In this document: one piece after another, positions 1 to 64,000 of the stretch
How positions within the stretch are numbered: the stretch's first letter is position 1
Layout of the letters: each line of letters opens with the position of its first letter
Assembly (NCBI GenBank): GCA_003132445.1
Contig: PKXU01000185.1
Coordinates: 1 to 64,000 of the forward strand
Origin: Acidobacteriaceae bacterium
GTDB lineage: Bacteria > Acidobacteriota > Terriglobia > Terriglobales > Acidobacteriaceae
Length of the DNA stretch: 64,000 nt
Reading direction: 5' to 3'
Made by a program: the position numbers and the translations under genes
The notes under the pieces: generated by a model
What the model was told of the DNA's origin: nothing
The model's input: only the letters and a program-made list of their open reading frames with translations
The model's database searches: none

Positions 1-884
1 GTTCCCGTGATAGTCACCGCTGTCCCAACCGCCCCTGAGGATACTGAGAGACTCGTGATGCTCGGAGCGGATACAACGGTGAAAGTCTCTGAATTGCTGT
101 TCACTCCGCTGGCGTTCACAACTACGCTGCCCGTCGCCGCGCCTGTCGGCACCGTCGCCACGATTGACGTCGAACTCCATGTTGTGATCGCCGTGGCCGT
201 CGTACTGTCAAACTTCAGCGTGCTCGAACCCTGCGTAGAGCCAAAGTTACTTCCCGCGATCGTTACCGACGCTCCTACCGCCCCTGTCGTTGGTGAAAGA
301 CTCGTGATAGTAGGAGCAGGTACGACGGTGAAGTTAATGCCATTGGTATTCACTCCGCTGGCGTTTACCACCACGCTGCCATTCGTGGCACCCGTCGGTA
401 CGGTCGTGACAATCGACGTCGCACTCCAACTGGTTATGGTGGCTGCAATGTTGTTGAACTTGACCGTGCCCGTGCCCTGAGTTGAGCCAAAGTTCGTGCC
501 GGTGATCGTTACTGCGGCGCCTACGGCCCCCGTAGTCGTCGACAGGCTCGTGATGCTGGGAGTTGCCAACACTGTGAATGATTTACCACTGCTGGCCACG
601 CCACTGACGGTGACCACTACGTTGCCAGTCGTCGCTCCGGTCGGCACGGTGGTTACGATCGAGGTCGCACTCCAGCTCGTAATCGTCGTCGCCGTCGTGC
701 CATTGAACTTCACGGTGCTCGTGCCTTGAGTTGAGCCGAAGCTGGTGCCCGTGATCGTCACCGAGGCACCAACGGCCCCCGAAGTTGGCGACAAGCTTGT
801 AATGCTCGGAGCCGCAAAAGATGCTGCAGACCAGACCAAACATCCGATGACCAGAGCAACTAGCCGAAATCTATTAAGTGTCAT
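1..884 (-). CDS. Secreted protein with tandem TIG/IPT repeats (C-terminus beyond window)
   Basis: The minus frame is open from the ATG at 884 to the window edge, so this gene is 3'-partial. It starts with a signal peptide (MTLNRFRLVALVIGC..., cleavage near SFA). After that come three complete and part of a fourth tandem unit of 82-83 residues. Each unit has the pattern ITSLSPTSGAVG...VTITG..FGSTQG...KF...W....VPTG...G.VVV..SGV, which is typical of IPT/TIG Ig-like folds. The DNA repeats with a period of about 246-249 nt. TIG domains are extracellular beta-sandwiches used for adhesion or as spacers in surface proteins; the actual ligand is unknown. It lies 54 nt downstream of an RHS-type gene on the same strand, so the two may be co-transcribed. 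Plus-strand ORFs over this stretch are shadows of the repeats. Confidence 0.85.
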   Translation of the reverse strand, partial: MTLNRFRLVALVIGCLVWSAASFAAPSITSLSPTSGAVGASVTITGTSFGSTQGTSTVKFNGTTATTITSWSATSIVTTVPTGATTGNVVVTVSGVASSGKSFTVLATPSITSLSTTTGAVGAAVTITGTNFGSTQGTGTVKFNNIAATITSWSATSIVTTVPTGATNGSVVVNASGVNTNGINFTVVPAPTITSLSPTTGAVGASVTIAGSNFGSTQGSSTLKFDSTTATAITTWSSTSIVATVPTGAATGSVVVNASGVNSNSETFTVVSAPSITSLSVSSGAVGTAVTITG

Positions 885-938
885 GGAAGCTCTTTGTGTG
901 ATGAATCCGTTTCTCTAGTTCCGTCGAAGGGACGGCGC

Positions 939-2000
939 CTAGGGCGCGAAGAAACTCGCACCAGTACTACAGGGCGGATAAGAGACGGTGACCGCGTCCA
1001 CGCCTCCGGCGCGCGCCGAAGTCAGGCCCTGCCCGCAACTGTTGTAAGTGTGGGACTCCAGAACCTTTCCATTCGAATCGAGTACGGCGGTGATAAGGTT
1101 GGGATTAGGATCGTTATACTGGAACGACACCGTGGTGTTGTCCGGTTTGGTGTATTGGATTAGACGTCCCAGAGTGTCATAGGAGTATGACAAAGAAATT
1201 CCGACGTCTGATGTCACACCTGTTACAAGGTAGCTCGTTGGGCTTGCGTACGAGAAGTAAAGATGGCGCGACGCCGGATCAGTGACGGTAACTAGACGAA
1301 ATGAAGGATCGTACGTGAGTGTCGTAACGTTCCCGTTGCGATCGGTGATGGAAAGTAGGTTTCCGCTGTTAATGTCAAAAACTCTTTGTTCGCCGTTCTG
1401 AAAGGTAAGAGTCCAGTTTGTCGTGCTCTGGATTAACGTCGCCACCTTATTAGCGGGCGCGTTTGGTGCGAAAATATCTGTATTGTTGGCTTGTCCGGTA
1501 AATCCGAATGACCAAAAGTTGCCGTCTCCCATGGAGTACTTCATATAGCCGTCGCTGCCGACGAGAATGCTTTCCTCAAAGTTCGAACGCCACTTTTGTC
1601 CGAACATTCCCGTTTTTGAAGCGCTCTCTATAACGGGCCAAAGGCTGTTCCACGTTCTAACGAGCCTGAACCCGCCTCCTATGCCTGGAAGCTGCAGATC
1701 GGTTTCGGCAAAATAGGTGTCGCCGGTTGCGGAATCTACCGGATCGCCGACTCCGGCGCAACAGTGAGTTTCAGGCTGGGCCGGACAGGAAGCATTCTTC
1801 GCGTTAGCAGCGGAACTGAAAGGCCCCGCGCTATGCCAATTTTGCCCGTTTGCGGGGGGCAGGGGCTCACATAGCGCATTCCATTGGTTGTAATTGCCAC
1901 AGATGACTTGCGTTTCGCAGTTTTGAGCCTCAACGTCCAGCCTGCAAGCACATACCACGATGCCACACACGAATGCCACCGCAATACGCTTTCTGATCAT
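939..2000 (-). CDS. Short secreted RHS/YD-repeat protein with DUF6531 domain
   Basis: 353 aa. The start ATG is preceded by GGAGG six bases upstream. A signal peptide (MIRKRIAVAFVCGIVVCACR...EAQ) is followed by a Cys-rich segment. Next comes a DUF6531-like block (about residues 95-170: DPVDSATGDTYFAETDLQLPG, then RLVRTWNS). YD-type repeats follow (ITDRNGNVTTLTYD, YSYDTLGRLIQYT, LESHTYNSCGQGLTSARAGG). RHS proteins build a large beta-cocoon and are normally well over 1000 aa. This one stops after only a few YD repeats (ending SYPPCSTGASFFAP), so it lacks the distal shell and core. It is either a naturally short form or a truncated remnant. The TIG-repeat gene starts 54 nt downstream. It sits in the decayed region upstream of the tRNA-Lys scar. 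Confidence 0.8.
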   Translation of the reverse strand: MIRKRIAVAFVCGIVVCACRLDVEAQNCETQVICGNYNQWNALCEPLPPANGQNWHSAGPFSSAANAKNASCPAQPETHCCAGVGDPVDSATGDTYFAETDLQLPGIGGGFRLVRTWNSLWPVIESASKTGMFGQKWRSNFEESILVGSDGYMKYSMGDGNFWSFGFTGQANNTDIFAPNAPANKVATLIQSTTNWTLTFQNGEQRVFDINSGNLLSITDRNGNVTTLTYDPSFRLVTVTDPASRHLYFSYASPTSYLVTGVTSDVGISLSYSYDTLGRLIQYTKPDNTTVSFQYNDPNPNLITAVLDSNGKVLESHTYNSCGQGLTSARAGGVDAVTVSYPPCSTGASFFAP

Positions 2001-2993
2001 GCATTACCTCCACTTTGTTAAAAAAGCAAATTCATGTCGAACGTCTACCGTGATCAGGTTAGATTCTTTGGTTAAAGAGTAGGAAGGGCACTTATGCGCG
2101 CGACTTGCTGCACCGCTTCGCTTCCTCTCGCTTTCCGAACTAATTCGCCGTCAAGATATTTGTCAACACCACGACGCTGGCGTGACCACCGCAGATCACG
2201 ACCTGACAACCGTTCAGTCTTCAAGGGGAAGAAACAGCAAGAGGAAGGAACGCCCATTCATGGTTACTTCCGCTTGCTTGCAATTGTTGCGGGACTCTAA
2301 ATGCAACAAGCTGTGGATGTCAACAATTAATTCAATGTTTGTCTATGATCACATTTCTCGGTGACCTGGATCGCGATTGCAACCCAAAGTATCGGCTCGA
2401 AGGTATTTACTAAATGCTATCGACGTGGCAAGGGCCAACACAGATTCCTTGTTGTGCACCTTTACTAACCTAGCTTGCCTTGAGGAAAACAGGAGAATAA
2501 CCGAAAGTCCGATTAACCGCATAACGAACTAACGTGATAGGGCGACGCCGGCCCTGTCGTTCGACTCTGCGTCTGCTGAATAGCGAGATTTCTAATGGAA
2601 GATGGTTTTACCATTAACTGTGAATTAGTTTTGTTACGAATTACGAACACAGTCGCGATTAAAAGCCGGATTGAAGCGATTACTGATATGCCTTGCAGTG
2701 TTGACCATTGGGGGACTTTATAATTTGTTACGATTTCCGAATAGGTGTCTCCCAATACACAAGGCTCTGAAGTACGGAACCCCTCAGACGCTTTCAGGAA
2801 TTGTTACACAAGTCAGCTACGTTGCAATATGGGCAGCGTTTTCCTCCCGCGATTCCTACTGCAGTCCGAGATCGGCACGAAAGGACCGACCGCTTTAGCA
2901 AAACGATCGTCGTTCCTCGACGGTTCGTGGCCTGCTCCCCTGTTTTCGGCACAAAGCTGAGTATGATTTGTGCGAAAGAAAGGGGAAGAGAGT
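2001..2993. other. Gene-poor stretch, nothing recognised
   Basis: About 1 kb without a convincing coding frame. The ORFs on both strands are short, overlapping and of low-complexity composition. The stretch is visibly more AT-rich than the rest of the window. It probably consists of decayed mobile or accessory DNA, given the IS remnant and broken genes on its right side. Confidence 0.6.
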
Positions 2994-3097
2994 ATGTCGA
3001 AGAGCAGGCATTACAGAAGCGCAGATGATCGGGGACTGAAGCCGTGGCGAGGTAGGGGTGTCGAAGCACACGCTCTACGCCTGGAAGGTGCTGGAGG
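2994..3097 (+). mobile_element. Degenerate IS3-family OrfA remnant
   Basis: ATG at 2994 with a good ribosome site (aggggaagag) begins MSKSRHY, the usual start of IS3/IS407-type OrfA. Reading then has to switch frames to continue the family pattern: EAQMIG at about 3016-3034, then EVGVSKHTLYAWK at about 3053-3090. The last block is the recognition helix of the OrfA helix-turn-helix. The order and spacing match an OrfA that has lost small pieces and roughly ten codons in the middle. The rest of OrfA and all of OrfB are absent. Similarity to OrfA ends where a HEPN-like reading frame on the minus strand begins (about 3098), so this looks like an old insertion whose far end was deleted. Family assignment is from recognised motifs only. 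Confidence 0.65.
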
Positions 3098-3190
3098 GCA
3101 AACCTCCTCGTCAAAAGCCAAACGTTTGTGAGCCAAGGCGAGCTTCTTGTCCGCGCTCGCGAGAAAGCGTTCGATCTGCGCCTAGTCAAC
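3098..3190 (-). pseudogene. 5' fragment of a HEPN-domain gene
   Basis: Directly after the stop of the nucleotidyltransferase frame, the minus strand reads AQIERFLASADKKLALAH, then KRLAFDEEVC. This resembles the first helix of HEPN proteins encoded next to MNT nucleotidyltransferases. The start is damaged: TTGACTAGGCGC would give a normal MTKAQIERF start if one A were restored (ACTAAGG), and as it stands an in-frame TAG precedes the block. The frame ends at about 3098, where IS3 OrfA sequence begins. More than three quarters of a normal HEPN protein is missing, so the gene is dead. HEPN/MNT pairs are known toxin-antitoxin modules. Confidence 0.6.
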
Positions 3191-3764
3191 CGTGTGTGAC
3201 TTTAGTTTCTTCATTTAAGCCTACGAGCGGAATACGCTTATTGTGCCAAACGTTTTCCAGAAAGGCATCTTTCCGAGCAAGGCGCGACCCGAATTCCTTC
3301 GGTGTTAGCACGGTGTAGGTGATTTCGCGACCTAGTTTCCGCTCAAGCGCTCGCACGGCCTGTGCTAAATCCTCCTCGCGCGGGGAGCCAATTACAAGCA
3401 CGTCTATATCGCTGGCAGCGTCCTGCTGGTTGCTTGCGAATGAGCCGTACAAGTATGCTTTGTCTATTCCCTCAATTCTCTTGAGGGATTGCGCGATCCA
3501 CTTTGCCGCGCCAATAGTCTTTGCAATGATCTTGCGTACTTCATCAGAAAGCGGATACTCCCGGTTTAGTTGAAAATATTTTTGGCGGCCAATCACTTCC
3601 GATCGAAATAGTCCATCGCGCTCCAGGCATCCCAACTCTTTCGATAGGTTAGACGGATCAATCCTCAACCTCTCGGCCAAGTCCCGCAAGTGGTGACGGG
3701 CCGTCGGGTTTGTGAATTAATAAGCCAGTAGTTGCTGGCGTGCCTTGGAGCGAAGATCAAGCAT
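3186..3764 (-). pseudogene. Winged-HTH + MNT-type nucleotidyltransferase, split by one nonsense codon
   Basis: The frame from ATG 3764 reads MLDLRSKARQQLLAY, then TAA at 3719-3717, then FTNPTARHHLRDLAERL and onward without interruption to 3186. The part before the stop is the usual N-terminus of this family (first helix, then L..YFF.NP...HLRDLA). TAT to TAA or a similar single change therefore explains the break. The intact part (restart possible at TTG 3689, 167 aa) has a winged helix-turn-helix (to about residue 45: IDPSNLSKELGCLERDGLF). It is followed by a minimal nucleotidyltransferase with GSFASN and SDIDVLV, the catalytic pattern. Its natural partner is the HEPN fragment immediately downstream. 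The residual protein may be made from TTG 3689 but would lack the first HTH helix. Confidence 0.75.
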
Positions 3765-4117
3765 GTGGTAGGAGATTACCACAAATGTAGTACTAGAGAT
3801 GACAACGGTAAAATGATGGCTATTTGCCAATATCGAGGTCAAACCACTGCTTGCGGGCCACCTGGAGTCACTTAAGAGACTACAGCAGACTACAGCATAA
3901 CGTAGCACTGAGAAGGCCGGATGCTGGATGGTTCAACAAAATGGTTCCTTCGCGCTACAAAGGATGCAGCAAACCGACGTGACATTGTTCGAGACGTCGG
4001 ATTCCGGGCACCCTCCGGGCACCCAGACCGATGTCTTGTTGGCATCTCATTGATTTTGTTGTGTCGTGCATGGAGTAAGCTGGACGTGCAAGCTGTTGTT
4101 TGTAATTGGATTGGCGA
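3765..4117. other. Non-coding stretch between broken NTase gene and tRNA scar
   Basis: About 350 bases with no credible ORF. The two long overlapping frames here run into the tRNA fragment and have no family resemblance. No promoter or hairpin stands out. It would be the distal end of the inferred integrated element. Confidence 0.5.
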
Positions 4118-4164
4118 CCCTTTTAAGGCATGGGTCGCAGGTTCGAGTCCTGCCGCGCTCACCA
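4118..4164 (+). pseudogene. 3' half of tRNA-Lys(TTT) gene; probable attachment-site scar
   Basis: Reading backwards from CCA (4162-4164): discriminator A, acceptor 3' strand cgcgctc, T arm gcagg-ttcgagt-cctgc, variable loop gggtc, anticodon 3' stem ggcat, and loop cttttaa with anticodon TTT. The 5' anticodon stem should be atgcc but is cgacc. No gagcgcg acceptor 5' strand or D arm exists upstream, so only the 3' half is present. The break falls within or just before the anticodon loop. This is a usual crossover site for tyrosine integrases, which leave a 3' tRNA fragment at the far end of an inserted element. The intact gene would lie to the left, outside the window. Confidence 0.75.
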
Positions 4165-4184
4165 TATTTGCGATGAAAAAATAT

Positions 4185-4210
4185 AGGGCCGCTCCTTTGA
4201 GAGCGGCCCT
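4185..4210 (+). terminator. Strong hairpin after tRNA-Lys fragment
   Basis: agggccgctc / gagcggccct form a perfect 10-bp stem with a 6-base loop (ctttga). The T-tract after it is poor. The position, 20 nt after the CCA, suits the terminator of the original tRNA gene. It also lies beyond the 3' end of the minus-strand TIGR03118 gene and may act in both directions. Confidence 0.65.
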
Positions 4211-4254
4211 CCTATTGTCTGGTCAAGCTCTCTTACCCCGAATGACAAGCTTGC

Positions 4255-5346
4255 TCACTTGCTTTCGGATGAGATTACTCCGAACGTTCCGGCGAGGTTG
4301 TTAGCTGGTCCAGCGCTGAAGAATAGCTGGGTGGTTGTTCCATTTTTTCCCAGCCCGTCACCGAACGCGATGCCCCACAGTTGATCAATCGAGATCGGCC
4401 TGTCATGCTCTTCCACCGTGCCAACGAACCGTCCGGTCGTGGGGTTGAACCCGTGGATTTTTCCATGATTGGTGTTGTTCGAAATCAGCAGCGTGTTGCT
4501 CAGTTTTCCGAAATTACTGGGTGCTAAGGCAACCCCCCACGGCTGATTCAGCGGCAGCCCATGGATCAATGGTCTCGGTACTCCAGGTGTCGGCGTGCCG
4601 TCTTCATTAAACTCCTCGACAAATCCGCCGCTCGCTCCGCTAGCGCTGGCAAAGGCTACGTACACTTTCCCATTGATGTCCTGAATTCCGAACGGCACAA
4701 AATCGGATGGCAGCGAGGAATCCGAAAACGCCCCGGCGGCCAGCGTCACGGGAGTGAAAGTGCTGTCGTACACATCCACCTTACCGTTCGCCATGTCCGC
4801 AGCGAATAAAAAGTTTCCCGATGTCTTGTTGGTGATCGCCAAACCGGTGTAGACGGCTGGATGCGGATTCTTATTGGCTGTAGTGTCTACTACCAGGGTC
4901 GCCTGGTTGAAGTTCGACCCCGGGGTCCAGCCGCTGATTGTTCCATCCAGTGTGTCGAACAGGAAAGCAGCCGCAGCCCCGGCTTTAACCTGAAATTCCT
5001 TTGATCCGTTCCACACAATCCCGGTTGGCGAACCCGGGCCATTCAATCCGGTCGACAAATCGGGTCCGTTTCCAGCCGTAGGAATCAGGACCTTTACGGT
5101 CTCCACCTGATTTCCTTCGTTGTCGTACAAAGTTGACCACCCTGATGTGTTGTCACTCACCCACCAGGGTGAGCCCGGACCGTGAACCAGTCCCCAGCCA
5201 TTCACCAGCAACGGATCGTCGTGCTGAGCTTGATTGACTTGGTTGGAAGATAAATTCGTGAGTCGATACTGCGCGACGGCTGCGTTTGAAGCGAAGACCG
5301 GCGCGAGACCCAGGACAAGTGTGAGCGGAATCATGCGACGCTGCAT
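4255..5346 (-). CDS. TIGR03118 family secreted beta-propeller protein
   Basis: 363 aa. ATG preceded by AAAGGAGC. A signal peptide (about residues 1-25, ending AAVAQ) is followed by the family signature: YRLTNLSSNQ...A...DPLLVNGWGL..GPGSPWWVSDN..G.STLY. Further on come PTGIVWN, TLDGTISGW, YTGLAI, FLFAADMANGKVDVYD and WGVALAP, which recur as propeller blades. TIGR03118 proteins are about 340-400 aa, so the length is normal. They are found in Acidobacteria, Planctomycetes and some Proteobacteria; their function is unknown. It stands alone, divergent from the DUF4197 gene. Confidence 0.9.
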   Translation of the reverse strand: MQRRMIPLTLVLGLAPVFASNAAVAQYRLTNLSSNQVNQAQHDDPLLVNGWGLVHGPGSPWWVSDNTSGWSTLYDNEGNQVETVKVLIPTAGNGPDLSTGLNGPGSPTGIVWNGSKEFQVKAGAAAAFLFDTLDGTISGWTPGSNFNQATLVVDTTANKNPHPAVYTGLAITNKTSGNFLFAADMANGKVDVYDSTFTPVTLAAGAFSDSSLPSDFVPFGIQDINGKVYVAFASASGASGGFVEEFNEDGTPTPGVPRPLIHGLPLNQPWGVALAPSNFGKLSNTLLISNNTNHGKIHGFNPTTGRFVGTVEEHDRPISIDQLWGIAFGDGLGKNGTTTQLFFSAGPANNLAGTFGVISSESK

Positions 5347-5667
5347 AGGAAGCTCCTTTATGACGCCAGACCAGAGGCAGGGGAGTGAAGGTGCAAGGCT
5401 CGCAATTCACATTTCTCTGAGTAAGCATCCGAATCCTAGGCCGCATGCCAGCTTCGGGTTGTCAAGGTTCTGTCACGAATTTGTATATTTCTTGCAGAAC
5501 GAAGTTTCAACCGCCTCCAGTACAGGAGTGTGCTCCTTTCGAGGCCGGTGGAGACCGAGATCCCTCGCTGCGCCTGAAGAGCGGCTGCGCTCGGATGACG
5601 CCGCCGCTTTCGAAAGCAAACAGCCCATGCACAGCCGCTCTTGATAGAATCATTCCGCACTTCCTCC
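5347..5667. other. Divergent intergenic region
   Basis: About 320 bases between two divergent genes, presumably holding both promoters; I do not see a convincing -35/-10 pair. Bases about 5559-5605 resemble the scattered ctcgctgcg...ggatgac repeat found between genes elsewhere in this window (for example near 52380). Confidence 0.4.
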
Positions 5668-6405
5668 ATGAAAAAGCTCATGCGTTTTCTGCTTACTCTT
5701 GCCTTGGCGCTATGCGTCTGCGTTTGTGCGGCAGCCCAGATCAATGCAAACGCAAATCGCAAGGAAGCGGACAATCCTTCTGGGCCGGGCGACGCCTCCA
5801 GTCTCAGTGACGACGAGATTGCGGCGGCCCTCAAGCAGGCGCTCGAAGTCGGCTCTACGAAGGCGATTGCAATGGCTGGCCGGTCCGACGGATTTCTGAA
5901 TAACGAAGCCATCCGCATCCTCTTGCCGACGAAACTTCAGTCCGTGGGAAAAGCTATGCGTTTGCTTGGCGAGGGTGACACGGTGGACGACATGGAAATC
6001 GGCATGAACCGCGCCGCCGAACGCGCTACGCCTCAAGCGAAACAGATTTTTCTCGATGCCATCAGCAAGATGACCATTGCCAATCCCCGCCACATCCTGA
6101 CGGGCGGCGTGACCGCGGGCACCGAGTACTTCGAGCAAAACTGTTCCGCGGACATCACCACGGCCTTCACCCCGATTGTCCACAATGCCTTGCAGCGCGG
6201 CGGTGTGACTAAGAAATACGATCATGTCATCAAAACCGCTCCTGGTGGCAGCGCGATTGCCAATGAATTTGATCTGGATAAATACGTCGCGAGCAAAACG
6301 CTGGACGGACTCTTTTATTTACTCGGACAGGAAGAAATAAAAATCCGAACTACACCCTCCGCGCAAACCACACCGCTGCTGAAAGAAGTGTTTGGCTCAA
6401 AATAG
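5668..6405 (+). CDS. DUF4197 secreted protein
   Basis: 245 aa from ATG 5668 (MKKLMRFLLTLALALCVCVCAAAQ, a clear signal peptide). An upstream in-frame TTG at 5641 would only add residues before the signal. The mature part matches DUF4197: ALKQALEVGSTKAI, FLNNEAIRILLP, AMRLLGEGD..DDMEIGMNRAAERA, ILTGG..AGTEYFE, FTPIV..AL, and the end DLDKYVASKTLDGLFYLLGQEE. The family is periplasmic or lipoprotein-like, all-helical and uncharacterised. The length is typical. It lies alone on the plus strand, convergent with a short minus-strand gene. Confidence 0.88.
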   Translation: MKKLMRFLLTLALALCVCVCAAAQINANANRKEADNPSGPGDASSLSDDEIAAALKQALEVGSTKAIAMAGRSDGFLNNEAIRILLPTKLQSVGKAMRLLGEGDTVDDMEIGMNRAAERATPQAKQIFLDAISKMTIANPRHILTGGVTAGTEYFEQNCSADITTAFTPIVHNALQRGGVTKKYDHVIKTAPGGSAIANEFDLDKYVASKTLDGLFYLLGQEEIKIRTTPSAQTTPLLKEVFGSK

Positions 6406-6423
6406 AACCCTTACAGAAAAAGA

Positions 6424-6687
6424 TCACTTATCCAGGCGCAACCACTTCATTTTTAATTCTTCGTCATTTGAAATGGTTCCGTCGGCGCGCCAGGCGGCAA
6501 GATTCGATAGGTTCGCCATCACGATAGACATCCCGTTTAACAGCCTCACAAATATGACGGCTTCATTGGCAGGGCTGAAAAATACCTTATCGACGCTGTT
6601 ATGGGCGCCGTATCCTTGCTGGATCAAGATCAGGATGGCGGTCTCGCCCTCAGTGAGTTCTCTTCGAGGCATAAGCTTGTCGATCAC
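6424..6687 (-). CDS. Small hypothetical protein
   Basis: 87 aa, ending 18 nt past the stop of the convergent DUF4197 gene. It begins MIDKLMPRRELTEGETAIL and contains SVDKVFFSPANEAVIFVRLLNG and WRADGTISNDEELK. The composition (mixed hydrophobic and charged, no frame-shadow bias) is that of a folded cytosolic protein, and no alternative gene covers this stretch. I do not recognise the family. No signal peptide or membrane segment is visible. Confidence 0.5.
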   Translation of the reverse strand: MIDKLMPRRELTEGETAILILIQQGYGAHNSVDKVFFSPANEAVIFVRLLNGMSIVMANLSNLAAWRADGTISNDEELKMKWLRLDK

Positions 6688-6839
6688 TATAGCGCCGTCT
6701 CGGTTGCCTTTCTAACCGAAACTTGCGCTGGCGGTCTGAACGGACCAAGAAATCATTTTGCCAACGACGGAACGAGAATCCCATTGACGCCCCGGTTCGT
6801 CTACACTTTCCTGAGAACAAAGTTCGGGAGGACCAACAT

Positions 6840-7451
6840 TTGCCTGCCATTCGCGCCATTTTCTGGGATGTCGGTGGGGTTCTGCTCACGAACGCCTGGG
6901 ACCACACGGAACGCGCCGCAGCGCTGCAGCGTTTTCAACTCGACGAAAAAGAGTTCCATGCCCGTCACGAGATGGTCGTCTCGTCGTTCGAACGCGGAAA
7001 GATTACGCTCGAAGAATATCTGGACCGCACAGTGTTCTATCGCAAACGCCCATTCACTACAGATGAGTTTCGCGACTATATGTTGTCGTTGTCGCAACCA
7101 TTTCCCGAAGTGCTGGAATTCGCCCAGGCTCTGGCTGATTCCGGCAAATACTTTATGAGCACTCTCAACAACGAATCGCGCGAGCTCAATAATTACCGGA
7201 TCGAAAAGTATGGGCTGCGAAAAATCTTTCGCTTGTTTATCAGCTCTTGCTTCGTGGGCTTTCGCAAGCCGGAGCGCGATATTTATCGCCTGGCGCTGGA
7301 GACGACGCAGATTCCAGCAGAACGATGTTGCTTCATCGACGACCGCGAGCTCAACCTGGAATGTGCCGCCAAGCTCGGAATGAAAACTATCCAGATGCAG
7401 CGAGTGGAGCAACTGAGAGATGACCTGGCGCGGATGGATGTAACGCTCTAA
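6840..7451 (+). CDS. HAD-superfamily phosphatase
   Basis: 203 aa from TTG 6840, chosen because gggagga lies 7-8 bases upstream and the family begins right there (PAIRAIFWDVGGVLLTN). The frame is open further upstream, but that part has no homology-like features. Motif I is WDVGGVL: nucleophile Asp present, and the usual second Asp is replaced by Gly as in YihX-like HADs. Motif II/III is SSCFVGFRKPERDIYRLAL with the conserved Lys. Motif IV is CCFIDDRELNLECAAKLGM. The cap is helical (subfamily IA). It likely dephosphorylates a small sugar or nucleotide phosphate in the cytosol; the substrate is unknown. Confidence 0.85.
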   Translation: MPAIRAIFWDVGGVLLTNAWDHTERAAALQRFQLDEKEFHARHEMVVSSFERGKITLEEYLDRTVFYRKRPFTTDEFRDYMLSLSQPFPEVLEFAQALADSGKYFMSTLNNESRELNNYRIEKYGLRKIFRLFISSCFVGFRKPERDIYRLALETTQIPAERCCFIDDRELNLECAAKLGMKTIQMQRVEQLRDDLARMDVTL

Positions 7452-7469
7452 CCAAACCCGTTCTGGGTG

Positions 7470-8510
7470 CTAGGAGTTCTTGCGGGGTTGAAGGGTCTTG
7501 ACCGCGCCGTGGGGCACATCCGACTCCAGCGAACTGAGCGTTAAGTCGCTGGACCAGCAGTCGGCGGCCAACTTCCATTCGCCATTGCCCTGCCGCGCAC
7601 ACACCCACAAATATTTTCCGCGCTCTTCACGCCGCTTGCCAGTCGCGCTTGGAATCAACGCCTTGCACCGTCCCGCTTCGTAAGCCAGATCGCCCACAAC
7701 TTCCACTCGCAGAGGCTCGATTTCGATCTCTCCTAATCCCGCGTCCAACGCGCCAAAGAAAAATTCGCGAACGGCAGCCGCGCCCCGGATTGGAGGGCAG
7801 TTGGATCGTAAGACCAGCGCATCGGGAACGTACAGATCGAGTAGATCGTCTAGATGCTTGGTGTTACAGGCTAGCACCCACTCCTGCGTAATCCGCCGCA
7901 CGGCCGCCTCGGCTCGGCTCATGTCGCCTCTCGGCGCCGCCGTTGGCCGCAGTTCGCGTGGTTGCTCGGCGCGAACTGAATCGCCTCCTAGCCGAGCTCC
8001 TATTCCATCCTGTGCTCCGGGGAAATAATGGTGATGATAATGGTGATGGTAGTGATGCGTTTCGGCTCCATGCGGCCGGCTTGCCATGGCCCTCTGACGA
8101 GGCTCATCATCTGGATCTGAAAACGGATTGGACGGCAGCGCCAGAGCGGGCGTGCGATTTTCCGTAGGAGATCCATGTCCGGATTCCGATCCCAGGACAG
8201 CGTTTCCGCACATGCCGCAAAACTTGTTGCCAGTGCGGTTGCGGTATCCACAAGTTTTGCAAACAACCGTGATCGATTCGTTCGCGTCCTGGTCCGTGTC
8301 GTCCGCAGCCTGTTCGGCATCGGCTTCCGCAGCTAACCGTTGGGCGGCTTCCAGCGCCGCGGCTAGCGCGTCCGGACTGGGTTTGGGCCGATGCATGTCG
8401 GGTTGCACGCCGCGATACAGGTCTTCCAGTTCGGAGTTGCGCACCGGAAAATCCGCGGGGACACTCGAAGGTCTGGGATTTCTTTTATCTTGATCCACGA
8501 ATCGAATCAC
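7470..8510 (-). CDS. Zinc-ribbon / His-rich linker / NTF2-like (SnoaL) protein
   Basis: 346 aa from GTG 8510. Residues about 40-75 are an Ala/Glu/Asp-rich helix. Residues about 81-103 form a zinc ribbon (CKTCGYRN...KFCGMCG). Next is a disordered linker with the His/Tyr run HHYHHHYHHHYF. From about residue 195 to 335 there is an NTF2/SnoaL-like fold (AEAAVRRITQEWVLACNTKHLDDLLDLYVPDALVL, then RGAAAVREFFFGAL, EAGRCKALIPS, and the C-terminal strand WKLAADCWSSD). SnoaL/DUF4440 domains bind small ligands or act in dimerisation. The combination with a zinc ribbon suggests a cytosolic adaptor. The function is not known. It stands downstream of no obvious operon partner. Confidence 0.75.
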   Translation of the reverse strand: MIRFVDQDKRNPRPSSVPADFPVRNSELEDLYRGVQPDMHRPKPSPDALAAALEAAQRLAAEADAEQAADDTDQDANESITVVCKTCGYRNRTGNKFCGMCGNAVLGSESGHGSPTENRTPALALPSNPFSDPDDEPRQRAMASRPHGAETHHYHHHYHHHYFPGAQDGIGARLGGDSVRAEQPRELRPTAAPRGDMSRAEAAVRRITQEWVLACNTKHLDDLLDLYVPDALVLRSNCPPIRGAAAVREFFFGALDAGLGEIEIEPLRVEVVGDLAYEAGRCKALIPSATGKRREERGKYLWVCARQGNGEWKLAADCWSSDLTLSSLESDVPHGAVKTLQPRKNS

Positions 8511-8549
8511 CCAATGCTCGTCATTCTAGCCTAGCCGCTCGGTCGAGGG

Positions 8550-8990
8550 CTATCGACTGGAAAACTCGATTTTGCCTTCCGTCTCCGTCGGCACGCCGTT
8601 GCAAGTTGCCGGGCGATATCGCCACGTGCGGACGGTTTGCAGAACATGGCGGTCGCCAGTGAAACCGGCGCTCTCCAGAATCAAAGGGCTGTGCACCCGC
8701 CCGTCAATTCCGATGATGAAGCTGACTTTTACTCGCTGGCCCCGGGCCGCCGGGGTGTAAAGCGGATCGGGCGTAGTGAGGGCTTCGGGCGGTTGAACCT
8801 GTTCGCAAGCCGGTCGCGAGCTGATGTGCGGCACATCGGCGAACTGAGAATAGCGGTTCAGGATTCCTGATATCTGGCCTTCGCGTTGCTCCAGCGTTGC
8901 CGATCGCATCCGCGGCGAAGAAGTAGTCACTGCCGCTGCGGCAATCGTGGGCAAGAGCAATAAAAGCACGGGCCAACTGCAACGTCGCAT
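8550..8990 (-). CDS. TonB C-terminal domain protein (exported)
   Basis: 146 aa; ATG with AGGAG seven bases upstream. Signal peptide MRRCSWPVLLLLLPTIAAAA. Residues about 70-145 resemble the TonB_C fold: PDPLYTPAARGQRVKVSFIIGIDGRVHSPLILESAGFTGDRHVLQTVRTWRYRPATCNGVP. Unlike true TonB it has no N-terminal anchor plus Pro-rich spanner. It is therefore one of the stand-alone periplasmic TonB_C proteins frequent in Acidobacteria, possibly interacting with the abundant Oar-like receptors. The role is inferred. Confidence 0.75.
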   Translation of the reverse strand: MRRCSWPVLLLLLPTIAAAAVTTSSPRMRSATLEQREGQISGILNRYSQFADVPHISSRPACEQVQPPEALTTPDPLYTPAARGQRVKVSFIIGIDGRVHSPLILESAGFTGDRHVLQTVRTWRYRPATCNGVPTETEGKIEFSSR

Positions 8991-9118
8991 GCCATTTCTC
9001 CTGAACTTCTTGCGGCAAGCGCAGTACCACTTCCTCGCGACCCTATCTCATTCCTTTGTAATGGAATAGGAGCGAGAGCTCATCCGTCAGGTAGTCGTCG
9101 ATGAAAGGACTTGCACAT

Positions 9119-9985
9119 TCAGGAGGACGCGGCGCGCCGTAAAGTGAACAAAGTGATTTCGGGAGGGCAATTCAATCGAACCGGAACATTCACTGTGCCT
9201 AAGCCAGGGTTAGTGTAGAGAGTGAGTCCACGGATATCGTACAAGCCCCAAATATACTTTCTGGCGAGAGCGGGCAACCAAACCGGTCCGACTAACGGGA
9301 GCCGCACTTGACCTCCATGAGAGTGCCCCGACAGTTGCAGATCTACGGGATAGCCCGCTACATAATCGGCAAAGTCGGGCTCGTGGGCCAGCAAGACCAC
9401 GCATTCGTTAGCGGGAAGATTACGCAACGTTGCGTCCAGATCGGCCCTTCCTTCCAGCACGTCGTCAACACCGGCCAGCCAAAATCGCGCGCCATCGCGT
9501 TCCACGGGCACCGATCGATTGTTGAGGACTTGAATTCCCTCTGCCAGAAGTGAGTTTGTGACCCGGCGCGGATCGGTCACGGCGTCGTGGTTTCCCAATA
9601 CCGCCCACAAACCGTAAGGCGCGTGCATTTGACGCAAAAGTTGAGCGCAAGGCTCTGCAGCCAGTGCCGCCTCCGCTTTATGGCGAGAGAGCGGGTCCGA
9701 AACAAAATCTCCAGTCAGGACGATCAACTCGGGATGCAGATCATTGACCATCCCGATGGATGCCCGAATTGGGTGAATGGAAAAATAAGGATCGTAATGA
9801 AAGTCGCTGACCATGGCGATGGTGAAACCATCCAGGCGCGAGGGCCAACGGCGCAACGCAATTTCTTTACGCACAATTCGAGGACGGTTTGGTGCGATCA
9901 GCGTGGCATCGGCGCCGAGGCCGACCACGCCCGTTGCTCCTGCGACCTGAATAAATTTTCGCCTGGTAATCGGAGTCGAAGACAA
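9119..9985 (-). CDS. Tat-exported metallophosphoesterase (YaeI-like)
   Basis: 288 aa, start TTG at 9985 (no in-frame ATG closer to the signal). The N-terminus MSSTPITRRKFIQVAGATG is a twin-arginine signal. The calcineurin-like motifs appear in order: DFHYD (about 60), GDFVSD (about 92), GNHDA (about 131), a His in LLAHEPDF (about 200) and GHSHGGQVRLP (about 219). This is a two-metal phosphoesterase of the YkuE/YaeI group, several of which act on UDP-diacylglucosamine or other lipid-linked phosphates at the membrane. The substrate cannot be read from sequence. A REP-like hairpin follows upstream of its start (10029-10048). Confidence 0.88.
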   Translation of the reverse strand: MSSTPITRRKFIQVAGATGVVGLGADATLIAPNRPRIVRKEIALRRWPSRLDGFTIAMVSDFHYDPYFSIHPIRASIGMVNDLHPELIVLTGDFVSDPLSRHKAEAALAAEPCAQLLRQMHAPYGLWAVLGNHDAVTDPRRVTNSLLAEGIQVLNNRSVPVERDGARFWLAGVDDVLEGRADLDATLRNLPANECVVLLAHEPDFADYVAGYPVDLQLSGHSHGGQVRLPLVGPVWLPALARKYIWGLYDIRGLTLYTNPGLGTVNVPVRLNCPPEITLFTLRRAASS

Positions 9986-10028
9986 TCAGTTTTTGGAACC
10001 TTCGTTTGAGGCACTGCCTGACTTGACG

Positions 10029-10048
10029 GCACAGGTTGGAACCTGTGC
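10029..10048. repeat. REP-like hairpin
   Basis: gcacagg-ttggaa-cctgtgc, a perfect 7-bp stem. It lacks a T-tract on either strand, so a terminator role is doubtful. Similar hairpins occur at other intergenic sites in this window. Confidence 0.5.
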
Positions 10049-10141
10049 TTTCAGCATAACCCCGAATCGCTCTATTCGCGATAGCTTACGTGGCTTCTAC
10101 ATGTCACGCGCCTGCTGCTCCATTCGTCCGCGCGGTCGCGC

Positions 10142-13090
10142 CTAAAAACTAAAAGTGGCCTGCAACTCAAGTTTGCGATTGGCCGCAGTTCCAGGCGAGA
10201 ACGGCCCCCCTTGAAGAGAATTAGATACATCAAAAAGCCGAGAACCCACAACCGCATTAGGATTGGCCACGTTCACATTGTTGAACACATTGCGCGCATT
10301 CAACCCAAGAGTGAGATTGTAACGGCGATCAGAAGTAACCGACGTGAACGAGGGGCCGCCGCCGAACAGCGGGCCGCCGCGACGACCCCCTCCTCCGCCA
10401 CCACCCCCCGGCCCTTGTCCGACGCCAGATTTCGCTTTAGGTCCAATTCCAAAGGTCTTGGTGAGGCGCAAGTTCATCACAAAGTGATTCGGTCCCGTCT
10501 CAGAGTTAATGGGCACAAGCTTTCCGCCTCCCAGCACGTCGAAAGTTCCCAAGCTTGTGCAATAAATGCTGTTTTGTGGACCGGTAGGTTGAGACGTGTT
10601 AGGACAGGTCGCAGACGACACAAACCCCGGACGATCATTGTAGATCTGATCCCCGTTCACGTCGATGGCAGATGTGATGTTAAAAGGAGATCCGGAAGTG
10701 AATACCATGAAGGGGCTCAGCCGGAACAGATAAGGCAAAGAGATGCTGCCGCCGAGAAAAACGCGATTCCTGACGTCAAACGCCGCACGGCCATAATCCT
10801 GCCGGATGTTATAGGAATTGGACACAAAACCTGGAGCAAAAGAACTGCCGCCTCCGCTGCCCGAGGCGTCGCTGTCGGCGTAGCTGAGCGAATAATATCC
10901 AAATAGCTGCACCTTGGAGCCCACACGCACATTCGAGTTCATCATCAGCTGGTTTTGCTTGAAGTTGGCCTCGGAAACGTAACGGTAGATATTGCCTCCG
11001 GTGATCGGGGGACAGTTCGGAGCACAAGGTGTGCCTGGGTAAGGAGCATTTGCGTTGATGAGGGCGAGCTCGTCGAAACCACGCGAACTTAGGTAAATCA
11101 CCGAGAGGGTTGCCGATTTTGTGAGCTGGCGTTCCACCCCGAGTGCTCCCTGCAGTGTGTAAGGAGCGTGTAGTCGCGGGCTGATCTGATAAATGTTGGA
11201 TTTCCCCGATACGGGACCGCAGTTGGAGAAGGTGGTGACCGGCACATCCACGCCCGCAAAGCAAGTCGGATTGTCGATAATGAACTGCTGTTGGATAACG
11301 CCGTTCAGCCGTTCCGCTTGCAGAATTTGTGTAGTCTGAAAGCGATCATAAAAGATTCCATAGCCGCCACGAATGACCACCTTCGGAGGAGCGCTTTTGC
11401 CGCCAACGCCCCACGCGAAGCCAAAACGCGGCGCCCAGTCTCCCCGGTCGGGAATGTAGTTTTGGCTTTCGAAACGCAGACCTCCGCTCAAGGTAAGGTT
11501 CGGCTTTACTCGCCAATCGTCTTGGACATAGGGTTCAATGTCGTAATAAGTAGCCGCGGCAGTAGGAACTCCTACGGTATATGTCAACTGCGTGGCGTAG
11601 GGCGTTCCACCGCCGATCAACTGCTGCTCGGCATAGCGCAAAGAGATTGGACAGGGGGGATTTGTTCCGAGCGCGGTGCAATTTGAGGGCGTGTAAGTAT
11701 CGGGCAAAATGCTTGGCAGGGAGGAAAACGTAAAGGTTCCGTTGAATCCTGAAGTGGAATAATTCGTGTCCTGCGTGAGCCGCACTCGCCCGCCGAACTT
11801 GAGGGCGTGATTGCCGGAAATCAGCGACGTATAGTTCTGCCATTCGTAATTATTCTGCTGATCGTTTTGATTGCCCGAGGCGTAGCCGCCACCTGTAAAA
11901 GAGCCGAGCACAGTCACGGTTGGGTTGCTGTCGGTCGGAGTCTGAAGTGAGTTATCTCGGTTGTATTGGAATCGAATTTCGTTGACGATCTTGGATCCGA
12001 TTACCTGGGTGTCGCTGAATTGCAAAGTGTCTTCCGTGGTTTGCGAATAATAAGCCTGGGTAGGAAGATCCAACGGGCTGCCGAGGTTGTTGGTTTCTGT
12101 GTCGCGGTAGTACTGGTAGCGCAGCGTGAGCGTGTTGTTCTTCGTCGGAGCCCAATCAATACGAGGCCCCACATTGGTTCGCTGGTGCGGGTTGGAGATT
12201 GACTCGATGATCGGTGTTTCTGTTAACGAAGGATCAAGCACGTACGCGTTGGTTGCAGACAGATCGTTGATAACCCGGCGGTCAAGATTAAAGAAAAATG
12301 ACGAGCTCTTCGTGATGGGACCACCCAGGTTTCCGTTGTACTGGATCGAATAATAAGGCGGCTCATTGACCAAAAAGGGATCCGGTGAATTGAAAGGAGA
12401 ATCATTGCCCAGCACAAAGAATTGTCCGTGGAGCTTGTCGGTGCCGGGCTTGGTGAAGATTTCGATACGGCCGTATCCCAGCTTGTCGTACTCGGATGAA
12501 AACGGATTTTGGTTGATGCGAATCTCGCGAATGGACGACTTTGGCGGAAGCTGGCCGGCAGTGAATCCGTCGATATACATCTGACCGCCATTCGGACCGG
12601 CGGAAGGCCCGGCAAGCGCTTCCAGATCCGACTGCAACTCATCAGGGTCATCGGGCAGGGCTTCGAGTTCTTTTCCAGAGATCGTAATCGCGCCCGCATT
12701 GTTGGAGGGATTCACGTCAATGGTTGGTGCGGTGTCAGAAACCTGAACTTTCTGTTGCTCCACTTCAATTGCCATCGCGACGTTGAGACGCAGAGGCTGA
12801 TCGGCAATCACAACGTTGTCGTTCTCGAACAATGTGAATCCCGGAGCAGCGACCGTAAGTACGTATTTCCCGGCCGCCAACGACTTGAACTCGAACATGC
12901 CCTGCGCATTGCTCTGAACCACAATTGGAGATCCAGCGGCTGGCGTCATAATGACGCTCGCCCCAGAGATAGCTGCGCCGGAGGGGTCAGTGATTTGTCC
13001 GCGCAAACCTCCGGTAGCTGTCTGAGCCAATAACGCACTGACCGGCAAAACAAATAAAAGAACAAAAAGCAGGTATTTCTCAACCTTCAT
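10142..13090 (-). CDS. Oar-like TonB-dependent outer-membrane receptor
   Basis: 982 aa. Signal peptide MKVEKYLLFVLLFVLPVSALLAQ. Residues about 27-110 are a CarboxypepD_reg (CNA-B-like) domain (GGLRGQITDPSGAAISGASV...FEFKSLAAGKYVLTV). Then follow a plug-like region (GQMYIDGFTAGQLPPKSSIREIRINQNPFSSEYDKLGYGRIEIFTKPGTDKLHG) and a long beta-barrel rich in aromatic strands, ending LELQATFSF with terminal Phe. A Gly/Arg-rich stretch (GPGGGGGGGGRRGG) sits in a loop near residue 900. It is probably an outer-membrane transporter for an unknown large substrate. The DUF5666 gene lies 70 nt upstream on the same strand, probably one transcript. Confidence 0.88.
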   Translation of the reverse strand: MKVEKYLLFVLLFVLPVSALLAQTATGGLRGQITDPSGAAISGASVIMTPAAGSPIVVQSNAQGMFEFKSLAAGKYVLTVAAPGFTLFENDNVVIADQPLRLNVAMAIEVEQQKVQVSDTAPTIDVNPSNNAGAITISGKELEALPDDPDELQSDLEALAGPSAGPNGGQMYIDGFTAGQLPPKSSIREIRINQNPFSSEYDKLGYGRIEIFTKPGTDKLHGQFFVLGNDSPFNSPDPFLVNEPPYYSIQYNGNLGGPITKSSSFFFNLDRRVINDLSATNAYVLDPSLTETPIIESISNPHQRTNVGPRIDWAPTKNNTLTLRYQYYRDTETNNLGSPLDLPTQAYYSQTTEDTLQFSDTQVIGSKIVNEIRFQYNRDNSLQTPTDSNPTVTVLGSFTGGGYASGNQNDQQNNYEWQNYTSLISGNHALKFGGRVRLTQDTNYSTSGFNGTFTFSSLPSILPDTYTPSNCTALGTNPPCPISLRYAEQQLIGGGTPYATQLTYTVGVPTAAATYYDIEPYVQDDWRVKPNLTLSGGLRFESQNYIPDRGDWAPRFGFAWGVGGKSAPPKVVIRGGYGIFYDRFQTTQILQAERLNGVIQQQFIIDNPTCFAGVDVPVTTFSNCGPVSGKSNIYQISPRLHAPYTLQGALGVERQLTKSATLSVIYLSSRGFDELALINANAPYPGTPCAPNCPPITGGNIYRYVSEANFKQNQLMMNSNVRVGSKVQLFGYYSLSYADSDASGSGGGSSFAPGFVSNSYNIRQDYGRAAFDVRNRVFLGGSISLPYLFRLSPFMVFTSGSPFNITSAIDVNGDQIYNDRPGFVSSATCPNTSQPTGPQNSIYCTSLGTFDVLGGGKLVPINSETGPNHFVMNLRLTKTFGIGPKAKSGVGQGPGGGGGGGGRRGGPLFGGGPSFTSVTSDRRYNLTLGLNARNVFNNVNVANPNAVVGSRLFDVSNSLQGGPFSPGTAANRKLELQATFSF

Positions 13091-13160
13091 TGGATAGTCC
13101 TGTTTACTCTAGACGTATGAATCTATAAAAGCTGCGGAACAATTTTTTTCAGGCGGGCAT

Positions 13161-14402
13161 TTATTGGCTTGCATCACCACCAGGAGCGCCCCCCAAACTC
13201 CAGGGCGCCAGCATCATGGCCTGACTGCCGTTGGGTGCGGCCTGCAGGATCGGCTCCACTCCGCTGAGCAGGGTGATTGCCGTACCACCGGTACTCGCTG
13301 TGCCTTCAGTTGTAACAATCAGGACCGCATCGCCTTTGTGCAGATCGGCGAGGGTCACCGCAGGCATGCGGCTCAACATTTGCTGGAAGTCAAAGCTGCC
13401 ACCCTGGCGCATGCCGCCGCCGGTTCCGCCATTGCTCTGATTCGTTGCTGCGGGGGGACCACCGCCTTGCGCACCGTCGCCTGCAGCTTGCCCGCTTGCG
13501 GGCCTCGAAGTACCCGCCGCTCCCGGAGTTCCTGGAGGCATGGATCCTTTCAACCGCATCGCGATGCGCTGCGCCATCTCCGGCGGCAATTTATGAAGCT
13601 GCGATTCTGCTGTGATCTTCACCTGCACCGGCCTCTTACTCAATAGATCTTGAACGACGATGGTGCTGGCGCTTGCGTCGACTGAATTGACCAGACCCGC
13701 GACATTACGGAAGCTGCCAGTAACAATTTCGTCCGCCGTCAACTGGGCGCCATCGGGGCTGCGATCGCCGCGCGCGCGGAGCTGATCGCCCGGATGGATT
13801 TCCTGCAAAGTGCTCGGCTTGGCGTCATCGAATTTCACCGAATCGGAGGAGTAGCGGCGGAATATGGTGTTCTTCGACGTTTGCACCGCAATATTTTTCT
13901 TTCCACCCAAACTGGTCACAGAAATCGTGATGGCGCCGGTCGCCGGATCGACAGCGCTCACCAGCCCTCCCATGCCTCGCTTCTGCCAGTCCTGCTGCTC
14001 CTTCTGATGAAGCGCTTCGAGATCGGTGTGCGGTATTACGATAACTTCCAAAGCAGCGATCGAATTGCCGTCGGCCGACCCCTGGCCGCGCACGCGAACT
14101 CTGTCACCCGCCTGTAAGGCCTGTAACTGGATCGGAGTAGCGTTCTTGAGATCCTTCTCGCCCGGCGCAATACTCAATATGCGAGCATTGGGCTGCACCG
14201 TCACCGTCACGTCAGGACCCGAGTCTGGAGTCAAGGTGATGACGTTGCCATTGATCGCTTTGATGGCGCCTAACTTCCTGGCGACCGCAGGCTGACCAGT
14301 AGTTTGAGCCGGAGATTGGGCATACGCCGAATACACCGCACCCGTTATGCTCGCGAAAAATACAATCGTCGCGACTACTACTCTCTTCGATTTTGATTCC
14401 AT
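13161..14402 (-). CDS. Secreted protein with repeated DUF5666 domains
   Basis: 413 aa; ATG with AAGGTG upstream. Signal peptide (about 1-28, ending AYAQ). Three DUF5666-like OB-type units follow: LGAIKAINGNVITLTPDSGPDVTVTVQPNARI (about 44-75), GLVSAVDPATGAITISVTSLGG (about 146), and GLVNSVDASASTIVVQDLL (about 235). Each is followed by LQAGDRVRVRG or HPGDQLRARG. The C-terminal third is low-complexity, rich in Gly/Gln/Pro/Ala. DUF5666 proteins are periplasmic or surface proteins of unknown role. It precedes an Oar-like receptor that shares a Gly-rich segment, so the two may act together at the outer membrane (inference). Confidence 0.85.
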   Translation of the reverse strand: MESKSKRVVVATIVFFASITGAVYSAYAQSPAQTTGQPAVARKLGAIKAINGNVITLTPDSGPDVTVTVQPNARILSIAPGEKDLKNATPIQLQALQAGDRVRVRGQGSADGNSIAALEVIVIPHTDLEALHQKEQQDWQKRGMGGLVSAVDPATGAITISVTSLGGKKNIAVQTSKNTIFRRYSSDSVKFDDAKPSTLQEIHPGDQLRARGDRSPDGAQLTADEIVTGSFRNVAGLVNSVDASASTIVVQDLLSKRPVQVKITAESQLHKLPPEMAQRIAMRLKGSMPPGTPGAAGTSRPASGQAAGDGAQGGGPPAATNQSNGGTGGGMRQGGSFDFQQMLSRMPAVTLADLHKGDAVLIVTTEGTASTGGTAITLLSGVEPILQAAPNGSQAMMLAPWSLGGAPGGDASQ

Positions 14403-14655
14403 TGTTCACCTTCTACTTTACATCTCGGCAAGCTTCGGAAGTCCATGATTTACAAAGTTTTACCCAGACAAAACAAGTGGCGCATGAACGACTCGCCGCG
14501 AAAAGGGAAGACTTTTAACTCAGATGTCTGTGACATCTGCGCCGAGATTCGTTGCAGAAATTGACCGTGAGGATGTGCATCGATCTTCGGCCGTTGGTTG
14601 TTTTCGCTTGTCTTCGAAGCCGATAGCCGCACACTCATCAGCTCACCGATTCTGC

Positions 14656-15864
14656 CTAAAGAATTCTCTCGTGGGTGTAACCGGCAGACACCAACGCTGC
14701 CAGCAGTTCCGCAATGTGATCGGGCCCTCGAGTTTCCATAGTGATGTCGATGGCCGTGTCGCCTAAGTTGACTCCATGATAGGCACGGTCATACGCGGTT
14801 TCAACAATGTTGGCCCGGTGGTCGGCAAGCAGTCCTGTGAGCCGGTGCAGAGCGCCGGGGTAGTCCGGCAGATGAACGCGCAAGCGCACCAGGCGACCGT
14901 CCTTGACCAAGCCGCGCTCGATGATGCGGGAAAGCAACGTGACGTCGATGTTGCCGCCGCAGACAAGTACAGCCACTCGCTTTCCCTGGAGAGGGAGTTT
15001 TCGGTTCAGTACCGCGGCGATGGCGGCAGCTCCTGCGCCTTCGGCGAGCGTCTTCTCGCGTTCCAGAAGCAACAGAATCGCGTTCGCGATTTCTTCTTCT
15101 TCTACCGTAACGATATCGTCCACATACTTTTGAACCAGCGGAAGCGTGCGTTCCCCCGCACGGCGCACTGCAATTCCGTCGGCAATCGTCTTTGCCGATT
15201 GCAACGTAACCGGCTTACCCTCGGCCACGGCGGCTTTCATGGAAGGAATTCGCGAAGGCTGCACTCCGAAGACCTGCACCCCAGGATTCGTTTCCTTCAC
15301 CGCACAGGCGATTCCTCCGATCAGTCCACCGCCGCCAATCGGCGCTACGATTACTTCAATACTGGGATGCTGCTGCAAAATTTCAAGGCCAAGCGTTCCC
15401 TGCCCCGCGATGACTGCGTCGTCGTCGAAAGCATGAATGAGAGTTAGGCGATCCTGTTCGCTCTGCATGACCGCCTGTTCGTAGGCTTCGTCGTAATTCG
15501 TCCCGTGAAGCACGACCTCGGCGCCATAGGCGCGAGTTGCCGACACTTTAGTGAGCGGCGTGGGAAGCGGCATCACGATACGAGCATGGATTTTGCGGCG
15601 TCCGGCGTGGTAAGCCACGCCCTGCGCATGATTTCCCGCCGATGCCGCGATCACACCGTGGGCACGTTCCTCTGGCGTGAGCGTGAGCAGTTTATTCAGA
15701 GCGCCGCGCTCTTTAAAAGCGCCGGTTCGCTGCTGGTTATCGAGCTTGAGGAAGATGGAATTGTTGGTAAGCCCGGAAAATGTTTCTGAATGCGTGCAGG
15801 GAGAAACGCGAATGTCCGCACGAATTCGGTTGAGGGCGGATTGGATATCTGCCAGCTGGATCAT
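14656..15864 (-). CDS. ilvA: Threonine ammonia-lyase with ACT domain
   Basis: 402 aa. A PLP fold-type II enzyme converting L-threonine to 2-oxobutanoate and ammonia (isoleucine synthesis or threonine breakdown). The Schiff-base Lys is in QQRTGAFKERGALNKL (about 52). The phosphate-binding loop is PIGGGGLIGG (about 176-185). SAGNHAQGVAY (about 75) and the C-terminal CGGNIDV are also present. Residues about 325-402 form an ACT-like regulatory domain (RLRVHLPDYPGALHRLTGLLADHRANIVETAYDR). About 400 aa with one ACT is the short TdcB/IlvA form. The gene lies 76 nt after gltD on the same strand and may be the third gene of a gltB-gltD-ilvA transcript. Confidence 0.9.
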   Translation of the reverse strand: MIQLADIQSALNRIRADIRVSPCTHSETFSGLTNNSIFLKLDNQQRTGAFKERGALNKLLTLTPEERAHGVIAASAGNHAQGVAYHAGRRKIHARIVMPLPTPLTKVSATRAYGAEVVLHGTNYDEAYEQAVMQSEQDRLTLIHAFDDDAVIAGQGTLGLEILQQHPSIEVIVAPIGGGGLIGGIACAVKETNPGVQVFGVQPSRIPSMKAAVAEGKPVTLQSAKTIADGIAVRRAGERTLPLVQKYVDDIVTVEEEEIANAILLLLEREKTLAEGAGAAAIAAVLNRKLPLQGKRVAVLVCGGNIDVTLLSRIIERGLVKDGRLVRLRVHLPDYPGALHRLTGLLADHRANIVETAYDRAYHGVNLGDTAIDITMETRGPDHIAELLAALVSAGYTHERIL

Positions 15865-15940
15865 GACGCGGGAGTAGTCATCTTACTACGCTCCATCTCA
15901 GCCTCGCTGCATTTAGAGGATCTGGCACCGACGGTCATGA

Positions 15941-17401
15941 TTACGAAGCGATTTGCCGTGCCGTGGAAACGACAGGCACGACAGGCCGGAGGGAAAGCGC
16001 CTTGAGATAAGCGTCGACACAGGCGGCCGCCTTGCGGCCCTCGGAGATCGCCCAAACAACAAGCGATTGGCCGCGACGCATGTCGCCTGCAGCGAAAATG
16101 CCGGGAATCGATGACATGTAATTCTGATCCGTCGCCACATTGCCGCGGTTGTCGAGTTGAACGCCTAACTGCTCGATCATGCCGCTCCGAACCGGGCCGA
16201 GGAAGCCCATGGCAATCAGCACCAGGTCGGCGTCCATCGTAAACTCAGAGGCGGCAACAGGCTCAAACTTCGGGGGAGGGCCAACTCTTACGGCGTGAAG
16301 CTGATTCACCTTGCCTTCGTCGTCGCCGGTAAATTTCACAGTCGCAATGCTCCAGTCGCGCACTCCGCCTTCTTCGTGAGCCCCTTCGATGCGCAGTTGC
16401 ATCGGCCAGAGCGGCCAGGGAGTCAACGGCGAACGTTCATCGGGCGGTTTGGGCATGATTTCAAACTGGTGAACCGACAGTGGCTTCTGACGATGTACTG
16501 TGCCCAAACAGTCGGCGCCGGTATCGCCGCCGCCAATGATAACCACGCGTTTGCCAGTCGCAAGAACTGCGATAGCGGGATCAATGGTGTCGCCCAGGCA
16601 ACGTTTATTCTGCTGCGGCAGGAATTCCATCGCGTAGTGAATTCCCTTCAGCTCACGTCCCGGAACTTTCAAATCGCGCGGCTGCTCGGACCCGCCCGCG
16701 AGAACAATGGCATCGAACTCTCGCCGCAAATCTTCCACTGGAATTTTCTTGCCGACCTCGGCATTGGTAACAAACTTCACCCCTTCGGCGGACATCTGCT
16801 CAAGGCGGCGATCGACAACATGCTTCTCCATCTTGAACTCAGGAATCCCGTAGCGAAGCAATCCACCGATGCGATCTGCCTTTTCGTAGACAACGACCGC
16901 ATGACCCGCGCGACATAACTGTTGAGCCGCAGCCAATCCCGCCGGACCCGAACCGACGATAGCCACTTTTCTTCCGCTGCGATGCTTTGCCGGCTCAGGA
17001 CGGATCCATCCCTCTAAGAATCCGCGCTCGACAATATTTTTTTCGTTTTGTTTTATCGTGACCGGAGGCTGATTGATTCCCAAGACACAGGAGGCTTCGC
17101 AAGGCGCGGGACAGATACGGCCAGTGAATTCAGGAAAATTGTTGGTAGCGTGCAATTGCCGAACAGCATCTTTCCAGCGCCCGCGATACACCAGATCGTT
17201 CCAGTCAGGAATGAGGTTGCTGACTGGACATCCCGTTTGGCAGAATGGAACGCCGCAATCCATGCACCGGGCTCCCTGCTTGCGCAGTTTTTCCTCGGGA
17301 AAATCCTGGTAGATCTCAAACCAGTCGTTCACCCGCTCTAAGACTGGACGGCGCGGCGCCAGCTCTCGCGAATAATCCATGAAGCCGGTCGGCTTACCCA
17401 T
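15941..17401 (-). CDS. gltD: Glutamate synthase (NADPH) small subunit
   Basis: 486 aa from ATG 17401. This ATG overlaps the gltB stop by 8 nt (ATGGGTAA), and the family N-terminus [16 protein letters not shown] begins here, so translational coupling is likely. The N-terminal 4Fe-4S region has [23 protein letters not shown] and [14 protein letters not shown]. It is followed by an FAD-binding [13 protein letters not shown] (about 150), an NADPH-binding [11 protein letters not shown] (about 293) and a second FAD segment ([19 protein letters not shown]). The subunit passes electrons from NADPH to GltB. The length is normal. Confidence 0.95.
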
Positions 17402-20400
17402 GCAGCACCTGCCCAACTTGCGTCAGCAAATTGTTTCGAACCTGCGCAGGTTGCATACGCTCAGCAGCAGTGGATTGAACAAAGGTGGAGGTGACCGGGA
17501 CATAGGCATGTTGGCTGCGCCCCACTCCCAGCACGCGCTTGAATTCGTGTGGGAAGATTTTGATGAAGCGCGACGCCACGTCTTGCCAGTTATCCAGAAT
17601 CCACTGCGCGCGCCGGCTCGCGGTCAGATCCAGATGACGCGTAACCAGATCGCGGACTATTTGCATATCTTGACCATCGAGCAACGGCTCGAGATCGACC
17701 GACTCGAGATTACAGCGATTCTCGGCAAAATCCGAACGCTCATCGAACACATAGGCGATGCCACCGCTCATGCCCGCCGCAAAATTTCTTCCGCACGAGC
17801 CCAGCACAACTACCAGCCCGTTTGTCATGTATTCGCAACCATGGTCGCCCACGCCTTCGACCACAGCGGTCGCTCCGGAGTTGCGAACCGCAAAGCGCTC
17901 GCCTGCGACTCCGTTGAAGAATGTTTCTCCACTGGTCGCGCCGTAAAGAGCTACGTTGCCGATTAGAATGTTTTCTTCTGCCGCAAATCCTGAGGCGCGC
18001 GGCGGATATACGATGATTCGGCCGCCTGATAGGCCTTTCCCCACGTAATCGTTTGCCTCGCCTTCGAGCGTGAGCGTAACCCCTTTCGACAGGAAAGCTC
18101 CCAGACTTTGTCCGGCAGATCCTGTGAGCTGAATTCGCACCGTGTCGTCGGGCAGCCCCGCGGAGCCATAGCGCCGAGCAATTTCGCCACTCAACATGCT
18201 CCCGACCGAGCGGTGAATATTGCGCACCGCCAAATTCACTTCGATCGGCGACAAATTGCTGAGCGCTTGGTGAACTTGCCCGAGGATCTTGTGATCCAGC
18301 GCCTGCTCCAGGCCGTGATCCTGGGCGTGCACGCGCCGCCTCACAACTCGCGAAGGTACCGGCGGATTGTAGAGAATGGCTGAAAAGTCGAGCCCACGCG
18401 CCTTCCAATGATCCTTCCAGAAATCGACGGCAGGTTCTACGTCGAGCATGTCGACGCGGCCAACCATTTCGTCCACAGTGCGGAATCCCAACTCCGCCAT
18501 GTACTGCCGAAGCTGTTCCGCGATGAAGAAAAAGAAGTTGATCACATGCTCGGGCTGACCTTGAAACCGTTTGCGCAGCTCGGGATCTTGCGTGGCGATG
18601 CCCACCGAACAGGTATTCAGATGGCACTTGCGCATCATGATGCAGCCCATCGCAATCAGAGGAGTGGTGGCAAAGCCAAATTCTTCGGCGCCCAACAGAG
18701 CGGCAATGGCCACGTCGCGCCCAGTCTGCAGCTTGCCATCGGTTTGCACCCGGATGCGGCTGCGTAGATCGTTCAACAACAACACCTGCTGCGTTTCGGC
18801 TAAACCGAGTTCCCATGGTATGCCAGCGTGCTTAATGGAACTCAAAGGCGACGCACCGGTGCCGCCAGTGTCGCCACTGATCAGCACGACATCGGCATGC
18901 GCCTTCGCCACGCCAGCCGCAACCGTGCCAACGCCAACTTCCGCCACTAACTTAACTGCAATGCGAGCTTGCGGATTGACGTTTTTCAAGTCATAGATCA
19001 GCTGCGCGAGATCCTCGATGGAATAGATGTCGTGATGCGGCGGTGGTGAGATCAGCCCGACCCCGGGAATCGAGTGCCGCAAACGCGCGATCACTTCGTC
19101 GACTTTATGTCCAGGGAGTTGTCCGCCCTCTCCGGGTTTCGCGCCCTGCGCCATCTTGATCTGCAGCTCATCAGCGTTAACTAGATAGTTCGCCGTCACG
19201 CCGAACCGCGCCGAAGCCACCTGCTTGACGGCGCTTCGCCGCAAATCACCGCTCGCATCGGGCTTGAAGCGTTCTTCGTCCTCACCGCCCTCGCCCGTAT
19301 TCGACTTTCCGCCAATGCGGTTCATGGCAATGGCGAGCGTCTCGTGCGCCTCCTTGCTGATCGAACCAAACGACATGGCGCCCGTGGTGAAGCGCTTCAC
19401 GATTTCTTTCGCCGGTTCGACTTCGTCCAATGGCACGGGCATTTCGCTCTTCTTAAACTTCATCAAGCCACGGAGCGTGCACAGGTTTGCGCTTTGCTTG
19501 TCGATGAGATCGGTGTATTCCTGAAACGTCTTGAAGCTGTCCTGCCGCACCGCCTGCTGAAGTTTGCTGATGGTCTGAGGGTTGAGCAGGTGATATTCAC
19601 CATTGACGCGCTGGTGATAGCTGCCGCCGACCGCTAACTCAGTCTCAAACTCTGTGAGCGGACGGAAGGCGTACTCGTGCTTCATCTGCGCCTCAGCCGC
19701 GAGCACACCAAGTCCAACTCCTTCCAGGCGGGAGGTCGTGCCAGTAAAATACGAGTCAATCAATTCTTTGTTCAACCCGATGGCTTCGAAAACCTGCGCT
19801 CCCTGATAGCTCTGTAGCGTGGAGATACCCATCTTCGAAAAGGTCTTCAGCAGGCCTTTCTTGATTGCCTTCATGAAGTGCTTGACGGCTAGTTCCGGGG
19901 TAATGCCATCCCCTAACTCGCCGCGCCAAACCAGGCTTTCAACACTTTCAAGCGCAAGATAGGGATTGATCGCGCTCGCCCCGTATCCGCTGAGAAGCGC
20001 AAAATGCATGACTTCACGCGGCTCGCCGGATTCGGTGATCAGCGCAACCTGTGTTCGCGTTTCTTCCCGTACCAGCAGATTGTGCACTGCGGCCAGCGCC
20101 AGCAGGCATGGGATGGGAGCGTAATCTTTATCCACGCCGCGGTCGGAAAGAATCAGCAGCGAGTATCCAGCTTTCACTGCCAGCGAAGCTCGCTGGCAAA
20201 GCTCATCCAGAGCGCGCCTGAGTCCCGCTTCGCCGTCTCTCGCTCGAAACAACGCGGGCAGAGTGGTCGCCAGCAAATCGCGATTCGATACCCGGCGCAG
20301 TTTCTCCAGTTCGCGATTCGAGAGCAACGGATGCGCCAGCTTCAGCATGTGGCAGTTCTCCGGCGCTTCCTCCAAAATGTTGCGCTCGCTCCCGATATAG

Positions 20401-22046
20401 CTGATCAGTGACATCACCATCTCTTCGCGAATGGGATCGATCGGTGGATTCGTCACCTGCGCGAAGAGTTGCTTGAAGTAGTTGAACAGCGACTGTGGCT
20501 TGTCGGAGAGGCAGGCTAGTGGCGTATCGGTGCCCATGGAACCGATCGGCTCTTCACCCTTCGCCGCCATGGGCGCGAGAATCATCCGCAGATCCTCATC
20601 GCTGTAGCCAAAAGCACGCTGCCGCCGAAGCAGAGTTTCGGCGTCCGGAAAGTGCATGCGCGAGGGCTCTGGTAATTGATCAATCGTGATCTGATTGTCT
20701 TTCACCCACTCGGCATACGGCTGTCGCGAGGCGAGTTTCTGCTTGATCTCCTTATCGGAAACAATGCGGCCTTCGACCATATCGACCAGGAACATCTTCC
20801 CTGGCTGAAGCCGGCCTTTGCTCTTGACTTGCTCCGGAGCAATGTCGAGCACGCCCGCTTCCGAAGCCATCACGACAAGGTCGTCGTGCGTCACCACATA
20901 ACGTCCCGGCCGCAAGCCGTTGCGGTCGAGCGTCGCCCCAATGACGCGGCCGTCTGTAAACGCGATGGCCGCGGGCCCGTCCCAAGGCTCCATTAGGCAC
21001 GCATGGTATTCGTAGAACGCGCGCTTCTCCGGCTTCATGTGCGGATTGCCCGACCACGCTTCTGGAATCAGCATGGCCATTACATGCGGCAGGCTGCGTC
21101 CTCCCTGCAAGAGCAACTCGACAGCGTTATCGAAATTCGCGGAGTCGCTACCGTCCGGCGCAATAATGGGATGCAGTTTTTTAATGTCTTCGCCGAATAG
21201 CGGTGACTGCAGCAGCGACTGGCGGGCCTGCATCCAGTTGACGTTGCCGCGTAAGGTGTTGATTTCGCCATTGTGGGCGACATAACGATACGGGTGCGCC
21301 CGCTGCCAGCTTGGAAAAGTATTCGTCGAGAAGCGCTGGTGCACCAGGCACAACGCGCTCATTGCGTCGGGGTCCGCTAATTCGCGATAAAAATTCGCAA
21401 TCTGCGGGGCCAGCAACAAGCCTTTGTAAACGATGGTTCGGCAAGACAACGACGGGATGTAAAACATCTCCGCGTCTTCAATGCCGGACTCTCGAATCTC
21501 ATTCTCCGCCCGCTTGCGCACGACGTAGAGCTTGCGCTCAAACGTGTCTTCGTCCATGCCCGTTGCGCAGCGCACGAAAATCTGTTGAATGTAAGGCTGC
21601 GAAGCCCGCGCCACTCGGCCGATCGCAGACGCATAAACCGGAGTATCGCGCCAGCCTAATAAAGTCAAGCCCTCTTCACGCACGATGCGCTCAAGAATTC
21701 CTTCGCACTGCAAGCGCTGGTGCTTTTCGACCGGAAGGAAAGTCATTCCGACGGCGTAAGTGCCGGGCTTAGGGAGTGCGAACCCCAGCTTCTCGCATTC
21801 GCGCGCAAAAAACTTATGGGGAATTTGGATGAGGACGCCCGCGCCGTCGCCAGTTTCCGGATCGCAACCACAGGCACCCCGATGCGCTAAATTGAGAAGA
21901 ACCTGGATTCCCTTACGGATAATGTCGTGACTCTTATGCCCGCTGATGCTGGCGACAAACCCGATGCCGCAGGCGTCATGCTCCTGCCCAGGGTTGTAAA
22001 GACCCTGAGCCATGGGCAGACCGTTTCTCGAGTTTAGACGCGTCAT
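17394..22046 (-). CDS. gltB: Glutamate synthase large subunit
   Basis: 1550 aa from ATG 22046, chosen because GGAG lies 6 bases upstream. A second possible start is ATG 22013, and an in-frame extension exists upstream. The catalytic Cys that becomes residue 1 after processing is in [10 protein letters not shown] (Cys26 of the precursor). Domains run in order: class-II glutaminase, central domain, FMN-binding synthase ([10 protein letters not shown]..., [21 protein letters not shown]) and the 3Fe-4S cysteines in [15 protein letters not shown]. The C-terminal beta-helix ([17 protein letters not shown]) completes it. It converts glutamine and 2-oxoglutarate to two glutamates. It is divergent from a LysR gene. 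Confidence 0.96.
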
Positions 22047-22256
22047 CTTGGACTCCGTCCGGGGGCGGTCAATTCCTGCCAATACATTTGTTCTGGGGCG
22101 GGCGCTCCGCGGGGCCACAGAGCATCGCACACTTCTGCTCAGAAACGGACACTACGTATTCTCTTGTCTTATGGCAGGCAAAGTACAATGCAGAATTTCG
22201 ATGCAAGCTATGCAAATTTCGGGGTATATTCTGACGCCAGGGCTTCCGCCTGGTGG

Positions 22257-22284
22257 TTGCCAACTGCGGCCACTCCGCTATAAT
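22257..22284 (+). promoter_or_regulatory. Putative sigma70-type promoter of LysR gene
   Basis: TTGCCA (22257-22262), 16-bp spacer, perfect TATAAT (22279-22284). Start of transcription would be near 22291, only about four bases before the ATG at 22295, implying a nearly leaderless mRNA. An inverted repeat CCAGG-gcttccg-CCTGG immediately upstream (about 22237-22253) may be a regulator-binding site shared with gltB. Confidence 0.5.
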
Positions 22285-22294
22285 TTCGCCACCC

Positions 22295-23197
22295 ATGGAC
22301 TTTGATCAGCTCATTACGTTTCTGGAAGTAGCCCGGCAGGGCAGTTTTTCTCGTGCCGGAGAAAAGGTTTTCCGCTCCCAGTCGGCTGTCAGCGCCCAGA
22401 TCCGCCAACTGGAGCAGGAGTATGGCGACCGGCTTCTCGATCGCTCGGGCAAAACCGTGAAACTGACCCCGGCCGGTCAGGTTTTTTTTGAATACGCCGA
22501 GCGTTTAAAGGCCCTACGGGATGAGTCCCTGACGGCAGTCGCCGACCACAGCGGCACACCCCGCGGTACTTTGCGTGTAGGCGCCAACGAAGCTACCTGT
22601 CTGTATGTCCTGCCCGAGGTCTTTGCCGAATACTGCCGGCGCTATCCTCCGGTGCAGATCAGCATCTACCGTAACTTCAGCTACAAAATCGTAGAGAAGC
22701 TGGAAAACGGGCAGGTGGAAGTCGGCATTCTTACCTTGCCGATCCAGTCGCCAAGCCTGAAGATCCAACCCATTTTCCGCGACAAGCTGATGTTGATGGT
22801 AAGCCCCAAGAATCCGCTGGCGAAGTTCAAAGTAGTGCCGGTCAGCGAGATCGTGAAACAACCTCTGCTCTTTCCGAAGACGGGACACACTCGCAGGCTG
22901 CTCGACAAGTTATTTCGTCCGCATCAGGCCGAATTGCAGGTTCGAATGGAGCTTCCCAGCATTGGAATGATCAAAAGCTTCGTGGCTGCAGACTTAGGCG
23001 TGTCGCTGATCAGCGCATCGTTTGCCCGCGATGAAGTCGAAGCCGGCCGTGTGAAGTTGATTGATCTTGAGGACGCATTGCTCTACCGCGAACTTGGACT
23101 GGCCTACCGCCGCGATCGAACTTTGTCCGTAGCCTCGACGGCTTTCGTCGGTCTTTTGCGTCAGTTTGCCACACAGATGAAGAAGGCCGAAGCGTAA
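22295..23197 (+). CDS. LysR-family transcriptional regulator
   Basis: 300 aa from ATG 22295, where the family begins (MDFDQLITFLEVARQGSFSRAGEKVFRSQSAVSAQIRQLE). The HTH occupies about residues 1-60. The effector domain runs from about 90 to 290 (GTLRVGANEATCLYVLP, VEVGILTLPI, PSIGMIKSFVAADLGVSLIS). It is divergent from gltB, as GltC is in Bacillus, and convergent with the sulfite-reduction operon (33 nt between stops), as CysL- or CysB-type regulators can be. Either pathway could be its target. The inverted repeat in front of it suggests autoregulation. No specific name is justified. Confidence 0.9.
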   Translation: MDFDQLITFLEVARQGSFSRAGEKVFRSQSAVSAQIRQLEQEYGDRLLDRSGKTVKLTPAGQVFFEYAERLKALRDESLTAVADHSGTPRGTLRVGANEATCLYVLPEVFAEYCRRYPPVQISIYRNFSYKIVEKLENGQVEVGILTLPIQSPSLKIQPIFRDKLMLMVSPKNPLAKFKVVPVSEIVKQPLLFPKTGHTRRLLDKLFRPHQAELQVRMELPSIGMIKSFVAADLGVSLISASFARDEVEAGRVKLIDLEDALLYRELGLAYRRDRTLSVASTAFVGLLRQFATQMKKAEA

Positions 23198-23230
23198 AGC
23201 GCGAGTTCGGACGAATCGCGCGTGCGAGAT

Positions 23231-23971
23231 TCAGTTGCCGACCTTTGCAGCTTTCGCGGTATCTGACGCGAGCGAACCGTGCGCGGGCTCAATAATGTGC
23301 AACCCACACTCGGTCTTGGCGAAGCCCGCCCAGCGTCCCGCCCGTGGATCTTCTCCCGGACGCACTGCGCGCGTGCAGTGCGTGCATCCAATGCTGGGAT
23401 AGCTCTGATCATGAAGCTCGTTGTAGGGCACATCGTGATCGTGGATATAACTCCACACTTCCTTTGACGTCCAGTCGACAATCGGATTTACTTTCACCAG
23501 GCCGAATTTAGCGTCCCATTCGACTCTGCGCGCGCTTGATCGTGACGAGGTCTGATCGCGTCGAATGCTCGTGATCCAGGCGCCCAGTTCGCTGAGCTTG
23601 CGGCGCAGTGGTTCCACTTTGCGCAAATTGCAGCACCGGTCCGGATTTCCCGTCCACAATGCCGCCCCGTGAGTGCTCTCTTGCACCTCGGGCGAGAGAG
23701 CCGAATAGACCTTCTCAATCTCAATTCCGTATTTTTCTTCGATCCGGTCCATCAGATTGTAGGTCTCGGGAAAAAGGAATTCAGTGTCGATCGTGAAAAG
23801 CCGGAAATCTTTGCGCACTCGCGAAGCCATATCGATCAGCACCATTCCTTCGGCGCCGAATGCCGAAGAAATTGCAACAGCATTTCCGAAGGTTTGGAAA
23901 GACCAATGCAAGGTTCGCTGTGCACTCCAACTATCAGAGGCGCTTTGTATGTCTGCAATCTCTTGTTTCAT
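23231..23971 (-). CDS. cysH: Adenylyl-sulfate / phosphoadenylyl-sulfate reductase
   Basis: 246 aa from ATG 23971 (10 nt after the cobA stop). An in-frame start 30 nt upstream would overlap cobA. It has the PAPS-reductase fold (AFGAEGMVLIDMA; RLFTIDTEFLFPETYNLMDRIEEKYG; TSIRRDQT). Two cysteine pairs, CC at 113-114 and CTHC at 196-199, mark the 4Fe-4S-containing APS-reductase type. The catalytic Cys is in ECGLH (222). It reduces activated sulfate to sulfite with thioredoxin. It is the last gene of the siroheme/sulfite-reductase operon, whose leader appears to sense cysteine. ATP sulfurylase is not in the window. Confidence 0.93.
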   Translation of the reverse strand: MKQEIADIQSASDSWSAQRTLHWSFQTFGNAVAISSAFGAEGMVLIDMASRVRKDFRLFTIDTEFLFPETYNLMDRIEEKYGIEIEKVYSALSPEVQESTHGAALWTGNPDRCCNLRKVEPLRRKLSELGAWITSIRRDQTSSRSSARRVEWDAKFGLVKVNPIVDWTSKEVWSYIHDHDVPYNELHDQSYPSIGCTHCTRAVRPGEDPRAGRWAGFAKTECGLHIIEPAHGSLASDTAKAAKVGN

Positions 23972-23981
23972 TCGTGATCTT

Positions 23982-24818
23982 TCACGCGAGTGGCTCCTCA
24001 TTCGTTCTCAAATCCACCATCGAAAGAGTGTCGGAAAATAATGCCGAGGGAATCCTGATTTCGTCGCCCGCCGGATTCGTCACGGCAAACGTCCCTGTTA
24101 GCGCTGCAGAGTCAACGAAACGCACAACCTCGCCCACAACCAGCAGCGTGGGAGCGGCCAAATGAGGCGCGAGAGAGAGCTCGGCAATCGTCGTTCGGTG
24201 CGTTCGTTGCTGCGGAGTTGTGGCGCGAGAAATAACGGCGCAAGGCGTTTCGCCCTTAAGCCCAGCTGCCGTTAGCTTCGCTCCGACATCGGGATAATTC
24301 TGTCCGGGCATGTAAATCACCAGCGTCGCGCCGCTTCCCGCGAGCTTGCTCCAGTTTGCGGCTTCACTGCCGGAGGCCTGATGCGCGGTGATGAAAACAA
24401 GCGCTGATGAAGCTCTGCGATGAGTCAGCGGAATCTGCGCCGCTGCGGCTGCGCCCAGAGCAGAAGTTACTCCCGGAACAATCTCGTAAGCGATCCCGGC
24501 CCGCCGCAGCGCTTCGATTTCTTCCCCGGCACGCCCGAAGATTAACGGATCGCCGCTCTTCAGCCGAACCACGCGCAGCCCGGAATCAGCCAGGGCAATC
24601 ATCAAGAAGTTGATCTCCTCCTGCGCGATCTTCTTTTTTCCGCAGCGCTTCCCGACGTTGTGTACTTGCGCTCTAGACGGAATAAGTTTCAAAATCTCCG
24701 GCGCAACCAGATCGTCGTGCAGCACAGCATCGGCCGTTCTGAGCAGGCGCAGCGCCTTTAACGTCAGTAACTCCGGATCTCCTGGCCCTGCGCCCACCAG
24801 ATAAACTTTGCCTTTCAT
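23982..24818 (-). CDS. cobA: Uroporphyrinogen-III C-methyltransferase
   Basis: 278 aa. ATG overlaps the preceding stop by 4 nt (ATGA) with AAGGAG directly upstream. SUMT motifs: VYLVGAGPGDPELLTLKALRLL at the N-terminus, VVRLKSGDPLIFGRAGEE (about 83-100), PGVTSALGAAAAAQIPLTHR (about 119) and FITAHQ. It makes precorrin-2 with two SAM, the first step to siroheme. The C-terminal 30 residues extend past the usual end. Its place between cysG-N and cysH means it serves the siroheme of the sulfite reductase. Confidence 0.93.
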   Translation of the reverse strand: MKGKVYLVGAGPGDPELLTLKALRLLRTADAVLHDDLVAPEILKLIPSRAQVHNVGKRCGKKKIAQEEINFLMIALADSGLRVVRLKSGDPLIFGRAGEEIEALRRAGIAYEIVPGVTSALGAAAAAQIPLTHRRASSALVFITAHQASGSEAANWSKLAGSGATLVIYMPGQNYPDVGAKLTAAGLKGETPCAVISRATTPQQRTHRTTIAELSLAPHLAAPTLLVVGEVVRFVDSAALTGTFAVTNPAGDEIRIPSALFSDTLSMVDLRTNEEPLA

Positions 24819-25435
24819 GCTCCTTCTCCTTTGGCGGCGAGTTCCGGAATTTCAGCCAGCGCCGCTTCGACGGCTTCGCGGCTGGCCAGCGAATGCAACA
24901 GCTCCAGCTTGCGTACCTTATTGAGATCGCTGGCGAGAATGAGCTCTCGCGTCTTACCAAGTTCTGCCACCCACGCGGCATATCCAGGACCAAATTGCTT
25001 TTCCAGCTGCTGTCGAATTTTCTGCGCCAATGACGGGCTTTGTCCCGAGGTTGACACCGCAATTTGCAAGTCTCCGCGACGCACCACCGCGGGATAAAAG
25101 AAATCGCACAGATCGGGCACATCGACTACATTGCAAAGCACTCTTCGTCTCTGCGCTTCGTAATAGACGCGTTCATTGAGTATGCGAGAATTTGTCGCCA
25201 CCACAGCCAGGAAGGCGCCATCCAAATCCTCGGGTGCGAAAGCGCGGAGTTCGAGTTCGAGTTTTCCCGCACGCGCCCATTCGCGAACCGCCGGGCTGGC
25301 ATCGAGCGCGACCACGCGGATGTGCGCTCCCGCTTCCAACAGACCACCAATCTTGGGCTCGCCGATTTTTCCCGCGCCCACAACCAGGCATTGCTTGCCT
25401 TCCAGTTTTAGAAACATAGGAAATAAGTTAGTCAC
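24815..25435 (-). CDS. Precorrin-2 dehydrogenase / sirohydrochlorin ferrochelatase (CysG N-part)
   Basis: 206 aa from GTG 25435. This start has GGAGG five bases upstream, overlaps the reductase stop by 8 nt (GTGACTAA) and gives the family N-terminus MTNLFPMFLKLEGKQCLVVGAGKIG. The ATG at 25417 would cut into that motif. The NAD-binding GAGKIGEPKIGGLLEAGA is followed by an Asp/Asn-rich region (FLAVVATNS), NVVDVPDLCDFFYPAVVRRGDLQIAVSTSGQSPSLAQKIRQQLE and a helical tail. It oxidises precorrin-2 and inserts iron to give siroheme. It corresponds to the CysG N-terminal half or Met8; the methyltransferase half is the separate next gene. Confidence 0.92.
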   Translation of the reverse strand: MTNLFPMFLKLEGKQCLVVGAGKIGEPKIGGLLEAGAHIRVVALDASPAVREWARAGKLELELRAFAPEDLDGAFLAVVATNSRILNERVYYEAQRRRVLCNVVDVPDLCDFFYPAVVRRGDLQIAVSTSGQSPSLAQKIRQQLEKQFGPGYAAWVAELGKTRELILASDLNKVRKLELLHSLASREAVEAALAEIPELAAKGEGA

Positions 25436-27146
25436 CGGCGCCTCCTGCGGAGTGCGCCAGACTCCGAGACGGGTCCGGCAGATCACGAGCCACAGCAGGT
25501 ACGGCTTCGCCGGCCAGAAATTCGCGCAACTCCGTATCGCTGTGCCGGACAAAGAACCGCCGCAGATTTTCTCCTGGTTCGCGTTGCGCCAGATATCGTC
25601 CCAACAGACGTTCGAGAGCGTCCGGCACTTCGGTCGCAGCGCAGCGATATCCGACTGGCCTCGCCGTGGCTTGATGCAAGCCCAGCGCGCCCCCCACGCA
25701 GAAGTAATAAGCATCGACCAGGCGATCCTGAACTTTGATCTTCTTGCCTTCAATGCCAACGTCGGCAATCCAGTGCTGTCCGCAGCTGTTGGGGCATCCG
25801 GTAACGTGCAACTTCAGGTGCTGATCGAAACCGGGCAATCGTTCTTCCAATTCTTCGACCAGCCAGCGCGAGAAGCTTTTAGTTTCGGTAATTGCCAGCT
25901 TGCAGAATTCCGTTCCGCTGCACGCAACCGTGCCGCGCCAGAATGACGACCCGCCGACCTTCAATCCGATCGCGTCGAATTCTTTAGCCAGAGGTTCGGC
26001 GTTGAGGATGGGGACGTTGACAACGAGCAAGTTCTGCATGTTGGTGGCGCGCAATTCGCCGCCCGCAAAGCGCTCGGCAAGATCCGCAGCCGCCTGCATC
26101 TGCTCCGCATTGATTCGTCCCCGCAACGCGACCGCACCCACATACGAAAGACCGGGCTGTTTCTGCGCGTGGATTCCTATGTGATCGCGGTAGACATCGT
26201 CAGGCGGATGCTCCTCGACGGCGGGATCGAGTTTGAATCTAATGCGGCCTTCAAGTTCTTCGAGAAAACGTTCAGCAGTCCATCCGTGCCGCAGAAATAG
26301 AAATTTCAGGCGAGCGCGTTCGCGATGTTCCCGCAGCACATCGGAATCGCGGAACAATTCGGCGATGCCCTTGATCACCGGAAGAACCTGGTTCCAACGA
26401 ACGAACGCATTCAACCGCGCTCCCAGATACGGTTCCGTGGAAAGGCCGCCGGCGACCCGCAGCGAAAAGCCTACTTCGGGCTTCCCCCCAACTACGCGGG
26501 CCAACGCAGTCAAGCCAATGTCATTGATTTCAGGATAGGGACACCACACCCGGCATCCGGTGATGGAGATCTTGAACTTGCGCGGCAGGTTATAAAAGTC
26601 GGAATTACCCGCCAGCAGCCGCGAGGCCTCCAGCACCAACGGCGAGGCGTCAATAATTTCGTCGGCATCCACACCTGCGACCGGACACCCGGTCACGTTG
26701 CGCGTCACGTCGCCGCAAGCGCCCATTGTATTCAGACCAACAGCCCACAAGCCTTCGAGCACTTCCGGCAACGATTCGATCGTGACCCAATGCAGCTGAA
26801 TATTTTGTCGCACCGTGAGGTCGGCGATTCCATTCGCGTGTTGGCGAGTGAGGTTGGCGATGGCACGCAACTGCTGCGAATTCATCATGCCGTTGGGAAT
26901 GCGAATGCGAACCATGAAGCGCTGCAGGGCGCGGCCTTCGCCACCTTGTCCGCCAGTGACACCTGCTCCATCGCCCTGAGTGTAAACGCCCCACCAACGG
27001 AAATAAGTTCCGATCCATTCCGGAGGAATGGAATCGAAGCCTTCGCGCGCGAAACGGCGAATCTCCGCGAGCCCTTGCCAGGGATTCATGGCGCGCTTGA
27101 GGCGCTCGACTTTTTGTGCTTTGGTTTCTTTGGCTGTAGTTGTCAT
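25428..27146 (-). CDS. Ferredoxin-type sulfite (or nitrite) reductase
   Basis: 572 aa. Duplicated siroheme/4Fe-4S reductase: first half with ADLTVRQNIQLHW (about 109-120), second half with the cluster cysteines Cys409 and Cys415 (ACSGTEFCK) and Cys451 and Cys455 (TGCPNSCGQ). It catalyses six-electron reduction of sulfite to sulfide (or nitrite to ammonia). The operon with cysH and siroheme genes, and the poly-Cys leader, favour sulfite; sequence alone does not exclude nitrite. It is the first structural gene after the attenuator, the ATG lying 22 nt past the terminator stem. Its ribosome site is weak, so translation may depend on the upstream structure. Confidence 0.9.
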   Translation of the reverse strand: MTTTAKETKAQKVERLKRAMNPWQGLAEIRRFAREGFDSIPPEWIGTYFRWWGVYTQGDGAGVTGGQGGEGRALQRFMVRIRIPNGMMNSQQLRAIANLTRQHANGIADLTVRQNIQLHWVTIESLPEVLEGLWAVGLNTMGACGDVTRNVTGCPVAGVDADEIIDASPLVLEASRLLAGNSDFYNLPRKFKISITGCRVWCPYPEINDIGLTALARVVGGKPEVGFSLRVAGGLSTEPYLGARLNAFVRWNQVLPVIKGIAELFRDSDVLREHRERARLKFLFLRHGWTAERFLEELEGRIRFKLDPAVEEHPPDDVYRDHIGIHAQKQPGLSYVGAVALRGRINAEQMQAAADLAERFAGGELRATNMQNLLVVNVPILNAEPLAKEFDAIGLKVGGSSFWRGTVACSGTEFCKLAITETKSFSRWLVEELEERLPGFDQHLKLHVTGCPNSCGQHWIADVGIEGKKIKVQDRLVDAYYFCVGGALGLHQATARPVGYRCAATEVPDALERLLGRYLAQREPGENLRRFFVRHSDTELREFLAGEAVPAVARDLPDPSRSLAHSAGGAGD

Positions 27147-27167
27147 AGGTTCATTTGGAAAATAAAA

Positions 27168-27199
27168 AACCCACCGCCAGGTTCGTCTGGCGATGGGTT
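27168..27199 (-). terminator. Attenuator terminator of the sulfite-reduction operon
   Basis: On the minus strand a 13-bp stem (one G-U pair), AACCCATCGCCAG / CTGGCGGTGGGTT, with loop ACGAAC, is followed by TTTTATTTT. It is a textbook intrinsic terminator. It lies between the leader peptide stop (27228) and the reductase ATG (27146), so it would end transcription before the operon unless prevented. Confidence 0.9.
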
Positions 27200-27227
27200 G
27201 ATGAGTGCCGGTATTAAGAAAAATCTC

Positions 27228-27293
27228 TTAGGTCAGCAGTCTCCCCGCGCCAGTGCGCACGCATGCACAACAACAACAAGTGCAGCAGCACAT
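27228..27293 (-). CDS. Poly-cysteine leader peptide (attenuator sensor)
   Basis: A 21-codon ORF: ATG 27293, then Cys-Cys-Cys-Thr-Cys-Cys-Cys-Cys-Ala-Cys, then ten residues ending Leu-Leu-Thr and TAA at 27230-27228. Eight of the first eleven codons are Cys (TGC and TGT mixed). It lies about 30 nt after a predicted transcription start and 29 nt before the terminator stem. Codons 14-17 (27253-27243) read CUGGCGCGGGG, which can pair with the terminator's 5' arm (6 bp, two mismatches, 3 bp). Ribosome stalling on the Cys codons would leave this segment free and block the terminator; completing the peptide would cover it. No Shine-Dalgarno sequence is obvious. Confidence 0.8.
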   Translation of the reverse strand: MCCCTCCCCACVRTGAGRLLT

Positions 27294-27329
27294 AGCGCAA
27301 AAATTGCAGGAGTCTGACATTCCAGTTAG

Positions 27330-27358
27330 ATTCTAGGTTGACCAGCTTCAGCCGTCAA
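27330..27358 (-). promoter_or_regulatory. Sigma70-type promoter of the attenuated sulfur operon
   Basis: On the minus strand: TTGACG (27358-27353), 17-bp spacer, TAGAAT (27335-27330). Predicted transcription start is about 27323, about 30 nt before the leader ATG. Ten of twelve positions match the consensus hexamers and the spacing is optimal. Confidence 0.7.
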
Positions 27359-27474
27359 CAATCTTACGTAACGCTTGGATTCATAAATTGAATAGAAGGA
27401 ATCAGATTTTTTGCGGCTGGGCTATCAAGACCCCTGCCTAACTGTAGAATCAGCAACTTAGGATCGGGAAGAAA

Positions 27475-27515
27475 ACTGAACACAATTTTGTACGGACTGA
27501 ACACAATTTTGTACA
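27475..27515 (+). promoter_or_regulatory. Duplicated operator-like dyad before the ROK gene
   Basis: The 19-mer actgaacacaattttgtac occurs twice, at 27475-27493 and 27496-27514, with a 21-bp period (two helical turns). Each contains an imperfect 18-bp dyad, tgaacacaattttgtaca (14 of 18 positions symmetric). The second copy ends three bases before the first possible ATG of the ROK gene, so a bound repressor would block initiation. Confidence 0.5.
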
Positions 27516-27532
27516 GAATGAACGCGAAGATC

Positions 27533-28504
27533 ATGACCGGAAACCCAACCAATAGCCGTCCTTTCCTAGGTGTCGACATCGGTGGCACCAAGGTGGCGGT
27601 CGGCCTCGTGGACTGCAATGGCAAGATTCTCGCCAAGGGCCGCAAACCCATGATTGCAACCGACACGGCCGAGGCCGGCTTGCACGCGGTGACTGTCGCC
27701 ATCGATTCCCTGATTTCTTCTGCGAGGGAAGATGAAATTCAAGGCATTGGAATTTGCGCGCCGGGTCCTTTAGACCCGAAAACTGGCGTTGTTCTCAATC
27801 CTCCAAATCTTCCCTGCTGGCGGAATTTTCCACTCGCCGAAAAACTGGCTGCGAAGTATCGCATCCCCGTCAAAGTCGACAATGACGCGAACGCTGCCGC
27901 CCTGGCCGAAACGCGCTGGGGAGTTGCGCGGGGTTTCCGTTATGTTTTTTACGCGACCATAGGGACCGGGATTGGGACCGGCATCGTTCTTGATGGCCGC
28001 ATCTATCACGGCAATACCGGCTCTGCTGGCGAGGGTGGCCACATGAGCATCGATTACCGCGGCCCATCCTGCGGCTGCGGTAAACGCGGATGCATCGAAG
28101 TGCTAGCTGCGGGTCCGGCCATTGGCGCACGAGCACGAACCAAGCTTAGCGCAGATCCATCCCTCCATTCCAAGGTTCTGGAACTCGCACATGGAACCGT
28201 ATCCTCCGTTACCAGCGAATTGGTGGGGCAGGCTTATGCCGCCGGAGATCCGTTAGCGCGCGAAGTACTTCTCGACACCGTCGACGTCTTGGTGCCCTGG
28301 CTCGGCAACATCGTCGATCTCTTGGACCCAGATGTTCTCGTAATTGGCGGAGGCGTGGCTGCGATGCTGAAGCCATTTTTTGACGAAATCAAGAATCGTC
28401 TTCCCAGCTGTTGCGTCAATCCACATGCCTCTCAGATTCCGCTGTTGATGGCGCACTATGGAGCCGATGCGGGAATCGCCGGCGGCGCAGCCCTATGTTC
28501 CTGA
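27533..28504 (+). CDS. ROK-family sugar kinase (glucokinase-like)
   Basis: 323 aa from ATG 27533 (ATG 27518 is an equal alternative). N-terminal phosphate motif FLGVDIGGTKVAVGLVD. Catalytic Asp in VDNDANAAALAE (about 105-117). A second ATP motif IGTGIGTGIVLDG follows. The ROK zinc motif is intact: GGHMSIDYRGPSCGCGKRGCIEVL (His and three Cys). No HTH is present, so this is a kinase and not a ROK repressor. It phosphorylates glucose or a related hexose in the cytosol. A duplicated operator-like dyad directly upstream suggests tight repression. The sialidase-like gene starts 44 nt downstream on the same strand, so the two may form an operon. Confidence 0.9.
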   Translation: MTGNPTNSRPFLGVDIGGTKVAVGLVDCNGKILAKGRKPMIATDTAEAGLHAVTVAIDSLISSAREDEIQGIGICAPGPLDPKTGVVLNPPNLPCWRNFPLAEKLAAKYRIPVKVDNDANAAALAETRWGVARGFRYVFYATIGTGIGTGIVLDGRIYHGNTGSAGEGGHMSIDYRGPSCGCGKRGCIEVLAAGPAIGARARTKLSADPSLHSKVLELAHGTVSSVTSELVGQAYAAGDPLAREVLLDTVDVLVPWLGNIVDLLDPDVLVIGGGVAAMLKPFFDEIKNRLPSCCVNPHASQIPLLMAHYGADAGIAGGAALCS

Positions 28505-28548
28505 ACTTTCTGGAATCACAAACTAATTATTGCTCAAGAGGACTACGA

Positions 28549-29955
28549 ATGTTTTTCTCGCGATATTTTCGCAACCCCGCACGCGCTGCGTCGATCATCT
28601 TCTTCACAACAACTCTTCTCTCATGGGCTCAGAATCTACCCAAGGCCCCTCGCTCCCAGGTCTTCACGCTGACGCCCGCGCCGGGATATTTCACGGAGCC
28701 TTCCATCGCGGTGAATCTGGAAAATCCGCAGCAAGTGGTCGGCGTTTTTCAGGACAATGTGCATGCCGCCTATTCAGGCGACGCCGGACACACTTGGCAA
28801 CTCGCAGAGAATGTCGACCCCAAAAATTATCGAGTCTCCGGCGATGTCTCTGTCACCTTCGATAATCAGAGTCACGCCTTTGTCTGTTACATCGCCTTCG
28901 ACAAGCTGGGAACGTTCAATTACTGGGCCCATGGCGCGACCCGCAACGGAATTTTTGTTCGCCGATCTCTCGACGGCGGAAAAACCTGGGAAACAAACCA
29001 CATTCCAGTCGCAGAACAAACCAGCACGCCGGGGATTCCGTTCGAAGACAAGCCGTACATCGTCGCGGACAATACGAAAAGCAAATACGCCGGAAATCTC
29101 TACATTGGCTGGACGCGCTGGAGAATAGCCGATTCGCAGATAGTACTTTCCCGTTCTACCGATGACGGAAAGACTTGGTCGCAGCCGACCGAGATCGACG
29201 CCCACCCCGGTTTGCCGCGAGATGATAACGGCGGGGCGGAGGGATTCGATGGCGTGGTTGGACCGGATGGCAGGCTTTACGCAATCTGGAGCCAGGACGA
29301 CGCGATCATGCTCACAACTTCTCGCGATGGTGGCACGACTTTTTCCCACGCTCGCGCCATCATTCATACGGCGCCCATCATGTTCGCAATTCAAACGCTC
29401 GAACGCGCAAACGGATTTCCGCAAATTGCCATCGACCCGAAAAGCAAGCGCCTTTATGTAACGTGGAGCGATTATCGCAACGGCGATCTCGATGTTTTTA
29501 TCGCCTTCTCTGACAATGATGGCAAGCACTGGTCGGCGCCGGTTCGAGTGAACAATGACCCGATACACAATGGGGCGGAACAATTCTTTCAGTGGCTCGC
29601 TGTGGACCCAACCGACGGTTCCATCAACGTGATCTTTTACGACCGCCGGGGCGATCCACAGAATCGGAAACAGATTGTAGTTCTGGCGCGCTCCACAGAT
29701 GGGGGGCGATGCTTTCAGAACTACGCTTGGACTGATAATCCATTCGAGGCGGGCGGCGTCTTCTTCGGGGACTACAGCGGACTTGCGGCTTATGGCGGAC
29801 GCGTCTATGGCATGTGGACCGAGAAACCGGCTCCCGCACCGGAAGCGGACAAACCGGAGGACAGTGAGGACAGTAAGGATGCGAAACCACAACCACGGGG
29901 CACAATTGTAAAAGTTGGGACTGCAGACTTTACAACGACAGGAAACTCGAATTAA
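28549..29955 (+). CDS. Secreted sialidase-like BNR/Asp-box protein
   Basis: 468 aa from ATG 28549 (AAGAGGA seven bases upstream). The signal peptide ends at SWAQ. Asp-box motifs mark a six-bladed propeller: SGDAGHTW, SLDGGKTW, STDDGKTW, SRDGGTTF, SDNDGKHW and STDGGRCF. RxP-type sialidase arginines and the Tyr/Glu pair are not obvious, so glycosidase activity is uncertain. Many Acidobacterial proteins annotated as exo-alpha-sialidase are of this kind. The C-terminus has an acidic low-complexity stretch (EADKPEDSEDSKDAKPQ). It is next to a sugar kinase, which fits carbohydrate use, but this is only context. Confidence 0.8.
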   Translation: MFFSRYFRNPARAASIIFFTTTLLSWAQNLPKAPRSQVFTLTPAPGYFTEPSIAVNLENPQQVVGVFQDNVHAAYSGDAGHTWQLAENVDPKNYRVSGDVSVTFDNQSHAFVCYIAFDKLGTFNYWAHGATRNGIFVRRSLDGGKTWETNHIPVAEQTSTPGIPFEDKPYIVADNTKSKYAGNLYIGWTRWRIADSQIVLSRSTDDGKTWSQPTEIDAHPGLPRDDNGGAEGFDGVVGPDGRLYAIWSQDDAIMLTTSRDGGTTFSHARAIIHTAPIMFAIQTLERANGFPQIAIDPKSKRLYVTWSDYRNGDLDVFIAFSDNDGKHWSAPVRVNNDPIHNGAEQFFQWLAVDPTDGSINVIFYDRRGDPQNRKQIVVLARSTDGGRCFQNYAWTDNPFEAGGVFFGDYSGLAAYGGRVYGMWTEKPAPAPEADKPEDSEDSKDAKPQPRGTIVKVGTADFTTTGNSN

Positions 29956-29962
29956 GCTGACT

Positions 29963-30268
29963 TCACCGGGAGAATCCGCCACCGTTAGGGCCGGCGTCTT
30001 GCGTAGCTTTTGACTCTCGACTTTCCAATTCTGCTTGGCGAAGCTCCGTCGCTTCGGTCGGATCTGTTCCCGCCTTCAGAGTGCTTTTTTCAAGGAAATA
30101 GCGCCAGCCCTCATGCCGGTCGGCCGAGCTTTGCTCGTTTTCGAACTTCTTCAAGGTGGACTCTGCGTTGGCTCGTCCTTTGACGACCTCGACCACACCC
30201 GCGGACTCATACGTGCGGACATTGTGGCGTATAACCACGTAAGAAGCTTTGAGCTCGTCGTTAGTCAA
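29963..30268 (-). CDS. Small hypothetical cytosolic protein
   Basis: 101 aa from TTG 30268, chosen because AGGAAGG lies four bases upstream. The longer frame upstream has no credible sequence. It begins MTNDELKASYVVIRHNVRTYESAGVVEVVKGRANAE. It continues with a helical acidic part (STLKKFENEQSSADRHEGWRYFLEKSTLKAG, then DPTEATELRQAELESRES). No signal or membrane segment is visible. An N-terminal beta unit followed by helices is likely; I recall similar small proteins in this phylum but cannot name a family. It ends 7 nt after the convergent BNR gene. Confidence 0.6.
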   Translation of the reverse strand: MTNDELKASYVVIRHNVRTYESAGVVEVVKGRANAESTLKKFENEQSSADRHEGWRYFLEKSTLKAGTDPTEATELRQAELESRESKATQDAGPNGGGFSR

Positions 30269-30407
30269 GAAACCTTCCTTCTCGCGATTCCAAAAAAACC
30301 CACTACTTTGAGAGTATGCGCGAAGTCCGTGATTAGCAAGCTCATCGCTGCAGCATGAGATTACTCCGCACGCCGGAGCGGTCCTAGAGATGTCTGAAGA
30401 TCCAAGG

Positions 30408-31139
30408 CTAAGGTCGCGCATACGCGGGACTATCCGGTTCCGGCCGGTCATAGTCACGGCCATACTTGTTCTTGTGAGCGATTTCCAGGCTGGACTTCGG
30501 CAGCACAAAAGTTCCAATGAAGGTAGTGGTTGAACTTACGGTGATTTCCCGTTCCGCTGCCTGCAGCGCGCTCGGCGAAACCGAGGGATGAAAAATATGC
30601 ATCCGATAGTGACCGGGAATCACGTTGCTCAAACTTATGTCCCCACGCTGATCGGAAATCGCATAATAGGGTGTGTTCAGAGCAATCACAACGGCGCTCA
30701 TCTGCGGATGAATATTGCAAAAAATGAAAGATATGCCCGGCTTGTCGAATGTAACAAATTGAGTTGAACCGCTTTCATAAAGTCCGAGATCGAATCGCTT
30801 TCCGTCGAACAAAGAAAAGACATTGTGAAAAAAAGGATCGTGGTTCGGGAATTCGACCTGACCCCCGGCTGGAATTGCGAGCAACGAAGGATGAAAGCTT
30901 TTGTCCCTCTGCACGAGCTGCGGAATTTGCGATGTCTGCTGTCGAGGCGGAGGAGGAGTGGGGGTTGCTCCCAGCGGGGTGAGCCACACCACAACTTTCG
31001 ACGCATCCCGCTCGTGGCGGCCGTCTTGAGTCAACTGCACCTTGCCTTTGAGGTATACATTTTGTGCAGCCGCAGAGACGCAAAAAGTCAGCACAAGTAG
31101 AATGCGGAGCTCGCTCGAACAACGCAGAGAGTTTCGCAT
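30408..31139 (-). CDS. Exported cupredoxin-like protein
   Basis: 243 aa from ATG 31139, two bases after the stop of the upstream barrel gene (TGATCATG), so translational coupling is likely. Signal peptide ends at SAAAQ. Type-1 copper ligands are visible: His in PNHDPFFHNVFS (about 105), Cys and His in FIFCNIHPQMSA (about 142-147), Met next to it. After the cupredoxin fold comes a CNA-B-like segment (AISDQRGDISLSNVIPGHYRMHIF) that may act as a small beta-sandwich. It probably carries electrons or binds copper in the periplasm. It is last in an apparent response-regulator/kinase/barrel/cupredoxin cluster. Confidence 0.85.
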   Translation of the reverse strand: MRNSLRCSSELRILLVLTFCVSAAAQNVYLKGKVQLTQDGRHERDASKVVVWLTPLGATPTPPPPRQQTSQIPQLVQRDKSFHPSLLAIPAGGQVEFPNHDPFFHNVFSLFDGKRFDLGLYESGSTQFVTFDKPGISFIFCNIHPQMSAVVIALNTPYYAISDQRGDISLSNVIPGHYRMHIFHPSVSPSALQAAEREITVSSTTTFIGTFVLPKSSLEIAHKNKYGRDYDRPEPDSPAYARP

Positions 31140-31141
31140 GA

Positions 31142-32746
31142 TCAAAATAGTATGCCCATAGCGAGATTGATTTGATTGGCCGTGCTCGCACTGCTGTAGA
31201 CGGGAAAGCTGTGCAAATGTCTGAACTCCGCAGATAGCAACAAGTCCGATCGAGGCCTATAGACGAGATTTTCCAGCGATCCGCGATTGCGGCCCAGAAT
31301 TGTTGAGAAGTTGTTGCCATCCACGGCAAAGCCACGAACATCGCTGGCAAAGGCATCGTCTTCAGCGAAGACTCCGTTCAACTCCAGCTTGGACGTGAGT
31401 TGAAATTTGAGTTGCGCCCATCCTCCCGCAGAATCAAGGCCATGAATGCTTGTCGCGGAATTGTAAGGAGTACCTCCGAACAGGACTGCGCGGCCAATGC
31501 CGGCTCCCAATCCTCCCACTCCTCGGCCTCGATAGAATTCGCCGGAGAGGATCAACCGGCGAAGAATGGGAATTTGCCAATCGGACATGCCGGCCCAGGC
31601 GTCGACGAATCGACCCCACGACCAATTCTGGCGGCCGTAATATCCGGCTGCGGCTAAGGTCAACGGATGGCCTGATAGCGTGCGCGTCCAGGCGCTGCGC
31701 AGAGCATAAGCTGGCTGTCCGGAATTCTCGCCCGCCTGCGCCGAGCGATAAAACGAGTTATACGGCGGCTCCCAATCCAGATTGTCCAGAACTCCGCCCT
31801 GGAACGTTAAAGTCTGTTGGTCCGAGAGATTGAAGCGATGTTCGACTCGAAGTTGCGGCGTCCAACCCCAGAGATTTCCCGCATAGGCAAAGGCCGGGGT
31901 TGCAAGCGAAGCAAAGGAGGTGGGTGAAAGCGGCGATATGAACAACGAATCCTGCCCTGCAACGATTGATGTATCCGCCCAATCGAGGCGGAGACTCGCA
32001 GTCTGCATGCGGGCGATGCCGAAGTTGACTCCGTTGTTGGTCGCTGGGAATCCTCCGCCAAAATCGAACTGCACGCTTGCTGAACTTTTCGCGTCAGCGA
32101 CGGTGGGTCCGAACAATTCCAGGCCGATCTCGCTTTGCCGCAAAGTAGCGCCCAAGCTGGCCTGCGGTTCGCCAGGAGCTACAGGCTGTGCATAATCCGG
32201 AATGTCCAGATTGTCGGAAGCGCCGACATTGTGAAATGCATTCATCAGCACAATTCCATAAAGACGAGCACGATATTTCGCTGCTGTCTCCACCTTGGTT
32301 TGATATTGCTCGTCGATTTTCGAGCCCAACAACTGCGTGGATTCCTCCAGCTTCTGAACTCTCGCTCCCAAGTCCGCGGTTGTCGTTTCAGAAATGATCT
32401 GCGATTGGGACTCAGGAGCAACATTTGAATTCACGGAAGATGTTTGGGCGGGCTGAGGGCTCACACTGTTCACTGCCGCAAGCAGAGCAAGAAGCTTCCG
32501 CGTCTCCTGCAATTCCTGGCGTAACTCCCGCATTTCAGCACGTGACGCCTCATTCTCAGATCGCATCTGCTCGATCACAGTACTCAGTTCACGCACCTGT
32601 GATTCAAGATCCCGCAGCGAAGCGTCTTGCAGTTGTGAAGCGGGAGTGGGCGTTCCTGCCTGGGCCACACTAAAAGTAATCAGAAAAAGGGCACTTGCCG
32701 CTGTCATTAAACAGGCACGAAACGCAAGGGGTTCGTGGTTCCTCAT
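31142..32746 (-). CDS. Outer-membrane beta-barrel protein with periplasmic coiled coil
   Basis: 534 aa from ATG 32746 (AGGAGG upstream). The signal peptide ends near AQAG. Residues about 40-90 are a heptad coiled coil (LRDLESQVRELSTVIEQMRSENEASRAEMRELRQELQETR), a usual trimerisation stalk of porins. A second short coiled coil is near 130-150. From about 165 on there are alternating strands ending in ...NQINLAMGILF with terminal Phe. This resembles porins of the OprP or DcaP type with an N-terminal coiled coil. The substrate is unknown. It is tightly linked to the cupredoxin gene and 50 nt after the histidine kinase gene. Confidence 0.8.
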   Translation of the reverse strand: MRNHEPLAFRACLMTAASALFLITFSVAQAGTPTPASQLQDASLRDLESQVRELSTVIEQMRSENEASRAEMRELRQELQETRKLLALLAAVNSVSPQPAQTSSVNSNVAPESQSQIISETTTADLGARVQKLEESTQLLGSKIDEQYQTKVETAAKYRARLYGIVLMNAFHNVGASDNLDIPDYAQPVAPGEPQASLGATLRQSEIGLELFGPTVADAKSSASVQFDFGGGFPATNNGVNFGIARMQTASLRLDWADTSIVAGQDSLFISPLSPTSFASLATPAFAYAGNLWGWTPQLRVEHRFNLSDQQTLTFQGGVLDNLDWEPPYNSFYRSAQAGENSGQPAYALRSAWTRTLSGHPLTLAAAGYYGRQNWSWGRFVDAWAGMSDWQIPILRRLILSGEFYRGRGVGGLGAGIGRAVLFGGTPYNSATSIHGLDSAGGWAQLKFQLTSKLELNGVFAEDDAFASDVRGFAVDGNNFSTILGRNRGSLENLVYRPRSDLLLSAEFRHLHSFPVYSSASTANQINLAMGILF

Positions 32747-32796
32747 ACATCCTCCTGGGTGCGACACCGAATGTCGGGAAAAGAAATGGAAACGTA

Positions 32797-34680
32797 CTAC
32801 GAATCCAAATGCCGAGTTGAATTTTCAGTCGCTTCCTTGGTATCCAGAGTCACGGGCGTTACCTCACGGGTACCCACATCCTCACGATTTTGCGGAGCGT
32901 GTGAAGGAATGGTGATCCGGAAGATTGTTCGAGATTCCGCGGAGCGTTCCACTAAAACCTCACCGCCGTGGTCCTCAACAATTTTCTGCACGACCGTAAG
33001 CCCGAGCCCGGTGCCGTTTTCTTTTCCAAAGCTCACAAAAGGATGAAACAGCTTGTCACGTATCGGTTCCGCGATGCCGGGGCCATTGTCGGATACAAAA
33101 ATTCTGACCCAAGTGTTGGTCTGCTCGATTATGACTTCCACCCGGCCCACACGGCTGGGCGCAGCCTCGCAAGCATTCAGCAGAAGATTGTATAAGGCGC
33201 GCTCCATCCTGCGCGGATCGAACCACGCCAAATTCTGATTATTACTGTGAACTTCGATCGCTGTTCCCTGATGGCGTGGGTGCAAACGCACTGCCTGCAC
33301 GGCTCGCTGCACAGTCTCCTGAATGCTGGCATGGATCGGATTCAGCGATTCTCGAGTGCGGGCAAACTCCAGCAGAGAATCAATGAGATCCGTCATCTGA
33401 TTCACGCCGGTTCGCACCTCCTGATACAGTTCTTCACGCTGTGCGGAAGTCAGTCCTCCATCACAAAGGAATTCAGAATTCGCCACTACCGCAGCGAGGG
33501 AATGACGCAGATCGTGAGAAATAGAACTCGCCATGCGCCCGATGGTGGCTAATTGTTCGGACTCGAGCAACGCCTGCTGACTCTTAAGCAGACTCGCGCG
33601 CATGCGGTCGAAAGCGGAGCTCAGTTCTGCAACCTCGTCGCTGCCCCGCGGATCAAGAGGATGGTAGAAATCACCACGCTCCAGAGCGCGCACCCCCTCC
33701 ACCAAGTTGGCGAGCGGACGCGTGAAGGTGTGCGAGATGACGAACACCAGCCCGCTGCCCACCACCACCGCAGAAAGACCGAGCAATAGAAGCAAACGGT
33801 TGAGATTGTCGAGGAACCTGGCAGCCTGATCGTAGGATCCCAGTACAATCAGGCGGAATGGGACTTGGTTCTGTCGCGCCAACTCCAGAGAAGTCAGAAC
33901 AAACTTTTCGTTTCCAATTTCCACGTCCTGCAAACTGCCCTGCGGCGATTCCGTGGCCAGCGCGCGCACAGAAAGAGCTTGCACCTGATTGGGCGCGAGA
34001 GTGGTGGCCACAATTTCATCGCCGTAGGCGAAAGCTACCTGACTGGCCGAGACCTTGCTGACCTCGCGAGCCAGGCGATCGTCGATTTCGTAGCCGATGA
34101 TTAGAAACCCGAGTAGCGGCCCGTCCGTCTTAGTCCCAAAGTAAATGGGCTGCACAAAAGTCTGGTACAGATGGTGCGCGTCAAACCACCAGTGGCTGGA
34201 GTCATCTTCGTTTAAGGACCTCTCCACATACTTCTGGGCGGCCTCGCGGGTTAAGCCTTCCGATTTGCTGTGTAGAGCAACCACGGTACCGGTGCGATTG
34301 GCCAATACCATCAAGTCGCTTCTGGTCAATGGCCAAAGGTCTTTGGAAGCATCTTGGATAGTGGCAGGATCGTGAGCAGTCATAATGGCGCGCGTAATTG
34401 GGAGGTATGCTACCAATTCCGCTGAGCCTGACAACATGACTTCGCGATCGTGTTGAAAATTTTGGAAGATGACGACGGAGTTGCGCAAATCCTGTGCAAT
34501 TTCTCCCCGCACGTGATTGCGGACGCTACGCCGCACAACCAGAAGCGCCATCGCCGTGAGCCCGGCGGTGATTAGCACCATGGAGAGCAGAAAGCGCGTA
34601 CGCAGCCGCGTGCGGGGCGCGCGCGCACTGTCTACGTTTCTTCGTGGAATTTGCAACTCGTGCTTTGAGGAAGGAATCAC
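32797..34680 (-). CDS. Membrane sensor histidine kinase
   Basis: 627 aa from GTG 34680, six bases after the response-regulator stop. TM1 at about 29-50 and TM2 at about 297-320 enclose a large periplasmic sensor (about 245 aa, Cache-like: HWWFDAHHLYQTFVQPIYFG, GPLLGFLIIGYEID). Then come HAMP (RPLANLVEGVRALERGDFYHPLDPRGSDEVAELSSAFDRM), HisKA with His near 393 (SSISHDLRHSLAAVVANSEF) and the HATPase boxes NLLLNACEA, DNGPGIA and GTGLGLTVV. Its partner is the regulator directly upstream. Likely targets are the barrel and cupredoxin genes immediately downstream. Confidence 0.93.
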   Translation of the reverse strand: MIPSSKHELQIPRRNVDSARAPRTRLRTRFLLSMVLITAGLTAMALLVVRRSVRNHVRGEIAQDLRNSVVIFQNFQHDREVMLSGSAELVAYLPITRAIMTAHDPATIQDASKDLWPLTRSDLMVLANRTGTVVALHSKSEGLTREAAQKYVERSLNEDDSSHWWFDAHHLYQTFVQPIYFGTKTDGPLLGFLIIGYEIDDRLAREVSKVSASQVAFAYGDEIVATTLAPNQVQALSVRALATESPQGSLQDVEIGNEKFVLTSLELARQNQVPFRLIVLGSYDQAARFLDNLNRLLLLLGLSAVVVGSGLVFVISHTFTRPLANLVEGVRALERGDFYHPLDPRGSDEVAELSSAFDRMRASLLKSQQALLESEQLATIGRMASSISHDLRHSLAAVVANSEFLCDGGLTSAQREELYQEVRTGVNQMTDLIDSLLEFARTRESLNPIHASIQETVQRAVQAVRLHPRHQGTAIEVHSNNQNLAWFDPRRMERALYNLLLNACEAAPSRVGRVEVIIEQTNTWVRIFVSDNGPGIAEPIRDKLFHPFVSFGKENGTGLGLTVVQKIVEDHGGEVLVERSAESRTIFRITIPSHAPQNREDVGTREVTPVTLDTKEATENSTRHLDS

Positions 34681-34686
34681 GTGATC

Positions 34687-35424
34687 TCAACGGACAAATT
34701 TGTAGCCCATTCCATGTACGGTGCGGAAATGCACAGGACTGGCCGGATCGCGTTCCAATTTCTGCCGAAGTTTTAAGATGTGATTATCCACGGTGCGGGT
34801 CGAGGGGTAATTCTGATATCCCCAAACGTCATTGAGTAATTCGTCGCGGCCGATCACGCGGTCCGCATTTTCCACGAGAAATTTCAGTGTCTTGAATTCT
34901 TGCGCAGTCAGCGTCACAACCTTGCCGTCCCGCTGCACTTCCATTTTTCTGAAATCAATGGAGATATCGTCGAAAGATACAAGATTGACGTTCGGGCTCC
35001 GCTGCGTGTGGCGCAGAGCTGCGCGCACGCGCGCCAGCAGTTCCCTGGGACTGAACGGCTTGGTTACATAATCGTCCGCTCCCAACTCCAGCAGCAGAAC
35101 TTTGTCGGAGACATCGGTGGTCGCACTAAGCACCACAATCGGCAGAGTGGGCGCTTGCGCCTTAACCTGCTTGCATAGATCACTGCCTGAGAGTCGGGGT
35201 AATCGCAGATCGAGAATGATGACCGCTGGCGGGTTAGCCTGAAAACTTTCCAGAGCGGACTGCCCATTTCCCTGAACGTCTACGGCGTAGCCCTCGGACT
35301 CGAACAAGCGTTTCAATACTTTCTGCACCGCAGGATCATCTTCGACGATCAGGATTCTCCCGGCGGGCCGCGGAGCAGAATCCAGAGAGCGAGCGGTACT
35401 GATTGGAGCGGCGAATTGACCCAT
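34687..35424 (-). CDS. OmpR-family response regulator
   Basis: 245 aa from ATG 35424 (GAGGTCAGG upstream); an in-frame extension of 16 codons is possible. Receiver domain: acidic pocket VEDDP, phospho-Asp in VIILDLRLPRLSG, Thr/Ser in VLSATTD, Lys in DDYVTKPFSP. The C-terminal winged helix (about 150-245) is of Trans_reg_C type: LTAQEFKTLKFLVENADRVIGRDELLNDVWGY...TVDNHILKLRQKLE..P..P.HFRTVHGMGYKF. It is first in the cluster with its kinase. Confidence 0.95.
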   Translation of the reverse strand: MGQFAAPISTARSLDSAPRPAGRILIVEDDPAVQKVLKRLFESEGYAVDVQGNGQSALESFQANPPAVIILDLRLPRLSGSDLCKQVKAQAPTLPIVVLSATTDVSDKVLLLELGADDYVTKPFSPRELLARVRAALRHTQRSPNVNLVSFDDISIDFRKMEVQRDGKVVTLTAQEFKTLKFLVENADRVIGRDELLNDVWGYQNYPSTRTVDNHILKLRQKLERDPASPVHFRTVHGMGYKFVR

Positions 35425-35775
35425 AAAACCTGACCTCACTTGTTCGGAACAGTCCTTAACTCGGATTTGCACTTCTTACGGATTCCCCGACACAGGGTGA
35501 AGATTACAATGTTTCCTTGCCTTTTTCATCGAAGTGGCGGCAGTTTGACAAATTCTTTACATTTGAATGACTTGGTAAAGACATCTTCACTTAGGATCAA
35601 TAGAGCAGAAATTGCTCTCTTCCATAAGTGCCGTGCTGAAATCAGCGCTATCGATAACTGGATTTACTGCATGTTATTCCTCACGATTGGATCGTTCGCT
35701 ATCAGTACTTCTCGCAGCAGACACTGACGCAACTTGAGTCCAAAACCTTAGGCAAGCATCTACGGAGGCATGGCA
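35425..35775. other. Divergent intergenic region, AT-rich
   Basis: About 350 bases between the response-regulator gene and a DinB gene. It must hold both promoters. A TTGACA at about 35547 is followed by no good -10. No clear repeat or hairpin is seen. Confidence 0.4.
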
Positions 35776-36321
35776 ATGTTGACTGAGTTTAATCTCTCCG
35801 AATCGATCGCACTTCTCAGTCGTAATCCCACGACTCTGGATGCACTTTTGCGCGGCCTGCCGAACAACTGGGTGCGCTGCAATGAAGGGAATGATAGCTG
35901 GAGTGCGTTCGACATCGTTGGCCACTTGATTGTCGGGGAACGCACCGACTGGATGCCGCGCCTGCGGCTCATACTCGAACACGGCGAAGCGCAAACCTTT
36001 GATCCCTTTGACCGCTTCGCGCAAGCGACAGAAAGTCAGGGGAAATCGTTGGAGCAACTGTTGGATGAGTTCGCGCGACTGCGAAAAGAAAATTTGGATG
36101 CGCTTCGAGCGCTGAATTTACAAACGGAGGACTTTAGCCGGCCGGGAAAGCATCCGGCATTGGGAGTGGTCACGCTATCGGAACTTCTGGCGACTTGGAC
36201 CGTCCACGACTTTACGCATTTGCATCAATTGTCTCGCGTAATGGCGCACCAGTATCGTGATGCGGTCGGACCGTGGAAGGCTTATCTCGGCGTTCTGCAC
36301 TGCGCAGGTCACGGCGCTTGA
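35776..36321 (+). CDS. DinB-superfamily protein
   Basis: 181 aa from ATG 35776, because GGAGG lies seven bases upstream; the ATG at 35770 is too close to it. Four-helix DinB/YfiT fold: helix 1 FNLSESIALLSRNPTTLDALLRGLP, then WSAFDIVGHLIVGERTDWMPRL with the first metal His, and WTVHDFTHLHQLSRVMA with the other two His. These three His normally bind a metal. Such proteins act as small thiol-dependent transferases; the exact reaction is unknown. Confidence 0.88.
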   Translation: MLTEFNLSESIALLSRNPTTLDALLRGLPNNWVRCNEGNDSWSAFDIVGHLIVGERTDWMPRLRLILEHGEAQTFDPFDRFAQATESQGKSLEQLLDEFARLRKENLDALRALNLQTEDFSRPGKHPALGVVTLSELLATWTVHDFTHLHQLSRVMAHQYRDAVGPWKAYLGVLHCAGHGA

Positions 36322-36346
36322 TCGCCGAACTCCTTGATCACCGATC

Positions 36347-37576
36347 TCAGAGATACTTGAGCCACCAATCATTCCTCGTCGCTTTCAAATTCGAGAACCA
36401 TCGGCACGCAAAGTAAAGAATTACGATTGTGATTCCCCATACCGCATAAAGAAGGCCCAGACTCCAAACATACCCCTCCGGCGCCTCCGGATTACCCATC
36501 GGATGGTTGGTGAAAAGCCACGGACTGACGAAGCCCAGCCGGATTTTCGAAACGACCAGTGCAAGCGCGTGAATGAGGGGTATATGAAGCACGTAGTAGA
36601 AGAAAGGCACCCGCCCGAAGACCGTGATCCACCGGGCCACAGCGCCCCGCGCACCTTCAACTAACGGGGTCAGCGCGATAACCGGGCCCAGCGTCATCAA
36701 CAGAAAACAAAGCGAGGCTGGATACTTAGTGGTGTTCAGAAACGAAAGAAACGCGGGCATCGGTGGCAAGCCGTTTCGTCCCGGTGCGGCAGCGTGCCAC
36801 GGACGCGGATCGCCGTAAAGATTAAATCCGCGAAGAATCAGAAAAGCAGCTACCGCTCCGAGTCCGATACCCAGGCATAGACGATTTCGCCGAGCTGGCG
36901 ACAAGATCAAAATCTTCCCGAAGGCATAGCCCGCCGCCATGACGCCAATCCATGGAATGATTGAGTAGAGCACCACAAGATTCGGGCCATTGGGTCCGAA
37001 CCGGACCGGTCCAGCGAAAAATCCTACATAGAGAATTTTCCAGAGTCCGGAAAGCCGGTTGGCATCGAGTCCCTCAATGAGCTGGCCCATGTGAGAATCC
37101 ATCAAGTTATGGGCTGAAATAATCACCACGCCAAGCGTTCCCACTACCGGCAACGGCAATTTCACCAGCCCGGCCATCAGAATCATGCACCAGCCGATAA
37201 CCCACAGGATGCCTGCCATCTCGTAATGAGCAAAATCGAAATTGAAGGTCCAAGCCAGACGAAGCAACGTCAGCTCAAGAAACACCAGCCATGTTCCCCG
37301 GATCATCAGGAATCTGGATACGTCGTCATGTTTCCGGTTGTAAAAGAAGATGCTGGTCCCGGCTAAGAAGACGAATGCCGGCGCGCAGAAATGAGTAATC
37401 CAACGCGTGAAGAAGATTCCAGGAGTCGGGCCTCCTGCAGGCAGACCGGAATATACGCGCACATGATCAATTGCCATGATAATCATAACCGCGCCCCGGA
37501 TTAGATCGATCGAGAGGATTCGGGACCGCGACGTCGGGTTTGCTGCGACCGGGATGGCGGGAAGTGTAGTTGTCAT
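36347..37576 (-). CDS. Membrane acyltransferase of HGSNAT/DUF1624 family
   Basis: 409 aa, ATG with GGGAG upstream. The N-terminus contains the family signature SIDLIRGAVMIIMAIDHVRVYSG with the His of the active site. About ten hydrophobic segments follow (for example ICMILMAGLVKLPLPVVGTLGVVII and NLVVLYSIIPWIGVMAAGYAFG). Bacterial members of DUF1624 resemble heparan-alpha-glucosaminide N-acetyltransferase, moving acetyl groups from cytosolic acetyl-CoA across the membrane to a sugar. The substrate here is unknown. It stands alone. Confidence 0.85.
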   Translation of the reverse strand: MTTTLPAIPVAANPTSRSRILSIDLIRGAVMIIMAIDHVRVYSGLPAGGPTPGIFFTRWITHFCAPAFVFLAGTSIFFYNRKHDDVSRFLMIRGTWLVFLELTLLRLAWTFNFDFAHYEMAGILWVIGWCMILMAGLVKLPLPVVGTLGVVIISAHNLMDSHMGQLIEGLDANRLSGLWKILYVGFFAGPVRFGPNGPNLVVLYSIIPWIGVMAAGYAFGKILILSPARRNRLCLGIGLGAVAAFLILRGFNLYGDPRPWHAAAPGRNGLPPMPAFLSFLNTTKYPASLCFLLMTLGPVIALTPLVEGARGAVARWITVFGRVPFFYYVLHIPLIHALALVVSKIRLGFVSPWLFTNHPMGNPEAPEGYVWSLGLLYAVWGITIVILYFACRWFSNLKATRNDWWLKYL

Positions 37577-37820
37577 GGGTTAGCTCCCTGGCGCCGCTGG
37601 TTTTGCCATCAGGAATTAGTTTGCTCTCCGCGTGCGCGGAAAAAACGCCTTCCTACTCGAAGAGAAATATTCCAAAACAATCCAGCCGTCGGTTTTATAT
37701 CATCCTGCGAGAAGTTTGGACTGAAAAATGAGGGAATCGTTATCAGCATCCCTGCAGTCCTGCATCGTCGATTTCATCCAAGGTACGGACTGAAGGAACA
37801 ATCGTCGTACGAAGCCTGCA

Positions 37821-38510
37821 TCAGGCTCGGCCGCCTTCCAGGAAGGTTAAGATCGGTTCTGCATAAGCGAACGGCCGCTTGGCGCTGCTGTTCCAGAAAT
37901 AGCCCAGGATGATCACGCTTGCGATCGCCGCGTAGGCACACCACAGAGAAGTAAACGCGTAGCGCTTGAACTCCATCACGACCAGCAGGATCGCCAGGTT
38001 GGCCGCGCCGAAAATCACCATCATCCGAATCTTGGAGAAAAAAAGCGAACCGCACGTGGCAATCACATACAGCACAGCAACCGCCTTGTTGTTCGTCGCC
38101 TGATTGATGTACACAATGCTGTTCGCCTTCACGTAAAGCTGCAAAGGGTAGGCCGTCAATGCCCACAGGATATATAACGTCGTTCCCGCGCCCAGCGCTA
38201 CAAACGGCACCATGCTGCGGCGGCTTTTCGCGTCCGGCTCGAACAGCAGCACACTTAGCGGCAACAGAAAAGGCAGCAGCCCTTGAGCGTATAGCATGAA
38301 CGCCGCGCCCATATCGTGCGCCACCGCGGGCGATAGCTTCCCATCCAATCCCAGCCAGACAAAGCCCTCGATGAATTGATGAATGGCAAACAGCGCAGGC
38401 AGTGCGGCGAACAAGAGTTCGCGCCGGTGCTTCACCTTTGTCAGTGTGACGACGCCGACCGCGCCTAGAACTCCGCTGCCCACAAAGTTCGCGGTAGCTG
38501 AAAAACACAT
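37821..38510 (-). CDS. DUF6629 integral membrane protein
   Basis: 229 aa. Begins MCFSATANFVGSGVLGAVGVVTL, the DUF6629 start. Conserved FAIHQFIEGFVWLGL follows, and about six to seven membrane spans occur across the protein (LPFLLPLSVLLF, VALGAGTTLYILWAL, LANLAILLVVMEF, IASVIILGYFW). Function unknown. No operon partner. Confidence 0.8.
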   Translation of the reverse strand: MCFSATANFVGSGVLGAVGVVTLTKVKHRRELLFAALPALFAIHQFIEGFVWLGLDGKLSPAVAHDMGAAFMLYAQGLLPFLLPLSVLLFEPDAKSRRSMVPFVALGAGTTLYILWALTAYPLQLYVKANSIVYINQATNNKAVAVLYVIATCGSLFFSKIRMMVIFGAANLAILLVVMEFKRYAFTSLWCAYAAIASVIILGYFWNSSAKRPFAYAEPILTFLEGGRA

Positions 38511-38628
38511 GCGCTCGTTTCTCCTTGCACGATTACAGCGTCAACCGCACAACGCGAAACATTACTTATAACGCAGTAATTCAAGGAGGAAGCGAAAATT
38601 CGGGTGAGTGGCCGAAGTCGGACACGCG

Positions 38629-40158
38629 TCACACAACCATTGACGCGCGGTTCTCGGGCACAATACGCGAAGGGGTCTGTTTTTCAGATTTTCGCGGCGC
38701 AGGCTGATTTGGTCGAGGCTCGCGGTGGATTGCCAGTCTCCACAGATACATGGTCGCATAGGCGCGCCATGGTCTCCAGACTTCGGCGCGGCGCTCCAGT
38801 TCACGAGAATTGTCCAACCCCAGGGCACGCAGAAGACCAAGATCGCTGGAAGGAAAAGCGTCAGGCTCTCGCAGGGCCCGAATAGCTACATACTGCGCGG
38901 TCCACTTCCCAATGCCGGGAATCTCGCACAGCCGCTGCAGAAACTCGTCAGAGTCGACCACTCCCTCAAAATTAATCTTGCCGGCGCAAACGGCGCGGGC
39001 GAGAGCGCGAATCGTTTCGCTTCGCGCTGCCGTCAATCCGACCTCTCCCAGCTTCGCTTCCGCAAGAACTTGAGGAGTAGGAAAAAGATGCGTGAGCCCG
39101 CCAGGTCCGCTGCATGTTTTGCCGAAAGCACGGACCACTCGTCCGGCCATTGCGGTCGCACCTTTCACCGTGATCTGCTGCCCCAGAATCGCTCGAACAG
39201 CGAGTTCGAAGCCATTCCAGCAGCCGGGCACGCGCAGGCCGGGGTCAGCTTCCACCCTGGCGGCCAGATCTCGATCACTTCTTAGACTTTCCACAATAGC
39301 CGCCCAGTCCGCGTTCAAATCGAACATGGCGCGAATTCGTTCGACAATGAAAAAGAGTGAACGCGGATCGCTGAATTCAATGCGCGCCGCGAGTGCGTCA
39401 CGGCTGTCGTCGAGGGAAACCTGAAAATATCCTGCGCGGCCGTGCAACGAGATTGTCCGTCGATAACTATTTGCTTCCACCTCTTCGACGCCCGGAGTAG
39501 CGCGCGCCGCCAGAAAATCCAACATGCCCTGCCACTGGTAAGGCGGGCGGAAATGCAGGTGAAATAGGTATTGATTCCCCGGCTGCACCGCCGTCTGCCG
39601 CGCCAGGCGCCGGATTTGCGTGGGAGTTCGATGATAGACCTCACGAATACCCGCATTGAAGCGACGCACGGAACCGAATCCAGACGCTATCGCGATCTGA
39701 CTCATGGGAAGATGAGTTTCGTCGATCAGCTTCTTGGCGAAGTGCAGGCGACGAGTCTGGGCGACCGCGATTGGCGTCGCACCCAGATGACGCAAGAACA
39801 GGCGCCGCAAGTGACACGAGCCCACACCCAGGCGTTCCGCTAAAACTTCGACTCCTCCATCTTCGAGCCCGTTTTCGCCGATCAGACGCAAGGCTCGTGA
39901 CACCGTGTTGGAAGTTCCCAGCCACGCGGGAGTGCCAGGAGAACTTTCCGGGCGACAACGCAAGCATGGACGGAAGCCAGCTTCCGCAGCCGCAGCCGCG
40001 CTGGAAAAATAGCGGCAGTTTTTTTCCATGGCAGTGGGCGCAGGGCAAATCGGACGGCAATATACTCGGCTGCCGACAACTCCAATAAAAACTTTGCCGT
40101 CGAAGCGTGGGTCACGCGACAACCTCGCACGCGAACACACTTGCCAATCGAGATTCAT
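38629..40158 (-). CDS. Ada-type HTH fused to AlkA-type DNA glycosylase
   Basis: 509 aa from ATG 40158 (the family N-terminus MNLDWQVCSRARLSRDPRFDGKVFIGV begins here; starts further upstream exist). Residues about 8-85 form the Ada zinc domain with Cys in YCRPICPAP and CRYFSS...FRPCLRCRPE. AraC-type HTH follows at about 100-185. AlkA N-domain lies at about 200-290 (RPPYQWQGMLDFLAARATPGVEEV). The HhH-GPD domain has GQQITVKGATAMAGR, LCEIPGIGKWTAQYVAIRAL and the catalytic Asp in FPSSDLGLLRALGL. It removes alkylated purines, and the Ada part likely senses methyl phosphotriesters and regulates. The methylguanine transferase domain is absent. Confidence 0.9.
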   Translation of the reverse strand: MNLDWQVCSRARLSRDPRFDGKVFIGVVGSRVYCRPICPAPTAMEKNCRYFSSAAAAAEAGFRPCLRCRPESSPGTPAWLGTSNTVSRALRLIGENGLEDGGVEVLAERLGVGSCHLRRLFLRHLGATPIAVAQTRRLHFAKKLIDETHLPMSQIAIASGFGSVRRFNAGIREVYHRTPTQIRRLARQTAVQPGNQYLFHLHFRPPYQWQGMLDFLAARATPGVEEVEANSYRRTISLHGRAGYFQVSLDDSRDALAARIEFSDPRSLFFIVERIRAMFDLNADWAAIVESLRSDRDLAARVEADPGLRVPGCWNGFELAVRAILGQQITVKGATAMAGRVVRAFGKTCSGPGGLTHLFPTPQVLAEAKLGEVGLTAARSETIRALARAVCAGKINFEGVVDSDEFLQRLCEIPGIGKWTAQYVAIRALREPDAFPSSDLGLLRALGLDNSRELERRAEVWRPWRAYATMYLWRLAIHREPRPNQPAPRKSEKQTPSRIVPENRASMVV

Positions 40159-40460
40159 ATCTTTTGTGAATGGCGCCGGCTTCTCGCCCCACGCCCATCC
40201 TTCGGACTCGACAAAACTCGCCGAGTGCGCGTCCATCATAGCTGACACTCGCGGCGAGGGTGGACGTTTTCGGACCGCGCTCAACGAGCCTCGATTGCCG
40301 GGACAGCGAGGTCCGGAAACGTCCAGCGTAACCATATTGAGGTCCGCGACTTAAGCTTCGGTTTTTTACGAGGCCGGCAGAAATTGTTCCGCCCCTCGGA
40401 TTTCGCCGCAGTCAGGCGCAATAGCTCGATTCGATAACCAATCTTGAACGGGTTTACATC

Positions 40461-40760
40461 ATGGCTTCCCGCGTTCGCCATTGCGTTGAATGTCCGAAGT
40501 GCTGCACTCGATATGTGGTCGGTTTCAGTCCCTATCGAAACGGCTCATACCTGCTCCCCTTCGTGCACGGATTCCGGGAAGAATGGACTCTTTATTGTTC
40601 GTGTGGCATGCCGGCGCATTCGAGTCGCTGGAACTGGAATGAGTTGAAACTTTATGCCGTCTCCGCGGCCGCGCATCACCGTGGCTTCGGCTCCTCCGAA
40701 GAGATCGTGCGCTTACGCAAAACTCCGCACTACTCGACAGAAGCACCTGAGTTTACGTGA
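40461..40760 (+). CDS. Small zinc-ribbon-like protein
   Basis: 99 aa. MASRVRHCVECPKCCTRYVVGFSPYRNGSYLLPF, then LYCSCGMPAHSSRW: four to six Cys (C-x2-C-C and C-x-C) suggest a zinc ribbon. No signal or membrane segment. I recall close relatives in Acidobacteria but no function. It stands alone between genes on the opposite strand. No ribosome site is evident. Confidence 0.65.
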   Translation: MASRVRHCVECPKCCTRYVVGFSPYRNGSYLLPFVHGFREEWTLYCSCGMPAHSSRWNWNELKLYAVSAAAHHRGFGSSEEIVRLRKTPHYSTEAPEFT

Positions 40761-40883
40761 GTGAGCTTTGCTCTACGGCCATCCCTGAGCTTCAGCGAGT
40801 TGACTCATGCGGAAAAATCCACGCAAATCTTCAGCGCGGACGAAGCGGGAAAAATTTCGAACGATGATAAAGCATCCTTGAGA

Positions 40884-40901
40884 AGGCGTGCTTCCACGCC
40901 T
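40884..40901. repeat. Hairpin at the 3' end of the Tat-exported gene
   Basis: aggcgtg-cttc-cacgcct, touching the stop codon of the minus-strand gene. It may end that transcript, although the T-tract is poor. Confidence 0.45.
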
Positions 40902-42313
40902 CAGCTTTCATAGCCCAACTGGAATGGATTTCCTCCCCGAGCCGCAATTAAGTACCAACCAGTCGCGCCAATATGTTTCGAAGGGCCGTAGGTATAGCCG
41001 AATCCCGTATCCATCCCGCTAGTCGACGCCACCAGACCCTCGCCGAGCGGAATGGCCGCGCCGTTTACGGTTTGTCCTGCGCCCAGTTCGGCTTGCGCGC
41101 TCTCGCAAGTGTTCACAAACTTTAGCGCTGTTTGCAAGTCCTGGAAGCGGTCGCGCAAACTTTCTTTACCCGCAATCGACCGTGCAACCAGGGCTGCGAT
41201 CGTATGCGAGGTTCCCTCCAGCCACACCGCGTTCGGATCATAAGTAGGTGTATTTAAGCTGGCGGAGTCGAAGACCATGCCGGTAAACGATTCCGTTCCA
41301 GTCAGGCTGCTGTCGCGAGACGCAGCGGTGTCGGTCGTCTGTAGATTCGCCAGGGCCCAATCGATCGTCTGCTGGTAGCGATTGGCGAGCAGAGCCAGAT
41401 AGGACCAGGTCTGGCAGTCCTCCGGAACCGGATAGTAATTAATGCTGATCTGATCGCCCTCCGTTCCTGTGAAGAAGTAGCCGTCCGTCGCGTTGTACAT
41501 GGCAATCACAAAACTCAGCGCGTGCGCAGCAAGACCCTTCCATGACGTGCCATTATTCGCGCTGCCGCCGCGCGTAAGATCGGCAAGCATAGTAAAGAAC
41601 GCATATGTGTCGATGTTGTGTTCGGTCGACTTACCGTTCGTCGAAGGCACAGACTGGTTGTACTGATTGATATTGGTGCCGAAAGAATAGCCGCCCGGTC
41701 CGAGGGTGTTATAGGTGTTAGTGACGATCCAGTTTGCCACCAGCAATGCTGCCGTCAAATAGCTCTTGTTACCGGTGCGGCGATAAAGTTGCGCCAACGC
41801 CATTCCGGCCCAGGACTGGTCACCCACCGCGCTGGTATAAAAATAAAACGGAAAAGCCGCTGGCGTGATGTAAGCGCCGCTAGCTGAGGGTTGATTGACA
41901 AAGTAGGCCTGAGCAAAACGCCCATCGTTAAATGGAAAATTGTTTGCCTGCGCGTAAATCAGGCCCTGCCCCAGGACCTCCGCGCGAGCCAAAGAGTCGC
42001 GACTGCCCTCGAGCAGGTAGGCATGAATGGAAACGGCATTATCGTAAGTGAAGGCCGTCGACTCCAGCCCCGACTGGTCCGCATAACTCTGAATCAGCCG
42101 CACCGTGCTGCCGCTGGCATAGGCGTCCATCATCATGTTCTGGAATTGAAGCGCGCGTTCAATCGATCCAAAATAACTATTCGCAATGTCGCCTAGGTTG
42201 GAGTTGGGAACGACTGCGTGCGCGGGCTGGGTTAGCGTTAAGGGAGCGATTCCGGCAACAGCGGCAGCTCCAAATCCGAATCCGAAGAATTTCCTGCGCG
42301 ATATAGCGTTCAT
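40901..42313 (-). CDS. Tat-exported alpha/alpha-barrel-like protein (putative glycosidase fold)
   Basis: 470 aa from ATG 42313 with AGGAAGGAAC upstream. Twin-arginine signal MNAISRRKFFGFGFGAAAVAGIAPLTLTQPAHA. The mature part alternates helices with conserved aromatic/acidic turns (STAFTYDNAVSIHAYLLEG, SWAGMALAQLYRRTGNKSYLTAALLVANWIV, STEHNIDTYAFFTMLADLT, CQTWSYLALLANRYQQTIDWAL, VWLEGTSHTIAAL). This pattern is like six-hairpin glycosidases. The catalytic residues cannot be fixed. Stand-alone gene. Confidence 0.65.
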   Translation of the reverse strand: MNAISRRKFFGFGFGAAAVAGIAPLTLTQPAHAVVPNSNLGDIANSYFGSIERALQFQNMMMDAYASGSTVRLIQSYADQSGLESTAFTYDNAVSIHAYLLEGSRDSLARAEVLGQGLIYAQANNFPFNDGRFAQAYFVNQPSASGAYITPAAFPFYFYTSAVGDQSWAGMALAQLYRRTGNKSYLTAALLVANWIVTNTYNTLGPGGYSFGTNINQYNQSVPSTNGKSTEHNIDTYAFFTMLADLTRGGSANNGTSWKGLAAHALSFVIAMYNATDGYFFTGTEGDQISINYYPVPEDCQTWSYLALLANRYQQTIDWALANLQTTDTAASRDSSLTGTESFTGMVFDSASLNTPTYDPNAVWLEGTSHTIAALVARSIAGKESLRDRFQDLQTALKFVNTCESAQAELGAGQTVNGAAIPLGEGLVASTSGMDTGFGYTYGPSKHIGATGWYLIAARGGNPFQLGYES

Positions 42314-42460
42314 GTTCCTTCCTCCCGAGATCGGCGCTTTGCCACTGAGCGCCTTAACGGAAGGAAGATACTCCGCCGGATTTTCCGAAGTCAACCAGCA
42401 GACACTATCAGCAGTTCCTCAGTTCGCTGACGGTACCATCGCGCAAAATACACCTCACAT

Positions 42461-44554
42461 CTACCACACTCTGCATGCTTTTGCCGCAACCATGGGCTGC
42501 CCCGCTTTGCAGCCGAAGGCTTTGCCAAACTCTGGCATGTTCACCAGCACACCATTAGCCCGGAAGCGGCTTGGCGAGTGTGGATCGGTCGTTGCTACCA
42601 AGCGCTCCAACTCTGGACGCCACTCCGCGCACCAATCCTGCGCAAAACCCAGAAACAATTCCTGCATCGGCGTATATTCACCGCCGATTTTTTTATTCAG
42701 ATCCATTCCCTGCTCTGTCGCATAAGCCAGAAGCGCCATATAAGCGAGACGCATACCGCCGTTGTCGGCCGTATTCTCGCCTAATGTCAGCTTGCCATTC
42801 AGCTTGGTGTCGCCCACACTGAATTGACTGTATTCGTTGACGATGCATTCCGCTTTCTCGTTGAACTTCTCTGCATCCTCTTTGGTCCACCAGTCGTGCA
42901 GATTCCCGTGCCCGTCGAACTGTCGCCCCTGATCGTCAAATCCATGAGTAATTTCGTGGCCCATGAAAAGCCCAATGTGACCATAATTCAACGCTGCGGT
43001 CGCCGAAGGATCGAAAAATGGGGACTGCAATACTCCGGCCGGAAAATTAATATCGTTCATGCTGGCGCTGTAATATGCATTCACCGTCGGCGGCGACATG
43101 CCCCACTCGTCGCGATCCACCGGTTTGCCTATTTTCGCCAGTTGCCGATGAGACTCGAATTCGGCCGCGCGAAGGCTATTGCCCAGCGCATCGCCGCGCT
43201 CGATCGTCAGTTTGGAATAGTCTCGCCAGGTATTCGGATAGCCAATCTTATTGGCGATCAGATGCAGCTTTTCTTCCGCCAGCCTTTTGGTTTCCGGGCT
43301 CATCCAATCCAAGCCTTCAATATCGCGCCCCATGGCCGCTTCAATCTCATGAATCGCCTGCAAAGATTTTTCTTTGCTGGCTGCGGGAAACTGCTGTTCG
43401 ACATAGGTCTTACCCAAAGCTTCTCCCAAAGCACCATCGGTGCTGGCGACGCAACGCTTCCATCGCGGCTCCTGTTGGGGAATGCCGGCTAGCGTCCGTC
43501 CATCGAAATCGAACTTCTCTTCATCCAGCGCCTTGGGTAAAGCCGTTCCCGGAAGTGACTGCACTAATTGCCAGCGCAGATATGCCTTAATGATCGCCAG
43601 GTTAGTTTCCGCAATCACTTGGTTTAAGCCCTTGAAGAACTCCGGTTCCGCAACATTGATTTCCTTAAACTGCGGCGAGCCAGTCGCGGAATAAAAGTGT
43701 TCCCAGTTGAGAACAGGAGTTAGAGCCTGCAATCCATTGTTCGCCATCAGATGATAGATATTGTGCGGATCGCGCTGCGAGGTAACATCCAAAGACACTT
43801 TGGCCAGCGCGGTTTCCAGTTTCATGATGGCTTGCGCATCGCTCGCCGCCTGCGCATCACTCCCTCCCAGCAATTTGAGCATCTTGGTAATGTGCTGCAC
43901 ATATTGCTTGCGGATCTGTTCATCTTTTTCGCCCGCCCGCAAGTAATAATCTTTTTCTGGTAAACCGAGTCCGCCCTGCGATACACCCGCGATTTCTTGC
44001 GTCGCGTCTTTAAAGTCCTGCTGGGATCCGTATCCCAAAAACGCGTTCACGTTGATGAGTTGATAGTGGGCCAGCAATTCCCCAAGCTGGTCCTTGCCGG
44101 TGAGCGCGTTGATGCGCTCCAATTCAGGCTGTAGAGCCGCCATGTCTTTCTTCTCGATGGCGGCTTCGTCCATGCAACTGGCATAATAGTCGCCAATCTT
44201 CTGCGTATTCGCATCGCGCCCACTCCCGGCCGCGGCAGCGCTCTCGAGAATACCGTGCAGCACTTGCCGGTTATATTGCTCCAGATTGTAAAACTGGTCT
44301 GAATCGGGGGAATCGTTCGGAATCGGATGGAGCTTGCTCCAGTTACCGCAGGCGTAACGGTAAAAGTCCACGCAAGGGTCGGCAGTCGTATCCATCAGCG
44401 CCTTATCCAGGCTCGGGATCAACTTGAAGGTCTGCGATGCGCCCGCCTCGCCGGGTGCAGAGGGATTCATTTGTGAAAATCCCATACTGCCGACGGCCAA
44501 AGTGCCTGCCGCGATCAAGACACAAGTAAAATTCGACTGCCAACCGAATCGCAT
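42461..44554 (-). CDS. M13-family (neprilysin/PepO-like) zinc metallopeptidase
   Basis: 697 aa from ATG 44554 (GGAGG six bases upstream). The signal peptide ends at GFSQ. N-terminal domain ADPCVDFYRYACGNW; family motif NAYYSASMNDINFPAGVLQSPFF. Zinc site HEITH (about 535), third ligand Glu in GENTADNGGMRLAY, and the C-terminal CRVW with the conserved Cys. It degrades peptides in the periplasm. The length is usual for bacterial M13. Its start is about 130 nt from that of the divergent ADOP permease. Confidence 0.93.
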   Translation of the reverse strand: MRFGWQSNFTCVLIAAGTLAVGSMGFSQMNPSAPGEAGASQTFKLIPSLDKALMDTTADPCVDFYRYACGNWSKLHPIPNDSPDSDQFYNLEQYNRQVLHGILESAAAAGSGRDANTQKIGDYYASCMDEAAIEKKDMAALQPELERINALTGKDQLGELLAHYQLINVNAFLGYGSQQDFKDATQEIAGVSQGGLGLPEKDYYLRAGEKDEQIRKQYVQHITKMLKLLGGSDAQAASDAQAIMKLETALAKVSLDVTSQRDPHNIYHLMANNGLQALTPVLNWEHFYSATGSPQFKEINVAEPEFFKGLNQVIAETNLAIIKAYLRWQLVQSLPGTALPKALDEEKFDFDGRTLAGIPQQEPRWKRCVASTDGALGEALGKTYVEQQFPAASKEKSLQAIHEIEAAMGRDIEGLDWMSPETKRLAEEKLHLIANKIGYPNTWRDYSKLTIERGDALGNSLRAAEFESHRQLAKIGKPVDRDEWGMSPPTVNAYYSASMNDINFPAGVLQSPFFDPSATAALNYGHIGLFMGHEITHGFDDQGRQFDGHGNLHDWWTKEDAEKFNEKAECIVNEYSQFSVGDTKLNGKLTLGENTADNGGMRLAYMALLAYATEQGMDLNKKIGGEYTPMQELFLGFAQDWCAEWRPELERLVATTDPHSPSRFRANGVLVNMPEFGKAFGCKAGQPMVAAKACRVW

Positions 44555-44687
44555 CTTTCGCCTCCGGGTAAGAATCATACACTGTGGAATGTCGTGATTT
44601 CTCTGACGAATCTTGCCCACGAATCATCCCCGCGCGATAATTCCCGAGTAGTTTAGTGGCGCGAGAGTACGCTTTCGGAGGCTCAGC

Positions 44688-47180
44688 ATGTTTCTGCAAA
44701 ATCTCAAAGTTGCATTCCGGATGCTGAGCAAAAATCCATTGTTTACTTTAACCGCGGTTGCCACTATGGCCCTCGGACTCGGTGCGACCACGACGATTTT
44801 CAGCGTGACCAATGGCGTGCTTCTGCGGCCCCTTCCCTACAAGGATCCTGATCGGGTGGTGGAGGCCGGAATGGATCTGCGGCAACGACACGTTCGCGAC
44901 CTGCCATTTTCCAATGCCGATTTCATCGACCTCCGCGACGGTACGAAAAATGTCTTTGAAGATTTAGCCGGCGTTTTTACCTTCCGAAATGTAAGCCACC
45001 TCGAAGACGGTACGCCTGAGCAGAATCGGGTTGCGTTCGTCACCACTAATTTTTTTCGTCTATTGGGCGGCCAGATCATCCTCGGCCGCAATTTCTATCC
45101 AGAGGACGGAATCCCGCAACCCCCCGCGCCGCCTGCGGCAAGCGCTGCCGCTGCGCCAGCAGCACCGCAGCTCCCATTGATGGCGATTCTCAGCTATGAG
45201 TATTTTCAGCGACGTTTCGGGGGCAACACGGCTGCGCTGGGTCATCCCATGTTTTCTGGCAGGCAGCTCAGCCCGGTCATAGTAGGCGTGCTGGCTCCGC
45301 ACTTTCGCCTGTATTTTCCGCCGCAGGCGAATCAGGAATCTTCTCCCGATTTTTGGATCGCCAATCGACTGGGCTACGATGCCGCCGAACGAAATCAGTT
45401 CTCGATGTATGGAGTGGGCCGTCTGAAACCCGGCGTCTCCGTCGAACAGGCACAGGCGGCCGCCGATAATGTGGCGGCGGAAGCTCGCAAGAGCTTTCTC
45501 ATTGAGCGGACCGCAGGATATTACATTCACATCGAGCCCCTGCGGCAGCACTTGGTGGCAGAAGTGCGTCCCGCCATTCTGGCGCTGATGGGCTCCGCAA
45601 TTTTCCTTCTGCTCATTGCGTGCGCCAATGTCGCCAATCTTCTTCTGGTGAGGGCATCCTTGCGCGAACGTGAACTCGCGGTACGCGCCGCGCTCGGAGC
45701 CAATCGCTGGCGCTTGATTAGTTCCCTTCTCACCGAAGCCTTTTTACTTACTGCCCTGAGTACGTTAGTAGGTTTGGCGCTAGCGTGGATTGGAATTCAG
45801 GAACTACGAATTCTTGCTCCGGCCAACCTCCCCCGGCTAGACACTGTCCGCCTCGATTCTTTCGTTCTTGGATTTACGGCCATTGCATGCCTGGCCGCAA
45901 CGGCGATTTTTGGAATGTTGCCGGCTTGCCGGGCGTCGAAGCCGGGAGTCAGCACGCTATTGCGCGGGAGCGGCCGCAATGCAGGGCTTTTGGGCGGAAG
46001 CTCTTTGCGTAATGCAGTCGTGATGGTTGAAGTCTCTCTCTCGTTCGTGCTGCTCGCCGGAGCTGGATTAATGTTTCGCAGCTTTCTCGAGTTGCAGCGT
46101 GTTGATCCCGGCTTCGACCCTCACCATCTGTTGACTTTTCAAGTCGGCGGCAATCGCGGAGGCGGCGACGCGCCCGAAAAGCGAGCTGTTTTCGTACGCC
46201 AACTTCACGATCGTTTACAGGCAATCCCAGGGGTTGAGAGCGTGACCGCCTCCAGTCCTTTTCCGCTTGCGGGGGGCTTCAGCCCAATCCGCTGGGGCAC
46301 GGAAGAAGCTTTGTCGGACCCAGGCAAATTTCAAGCCACCGATAATGAAGCAGTCCTTCCTGGCTATTTTGAAACCATGCGCATTCGCTTGTTGGCAGGC
46401 CGCTTTTTTACTGATGCCGATAATTTGCCCGGTCGCAATGTGGTGATAATTGATGATGTCCTTGCCAATAAGGCGTTTCACGGACAATCTGCCATAGGCA
46501 AACGCATTCTGATTCGCGCCCGCACACCTGAAGCAGAATGGGTCGAGATCATAGGCGTGATAGCGCACCAGCACGCCGTTTCTCTGACGGAGCCGGGACG
46601 CGAACAAGTCTACTTCGCGGATGCATTCTTAGGATCTGGAACCGTCGATTCCTGGGCGATTCGCACTGCCAATGATCCGGCAAATTATGGAAACGCCATC
46701 CGCGCCGCAGTAAAGGAAGTCGACTCGCATCTTCTGGTCACAGAGATGCAACCGGTTGAAGTTTTGGTGTCGCACGCGCAAGCGTCCACCCGCTTCGCAC
46801 TAATCCTGATCAGTGTCTTCGCCCTCATCGCCGGAGTGCTGGCGGGCGTGGGACTGTATGGCGTGCTGGCGACTGCGGTGCGGCAACGTACTGCCGAGAT
46901 CGGTGTTCGCATGGCCCTGGGCGCGGATCAAAATCAGATTTTTAACCTGGTTGTCGGCCAGGGACTCCGCCTCAGCACTATCGGTATTGCTACCGGGTTG
47001 GTCGGATCATTCCTGCTCACGCGACTCATGCGCGCGATGTTAGTGGGCACTAAGCCAACCGATCCGGCTACGTTCGGAGTGGTTGCAGTGCTGTTCTTGC
47101 TGGTGGCGACCATAGCCTCATGGCTGCCAGCTCGCCGCGCTGCGGCACTGGATCCCGTTCGCGCTTTGCGCGAAGAATAA
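44688..47180 (+). CDS. ADOP-type FtsX/MacB-like ABC permease
   Basis: 830 aa. Begins MFLQNLKVAFRMLSKNPLFTLTAVATMALGLGATTTIFSVTNGVLLRPLPYKDPDRVV, the ADOP (TIGR03434) start. First FtsX block at about 295-410 (LALMGSAIFLLLIACANVANLLLVRASLRERELAVRAALGANRWRL). A second periplasmic domain follows, then the last FtsX block at about 700-830 (TAEIGVRMALGADQNQIF...ARRAAALDPVRALREE). These permeases have no ATPase partner in the neighbourhood; their function is unknown. Typical of Acidobacteriota. The ribosome site is weak. Confidence 0.92.
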   Translation: MFLQNLKVAFRMLSKNPLFTLTAVATMALGLGATTTIFSVTNGVLLRPLPYKDPDRVVEAGMDLRQRHVRDLPFSNADFIDLRDGTKNVFEDLAGVFTFRNVSHLEDGTPEQNRVAFVTTNFFRLLGGQIILGRNFYPEDGIPQPPAPPAASAAAAPAAPQLPLMAILSYEYFQRRFGGNTAALGHPMFSGRQLSPVIVGVLAPHFRLYFPPQANQESSPDFWIANRLGYDAAERNQFSMYGVGRLKPGVSVEQAQAAADNVAAEARKSFLIERTAGYYIHIEPLRQHLVAEVRPAILALMGSAIFLLLIACANVANLLLVRASLRERELAVRAALGANRWRLISSLLTEAFLLTALSTLVGLALAWIGIQELRILAPANLPRLDTVRLDSFVLGFTAIACLAATAIFGMLPACRASKPGVSTLLRGSGRNAGLLGGSSLRNAVVMVEVSLSFVLLAGAGLMFRSFLELQRVDPGFDPHHLLTFQVGGNRGGGDAPEKRAVFVRQLHDRLQAIPGVESVTASSPFPLAGGFSPIRWGTEEALSDPGKFQATDNEAVLPGYFETMRIRLLAGRFFTDADNLPGRNVVIIDDVLANKAFHGQSAIGKRILIRARTPEAEWVEIIGVIAHQHAVSLTEPGREQVYFADAFLGSGTVDSWAIRTANDPANYGNAIRAAVKEVDSHLLVTEMQPVEVLVSHAQASTRFALILISVFALIAGVLAGVGLYGVLATAVRQRTAEIGVRMALGADQNQIFNLVVGQGLRLSTIGIATGLVGSFLLTRLMRAMLVGTKPTDPATFGVVAVLFLLVATIASWLPARRAAALDPVRALREE

Positions 47181-47441
47181 GATCGCTCGCCGAAAATCAG
47201 TCTTGTCGGTCTATCCACTGACAGGACAGTCAAAAGTAAAAACTGCCAAAGAATTACCCGTTGTGGAATCGGCGGCAACGAACCGGAACTCATCGTCATC
47301 TGAAGCTCAACTTGAACGAATTCAAGAGAAATTACAGAGCGAAATGGCGGGATTTTGCAGGATGCCGGTATCTCGACTTAGCAAGGACACTGCCCGCAGC
47401 CTCAACTCAGAAACATTAGACCAATTCAGGAGAACGCTTCC
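47181..47441. other. Intergenic region between permease and aldo/keto reductase
   Basis: Holds an 80-codon frame (47203-47445) whose stop overlaps the next ATG. Its Ser/Glu-rich composition, TTG start and missing ribosome site make it doubtful. A weak hairpin, tgtcggt / actgaca, is at about 47203-47222. Confidence 0.4.
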
Positions 47442-48431
47442 ATGAATCAAATTCCCCTCACATCCTCGGCAGGAACTCGAAAAGGCGAAATGCTCTACCG
47501 CACTCTGGGCCGCACCGGAGAAACGGTTTCAGCAATCGGCATGGGCGGCTTTCATATTGCGCAGCACGGGCTCACCGAGAAGCAAAGTATTCGCCTGGTG
47601 CGCTCCGCAATTGATCGCGGCATAACATTCATGGACAACAGCTGGGACTATAACGAAGGCCAGAGTGAAGTGCGCATGGGAAAGGCCCTGAAGGATGGTT
47701 ATCGCCAGAAAGTTTTTCTCATGACCAAAATCGATGGCCGGACCAAAGACGTTGCCGCGCGGCAGATCGAAACTTGTCTCAAGCGCCTGCGAACCGATCA
47801 CATCGATCTCATACAGCATCATGAAATCATTCGCTTTGACGATCCCGATCGCATCTTCGCGAAAGGTGGAGCGATGGAAGCGGTTGTGGCCGCCAAGACA
47901 GCCGGCAAGATTCGCTTCATCGGATTCACTGGCCACAAAGATCCGCATATTCATTTGTATATGTTGAAAGTGGCCGCCGAGCACGGCTTTCACTTCGACA
48001 CCGCGCAAATGCCTTTGAACGTGATGGATGCGCACTACCGCAGTTTTGGGAAAATGGTTTTGCCCGAGCTGGTCAAGCAGCAAATTGGCGTCCTGGGCAT
48101 GAAGTCGATGGGCGATGGCGTAATCTTGAAGAGCAAGATCGTCACCCCGATCGAATGCCTACACTTCGCGCTGAGTCTGCCCACATCGGTTGTGATCACC
48201 GGAATCGATAAGCCGAAAATTTTGGACCAGGCGTTTGAAGCGGCCAAAACATTTCAGCCCATGACTCGAACCCAGATTGCGCGACTGCTGCAGAAAACCA
48301 AAGAAGTGGCTATGGCGGGAAAGTATGAACTGTTCAAAACATCTTCGCACTTCGACTCGACAGCGAAGAATCCCGACTGGCTGGGCGGGGATACGCGTGA
48401 AGTTCAAGCGCTGGCCCCGCCCGGCAAGTAG
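47442..48431 (+). CDS. Aldo/keto reductase
   Basis: 329 aa, ATG with AGGAG ten bases upstream. TIM-barrel AKR: LGRTGETVSAIGMGGFHI, Asp-Tyr pair in FMDNSWDYNEGQSE (about 64-77), Lys in VFLMTK (about 90), His in IDLIQHHEI. The C-terminal region SLPTSVVITGIDKPKILDQA binds NADPH. It belongs to the group lacking ferredoxin domains. It reduces an unknown carbonyl. No operon. Confidence 0.9.
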   Translation: MNQIPLTSSAGTRKGEMLYRTLGRTGETVSAIGMGGFHIAQHGLTEKQSIRLVRSAIDRGITFMDNSWDYNEGQSEVRMGKALKDGYRQKVFLMTKIDGRTKDVAARQIETCLKRLRTDHIDLIQHHEIIRFDDPDRIFAKGGAMEAVVAAKTAGKIRFIGFTGHKDPHIHLYMLKVAAEHGFHFDTAQMPLNVMDAHYRSFGKMVLPELVKQQIGVLGMKSMGDGVILKSKIVTPIECLHFALSLPTSVVITGIDKPKILDQAFEAAKTFQPMTRTQIARLLQKTKEVAMAGKYELFKTSSHFDSTAKNPDWLGGDTREVQALAPPGK

Positions 48432-48640
48432 ATTTTCAGCACAAAGGTGCGGAGACAAAGTCTGCACGTTAGTGCCAGCCCCCTAGCAGCTCTCGCCTTC
48501 CGCGGGATTCGTTCCCAAATCGGTCTCGGCATACACCCCCACATAACGAAGCGGCCCTTGGTAAAGGTTAGTTAGTCTTTTCAGGTGTAAAATAGCGGTA
48601 ATCGGTTTTCCCTTCACAGTCTCGTTTTCGAGGTGCACAT

Positions 48641-48901
48641 ATGAGCAACTCCCCCGATCATTCCTATGCCCCACCTTACCGTTGCCACGATTGCGGCAGC
48701 GCAGTCGCGTTCCGCTCGCGCAGCCGTACTTTTTTGGAACGGTTTATTCTTCCGCTTTTTCTTCTGCGTCCGGTACGCTGCGGAGAATGCTTTCGGCGAG
48801 ACTACCGGCTGATTTTTACTCCGGTACATGACCGGCTCTCGGACACAGCTAAGATGAATCCGGGCAAAGTGACGCCCTCCTCTCACCGGAACGTTGCCTA
48901 G
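48641..48901 (+). CDS. Small zinc-ribbon protein
   Basis: 86 aa with GAGGTG six bases upstream of ATG. Two cysteine pairs, CHDCG (15-19) and CGEC (about 47-50), span a hydrophobic stretch (FLERFILPLFLLRPVRCGEC). This is a typical short ribbon with a possible membrane touch. The C-terminal tail is basic/polar. Function unknown. Confidence 0.7.
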   Translation: MSNSPDHSYAPPYRCHDCGSAVAFRSRSRTFLERFILPLFLLRPVRCGECFRRDYRLIFTPVHDRLSDTAKMNPGKVTPSSHRNVA

Positions 48902-49185
48902 CCACACCGTTCGCCGCTATACTGCTGGAGTTGCACGAACTGAAATAGCGGGGGAGTTACAACAAGTTCGGCTGCGGCATTCTTCTGCCGCGGGATTACA
49001 AGGAGGCCGTCTTCAGCAGTAGTGAGGACCGAATCCGGGCTGACCACGCCAGCGTAGCAGTAGCCGGGCATTCCATTGTTCCGCAGAATGTTCCGCAGAA
49101 GTCCTTCGACCTTGGACGCGCCTGGGCCAAAGAAGAATCGGTCAAACAAGATTCGGTCAAACAAGAATGGCCTGGCCGCCTGCGG
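48902..49185. other. Region upstream of comF with short direct repeats
   Basis: No gene that I can support. Two frames are open: a minus frame (48898-49164, 88 codons), and a plus frame continuing in phase into comF without a start codon. It contains tandem 15-bp copies of aatcggtcaaacaag (49136-49150, 49151-49165, one mismatch) and a repeated gttccgcagaa at about 49078-49101. Confidence 0.4.
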
Positions 49186-50079
49186 ATGACGCGGCTAGCC
49201 GAAAATCTCTTTTCCGTTCTATTTCCTTCCGACTGCCGCATCTGCGGCGAGCCTCTGCTGAATATCTCCCGCCTGCCGGTATGTCTCCCTTGCCTGGAAA
49301 ACATCCAGCCGGGCAGCCCCAAGCTTTGTTCAATTTGCGGTGAGCGTGTCTTTTCGGTCTACGCAGAACTAGACGACGATGGTCTGCGGCGGTGCCGCGT
49401 ATGCCGAAGCGTGGACCGTCCTTTCAGCCGGGCGGTGGCATACGCGAGTTACGACTCAGGGCTGCGCGAACTGATTCACCTGCTGAAGTACAACGGTGTG
49501 CGTCCAGCAGCGAAAGTCCTGGGTCGCATGCTGGCTGAATCCCTCAACCCTCTGGAGCCTGAATTCGAGCTGGCCAGGATGAAGCAGTTGCCGTTCGAGC
49601 GGCCAGCGGTTCTTGTAATTCCGGTACCGCTCTATAAATCCAAGCGGCGACAACGCGGCTTCAATCAGGCGGAATTGATTGCGCGGGCCGCGCTTAAGTT
49701 TCGTCCCGCGAGCGAGAATCTGCAGCTTGTCCCCGACCTTTTGCTGCGAACGCGCGACACGCCGTCGCAGATCGGTTTAACCAGCCACCAGCGGCGGGTC
49801 AGCTTGCGCGGAGCCTTTGCCGTTGCCCGTGCCGCGGAAGTTACTGGCCGTGAAATCCTTTTGGTGGATGATGTTTACACCACGGGCGCCACGGCGACGG
49901 AGTGCGCCCGAGTGCTGCGCCGCGCCGGAGCCGCTCAGGTATGGGTTGCGACCGTGGCGCGCACGCAGAAACTCGCATCTAATCATGCGGATTTCGGCCC
50001 GGATACGAGCCCTGAACTGGCGAGTAATGAGCCGACCGATACCGATGCGGAAATTTTGGCGCGAGCTACCGGAACCTGA
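49186..50079 (+). CDS. ComF-family phosphoribosyltransferase-like protein
   Basis: 297 aa from ATG 49186. N-terminal zinc cysteines CRICGEPLL, CLPCLENI, CSICGERV and CRVC. The PRTase region has LIHLLKYNG (about 96), IPVPLYKSKRRQRGFNQAELIA (about 145) and the PRPP loop ILLVDDVYTTGATATECARVL (about 223). ComF proteins are needed for DNA uptake in naturally competent bacteria. About 30 extra residues follow the usual end. No ribosome site is evident. Confidence 0.88.
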   Translation: MTRLAENLFSVLFPSDCRICGEPLLNISRLPVCLPCLENIQPGSPKLCSICGERVFSVYAELDDDGLRRCRVCRSVDRPFSRAVAYASYDSGLRELIHLLKYNGVRPAAKVLGRMLAESLNPLEPEFELARMKQLPFERPAVLVIPVPLYKSKRRQRGFNQAELIARAALKFRPASENLQLVPDLLLRTRDTPSQIGLTSHQRRVSLRGAFAVARAAEVTGREILLVDDVYTTGATATECARVLRRAGAAQVWVATVARTQKLASNHADFGPDTSPELASNEPTDTDAEILARATGT

Positions 50080-50167
50080 ACAAACGGCGAAAACGGAGTC
50101 TGCGCAAAGTTTTGCGACTTAAAGTTTTGTAACTCAAGACGGGCTTCAGCCCTGACGGCAGGAAGTT

Positions 50168-50776
50168 ATGTCACTGAGGATGGATTATGACGCAGGCTCC
50201 CGGCACAGCGCCGGCCTGTTCGCATTGTCATCGACGGCCACGCACCGGCCCGGCGACGGCCATGCTCTGCTTGCGCCGGTCCTGGTGTTGAACGCCTCCT
50301 ACGAACCCATCAATGTTTGCGCCGCGCGCCGCGCCCTGGTTCTCGTGCTCAAGGGCGTGGCCATGACCGAGGAAGAGAACGGACATTTTCTGCACTCGGC
50401 CCGCGTAGCCATGCGCCTGCCGTCAGTGATCCGTCTGCTTGAATATCGCCGCATTCCGCATCAGAGCCGCGCGCTCTCACGGAAGAACATCCTGCTGCGC
50501 GATCGCAATACCTGCCAGTACTGCGCCACGGTGCTGTCCTCGAGTGACCTGACGCTCGACCACGTCATCCCGCGCTCCCGCGGAGGCTCGTCCACCTGGG
50601 AAAATCTTGTCGCCTGCTGCCACGGATGCAATCGCCGCAAAGGCAACCAACATCCCGCCGAAGCCGGCATGAAGCTGATGCGCGAACCCCGCGCCTTCAA
50701 CCTCCACACCAGCCGCCACATTATGCGGTTGATGGGCCGGTCGGATGATAAGTGGCGCAAGTATCTGTTTTATTAA
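50168..50776 (+). CDS. HNH endonuclease
   Basis: 202 aa, AGGAAG just before ATG. N-terminal strand region [33 protein letters not shown] motif: zinc Cys in [21 protein letters not shown] with the catalytic His, and [17 protein letters not shown]. This is the common chromosomal HNH protein widespread in several phyla (relatives of 5-methylcytosine-type HNH nucleases). Biological role unknown. The C-terminal part ([22 protein letters not shown]) is conserved. Just upstream, gggcttcagccc at about 50141-50152 is a REP-like hairpin. Confidence 0.88.
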
Positions 50777-50787
50777 AGTTTCAAAGT

Positions 50788-50811
50788 GGCAAAGTTTCAA
50801 CGTTTCAAAGT
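50788..50811 (+). repeat. Left 24-bp inverted repeat flanking the four-helix-bundle gene
   Basis: Starts ggcaaagtttca and ends gtttcaaagt. It is complementary to 51269-51292 with 22 of 24 positions matching. The inner part aagtttcaacg can also pair with cgttgaaactt at about 50850-50860. Confidence 0.7.
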
Positions 50812-50871
50812 GGGACTGGGTCACTCATTTTTACCTTGAAACTATGACACGTTGAAACTTAGTCTTACTCC

Positions 50872-51275
50872 GTGGCGCGCTCCTACCGTGAATTATTCGT
50901 TTGGCAGAAGGCGAAAGCTCTCGCCGTGCATGCCTACAGAGTCAGCGAAAAGTTTCCCAGAACTGAGACCTATGGTCTGACTTCTCAGATCAGGCGCGCG
51001 GCAGTATCAGTCGCTTCAAACATCGCAGAGGGACAAGGCAGGTTGACCCGCGGTGAATTCCTGCATTTCCTTGGCAAGCACGGGGATCGCTGCTGGAACT
51101 AGATACCCAACTGGAAATTGCGCTAGACCTGAACTACCTCGATGCGGGACAACAACGACAGCTGGCGCTGGAAGTCTATCAAGTGCTCGGTTTACTCAAC
51201 CGGCTTATCGAATCCCTCCGCCCAAAACCGGTTCAACGTTCGTCAGCGCCAGATCCTGAAACCTTGAAACTTTGA
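50872..51275 (+). pseudogene. Four-helix-bundle protein (23S rRNA intervening-sequence type), frameshifted
   Basis: GTG 50872 opens MARSYRELFVWQKAKALAVHAYRVSEKFP, then TYGLTSQIRRAAVSVASNIAEGQGR, which is the TIGR02436 pattern. Translation stops at TAG 51100-51102. The rest of the protein continues in another frame as ARGSLLELDTQLEIALDLNYL up to TGA 51273-51275. One missing base after ggcaag (about 51077) explains the break; adding it restores a protein of about 134 aa, the usual length. The family was first seen inside 23S rRNA insertions and also occurs between genes. The role is unknown. It is enclosed by 24-bp inverted repeats; the stop codon lies within the right one. Confidence 0.85.
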
Positions 51276-51292
51276 AACTCTGAAACTTTGCC
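51269..51292 (-). repeat. Right 24-bp inverted repeat flanking the four-helix-bundle gene
   Basis: Minus strand begins ggcaaagtttca and ends gtttcaaagt, matching the left repeat in 22 of 24 positions. It touches the stop codon of the minus-strand gene at 51293. Confidence 0.7.
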
Positions 51293-52138
51293 TCACTGCG
51301 GCTTCTTCTCATCCGGTTTCTGGTCTGGAGGCTGAGTGTCCTTGGGAATTTCTTTACCCTGATACAGAATTTTCGAATTGGCGCCGAAGCGCTTGTAGTC
51401 TTCGTACTTCACGATTTCCTTGATGTGCACATCTTCCAGCTTAAAGTGTAGCTCGTCGTCCGCCTTGGTATAGACGGGAAACCAATACTGGCCGTCGATT
51501 TGCTGCCGCCAAGTGGTGAACTTGGGAAATAAATTCTCCTGGTTGCCATGCTTCTCGCGAATGTCGGGCACCGTTTTCCCGTAGGTCTTCACGATCTGAA
51601 AATCGTGGTCGTCGACCCAGACGCGTCCCTGGAAGTAGCGCTTCTTGCCTTCAATCTTTTTCGGCGCGATGTCGAATACGTAGCAATGCAGTTCGTCTTC
51701 CTGCTGCTGCCCTACGTAAAGGATGTCGTATTCCGGAAGGTCTTCCGTAGTCAGAACGAATGGCAGCCGGTGCCGGATATCTTCGAAATCTTCCTGCGAC
51801 ATATAAATCTTGCTCAGGCTCGATTGCGGCGCGAAGACTACGTTCTCAATGCGATGGCCCTTATCGTCGAACATTACGTCGAAGACTTCGTGGTACTGGC
51901 CGTCGACCGTGTTGCCGTCGAGGGTGTCGACGGTTACATCCTGGCGGTACGTGTATTGGTCGCGCGCCTTGGCAAATTCCGTCTCTTTGGCGGCGAAGCG
52001 CTTGATGATGTCCTCGGGCGTGGTTCCGGCGGGGGAATTATTCTCGAGAGGGCCTTCCTGAGCGCGCGCAGGCCGAGCCGCTAGTCCGCAGGCTAGCAAG
52101 GCTACGAAAAATAGCAAACGAGCGGATACCAATTTCAT
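51293..52138 (-). CDS. Exported LolA/RseB-like beta-sheet protein
   Basis: 281 aa. The signal peptide ends at ARAQ. A region of beta strands follows (DQYTYRQDVTVDTLDGNTVDGQYHEVFDVMFDDKGHRIENVVFAP), with YDILYVGQQQEDELHCYVFDIAPKKIEGKKRYFQGRVWVDDHDFQIVKTYG and KFTTWRQQIDGQYWFPVYTKADDELHF. The order resembles the half-barrel of outer-membrane lipoprotein-sorting proteins. It has a Pro/Lys-rich tail. Periplasmic; role unknown. Common in Acidobacteria. Confidence 0.75.
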   Translation of the reverse strand: MKLVSARLLFFVALLACGLAARPARAQEGPLENNSPAGTTPEDIIKRFAAKETEFAKARDQYTYRQDVTVDTLDGNTVDGQYHEVFDVMFDDKGHRIENVVFAPQSSLSKIYMSQEDFEDIRHRLPFVLTTEDLPEYDILYVGQQQEDELHCYVFDIAPKKIEGKKRYFQGRVWVDDHDFQIVKTYGKTVPDIREKHGNQENLFPKFTTWRQQIDGQYWFPVYTKADDELHFKLEDVHIKEIVKYEDYKRFGANSKILYQGKEIPKDTQPPDQKPDEKKPQ

Positions 52139-52474
52139 ATCTCTAGTTTATCGAATTCCAGGCAAGGCCGTCGCGGTGCCGGAAAACACTTGCGCCGGTC
52201 AAAAACAAAAAAGGAAATTTGGGAAGACAGATACTGCGGCGACCCCACCCTCCAACCCCTCTCCGCTCAGTGAGGCCGGAGGGTAGGGTGCTGCAGTTCT
52301 GCCATTCAGTTGGATGCCTTCCTGAAAAAGAGGTTGGCGAAAAAAATGATCTTTTCGAACTAGTCGGAAACGTTAGAGCGCCGCTCAGGATGACAGGTCT
52401 TGGGAAAAAAGCGAGAAGCTAGAAGCCAATAACTTCCCGGTGCTACACTCATCCGTTTGCCCAAGGAGTTCTTC
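52139..52474. other. Intergenic region with REP-like hairpins
   Basis: accctcc (52247-52253) and ggagggt (52278-52284) form a stem. Bases about 52379-52398 (cgccgctcaggatgacagg) resemble the repeat that is also found inside the S9 peptidase gene just downstream. The S9 ribosome site AAGGAG ends six bases before the ATG at 52475. Confidence 0.5.
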
Positions 52475-54823
52475 ATGCGCCGTCTTTTTCTATCTCTTCT
52501 CGTTCTCGCTGTCACACTTCCCGCCCTTGCCCAGGCGAAACATCCCTTCACGTTTGAAGACATGATGAAGCTCAAGCGCGTGGGCGAGCCGGAGGTTTCG
52601 CCTGACGGCAAGTGGGTAATCTTCAGCGTGGTGGATGTCGATCTTGCAGCCAACACCAAGACGCCGCACATCTGGATCGTGCCGCTCGGTGGGAAAGAAA
52701 AAGCAGGTTCCTCCGCTCCGCAGGACGCTTCGCCTTCGGCGAATCATCCCACTCCGGTCGGAATGACAGAGGAAAAAAGTGGGGTGCCCCATGTCTCGCC
52801 GAATTTGCGAGACATGGGAGCCACGGAACGCGAACTCATCCCGGATCAAGATGGAGATCGCCCGCGCTGGGCGCCAGACGGCAAGCGCTTTGCATTCATA
52901 TCAACGAAAGAAGGCGGATCGCAGGTTTGGATCGCGGATTTCGATGGCGCTGCGGGAACAGTGACCGGGGTGCATAAGCTAAGTTCGATCGCGACCGAAG
53001 CCGGCGGCGAATTGTGGTCGCCCGACGGCAAGAACATTCTCTTTACATCAGATGTGTATCCGGACTGCGACGGAACTCCCGAGGCTGAAGGGCAGTGCAA
53101 CGCAAATCGGCTCAAGGCGGCGGAGGATTCCAAGGTCAAGGCATTGATCTTCGATCACTTGCTATATCGGCATTGGAATGCCTATCGGGAGGGGAAGCGT
53201 TCGCATCTGTTCGTTGCGGGCGTGCCCGAAGGCGCTCTCTGCGACGCGCAAAAGCAACCCTCGACCTCTGCGCGGAACCTGTGCTCCCTGATCGCCTATC
53301 CGAGCGACCTCACGCCCGGCGACTACGACGCGCCCGTGTTCTCGCTCGGCGGACAGGACAATTATGCCTTCTCGCCCGACGGGCAGGAGATTTGCTACAC
53401 CTCGAATCACGACAAAAATCAGGCCGCTTCGACTAACAACGATCTATGGACCGTTCCGGTCAACGGAGGCCCGGCCAAGAACATCACCGCCGACAATCCC
53501 GCCAGCGACTCGACGCCGCTCTATTCGTCCGATGGCCGCTACATCGCCTACCGCGCCCAGCAGCGTCCGGGGTACGAAAGCGACCGCTTCCGCCTCATGC
53601 TCTACGACCGCAAGACTGGCGAGAAGAAGAATCTGACAGAGGACTGGCCTGGGTGGATCGAGTCGATGGTTTGGAGACCTGATTCCAAGTACATCTTCAC
53701 GACGGGCAGCGATTCCGGAAGAACTGCAATATTCGCGGTTCGCTTGGTGATGTCGGCCAATCACGAGGTTCAAGGAACGGCGCCGCTCGCCGTTATCGGA
53801 GAAGCTACGAACGACTCTACGGCGTTCACGCCCGACGGAAAATCAGTACTGTTCAGTCGTAATTCCCTGAAATCCCCCTCAGATATCTATATGGCGAGGG
53901 CTGACGTAATGCTCGTAACGATGACGAAAGAGGAGAGAGACCAGCTCTATGCGATGGAGCCTTTTGTTCTAGGTGAAGCGAAGAAACTTACTCACTTCAA
54001 CGACGCCATCCTCTCCCAAGTCGCCATGTCCCCCCTCGGATCCTTCTGGTTTGTTGGAGCCAACAACGACAAAGTCGAAGGCTTCCTGATCAAGCCGCCG
54101 AACTTCGATGCCAGCAAAAAATATCCCGTGAAGTTCCTCATTCACGGCGGGCCGCAGGGTGCCTGGGGAGACGATTGGAGCTACCGCTGGAATCCCGAAC
54201 TCTTCGCCGCACCAACTTCATCAGGCCCAGGATACGTGGTCATCATGATCAACTTCCACGGCTCGACCGGATACGGACAGAAGTTCATCGACGCGATCAA
54301 CGGCGACTGGGGCGGCGCTCCGTTTGAAGACCTGATGAAGGGACTCGACTACGCAGAGGAGCATTACGGTTTTATTGATAAAGACCGGGAGTGCGCGCTG
54401 GGCGCCAGCTATGGCGGATACATGGCCAACTGGATTCTCGGCCACACTGACCGCTTCAAGTGCATCGTTACACATGACGGCATGTTCAACGCGGAATCCG
54501 CCTGGGGCACGACCGAAGAACTCTGGTTCAACGACTGGGAGTTCAAAGGCACGCCGTATGACAATCGCGAGCTGTATCGCAAATGGTCGCCGCACCAGTA
54601 CGCGAAAAATTTCAAGACGCCGACGCTGGTGATTCACGGCCAAAGAGATTATCGGCTCGACGTGTCGCAGGGATTCGATCTCTTCACTACTTTGCAGATG
54701 GAAGGCGTGTCGTCAGAGATGCTGTATTTCCCCGATGAGGGCCACTGGGTGCTCAAGCCACAGAATTCGCAACTCTGGTACAAGACAGTCAACGACTGGG
54801 TCGACCGCTGGACGAAGAAATAG
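52475..54823 (+). CDS. S9-family (prolyl-oligopeptidase/acylaminoacyl type) peptidase
   Basis: 782 aa from ATG 52475 (AAGGAG six bases upstream). The signal peptide ends at ALAQ. An N-terminal WD-like propeller (PDGKWVIFSVV, WAPDGKRFAFIS, WSPDGKNILFTS, FSPDGQEICYTS) is followed by the alpha/beta-hydrolase domain. Its catalytic triad is Ser645 (GASYGGYM), Asp725 (HGQRDYRLD) and His757 (DEGHWV). Residues about 75-120 are an odd insertion encoded by repeat-like DNA (see findings). A periplasmic peptidase acting on small peptides. The propeller is otherwise normal. Confidence 0.92.
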   Translation: MRRLFLSLLVLAVTLPALAQAKHPFTFEDMMKLKRVGEPEVSPDGKWVIFSVVDVDLAANTKTPHIWIVPLGGKEKAGSSAPQDASPSANHPTPVGMTEEKSGVPHVSPNLRDMGATERELIPDQDGDRPRWAPDGKRFAFISTKEGGSQVWIADFDGAAGTVTGVHKLSSIATEAGGELWSPDGKNILFTSDVYPDCDGTPEAEGQCNANRLKAAEDSKVKALIFDHLLYRHWNAYREGKRSHLFVAGVPEGALCDAQKQPSTSARNLCSLIAYPSDLTPGDYDAPVFSLGGQDNYAFSPDGQEICYTSNHDKNQAASTNNDLWTVPVNGGPAKNITADNPASDSTPLYSSDGRYIAYRAQQRPGYESDRFRLMLYDRKTGEKKNLTEDWPGWIESMVWRPDSKYIFTTGSDSGRTAIFAVRLVMSANHEVQGTAPLAVIGEATNDSTAFTPDGKSVLFSRNSLKSPSDIYMARADVMLVTMTKEERDQLYAMEPFVLGEAKKLTHFNDAILSQVAMSPLGSFWFVGANNDKVEGFLIKPPNFDASKKYPVKFLIHGGPQGAWGDDWSYRWNPELFAAPTSSGPGYVVIMINFHGSTGYGQKFIDAINGDWGGAPFEDLMKGLDYAEEHYGFIDKDRECALGASYGGYMANWILGHTDRFKCIVTHDGMFNAESAWGTTEELWFNDWEFKGTPYDNRELYRKWSPHQYAKNFKTPTLVIHGQRDYRLDVSQGFDLFTTLQMEGVSSEMLYFPDEGHWVLKPQNSQLWYKTVNDWVDRWTKK

Positions 54824-54837
54824 CGGACACCAGGCGT

Positions 54838-54935
54838 CAGACCTCGGACTTCAGACCTCGGACTTCCGGCTCTCGGCTTCCGGGTGGCTCATGTGGGGAC
54901 AACCGCCCACGGCTGTCCGCCAAGCGAAGCTTGGC
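54838..54935. repeat. Tandem 14-mer plus two hairpins between convergent genes
   Basis: cagacctcggactt occurs twice (54838-54851, 54852-54865). Then ggacaaccg / cggctgtcc (54897-54918, one mismatch) and gccaagc-gaa-gcttggc (54919-54935) form adjacent stems. They lie between the 3' ends of the S9 and the Oar-like gene and may terminate both, though T-tracts are weak. Confidence 0.55.
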
Positions 54936-54978
54936 AGGTTTCAATTCCGATCGAATGCACACTGCCGCATGCGCTGCT

Positions 54979-57900
54979 CTAGAACGTGATCCTCACGCCC
55001 ACCTGAGCGGCGAAAGGAATCCCCACCGTCGTGCCGGGGCCGAAGAAATCTCCCAGAGCGCCTTCAGGAATCTCGAGCTGCTTCAGGCTGGTGACGGGAA
55101 CGGTCTGGGAGCAATCGGCAACCGTGCAGATACTGGTGACATTGGTGATGCCTGTCACCGGATCGGGCATCATCTGCGCCGCCGGAACAGGAAGCTGGAC
55201 CACGTTGACCGCATAGTTCGCTCCGGGATTATTTCGGTTGAAGATGTTAAAAAACTCGGCAAAGGGTTCGATCTGCCAGCGCTCGTTGATTTTGAAAGGA
55301 CGCGTCACCCGCAAATCGGATTGAACGTAAGGCGTTCCGCGAAATTGGTCGAGACTCGTGTAGGCTCCATTTACATAAATGCGGTCGCTATTGTCCGCAT
55401 TGGTGATGGTAATGGGACGAGCGCTCTCGATCTGATTAATCGTGCTTAATTCAAAACCGCCCGGAAGATGAAATATCCCCGCCAGCACAAAACGATGCCG
55501 AACGTCTTCGCCGGATGGCCCGTAGTCGCCCGGCCCGAACGCATTGAGTAGCGGAGGATTCGGGGGTTGCTGGTTACACACGCCATCCACATAGTCAAAC
55601 AACTCGCCCAGCAGGCAACCCCACGTCTGCGCCTTAGAGAGCGTATAGTTCGCCACCAGATCGAAGCTGTGCATGTTGCCTTGCAAATGCAACATCAGTC
55701 CGTTGTAGCTGGAACGGTTATCGGATTCGAAAACATTGACGTTGGGCACCACCGCCCCCTGATCGCTCGCATATGTCGGATCGGTCGTGGGAATAAGCGG
55801 GCTGAACAGATTAGTGCCGCTGGTATAGGGGAAGGCGCGGTAGCCGTGATTTCCCTGCTCGTGCACGTAATCGGCGCTCGCAAGCCAATGTTCGTTGAAC
55901 GCGTGCTGCACGCCGCCGGTAGTGTGAATGGCATAGGGTGTTTTGTAACGTGAGCCGACCAGATTACCCGTGGCTCCGCTCCCGCCCCCCAGGCAGCCCG
56001 CGCCGGTGAGTGCATATGTGCCCGGCCCTCCCGTAAGGCTGCACGACCCCGTGGTGAAATTTGAATTGTTGACGCCTTGGAATGCAGTCGCCCATCCGTT
56101 CTGTGCCAGATCGTCATAGTAAATGCCGAAACCGGCGCGGATTACCGTCTTCGCGGCTTTGCTGGGAGAGTACGCGATGCCAAGACGAGGAGCGATCTGC
56201 TTGCGATAATCCTGCGGCAGACCGGGCACAACCGGAATCTGCAACGCCTGCAGCGTTAGGTACGCGGCGTTCTCCGCTTCGCTGCGGCTCGAGCCCTCGA
56301 ACAACCCCCAGGTCGTTTGATAGCGCAGCCCATAGTTGATCGTAAGTTGACGCGAGACCCGCCATGAGTCTTCGGCGTAAAGCGCCAGACGCTGCACGTT
56401 CTGCGAGAAGCTGCCGTCGCCTGCGGGAGTGTAAGTGCAGGTCGAACCATCGGTAGCGGTGAAATTTATACATTGCGGAGTGAAAGTTCCGAAGACGCCC
56501 GGGTTCTGTGTGTAATAGGTTGGATTGTTGACGTAACTCGCCAGCGTCTCCGCCGTCGAAGCGAAGGCTCCGCTCAGCACCGGTTCATGAATGAAGTCGA
56601 CACCGAGTTTCAGGGCATGTGTGCCCACAACATGATTCAGGTCATAGCGGAACTGGTATTTTTCCTGATTGCGCAGGTCGGGGAAAAGCGTGATCGGAGT
56701 AGCGAATTGGTTGTCCCCGAAGGTTTCAAAGCCGGAGATCGTCAACGCCGTCGAGCTAAAGGGAAATGCCAGCGCGAAACCCAGGTCCGAATTGCGCGTC
56801 TGCGTAAGGTGCAACAAGCTGGCGTCGACAACCAAATTGCCAAGCCAGGTGGAATTGAAAGCGTACGAATTCATGAGTGCCAGGTTCAAATAATTGTTGT
56901 GTGTAGTCAGGCCCGTCGATGGCAGCGTGCCCTGTTCTACCAGCGCGTTGTGGGTGAGATAACTGTCTTCCGAGGTGCGAAGAAACCAGTTCGATTTCGA
57001 GGATTGTGCCCAGTCAAAGCGCACCGAACCGAGGTAGTCGCGAAAAGGAATGGGAACGGTGCCGGGGACGGAAATCGAAGGAACACCGGCAATTAATCCC
57101 GCTGCCGCTAATTGCGCCAGTGCGTCAAATTGCGTAACGCTGGCTGGACTGTAGGCGATGCTCGCATTCTCGTGCACACCTTCGAACGAAGTAAAAAACC
57201 ATACCTTGTTTCTTGCAACGGGACCGCCAAGAGTTCCAACATAATTTTGTCGCGAGAAAGGCTGCTTGGGATTGTGCAGGCAAACTCCATCTGTGCATGT
57301 TTCCGCCGGATTCTCGATGGGAAAGCGCGCGTTCAGGGAAGCGGCGCGCTCGTAAAAGGCTCCATCGCCGTGCCAGTCATTGGTCCCGCGCTTAGTAGTA
57401 ATCACGACCGAGCCAGCCGTAGTCCAGCCGGTATCGGCATCTTCATTCGATGTGCGCACCGCAAACTCCTGAATGCCATCCGGCGAAAAGTTTTGCAGGA
57501 AACCGCCAATCCAGTCGTCCGAGTTCTCGGCGCCATCCACAGACAGCTCGTTGTTCAATCCGGAACTTCCTCCCGTAGAGACGGCAGTAATGCGCGCCTT
57601 GGTTGGATCGGAAGGTTCAACCGGCTCAGTCCCGGGCACCAGATACGCAATGTTGGCGAAGCTGCGCGCCGGCAGCGGCAAGGTTTCAAGGTCGCGAGTG
57701 CCAACCACTCCCCCGCGAACGGCGCTCGACGTGTCAATGGTTTCAGTTGTAATTGAGGAAGAATTTCCCTGCACACTGATCGTCTCGTGTTCGCTTTGCG
57801 GTTTCAGAGTGACATTAATAATACGTAGTAAACCGACGGCAATCTCCACATCGGCCGTGGCGTCCGCAAAGCCTTTAGCGGTCACGACCACGCGGTAAGA

Positions 57901-58239
57901 ACCCGGCAGCAATCCCTCTATGCGAAACTCTCCCTGTGCGTTGCTCGTGGCTGCGCGGCGAAAGGAGGAACTCACGGCCTGCAACACGACTGTCGCACCC
58001 GCCACCCGCGCCGCACTGGGATCCTGAACCTCTCCGCGCAATGCCCCGTTCGCATTCTGGGCGTGCAGGAACCCGGGAACGGAGACGAATAACAACAGCA
58101 AAATCGGCAGAACACTGGCGTGTGCTAACGAATTCGGATTTTCCCATCCCGCGGATAGGGGAACATGACTAGAGTAAACAACCGCCTGCCGAAACGTCAC
58201 AGATTGCTGACTGTTCAAGCTTGCTCCAAGAATCTGCAC
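54979..58239 (-). CDS. Oar-like TonB-dependent outer-membrane receptor (1086 aa)
   Basis: Up to 1086 aa from GTG 58239. The hydrophobic signal (VLPILLLLFVSVPGFLHAQ) starts only at about residue 43, so the true start is unsure. Residues about 62-150 are a CarboxypepD_reg domain (GALRGEVQDPSAARVAGATVVLQ...FRIEGLLPGSYRVVV). The plug carries the TIGR-type motif LNNELSVDGAENSDDWIGGF, SPDGIQEFAVRTS, and SVVITTKRGTNDWHG. A long barrel ends IPFAAQVGVRITF with terminal Phe. Divergent from another receptor gene with 179 nt between. Confidence 0.9.
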   Translation of the reverse strand: MQILGASLNSQQSVTFRQAVVYSSHVPLSAGWENPNSLAHASVLPILLLLFVSVPGFLHAQNANGALRGEVQDPSAARVAGATVVLQAVSSSFRRAATSNAQGEFRIEGLLPGSYRVVVTAKGFADATADVEIAVGLLRIINVTLKPQSEHETISVQGNSSSITTETIDTSSAVRGGVVGTRDLETLPLPARSFANIAYLVPGTEPVEPSDPTKARITAVSTGGSSGLNNELSVDGAENSDDWIGGFLQNFSPDGIQEFAVRTSNEDADTGWTTAGSVVITTKRGTNDWHGDGAFYERAASLNARFPIENPAETCTDGVCLHNPKQPFSRQNYVGTLGGPVARNKVWFFTSFEGVHENASIAYSPASVTQFDALAQLAAAGLIAGVPSISVPGTVPIPFRDYLGSVRFDWAQSSKSNWFLRTSEDSYLTHNALVEQGTLPSTGLTTHNNYLNLALMNSYAFNSTWLGNLVVDASLLHLTQTRNSDLGFALAFPFSSTALTISGFETFGDNQFATPITLFPDLRNQEKYQFRYDLNHVVGTHALKLGVDFIHEPVLSGAFASTAETLASYVNNPTYYTQNPGVFGTFTPQCINFTATDGSTCTYTPAGDGSFSQNVQRLALYAEDSWRVSRQLTINYGLRYQTTWGLFEGSSRSEAENAAYLTLQALQIPVVPGLPQDYRKQIAPRLGIAYSPSKAAKTVIRAGFGIYYDDLAQNGWATAFQGVNNSNFTTGSCSLTGGPGTYALTGAGCLGGGSGATGNLVGSRYKTPYAIHTTGGVQHAFNEHWLASADYVHEQGNHGYRAFPYTSGTNLFSPLIPTTDPTYASDQGAVVPNVNVFESDNRSSYNGLMLHLQGNMHSFDLVANYTLSKAQTWGCLLGELFDYVDGVCNQQPPNPPLLNAFGPGDYGPSGEDVRHRFVLAGIFHLPGGFELSTINQIESARPITITNADNSDRIYVNGAYTSLDQFRGTPYVQSDLRVTRPFKINERWQIEPFAEFFNIFNRNNPGANYAVNVVQLPVPAAQMMPDPVTGITNVTSICTVADCSQTVPVTSLKQLEIPEGALGDFFGPGTTVGIPFAAQVGVRITF

Positions 58240-58418
58240 ACTCGACTGGAAACCAATACTGCCATAAATTGTTCAAGTATCCAAGCACGGTCAACCGGCA
58301 TGAGCTTTGGACGCCGATTACTCTCCGCCCGCGCCACCGCATGATAATAGTTCTCGCAAAACAAGCGTGGCCAATCCTGGTTCCGAGAACATCTAGACTG
58401 TTAGAGGCCCGCCAATTC

Positions 58419-60797
58419 ATGAAGAGATTGCTAACGATCCTATTCTTGTTCACCTTGCCGCCCCTCTTTGGCCAGAGCAATAGTGGCGAACTACGCCTTA
58501 AAGTGACCGACCCGGCGGGTCTTGGCGTGAGAGCGACTGTACGGATTGTCAGCGAGGCGAATGAGTACCGAAATACTCTGGACACCACCGACCAGGGTAT
58601 TTTAAAAGTGCAGCATCTGCCTTTCGGAACTTACCATCTGCAAATCATGCAATCTGGATTTGCGGAAATATCTGAATCGGTCGACATTCATTCCTCGATT
58701 CCAACCCAGCTCGCAGTTCACCTCAAACTGCCGACGGTGAATCAATCAGTGAACGTAACTTTGCCAGCCACCTTAATCGACACCGATCAAGCCGGCGCCG
58801 TCAATCAGGTTGGCTCGGATTCTATCCAGGACCGTCTCGGCTCCATCCCCGGCCGTTCCCTGCAGGATTTAGTAAATTCGCAGCCCGGCTGGCTGTATGA
58901 AGGCAATGCCGTGCTGCATCCGCGAGGTTCCGAATATCAGACCCAAGTGGTGGTCGATGGCATTCCTCTCACCGATAATCGCTCGCCCAGCTTCGGACCG
59001 GCCATCGACGCCGACGATGTGCAATCGATGAGCATTTATACCGCTGGCATCCCAGCAGAATATGGCCGAAAAATGGGAGGCGTGATCGAACTGAACACGC
59101 TGCAAAATTCGCAGCCTGGTTTTCACGGAGAGTTCGTGCTCTCTGGTGGAAATTTCGATTCTGCCGGCGCTTCCGCTCAGGCACAGTACATCGGGAAACA
59201 AAATTCCTTCGGCACTAGCGCTAGCGGCAGCATGACCGATCATTATCTAAATCCTGTGGTTCCGCAAAACTTTACCAATCGAGGTACGCTCGGGGATTTT
59301 TCCGTAAACTATGAGCGCGATTTAACGCCCAAAGATCGATTGCGGTTGACCGTGCGGCATGAACTTGCGCGTTATGAGATCCCCAATGAACAAGTGCAGG
59401 AAGATCCGCAGCTTCTCGTAGAGCTTGGCCAGCCATCGCCCCCGCCCGGAACACCTTCGCAGTTCCAGACTGCCGATAATTTCGAAACGATGGGCAGCGT
59501 GTCATATCAACATACTTTTTCGCCCAACGCTGTGCTCGATGCGCGCGGCATGGTGCGCAACAACTCCAATGACTTTTATTCGAACCCTTATTCTTGGCCC
59601 GTAATCATTTTCCAGCATAACTACTTTAACGAAGGTTATTTCAACAGTTCAGCTTCGATTCATCGCGGCCATCAGGAGTGGAAAGTCGGCATCGAATCGG
59701 ACAACATTTTCCTCCACGAAAACTACAGCGACGCGATTACCGCCAATCCGAATTACACCAGCTACCCCTTCGATCCCGGCACGGTCATGGCTTTCGCTTT
59801 CGACGGCAATCGTCCTGATCTCGAGCAAGCGGCATTTGTTCAAGACCTCGTCCAGGTCGGCAAGTGGACGATCAATGCAGGTCTGCGCTGGGACCACTAC
59901 CAGTTGCTGCTCAATCAAAACGCGCTTAGCCCGCGCTTCGCCGCGTCGCGTTATTTTCCCACAGCGAATTTGATCGTTCATGCCTCTTACGACCGCATTT
60001 TTCAAACCCCATCGTTTGAGAACATCCTGCTCTCCAGTTCCGCCCAGGTGCAGTCCTTTGAGCCCACGGTTCTACGCTTGCCCGTGCAACCTTCACACGG
60101 CAACTATTTTGAAATTGGAGCTTCCCAAAGCTTTTTCAGCCAATTCCGCGTGGACGCCAACGTTTTCCGCCGCGACGTCAATAACTATGCCGACGACGAT
60201 CAAATTTTGAATACCAGCATCAGTTTCCCGATCGCATTTCTCAAAGGCATTCTCTACGGTGCCGAGGGCAAGATCGAACTTCCTCATTGGCACCGCTTCT
60301 CTGGCTTCGCAAGCTACTCCTACATCGTCGGCAATGCCTGGTTTCCTGTGACTGGCGGTCTTTTTCTAGGTGACGATGCCGTCACCGCCACCACTCAGCT
60401 CACTGGACATTTCCCCGATTCGCAAGACCAGCGCCACACCGTTCGCGGACGTCTTCGCTATCAGGTAAACTCGCGCTTCTGGATCGCTGGCGGATTTCAG
60501 TACGACAGCGGATTGCCGTTCGATTTCACCGGCACCCAACAACAAGCGCTCGCCGAATATGGCTCACAGGTGATTGATCGAATCAACTTCTCTCAAGGCC
60601 GAATCTATCCTGCTTTTCAGCTCAACGCATCGGCAGGAGCGGATGTTTATCGACGGGACCGCATGAAGGTGCGATTTCAGATCGACGGCCAAAATCTTAC
60701 TAACATTCTGGATGTGATCGATTTCGGCGGTCTCTTTTCGGGCAACGCCGTCGGACCGTCGCGAAGCGTTATGCTGCGCCTGGCAACCAATTTCTAA
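58419..60797 (+). CDS. TonB-dependent receptor with carboxypeptidase-regulatory domain (792 aa)
   Basis: 792 aa from ATG 58419, where a good signal peptide begins (MKRLLTILFLFTLPPLFGQ). CNA-B-like domain at about 22-105 (GELRLKVTDPAGLGVRATVRI...LKVQHLPFGTYHLQI). Plug at about 120-240 (GRSLQDLVNSQPGWLYEGNAVLHPRGSEYQTQVVVDGIPLTDNRSP, then YTAGIPAEYGRKMGGVIELNT). The barrel ends VMLRLATNF. It is smaller than the Oar type and nearer to conventional TonB-dependent receptors. The substrate is unknown. Its close divergent spacing with the 1086-aa receptor gene suggests shared control. Confidence 0.9.
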   Translation: MKRLLTILFLFTLPPLFGQSNSGELRLKVTDPAGLGVRATVRIVSEANEYRNTLDTTDQGILKVQHLPFGTYHLQIMQSGFAEISESVDIHSSIPTQLAVHLKLPTVNQSVNVTLPATLIDTDQAGAVNQVGSDSIQDRLGSIPGRSLQDLVNSQPGWLYEGNAVLHPRGSEYQTQVVVDGIPLTDNRSPSFGPAIDADDVQSMSIYTAGIPAEYGRKMGGVIELNTLQNSQPGFHGEFVLSGGNFDSAGASAQAQYIGKQNSFGTSASGSMTDHYLNPVVPQNFTNRGTLGDFSVNYERDLTPKDRLRLTVRHELARYEIPNEQVQEDPQLLVELGQPSPPPGTPSQFQTADNFETMGSVSYQHTFSPNAVLDARGMVRNNSNDFYSNPYSWPVIIFQHNYFNEGYFNSSASIHRGHQEWKVGIESDNIFLHENYSDAITANPNYTSYPFDPGTVMAFAFDGNRPDLEQAAFVQDLVQVGKWTINAGLRWDHYQLLLNQNALSPRFAASRYFPTANLIVHASYDRIFQTPSFENILLSSSAQVQSFEPTVLRLPVQPSHGNYFEIGASQSFFSQFRVDANVFRRDVNNYADDDQILNTSISFPIAFLKGILYGAEGKIELPHWHRFSGFASYSYIVGNAWFPVTGGLFLGDDAVTATTQLTGHFPDSQDQRHTVRGRLRYQVNSRFWIAGGFQYDSGLPFDFTGTQQQALAEYGSQVIDRINFSQGRIYPAFQLNASAGADVYRRDRMKVRFQIDGQNLTNILDVIDFGGLFSGNAVGPSRSVMLRLATNF

Positions 60798-61005
60798 TAT
60801 CGTGCGGCCATCTTCGCGCTGCGAGGTTTTCTATTGAAATCCATTGTGAAGTACACAACTGCCAGCCGAAAGCGCGACCTTAAATCCCTTGGCCTTCAGC
60901 ATGACGTCGAGATCCTGCGGATGGGTTGAGCGGAAGCTGCGAATCGCTGCAGCTTAGGTCTTCGCGGGGACGGTCATTAGAAGATTCGAACTTCCAGTTC
61001 CCTTC
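60798..61005. other. Intergenic region
   Basis: About 210 bases between convergent genes. A short minus frame (about 60830-60940) reads DVMLKAKGFKVALSAG; it may be a gene remnant, but I cannot name it. No hairpin with a T-tract was found. Confidence 0.3.
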
Positions 61006-62550
61006 TTAATTTTCTTCCCGCGGACGCATCTGGCCCGTCCGCAGATAGCGATTGTGCCAGCTCAGAGATTCCGTCAGCAGATGCGGCGTGTGTTTCCCAT
61101 ACGACAACTTTTCCGCCCGCGCGAGATAGTCAAGCAGCAAAGGCTTATATTCCGGACTCGTGCATTTCTCAATAACCAGCTTCGCCCGCTGCCGCGGCGA
61201 AAGTCCGCGTAGATCGGCTAACCCTTGCTCGGTAACGAGTACCTGCACATCGTGTTCGGTATGATCCACATGTGAGACCATTGGCACGACCGTTGAAATC
61301 GCCCCCTTTTGCGCCGTCGACGGAGCCATAAATATCGACAGATATCCATTGCGGGCAAAATCTCCCGAGCCGCCAATTCCGTTTTGAATGCGCGATCCCA
61401 TGATGTGCGTCGAATTCACGTTGCCGTAAATATCAGCTTCAATCATTCCATTCATCGCAATCACGCCCAGCCGCCGGATGATGCCAGGGTTATTCGAGAT
61501 GTCCTGCGGACGCAACACAATCCTCTCGCGATACATCGCCATATCGGCATTCACTTCATCCAGCATTTCCGGACTGAGCGAGAACGCAGTTGCCGACGCC
61601 GATGTAACCTTGCCCGATTTCAGTAGCCGAATCATTCCATCCTGAATCACTTCCGTGTACGAAGTAAGTCCTTCGAACGGGCCTTCCTCCAGTCCGAAAA
61701 GAACTGCGTTCGCTATGTTTCCCACTCCCGATTGCAGTGGCAACAGATTCGCTGGCATCCGCCCTTTCTTCACCTCCCAGCTCAGAAATTCCAGGATATG
61801 CCCGGCGATTCGCTTTGAAGCCTCGTCCGGAGCTTTGAACGGGCTATTTCGATCTGGCGAGTCGGTTAAAACAATTCCAGCAATTTTTTCTGCGGGAATG
61901 TTCAGATATGGCGTCCCAATCCTCTGCCCCGGTTTGGTCAGCGGAATGGGCTGGCGATTCGGGGGCGGCTCCAGCCCGTAATAAATATCGTGCATTCCTT
62001 CCAGCGCCGCGGGTTGCCACGAGTTCACTTCGAGGATCACCCGCTCCGCGCAATCGATCCACGTCCGGTTATTGCCCAGCGACGAACTCGGCACCACCCG
62101 TCCGTCTTCCAGAATGGCGGTTACTTCAATCAGCGCCACGTCAAGCTTGCCCAGAAATCCGTATTCCACGAATTGGGCTACGTGGCTGAGATGAATATCC
62201 ATGTAATCCATCTCGCCCGCGTTAATGCGCTTGCGCGTTTCAGGATCGGACTGGTACGGAAGCCGCAGGTGAATCCCGTCCGCCATGGCCAGCGCCCCAT
62301 CGAGTTCTGGCCCCGTGGACGCGCCGGTAAACACGCTGACCTGGAATTTCTGCCCGCGGAAATGGGCGTCTGCAATGCGGTGCGCCAACTCAATCGGCAC
62401 TACTTTCGGATAACCAGAGCCGGTAAATCCGCTCATGCCAATCTGATCGCCGGAGCGAATCAAGGCCGCCGCCTCGGCGGCGCTCATAATCTTTCGCTCT
62501 AAAGTTGGATTCAGAACGCGAGTAGTAGAAGTAGGGATTGCAATCGACAT
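61006..62550 (-). CDS. Acetyl-CoA hydrolase/succinate:acetate CoA-transferase
   Basis: 514 aa. Family I-type CoA-transferase pair fused in one chain: MSAAEAAALIRSGDQIGMSGFTGSGYPKVVP at the N-terminus; the catalytic Glu is in FEGLTSYTEVIQDGMI (about 300). C-terminal half: GGSGDFARNGYLSIFMAPSTAQKGAISTVVPMVSHVDHTEHDVQVLVTEQGLADLRGLSPRQRAKLVIEKC. It moves CoA between acetate and succinate (AarC/Cat1-like) or hydrolyses acetyl-CoA. About 500 aa is the normal length. Confidence 0.92.
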   Translation of the reverse strand: MSIAIPTSTTRVLNPTLERKIMSAAEAAALIRSGDQIGMSGFTGSGYPKVVPIELAHRIADAHFRGQKFQVSVFTGASTGPELDGALAMADGIHLRLPYQSDPETRKRINAGEMDYMDIHLSHVAQFVEYGFLGKLDVALIEVTAILEDGRVVPSSSLGNNRTWIDCAERVILEVNSWQPAALEGMHDIYYGLEPPPNRQPIPLTKPGQRIGTPYLNIPAEKIAGIVLTDSPDRNSPFKAPDEASKRIAGHILEFLSWEVKKGRMPANLLPLQSGVGNIANAVLFGLEEGPFEGLTSYTEVIQDGMIRLLKSGKVTSASATAFSLSPEMLDEVNADMAMYRERIVLRPQDISNNPGIIRRLGVIAMNGMIEADIYGNVNSTHIMGSRIQNGIGGSGDFARNGYLSIFMAPSTAQKGAISTVVPMVSHVDHTEHDVQVLVTEQGLADLRGLSPRQRAKLVIEKCTSPEYKPLLLDYLARAEKLSYGKHTPHLLTESLSWHNRYLRTGQMRPREEN

Positions 62551-62577
62551 GGAGAGCCGCTCCCGATCAGCGTGAAT

Positions 62578-62596
62578 ACAGCCGCCTTCCGGCTGT
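62578..62596. repeat. REP-like hairpin
   Basis: acagccg-ccttc-cggctgt, 7-bp stem, between the CoA-transferase and the ADOP permease. Similar to the cggctgt arm of the hairpin at 54897-54918. Confidence 0.5.
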
Positions 62597-62691
62597 CCGA
62601 TGCCTTAACGTAACGGCAGCGCTTTCGCCGGTCTGTGATTTCAATCACACCGGAGTGTGCCAGGCCGAACCAGCGTGCCGTCGGGAATCTC

Positions 62692-64000
62692 TTACTCGTA
62701 CCGCAGCGCTTCCATAGGATCCACTCTGGCTGCGCGTCGAGCGGGAACGTAGCAAGCCAGCAGCCCCACCAGCATCAGCAGCAAGGCAACGGCCGCAAAT
62801 GTCAGGGGATCGGTTGGACTTAGCCCGAACAAAAAGGATCGTAGTGTCCGCGTTAGCACGACTGCACCGGCAATTCCAATCGCCACCCCGATCAGCGCAG
62901 TCACCAGTCCCTGCCAAAGCACCAGGCGAAGAACATTTCCGGGCGTTGCACCCAGGGCGATCCTTGTGCCCAACTCTGCCGTGCGGCGTGACACCGAATA
63001 CGCCATCACACCATAGAGCCCAGCAACCGCCAGCAGCAACGCAGTGCCCGCAAACACACCCAATAGCAGCAGGTTAAATCGCCGCGATTGAAGAGAAAGC
63101 GACGATATCTCAGCCAGCGTGCCGAACACCGGCGGCACATTCGGGTCAAGCGCCCGGACGATTCTGCGAGCCGATGAAATCACTGCCGATGGATCGGTGG
63201 CCGTGCGCATCACCGCACTAAAACGATCTGTCGCTTCAGGCCGCTGGCGGTAATTCACATACACGATCGGACCAGAGGGTTTTTCCAGACTGTCCTCACG
63301 TACATCCCCGACCACACCAACAATGGTCAGGGGACGAAAATCGCCATCCATATTTCCGAATTCAATCCTTTGTCCAATCGGATCCTGCCCCGGCCATTTT
63401 TCTCGCGCCAGCGATTGGCTAACTACAGCAACATGCGTTGCATCCATCGTGTCGCCGTCATCGAATAAGCGCCCGCGCAGCAGCGGAATTCCCAGCGCGC
63501 GAAAATAGCCGTCGCTTGCAGGACAATAGTCCGCATGCCCGGTGCGCACCGTGTTGTGAAACCAGCGTTCCAAATCTTCCATCGATCGGGGCGGCTGATC
63601 CCCCGACGCCATCATGACATAAGTCCCATCTGAGAGCCCCTCGGTCAGCGGTAACGTTCCCGTACCGCCTACCTGCTGCACACCAGGAATCTGGCGTAAC
63701 CGCGACAGCAGTTCACTCAGGAACTGAGCGCGGACCCTCATCGTGTCCTTGTCGACGAACGGGAGTGCCAGATCCATAGTCACAATGTTCTCCGTGCGGA
63801 AACCAGGATCAACCGAGAGCACGTGCAGCAGACTGCGACCGAGTAGTCCGGCCCCGGTGAGCAGCACGAGCGTGATCGCCAATTGTCCCGCAATAATAGC
63901 GCGGCCTACGCGCTGGCTACGCCGTGAACCCGTCTGCGAACGCCCCTGTTCCCCGAGCGCCTTCTGCACATCGCCCGAGGTCGCCCGTAGGGCGCTGAAA
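62692..64000 (-). CDS. ADOP-type FtsX/MacB-like permease (N-terminus beyond window)
   Basis: Open frame from the right edge to the stop at 62692, about 435 codons of the C-terminal half. At the edge it reads FSALRATSGDVQKALGEQGR, the usual end of the first FtsX block. Then a TM (RAIIAGQLAITLVLLTGAGLLGRSLL), the second periplasmic domain (LSVDPGFRTENIVTMDLALP...) and the last FtsX block (AELGTRIALGATPGNVLRLVLWQGLVTALIGVAIG...ARRAARVDPMEALRYE). The GTG at 63969 is internal. It is a member of the same family as the permease at 44.7-47.2 kb. Confidence 0.9.
   Translation of the reverse strand, partial: FSALRATSGDVQKALGEQGRSQTGSRRSQRVGRAIIAGQLAITLVLLTGAGLLGRSLLHVLSVDPGFRTENIVTMDLALPFVDKDTMRVRAQFLSELLSRLRQIPGVQQVGGTGTLPLTEGLSDGTYVMMASGDQPPRSMEDLERWFHNTVRTGHADYCPASDGYFRALGIPLLRGRLFDDGDTMDATHVAVVSQSLAREKWPGQDPIGQRIEFGNMDGDFRPLTIVGVVGDVREDSLEKPSGPIVYVNYRQRPEATDRFSAVMRTATDPSAVISSARRIVRALDPNVPPVFGTLAEISSLSLQSRRFNLLLLGVFAGTALLLAVAGLYGVMAYSVSRRTAELGTRIALGATPGNVLRLVLWQGLVTALIGVAIGIAGAVVLTRTLRSFLFGLSPTDPLTFAAVALLLMLVGLLACYVPARRAARVDPMEALRYE

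Follow-up and report, generated by a model that had tools for sequence, protein, structure and literature searches.

The window, i.e., the whole analyzed stretch of 64,000 nucleotides, contains an operon for sulfite reduction and siroheme synthesis on the minus strand. The following genes were found in this operon and next to it:

25428..27146, minus strand: sir, NirA-family nitrite/sulfite reductase (PF01077, PF03460), first gene of the operon
24815..25768, minus strand: siroheme synthase N-terminal-domain protein
23982..24818, minus strand: uroporphyrinogen-III C-methyltransferase (cobA/cysG C-terminal)
23231..24001, minus strand: cysH, phospho-/adenylylsulfate reductase
22253-23197, plus strand: LysR-type regulator, tail to tail with cysH

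The sir product is named a sulfite reductase on the basis of its operon partners; its best NCBIfam match (353 bits) lies under the curated cut-off of 594. The true start of the siroheme synthase N-terminal-domain protein is probably located further inside the ORF, since homology begins only at residue 116. The sulfite-reduction and siroheme genes, which the original prediction placed downstream of an attenuator, were thus found there. The following features were predicted upstream of sir:

27330..27358, minus strand: sigma-70-like promoter TTGACG-17-TAGAAT (-35 at 27358-27353, 17-nt spacer, -10 at 27335-27330), predicted transcription start ~27323
27228..27320, minus strand: leader ORF MSDSCNFCAMCCCTCCCCACVRTGAGRLLT, 30 codons plus TAA, 10 Cys, from the upstream in-frame ATG at 27320
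27242..27303, minus strand: P1, predicted hairpin of 27303-27280 (start/Cys-codon region) with 27268-27242, a protector (1:2) structure containing segment 2
27243..27253, minus strand: segment 2, antiterminator 5' arm, CUGGCGCGGGG
27206..27238, minus strand: P2, hairpin UGCUG (27238-27234) / CGGCA (27210-27206) around the stop codon of the leader
27187..27197, minus strand: segment 3, CCCAUCGCCAG, terminator 5' arm, alternatively pairing with segment 2
27168..27199, minus strand: intrinsic terminator hairpin of 13 pairs (8 GC), U-tract next
27157..27167, minus strand: remainder of the U-rich tract past the terminator

The promoter, the segment complementary to the terminator 5' arm, and the 13-bp terminator with its T-tract are all present as originally described. 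The leader had been proposed to have 21 codons with 8 Cys among the first 11. This ORF exists (MCCCTCCCCACVRTGAGRLLT, starting at the internal ATG 27293-27291), but the ATG at 27320 is the likelier start, since 6-14 nt separate the end of the -10 element from the first in-frame ATG in 52 of the 57 promoter-bearing leaders of relatives (start sites predicted). This ATG is ~3 nt from the predicted (unmapped) transcription start, and the ORF would therefore be nearly leaderless. The original picture of two hairpins holds for the antiterminator and terminator, but a third hairpin, P2, has to be added, and segment 2 has an alternative upstream partner within P1.

In the window, none of 200 shuffles folds as well as the leader RNA (z -5.64). 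Neither promoter-like sites (4 observed vs. 5.7 in shuffles) nor terminator-like sites (16 vs. 16.8) are commoner than in shuffles over 14 kb. The poly-Cys ORF, by contrast, greatly exceeds chance expectation. Rfam covariance models, including those for T-box and riboswitch elements, gave no gathering-score match in the window and nothing at E<=1 in 27100-27420.

Cys-rich leader ORFs were found upstream of sir in 65 of 94 distinct related upstream regions (69 of 100 before six duplicate pairs were merged). This scoring left out L033, L072, L092, and L103, with upstream sequences that are too short; L058 consists partly of N. By label, the leader was found in 65 of 77 regions without the Rokubacteria/Methylomirabilota label and in 0 of 17 with it. 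Across 80 loci (659 kb), 34 ORFs with at least 6 Cys in 14 codons were found within 400 nt before sir vs. 0 elsewhere; with at least 5 Cys, these numbers are 40 and 2. The four core leader positions are Cys in 52, 54, 50, and 42 of 58 in-frame leaders. A lack of conservation in relatives had been named as a ground for giving up the attenuator; the relatives conserve the Cys codons, and the interpretation survived.

Promoters with at least 9 of 12 matches were found upstream of 57 of 65 leaders, and the antiterminator core is exactly 23 nt from the stop codon in 54 of 63 elements. Segment 2 is retained in elements with a shifted frame as well (frames 58/3/2). The peptide SGAGRLLT was rejected as the conserved unit, since the RNA motif persists where the frame differs (L020, L024, L043, L087, L100). 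At 11 of the 18 sir loci from other genera of the family, a Cys-rich ORF is located close upstream of sir; a terminator was identified at 10 of the 11, and none has a significant antiterminator in the codon-shuffle test.

Pairing was analyzed in alignment A1, comprising 49 of 66 extracted elements after 17 close or very divergent ones were left out. The terminator helix covaries: 89% of its cells are paired, 7 of 13 pairs are changed on both sides, and 0 of 500 shuffles were as high. In contrast, the antiterminator core is almost constant, without double changes, and the antiterminator together with P2 (73% of cells paired, weak covariation) does not exceed shuffles in A1 covariation. RNAalifold chooses CUGGC/GCCAG (antiterminator) as the A1 consensus; owing to the higher conservation of this core, the terminator is not returned.

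Co-adaptation of the arms was seen when partners were swapped among the 84 of 102 elements having the required core. Own pairs of segment-2 flank and terminator loop bind better, with 0 of 5000 permutations as good at <80% identity (n=54) and 13 of 5000 at <60% identity (n=21); for the non-sir subset alone, 714 of 5000 were as good at <70% identity, which is not significant. The window flanks do not extend the antiterminator pairing in this test (-8.7 vs. a mean of -12.4), and, taken alone, the window antiterminator does not outperform codon-shuffled leaders (p=0.14). Tested one by one, only 23 of the 62 sir leaders have p<=0.05. Distant families have different but complementary arms, with 8 of the 11 leaders tested at p<=0.023. 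The duplex set was compiled without L151, L158, L163, and L179. Over the set, near-invariance, the partner swap, and the rewritten complementary arms thus support the predicted antiterminator, which the window alone does not. Upstream pairing of segment 2, as in P1, amounts to 0.78 vs. 0.66 in codon-shuffled controls (66 elements; Wilcoxon p 1e-10, inflated, as are the other p values, by the kinship of the sequences). In the window, these values are 0.78 and 0.65, with 6 of 30 controls as high.

The conserved Cys codons, the covarying terminator, and the co-adapted antiterminator arms over the set support the attenuation interpretation. We consider the region to be a ribosome-mediated transcription attenuator that would sense charged Cys-tRNA upstream of the sir-siroheme-cysH genes, with a probability of roughly 0.86. 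RNA polymerase would start at the promoter, and the nearly leaderless AUG would be where a ribosome loads. A shortage of Cys-tRNA would stall this ribosome in the Cys run, disrupting P1 and freeing segment 2. The free segment 2 would pair with segment 3, possibly aided by the intervening P2; this would block the terminator and allow sir-siroheme-cysH to be transcribed. When cysteine, the likely signal, is plentiful, the ribosome would reach the stop codon and the terminator would form in vivo. The originally proposed geometry stands in part here: given the size of a ribosome footprint, only the 3' half of segment 2, along with the 5' arm of P2, would be masked by a ribosome that has reached the stop codon. 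Without translation, P1 would sequester segment 2, making termination the default.

Attenuators of the E. coli trp, his, thr, and ilv type combine a leader ORF rich in codons for the end product with segments pairing as 1:2, 2:3, and 3:4. The element described here resembles them in having a leader whose codon run matches the amino acid synthesized by the downstream genes, a predicted 1:2 protector overlapping these regulatory codons, a putative exclusive 2:3 antiterminator sharing the terminator 5' arm (seen over the set, weaker in the window alone), a predicted 3:4 terminator between the leader ORF and the first gene, and a biosynthetic operon downstream. It differs in that cysteine would be sensed, the ORF is nearly leaderless, the host belongs to Acidobacteriota, an extra hairpin (P2) surrounds the stop codon inside the 2:3 structure, and a similar 2:3:4 module is located behind leaders for different amino acids.

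Poly-Cys leaders before cysteine genes are known from other bacteria. Leaderless mycobacterial short ORFs of this kind, reportedly the subject of Canestrari et al. (2020), are described as mediating cysteine-responsive attenuation of translation (PMC9031893, PMC13236596). Cys-codon runs were also reported in short ORFs before cys/cbs genes of Mycobacterium, Propionibacterium, and Bifidobacterium, being located near the stop codon and lacking conserved terminator hairpins in Mycobacterium (Seliverstov et al., 2005; PMC1262725). The leaders analyzed here share the short poly-Cys ORF before sulfur genes, as well as its position at the transcript 5' end in those 52 of 57 leaders with predicted start sites. 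Unlike those leaders as described, they have ~10 codons with an antiterminator arm after the Cys run, followed by an intrinsic, covarying terminator and its competing antiterminator. This likeness (PMC9031893), as well as a sir ATG directly after the U-tract in several relatives (e.g., L060, L062), which places the hairpin 3' arm within the initiation region, would fit mainly translational control, with a hairpin hiding the sir ribosome-binding region, stalling opening it, and termination being secondary. We regard this as improbable: the strong stem (mean -24.1 kcal/mol over 62 sir leaders) is followed by a U-rich tract, the window sir ATG lies 21 nt beyond the stem, and SD-like 4-mers precede sir in only 2 of 29 cases, leaving little SD to hide.

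Covariance model R1, which finds similar elements, has matches in 73 of the 200 genomes from the order and in 26 of the 396 from the phylum, with none in the rest. R1 matches with Cys leaders are located before cysD/N, cysK, cysG, and sulfate-binding genes, as well as near encapsulin genes. Similar modules were found with Thr/Ile codons upstream of aspartokinase, resembling thrL of E. coli, with Met codons upstream of homoserine dehydrogenase, and with Val/Ile leaders upstream of ilvB/ilvC (Val codons before ilvB). Thus, leader codons fit the pathway in several genes, as expected if the codons are what is read. Some R1 matches are chance terminators; no leader followed by a terminator was seen at L202, L205, L206, L207, or L211, which, like L179, look like chance matches. 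In the genome that the window comes from, R1 has 11 matches at E<=10: the window element, a plus-strand match over its terminator, and nine weak ones, of which the only one inspected, L182 (E 0.03), has no leader. No Cys leader precedes the cysK homologues of this genome (L236, L237) within 420 nt of the match. A search of this genome for aspartokinase and ilvC with relatives' proteins at E<=1e-30 came back empty, which is uninformative; the genome is 87% complete.

Cys-dense peptides bind metals. The poly-Cys peptide, nascent or free, might accordingly sense metals or redox state by thiol chemistry instead of Cys-tRNA; the regulated genes make Fe-S/siroheme enzymes, and one Cys leader precedes a peroxiredoxin-like gene, named by reading (L214). 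This is very unlikely in view of the similar modules with Thr/Ile, Val, or Met codons before matching biosynthetic genes, the variable number (4-11 in 63 leaders) and pattern of Cys, and the RNA segment retained in frame-shifted members.

For attenuation read from charged tRNA, a wider reading is tentative: a single modular chassis in Acidobacteriota (nearly leaderless ORF, P2, and a CUGG-type antiterminator overlapping a GCCAG-type terminator) may have had its codons swapped in evolution, serving cysteine, threonine, methionine, branched-chain, and aromatic pathways and sulfur-linked encapsulins phylum-wide. It would then be a counterpart of the T-box system that is read by the ribosome and programmed through its codons. 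The attenuator would also provide a mechanism for an element conserved in a soil phylum that has received little study, many natural replicas for studying how nearly leaderless ORFs are coupled to transcription, and a predicted cysteine regulon of sir, cysH, cysD/N, cysK, cysG, sulfate uptake, and encapsulin with cysteine-desulfurase cargo. The poly-Cys leaders already known reportedly have no conserved terminators or act at translation. No prior description of cysteine-specific attenuation with a classical terminator/antiterminator was found in the literature searched, which lacked key papers.

Control by the promoter only, e.g., through the LysR-type regulator adjoining the operon, with the leader as an unregulated relic, is the least probable reading, since a relic should have lost its codons, spacing, and competing arms across so wide a range. 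The LysR-type gene, which matches CysB models weakly and other LysR models better, may act in addition to attenuation.

The element before sir, the gene for a NirA-family nitrite/sulfite reductase, comprises the following parts:

27358-27330, minus strand: promoter TTGACG-17-TAGAAT
27320 (ATG) to 27230-27228 (stop), minus strand: leader ORF of 30 codons with 10 Cys, MSDSCNFCAMCCCTCCCCACVRTGAGRLLT; the ATG is in frame, nine bases past the promoter
27303-27280 with 27268-27242, minus strand: P1, predicted protector hairpin (1:2)
27253-27243, minus strand: segment 2 (antiterminator 5' arm), CUGGCGCGGGG, within the P1 3' arm
27238-27234 with 27210-27206, minus strand: P2, predicted hairpin around the leader stop codon
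27199-27168, minus strand: terminator of 13 pairs, U-tract behind
27197-27187, minus strand: segment 3, CCCAUCGCCAG, within the terminator 5' arm

The promoter, the 13-bp terminator with T-tract and the segment complementary to the terminator 5' arm (9 pairs over 11 positions) of the original prediction were all recovered, as were the sulfite-reduction and siroheme genes downstream: the operon behind the terminator consists of sir and the genes for a siroheme synthase N-terminal-domain protein, uroporphyrinogen-III methyltransferase and CysH. The leader is a poly-Cys ORF as claimed, its extent revised from 21 codons with 8 Cys by the upstream in-frame ATG. The leader RNA folds into P1, P2 and the terminator with a z-score of -5.64, equalled by 0 of 200 shuffles. 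Since segment 2 is shared by P1 and the antiterminator, and segment 3 by the antiterminator and the terminator, the pairings 1:2, 2:3 and 3:4 compete in the style of classical attenuators.

Promoter-like and terminator-like sites as such showed no excess over shuffles. The poly-Cys ORF before sir is in excess of chance. Both strands of 80 named loci (659 kb) contain 34 short ATG-started ORFs with at least 6 Cys in 14 codons, all of them within the 400 nt upstream of sir; with at least 5 Cys, the counts are 40 there versus 2 elsewhere. Among other ORFs in the 64-kb window, two reach 5 Cys and none exceeds 5.

A protein search (E<=1e-60) of 200 Terriglobales genomes found sir relatives in 168, and a contig scan listed 80 named sir loci of 586, some labelled Candidatus Sulfotelmatobacter. 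Conservation of Cys runs upstream of related sir genes, proposed earlier as a check, was found. A leader ORF with at least 4 Cys in 14 codons is present in 69 of 100 scorable upstream regions, or 65 of 94 after merging six duplicate pairs; by label, these comprise 0 of 17 Rokubacteria or Methylomirabilota and 65 of 77 others. Two of these leaders are unusually distant from sir (stop codons at -330 in L029 and -257 in L095). The misses include at least four loci with a similar leader containing fewer Cys (L048, L052, L081, L101), one (L028/L094, genome G004) matching R1, the covariance model of the element, at E 2e-20, and one with partly masked sequence (L058). Other genera of the family contributed 18 more sir loci: a Cys-rich reading frame lies no more than about 250 nt from sir in 11 and at a greater distance in L234 (in the genome of L029), and is absent from the vicinity of sir in six. 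The label of the L103 contig is Candidatus Eremiobacterota; with a sir sharing 79% identity with that of the window, the contig may be a misbinned one from an acidobacterium.

The CUGG core precedes the stop codon by exactly 23 nt in 54 of 63 elements, and the four core codons upstream of it are Cys in 52, 54, 50, and 42 of 58 in-frame elements. Upstream of 57 of the 65 leaders there is a promoter scoring at least 9 of 12 matches. In 52 of them the distance from the -10 box to the first in-frame ATG is 6-14 nt, which makes a leaderless or nearly leaderless ORF probable; an SD-like 4-mer before this ATG was found in 5 of 64 leaders, a count without a control set. The frame of CUGG relative to the Cys run is the same in 58 of 63 elements and another in 5, and ahead of aspartokinase the segment, CUUCUGGAGGA, encodes Leu-Leu-Glu in place of Ser-Ser-Gly. 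These changes of frame indicate that the RNA, rather than the peptide tail, is conserved.

Covariation, also named earlier as a check, was clear for the terminator. In A1, an alignment of 49 elements, 89% of terminator cells are paired and 7 of 13 pairs show double changes; none of 500 shuffles scored as high, and slid versions pair in 34-51%. The antiterminator pairs in 91% of A1 cells with no double changes in any pair; it hardly varies there and thus gives no covariation. P2 is paired in 73% of cells with slight covariation, and the antiterminator and P2 jointly do not exceed shuffles in A1. The RNAalifold consensus on A1 is nevertheless the antiterminator pairing, CUGGC/GCCAG. Over the wider set, the antiterminator was supported by a swap test, in which the bases immediately 5' of CUGG were paired with those immediately 3' of CCAG, chosen because the latter are mostly terminator loop, dispensable for the terminator stem, and the antiterminator is variable there. 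Own partners gave -12.69 versus -11.27 kcal/mol for swapped ones, with 0 of 5000 permutations as good (54 representatives, <80% identity), 13 of 5000 at <60% identity (21 representatives) and 18 of 5000 for sir elements alone (n=13). The non-sir subset alone was not significant at <70% identity (714/5000, n=13).

Compared with codon-shuffled leaders, the antiterminator of the sir set is stronger (-20.5 versus -16.1, n=62; 23 with p<=0.05); for the window alone, p=0.14. In 21 further terminator-bearing leaders the values are -21.2 versus -16.5 (Wilcoxon p 0.001), the gain stemming from 11 phylum-search leaders. Eight of these (L194-L196, L198, L203, L204, L210, L215) reach p<=0.023, their arms differing in sequence yet staying complementary (e.g., CUCUCCGGCGGUGG with CCCACUGCCGGAGAG), and L200, L213, and L214 fail to reach 0.05. 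At 11 sir loci of other family genera, one lacked a terminator by the test and 0 of 10 others reached p<=0.05 for the antiterminator. Segment 2 is sequestered upstream at 0.78 versus 0.66 in codon-shuffled controls (66 elements). All these p values overstate independence, since the sequences are related.

The order search with R1 (E<=0.01) hit 73 of 200 genomes, the phylum search (E<=0.001) 26 of 396. Sequences were retrieved for 40 further order-search matches, one of them (L142) another sir, and gene context was read for 18 of 20 phylum-search matches (two had cut flanks). NCBIfam naming covered 18 proteins; phylum-search genes were named by reading the sequence, without profile search.

Genes after or near similar leaders
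Cys leader (3 to 8 Cys in 14 codons), NCBIfam:
L145: family 2A encapsulin shell (506 bits)
L158: C-terminal part of the encapsulin's cysteine-desulfurase cargo
L149: CysD
L168: CysN, behind a CysD-like ORF
L152, L157: CysK
L174: CysG
L141: uroporphyrinogen methyltransferase, about 0.6 kb on
L165: sulfate-binding protein
L171: second NirA-like reductase (below cut-off)
Cys leader, phylum search:
L194-L196: cysteine synthase
L198, L203, L210: cysH
L201, L215: sir-like
L213: YeeE-like transporter
L214: peroxiredoxin-like
No Cys run:
L154, L161 (NCBIfam), L167, L170, L172, L173 (likeness): aspartate kinase, e.g., MTTLIQKSTRITSTGTGMSTRITCLLEDGIG
L147, L169: homoserine dehydrogenase, Met leaders MAMCMHICTFRREELLT and MAMSMHMCTIRPTGAGFQQS
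L163: ilvB fragment, Val leader MPVPVQPAKVAVVGVAVGVVGLSVGRVVALAGESAD
L176: ilvC, Ile/Val leader MNSRLHTIAVVARISSRVQIIVRHGALLEESIC
Other leaders, phylum search:
L204: O-acetylhomoserine-sulfhydrylase-like (metY-like), Met leader
L200: DAHP-synthase-like, Trp leader WYWW..W; antiterminator no better than shuffles

The element belongs to a wider set, apparently a modular one. The aspartate kinase leaders are Thr/Ile/Met-rich with a similar antiterminator/terminator module, and terminators accompany the leaders of L147, L169, L163, L176, L200, and L204. A pathway fit is lacking or ambiguous for L159/L160 (putative outer-membrane protein), L175, L180 and others; both L159 and L160 have a Cys leader, and the L159 protein gave no NCBIfam match at 1e-20. 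The sir element is the sole good R1 score in the genome to which the window belongs; upstream of that genome's ilvB (L235, contig C201, upstream of ~49737, minus strand), a Val/Leu-rich ORF and a terminator were read by eye only.

Encapsulin-shell loci with Cys attenuator-like leaders (L143, L145, L148, L150, L153, L155, L162, L164), the shell gene identified by NCBIfam in L145 and by likeness in the rest, belong to other genera of the family, as does the cargo-gene locus L158. The shell genes start about 0.45-0.6 kb past the leader. A rhodanese-like ORF intervenes in L148 and L153; in the other loci no ATG-started ORF was found to account for the gap. A Cys leader nearby fits the upregulation of the Synechococcus family 2A encapsulin upon sulfate starvation reported in PMC8049743.

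The attenuator is real and conserved, and very probably functional. Its kind is known; new is the combination of cysteine, terminator/antiterminator, a nearly leaderless ORF and Acidobacteriota. Among papers judged mostly from titles and passages, including those on encapsulins, none was recognised as describing the element. The survey of Lopatovskaya 2010, reportedly a broad prediction study, could include it. Mycobacterial poly-Cys leaderless ORFs are cysteine-responsive attenuators, described as translational (via PMC9031893, PMC13236596), and predicted attenuators of Acidobacteria were almost all without associated functions according to Naville and Gautheret, 2010 (PMC2965389).

Leader amino acid and pathway match across several pathways; no other result speaks as strongly for the codons being read, and hence for Cys-tRNA, rather than peptide chemistry, as the signal. 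On assumed ribosome footprints, segment 2, which begins at codon 23 of the long ORF, would stay free while a ribosome has codons 11-18 in its A site, as originally proposed. One at the stop codon would cover only from ~27248 onward, that is, the 3' half of segment 2, not the whole as proposed, plus the 5' arm of P2; P2 itself would shorten the distance from segment 2 to segment 3. Translational control may add to this transcription attenuation, since sir starts right at the U-tract in some relatives (L060, L062). An SD-like 4-mer precedes sir in only 2 of 29 loci.

A LysR-type regulator gene (22253-23197, plus strand) lies tail to tail with cysH; its top NCBIfam match is LysR_Sec_metab, below cut-off, with CysB models weaker still. 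In the leader (27228-27320), four neighbouring codons of the Cys run are TGT, whereas the operon favours TGC (TGT 4, TGC 22); TGT is also dominant in the Cys core of the relatives' leaders, which structure or codon sensitivity could explain.
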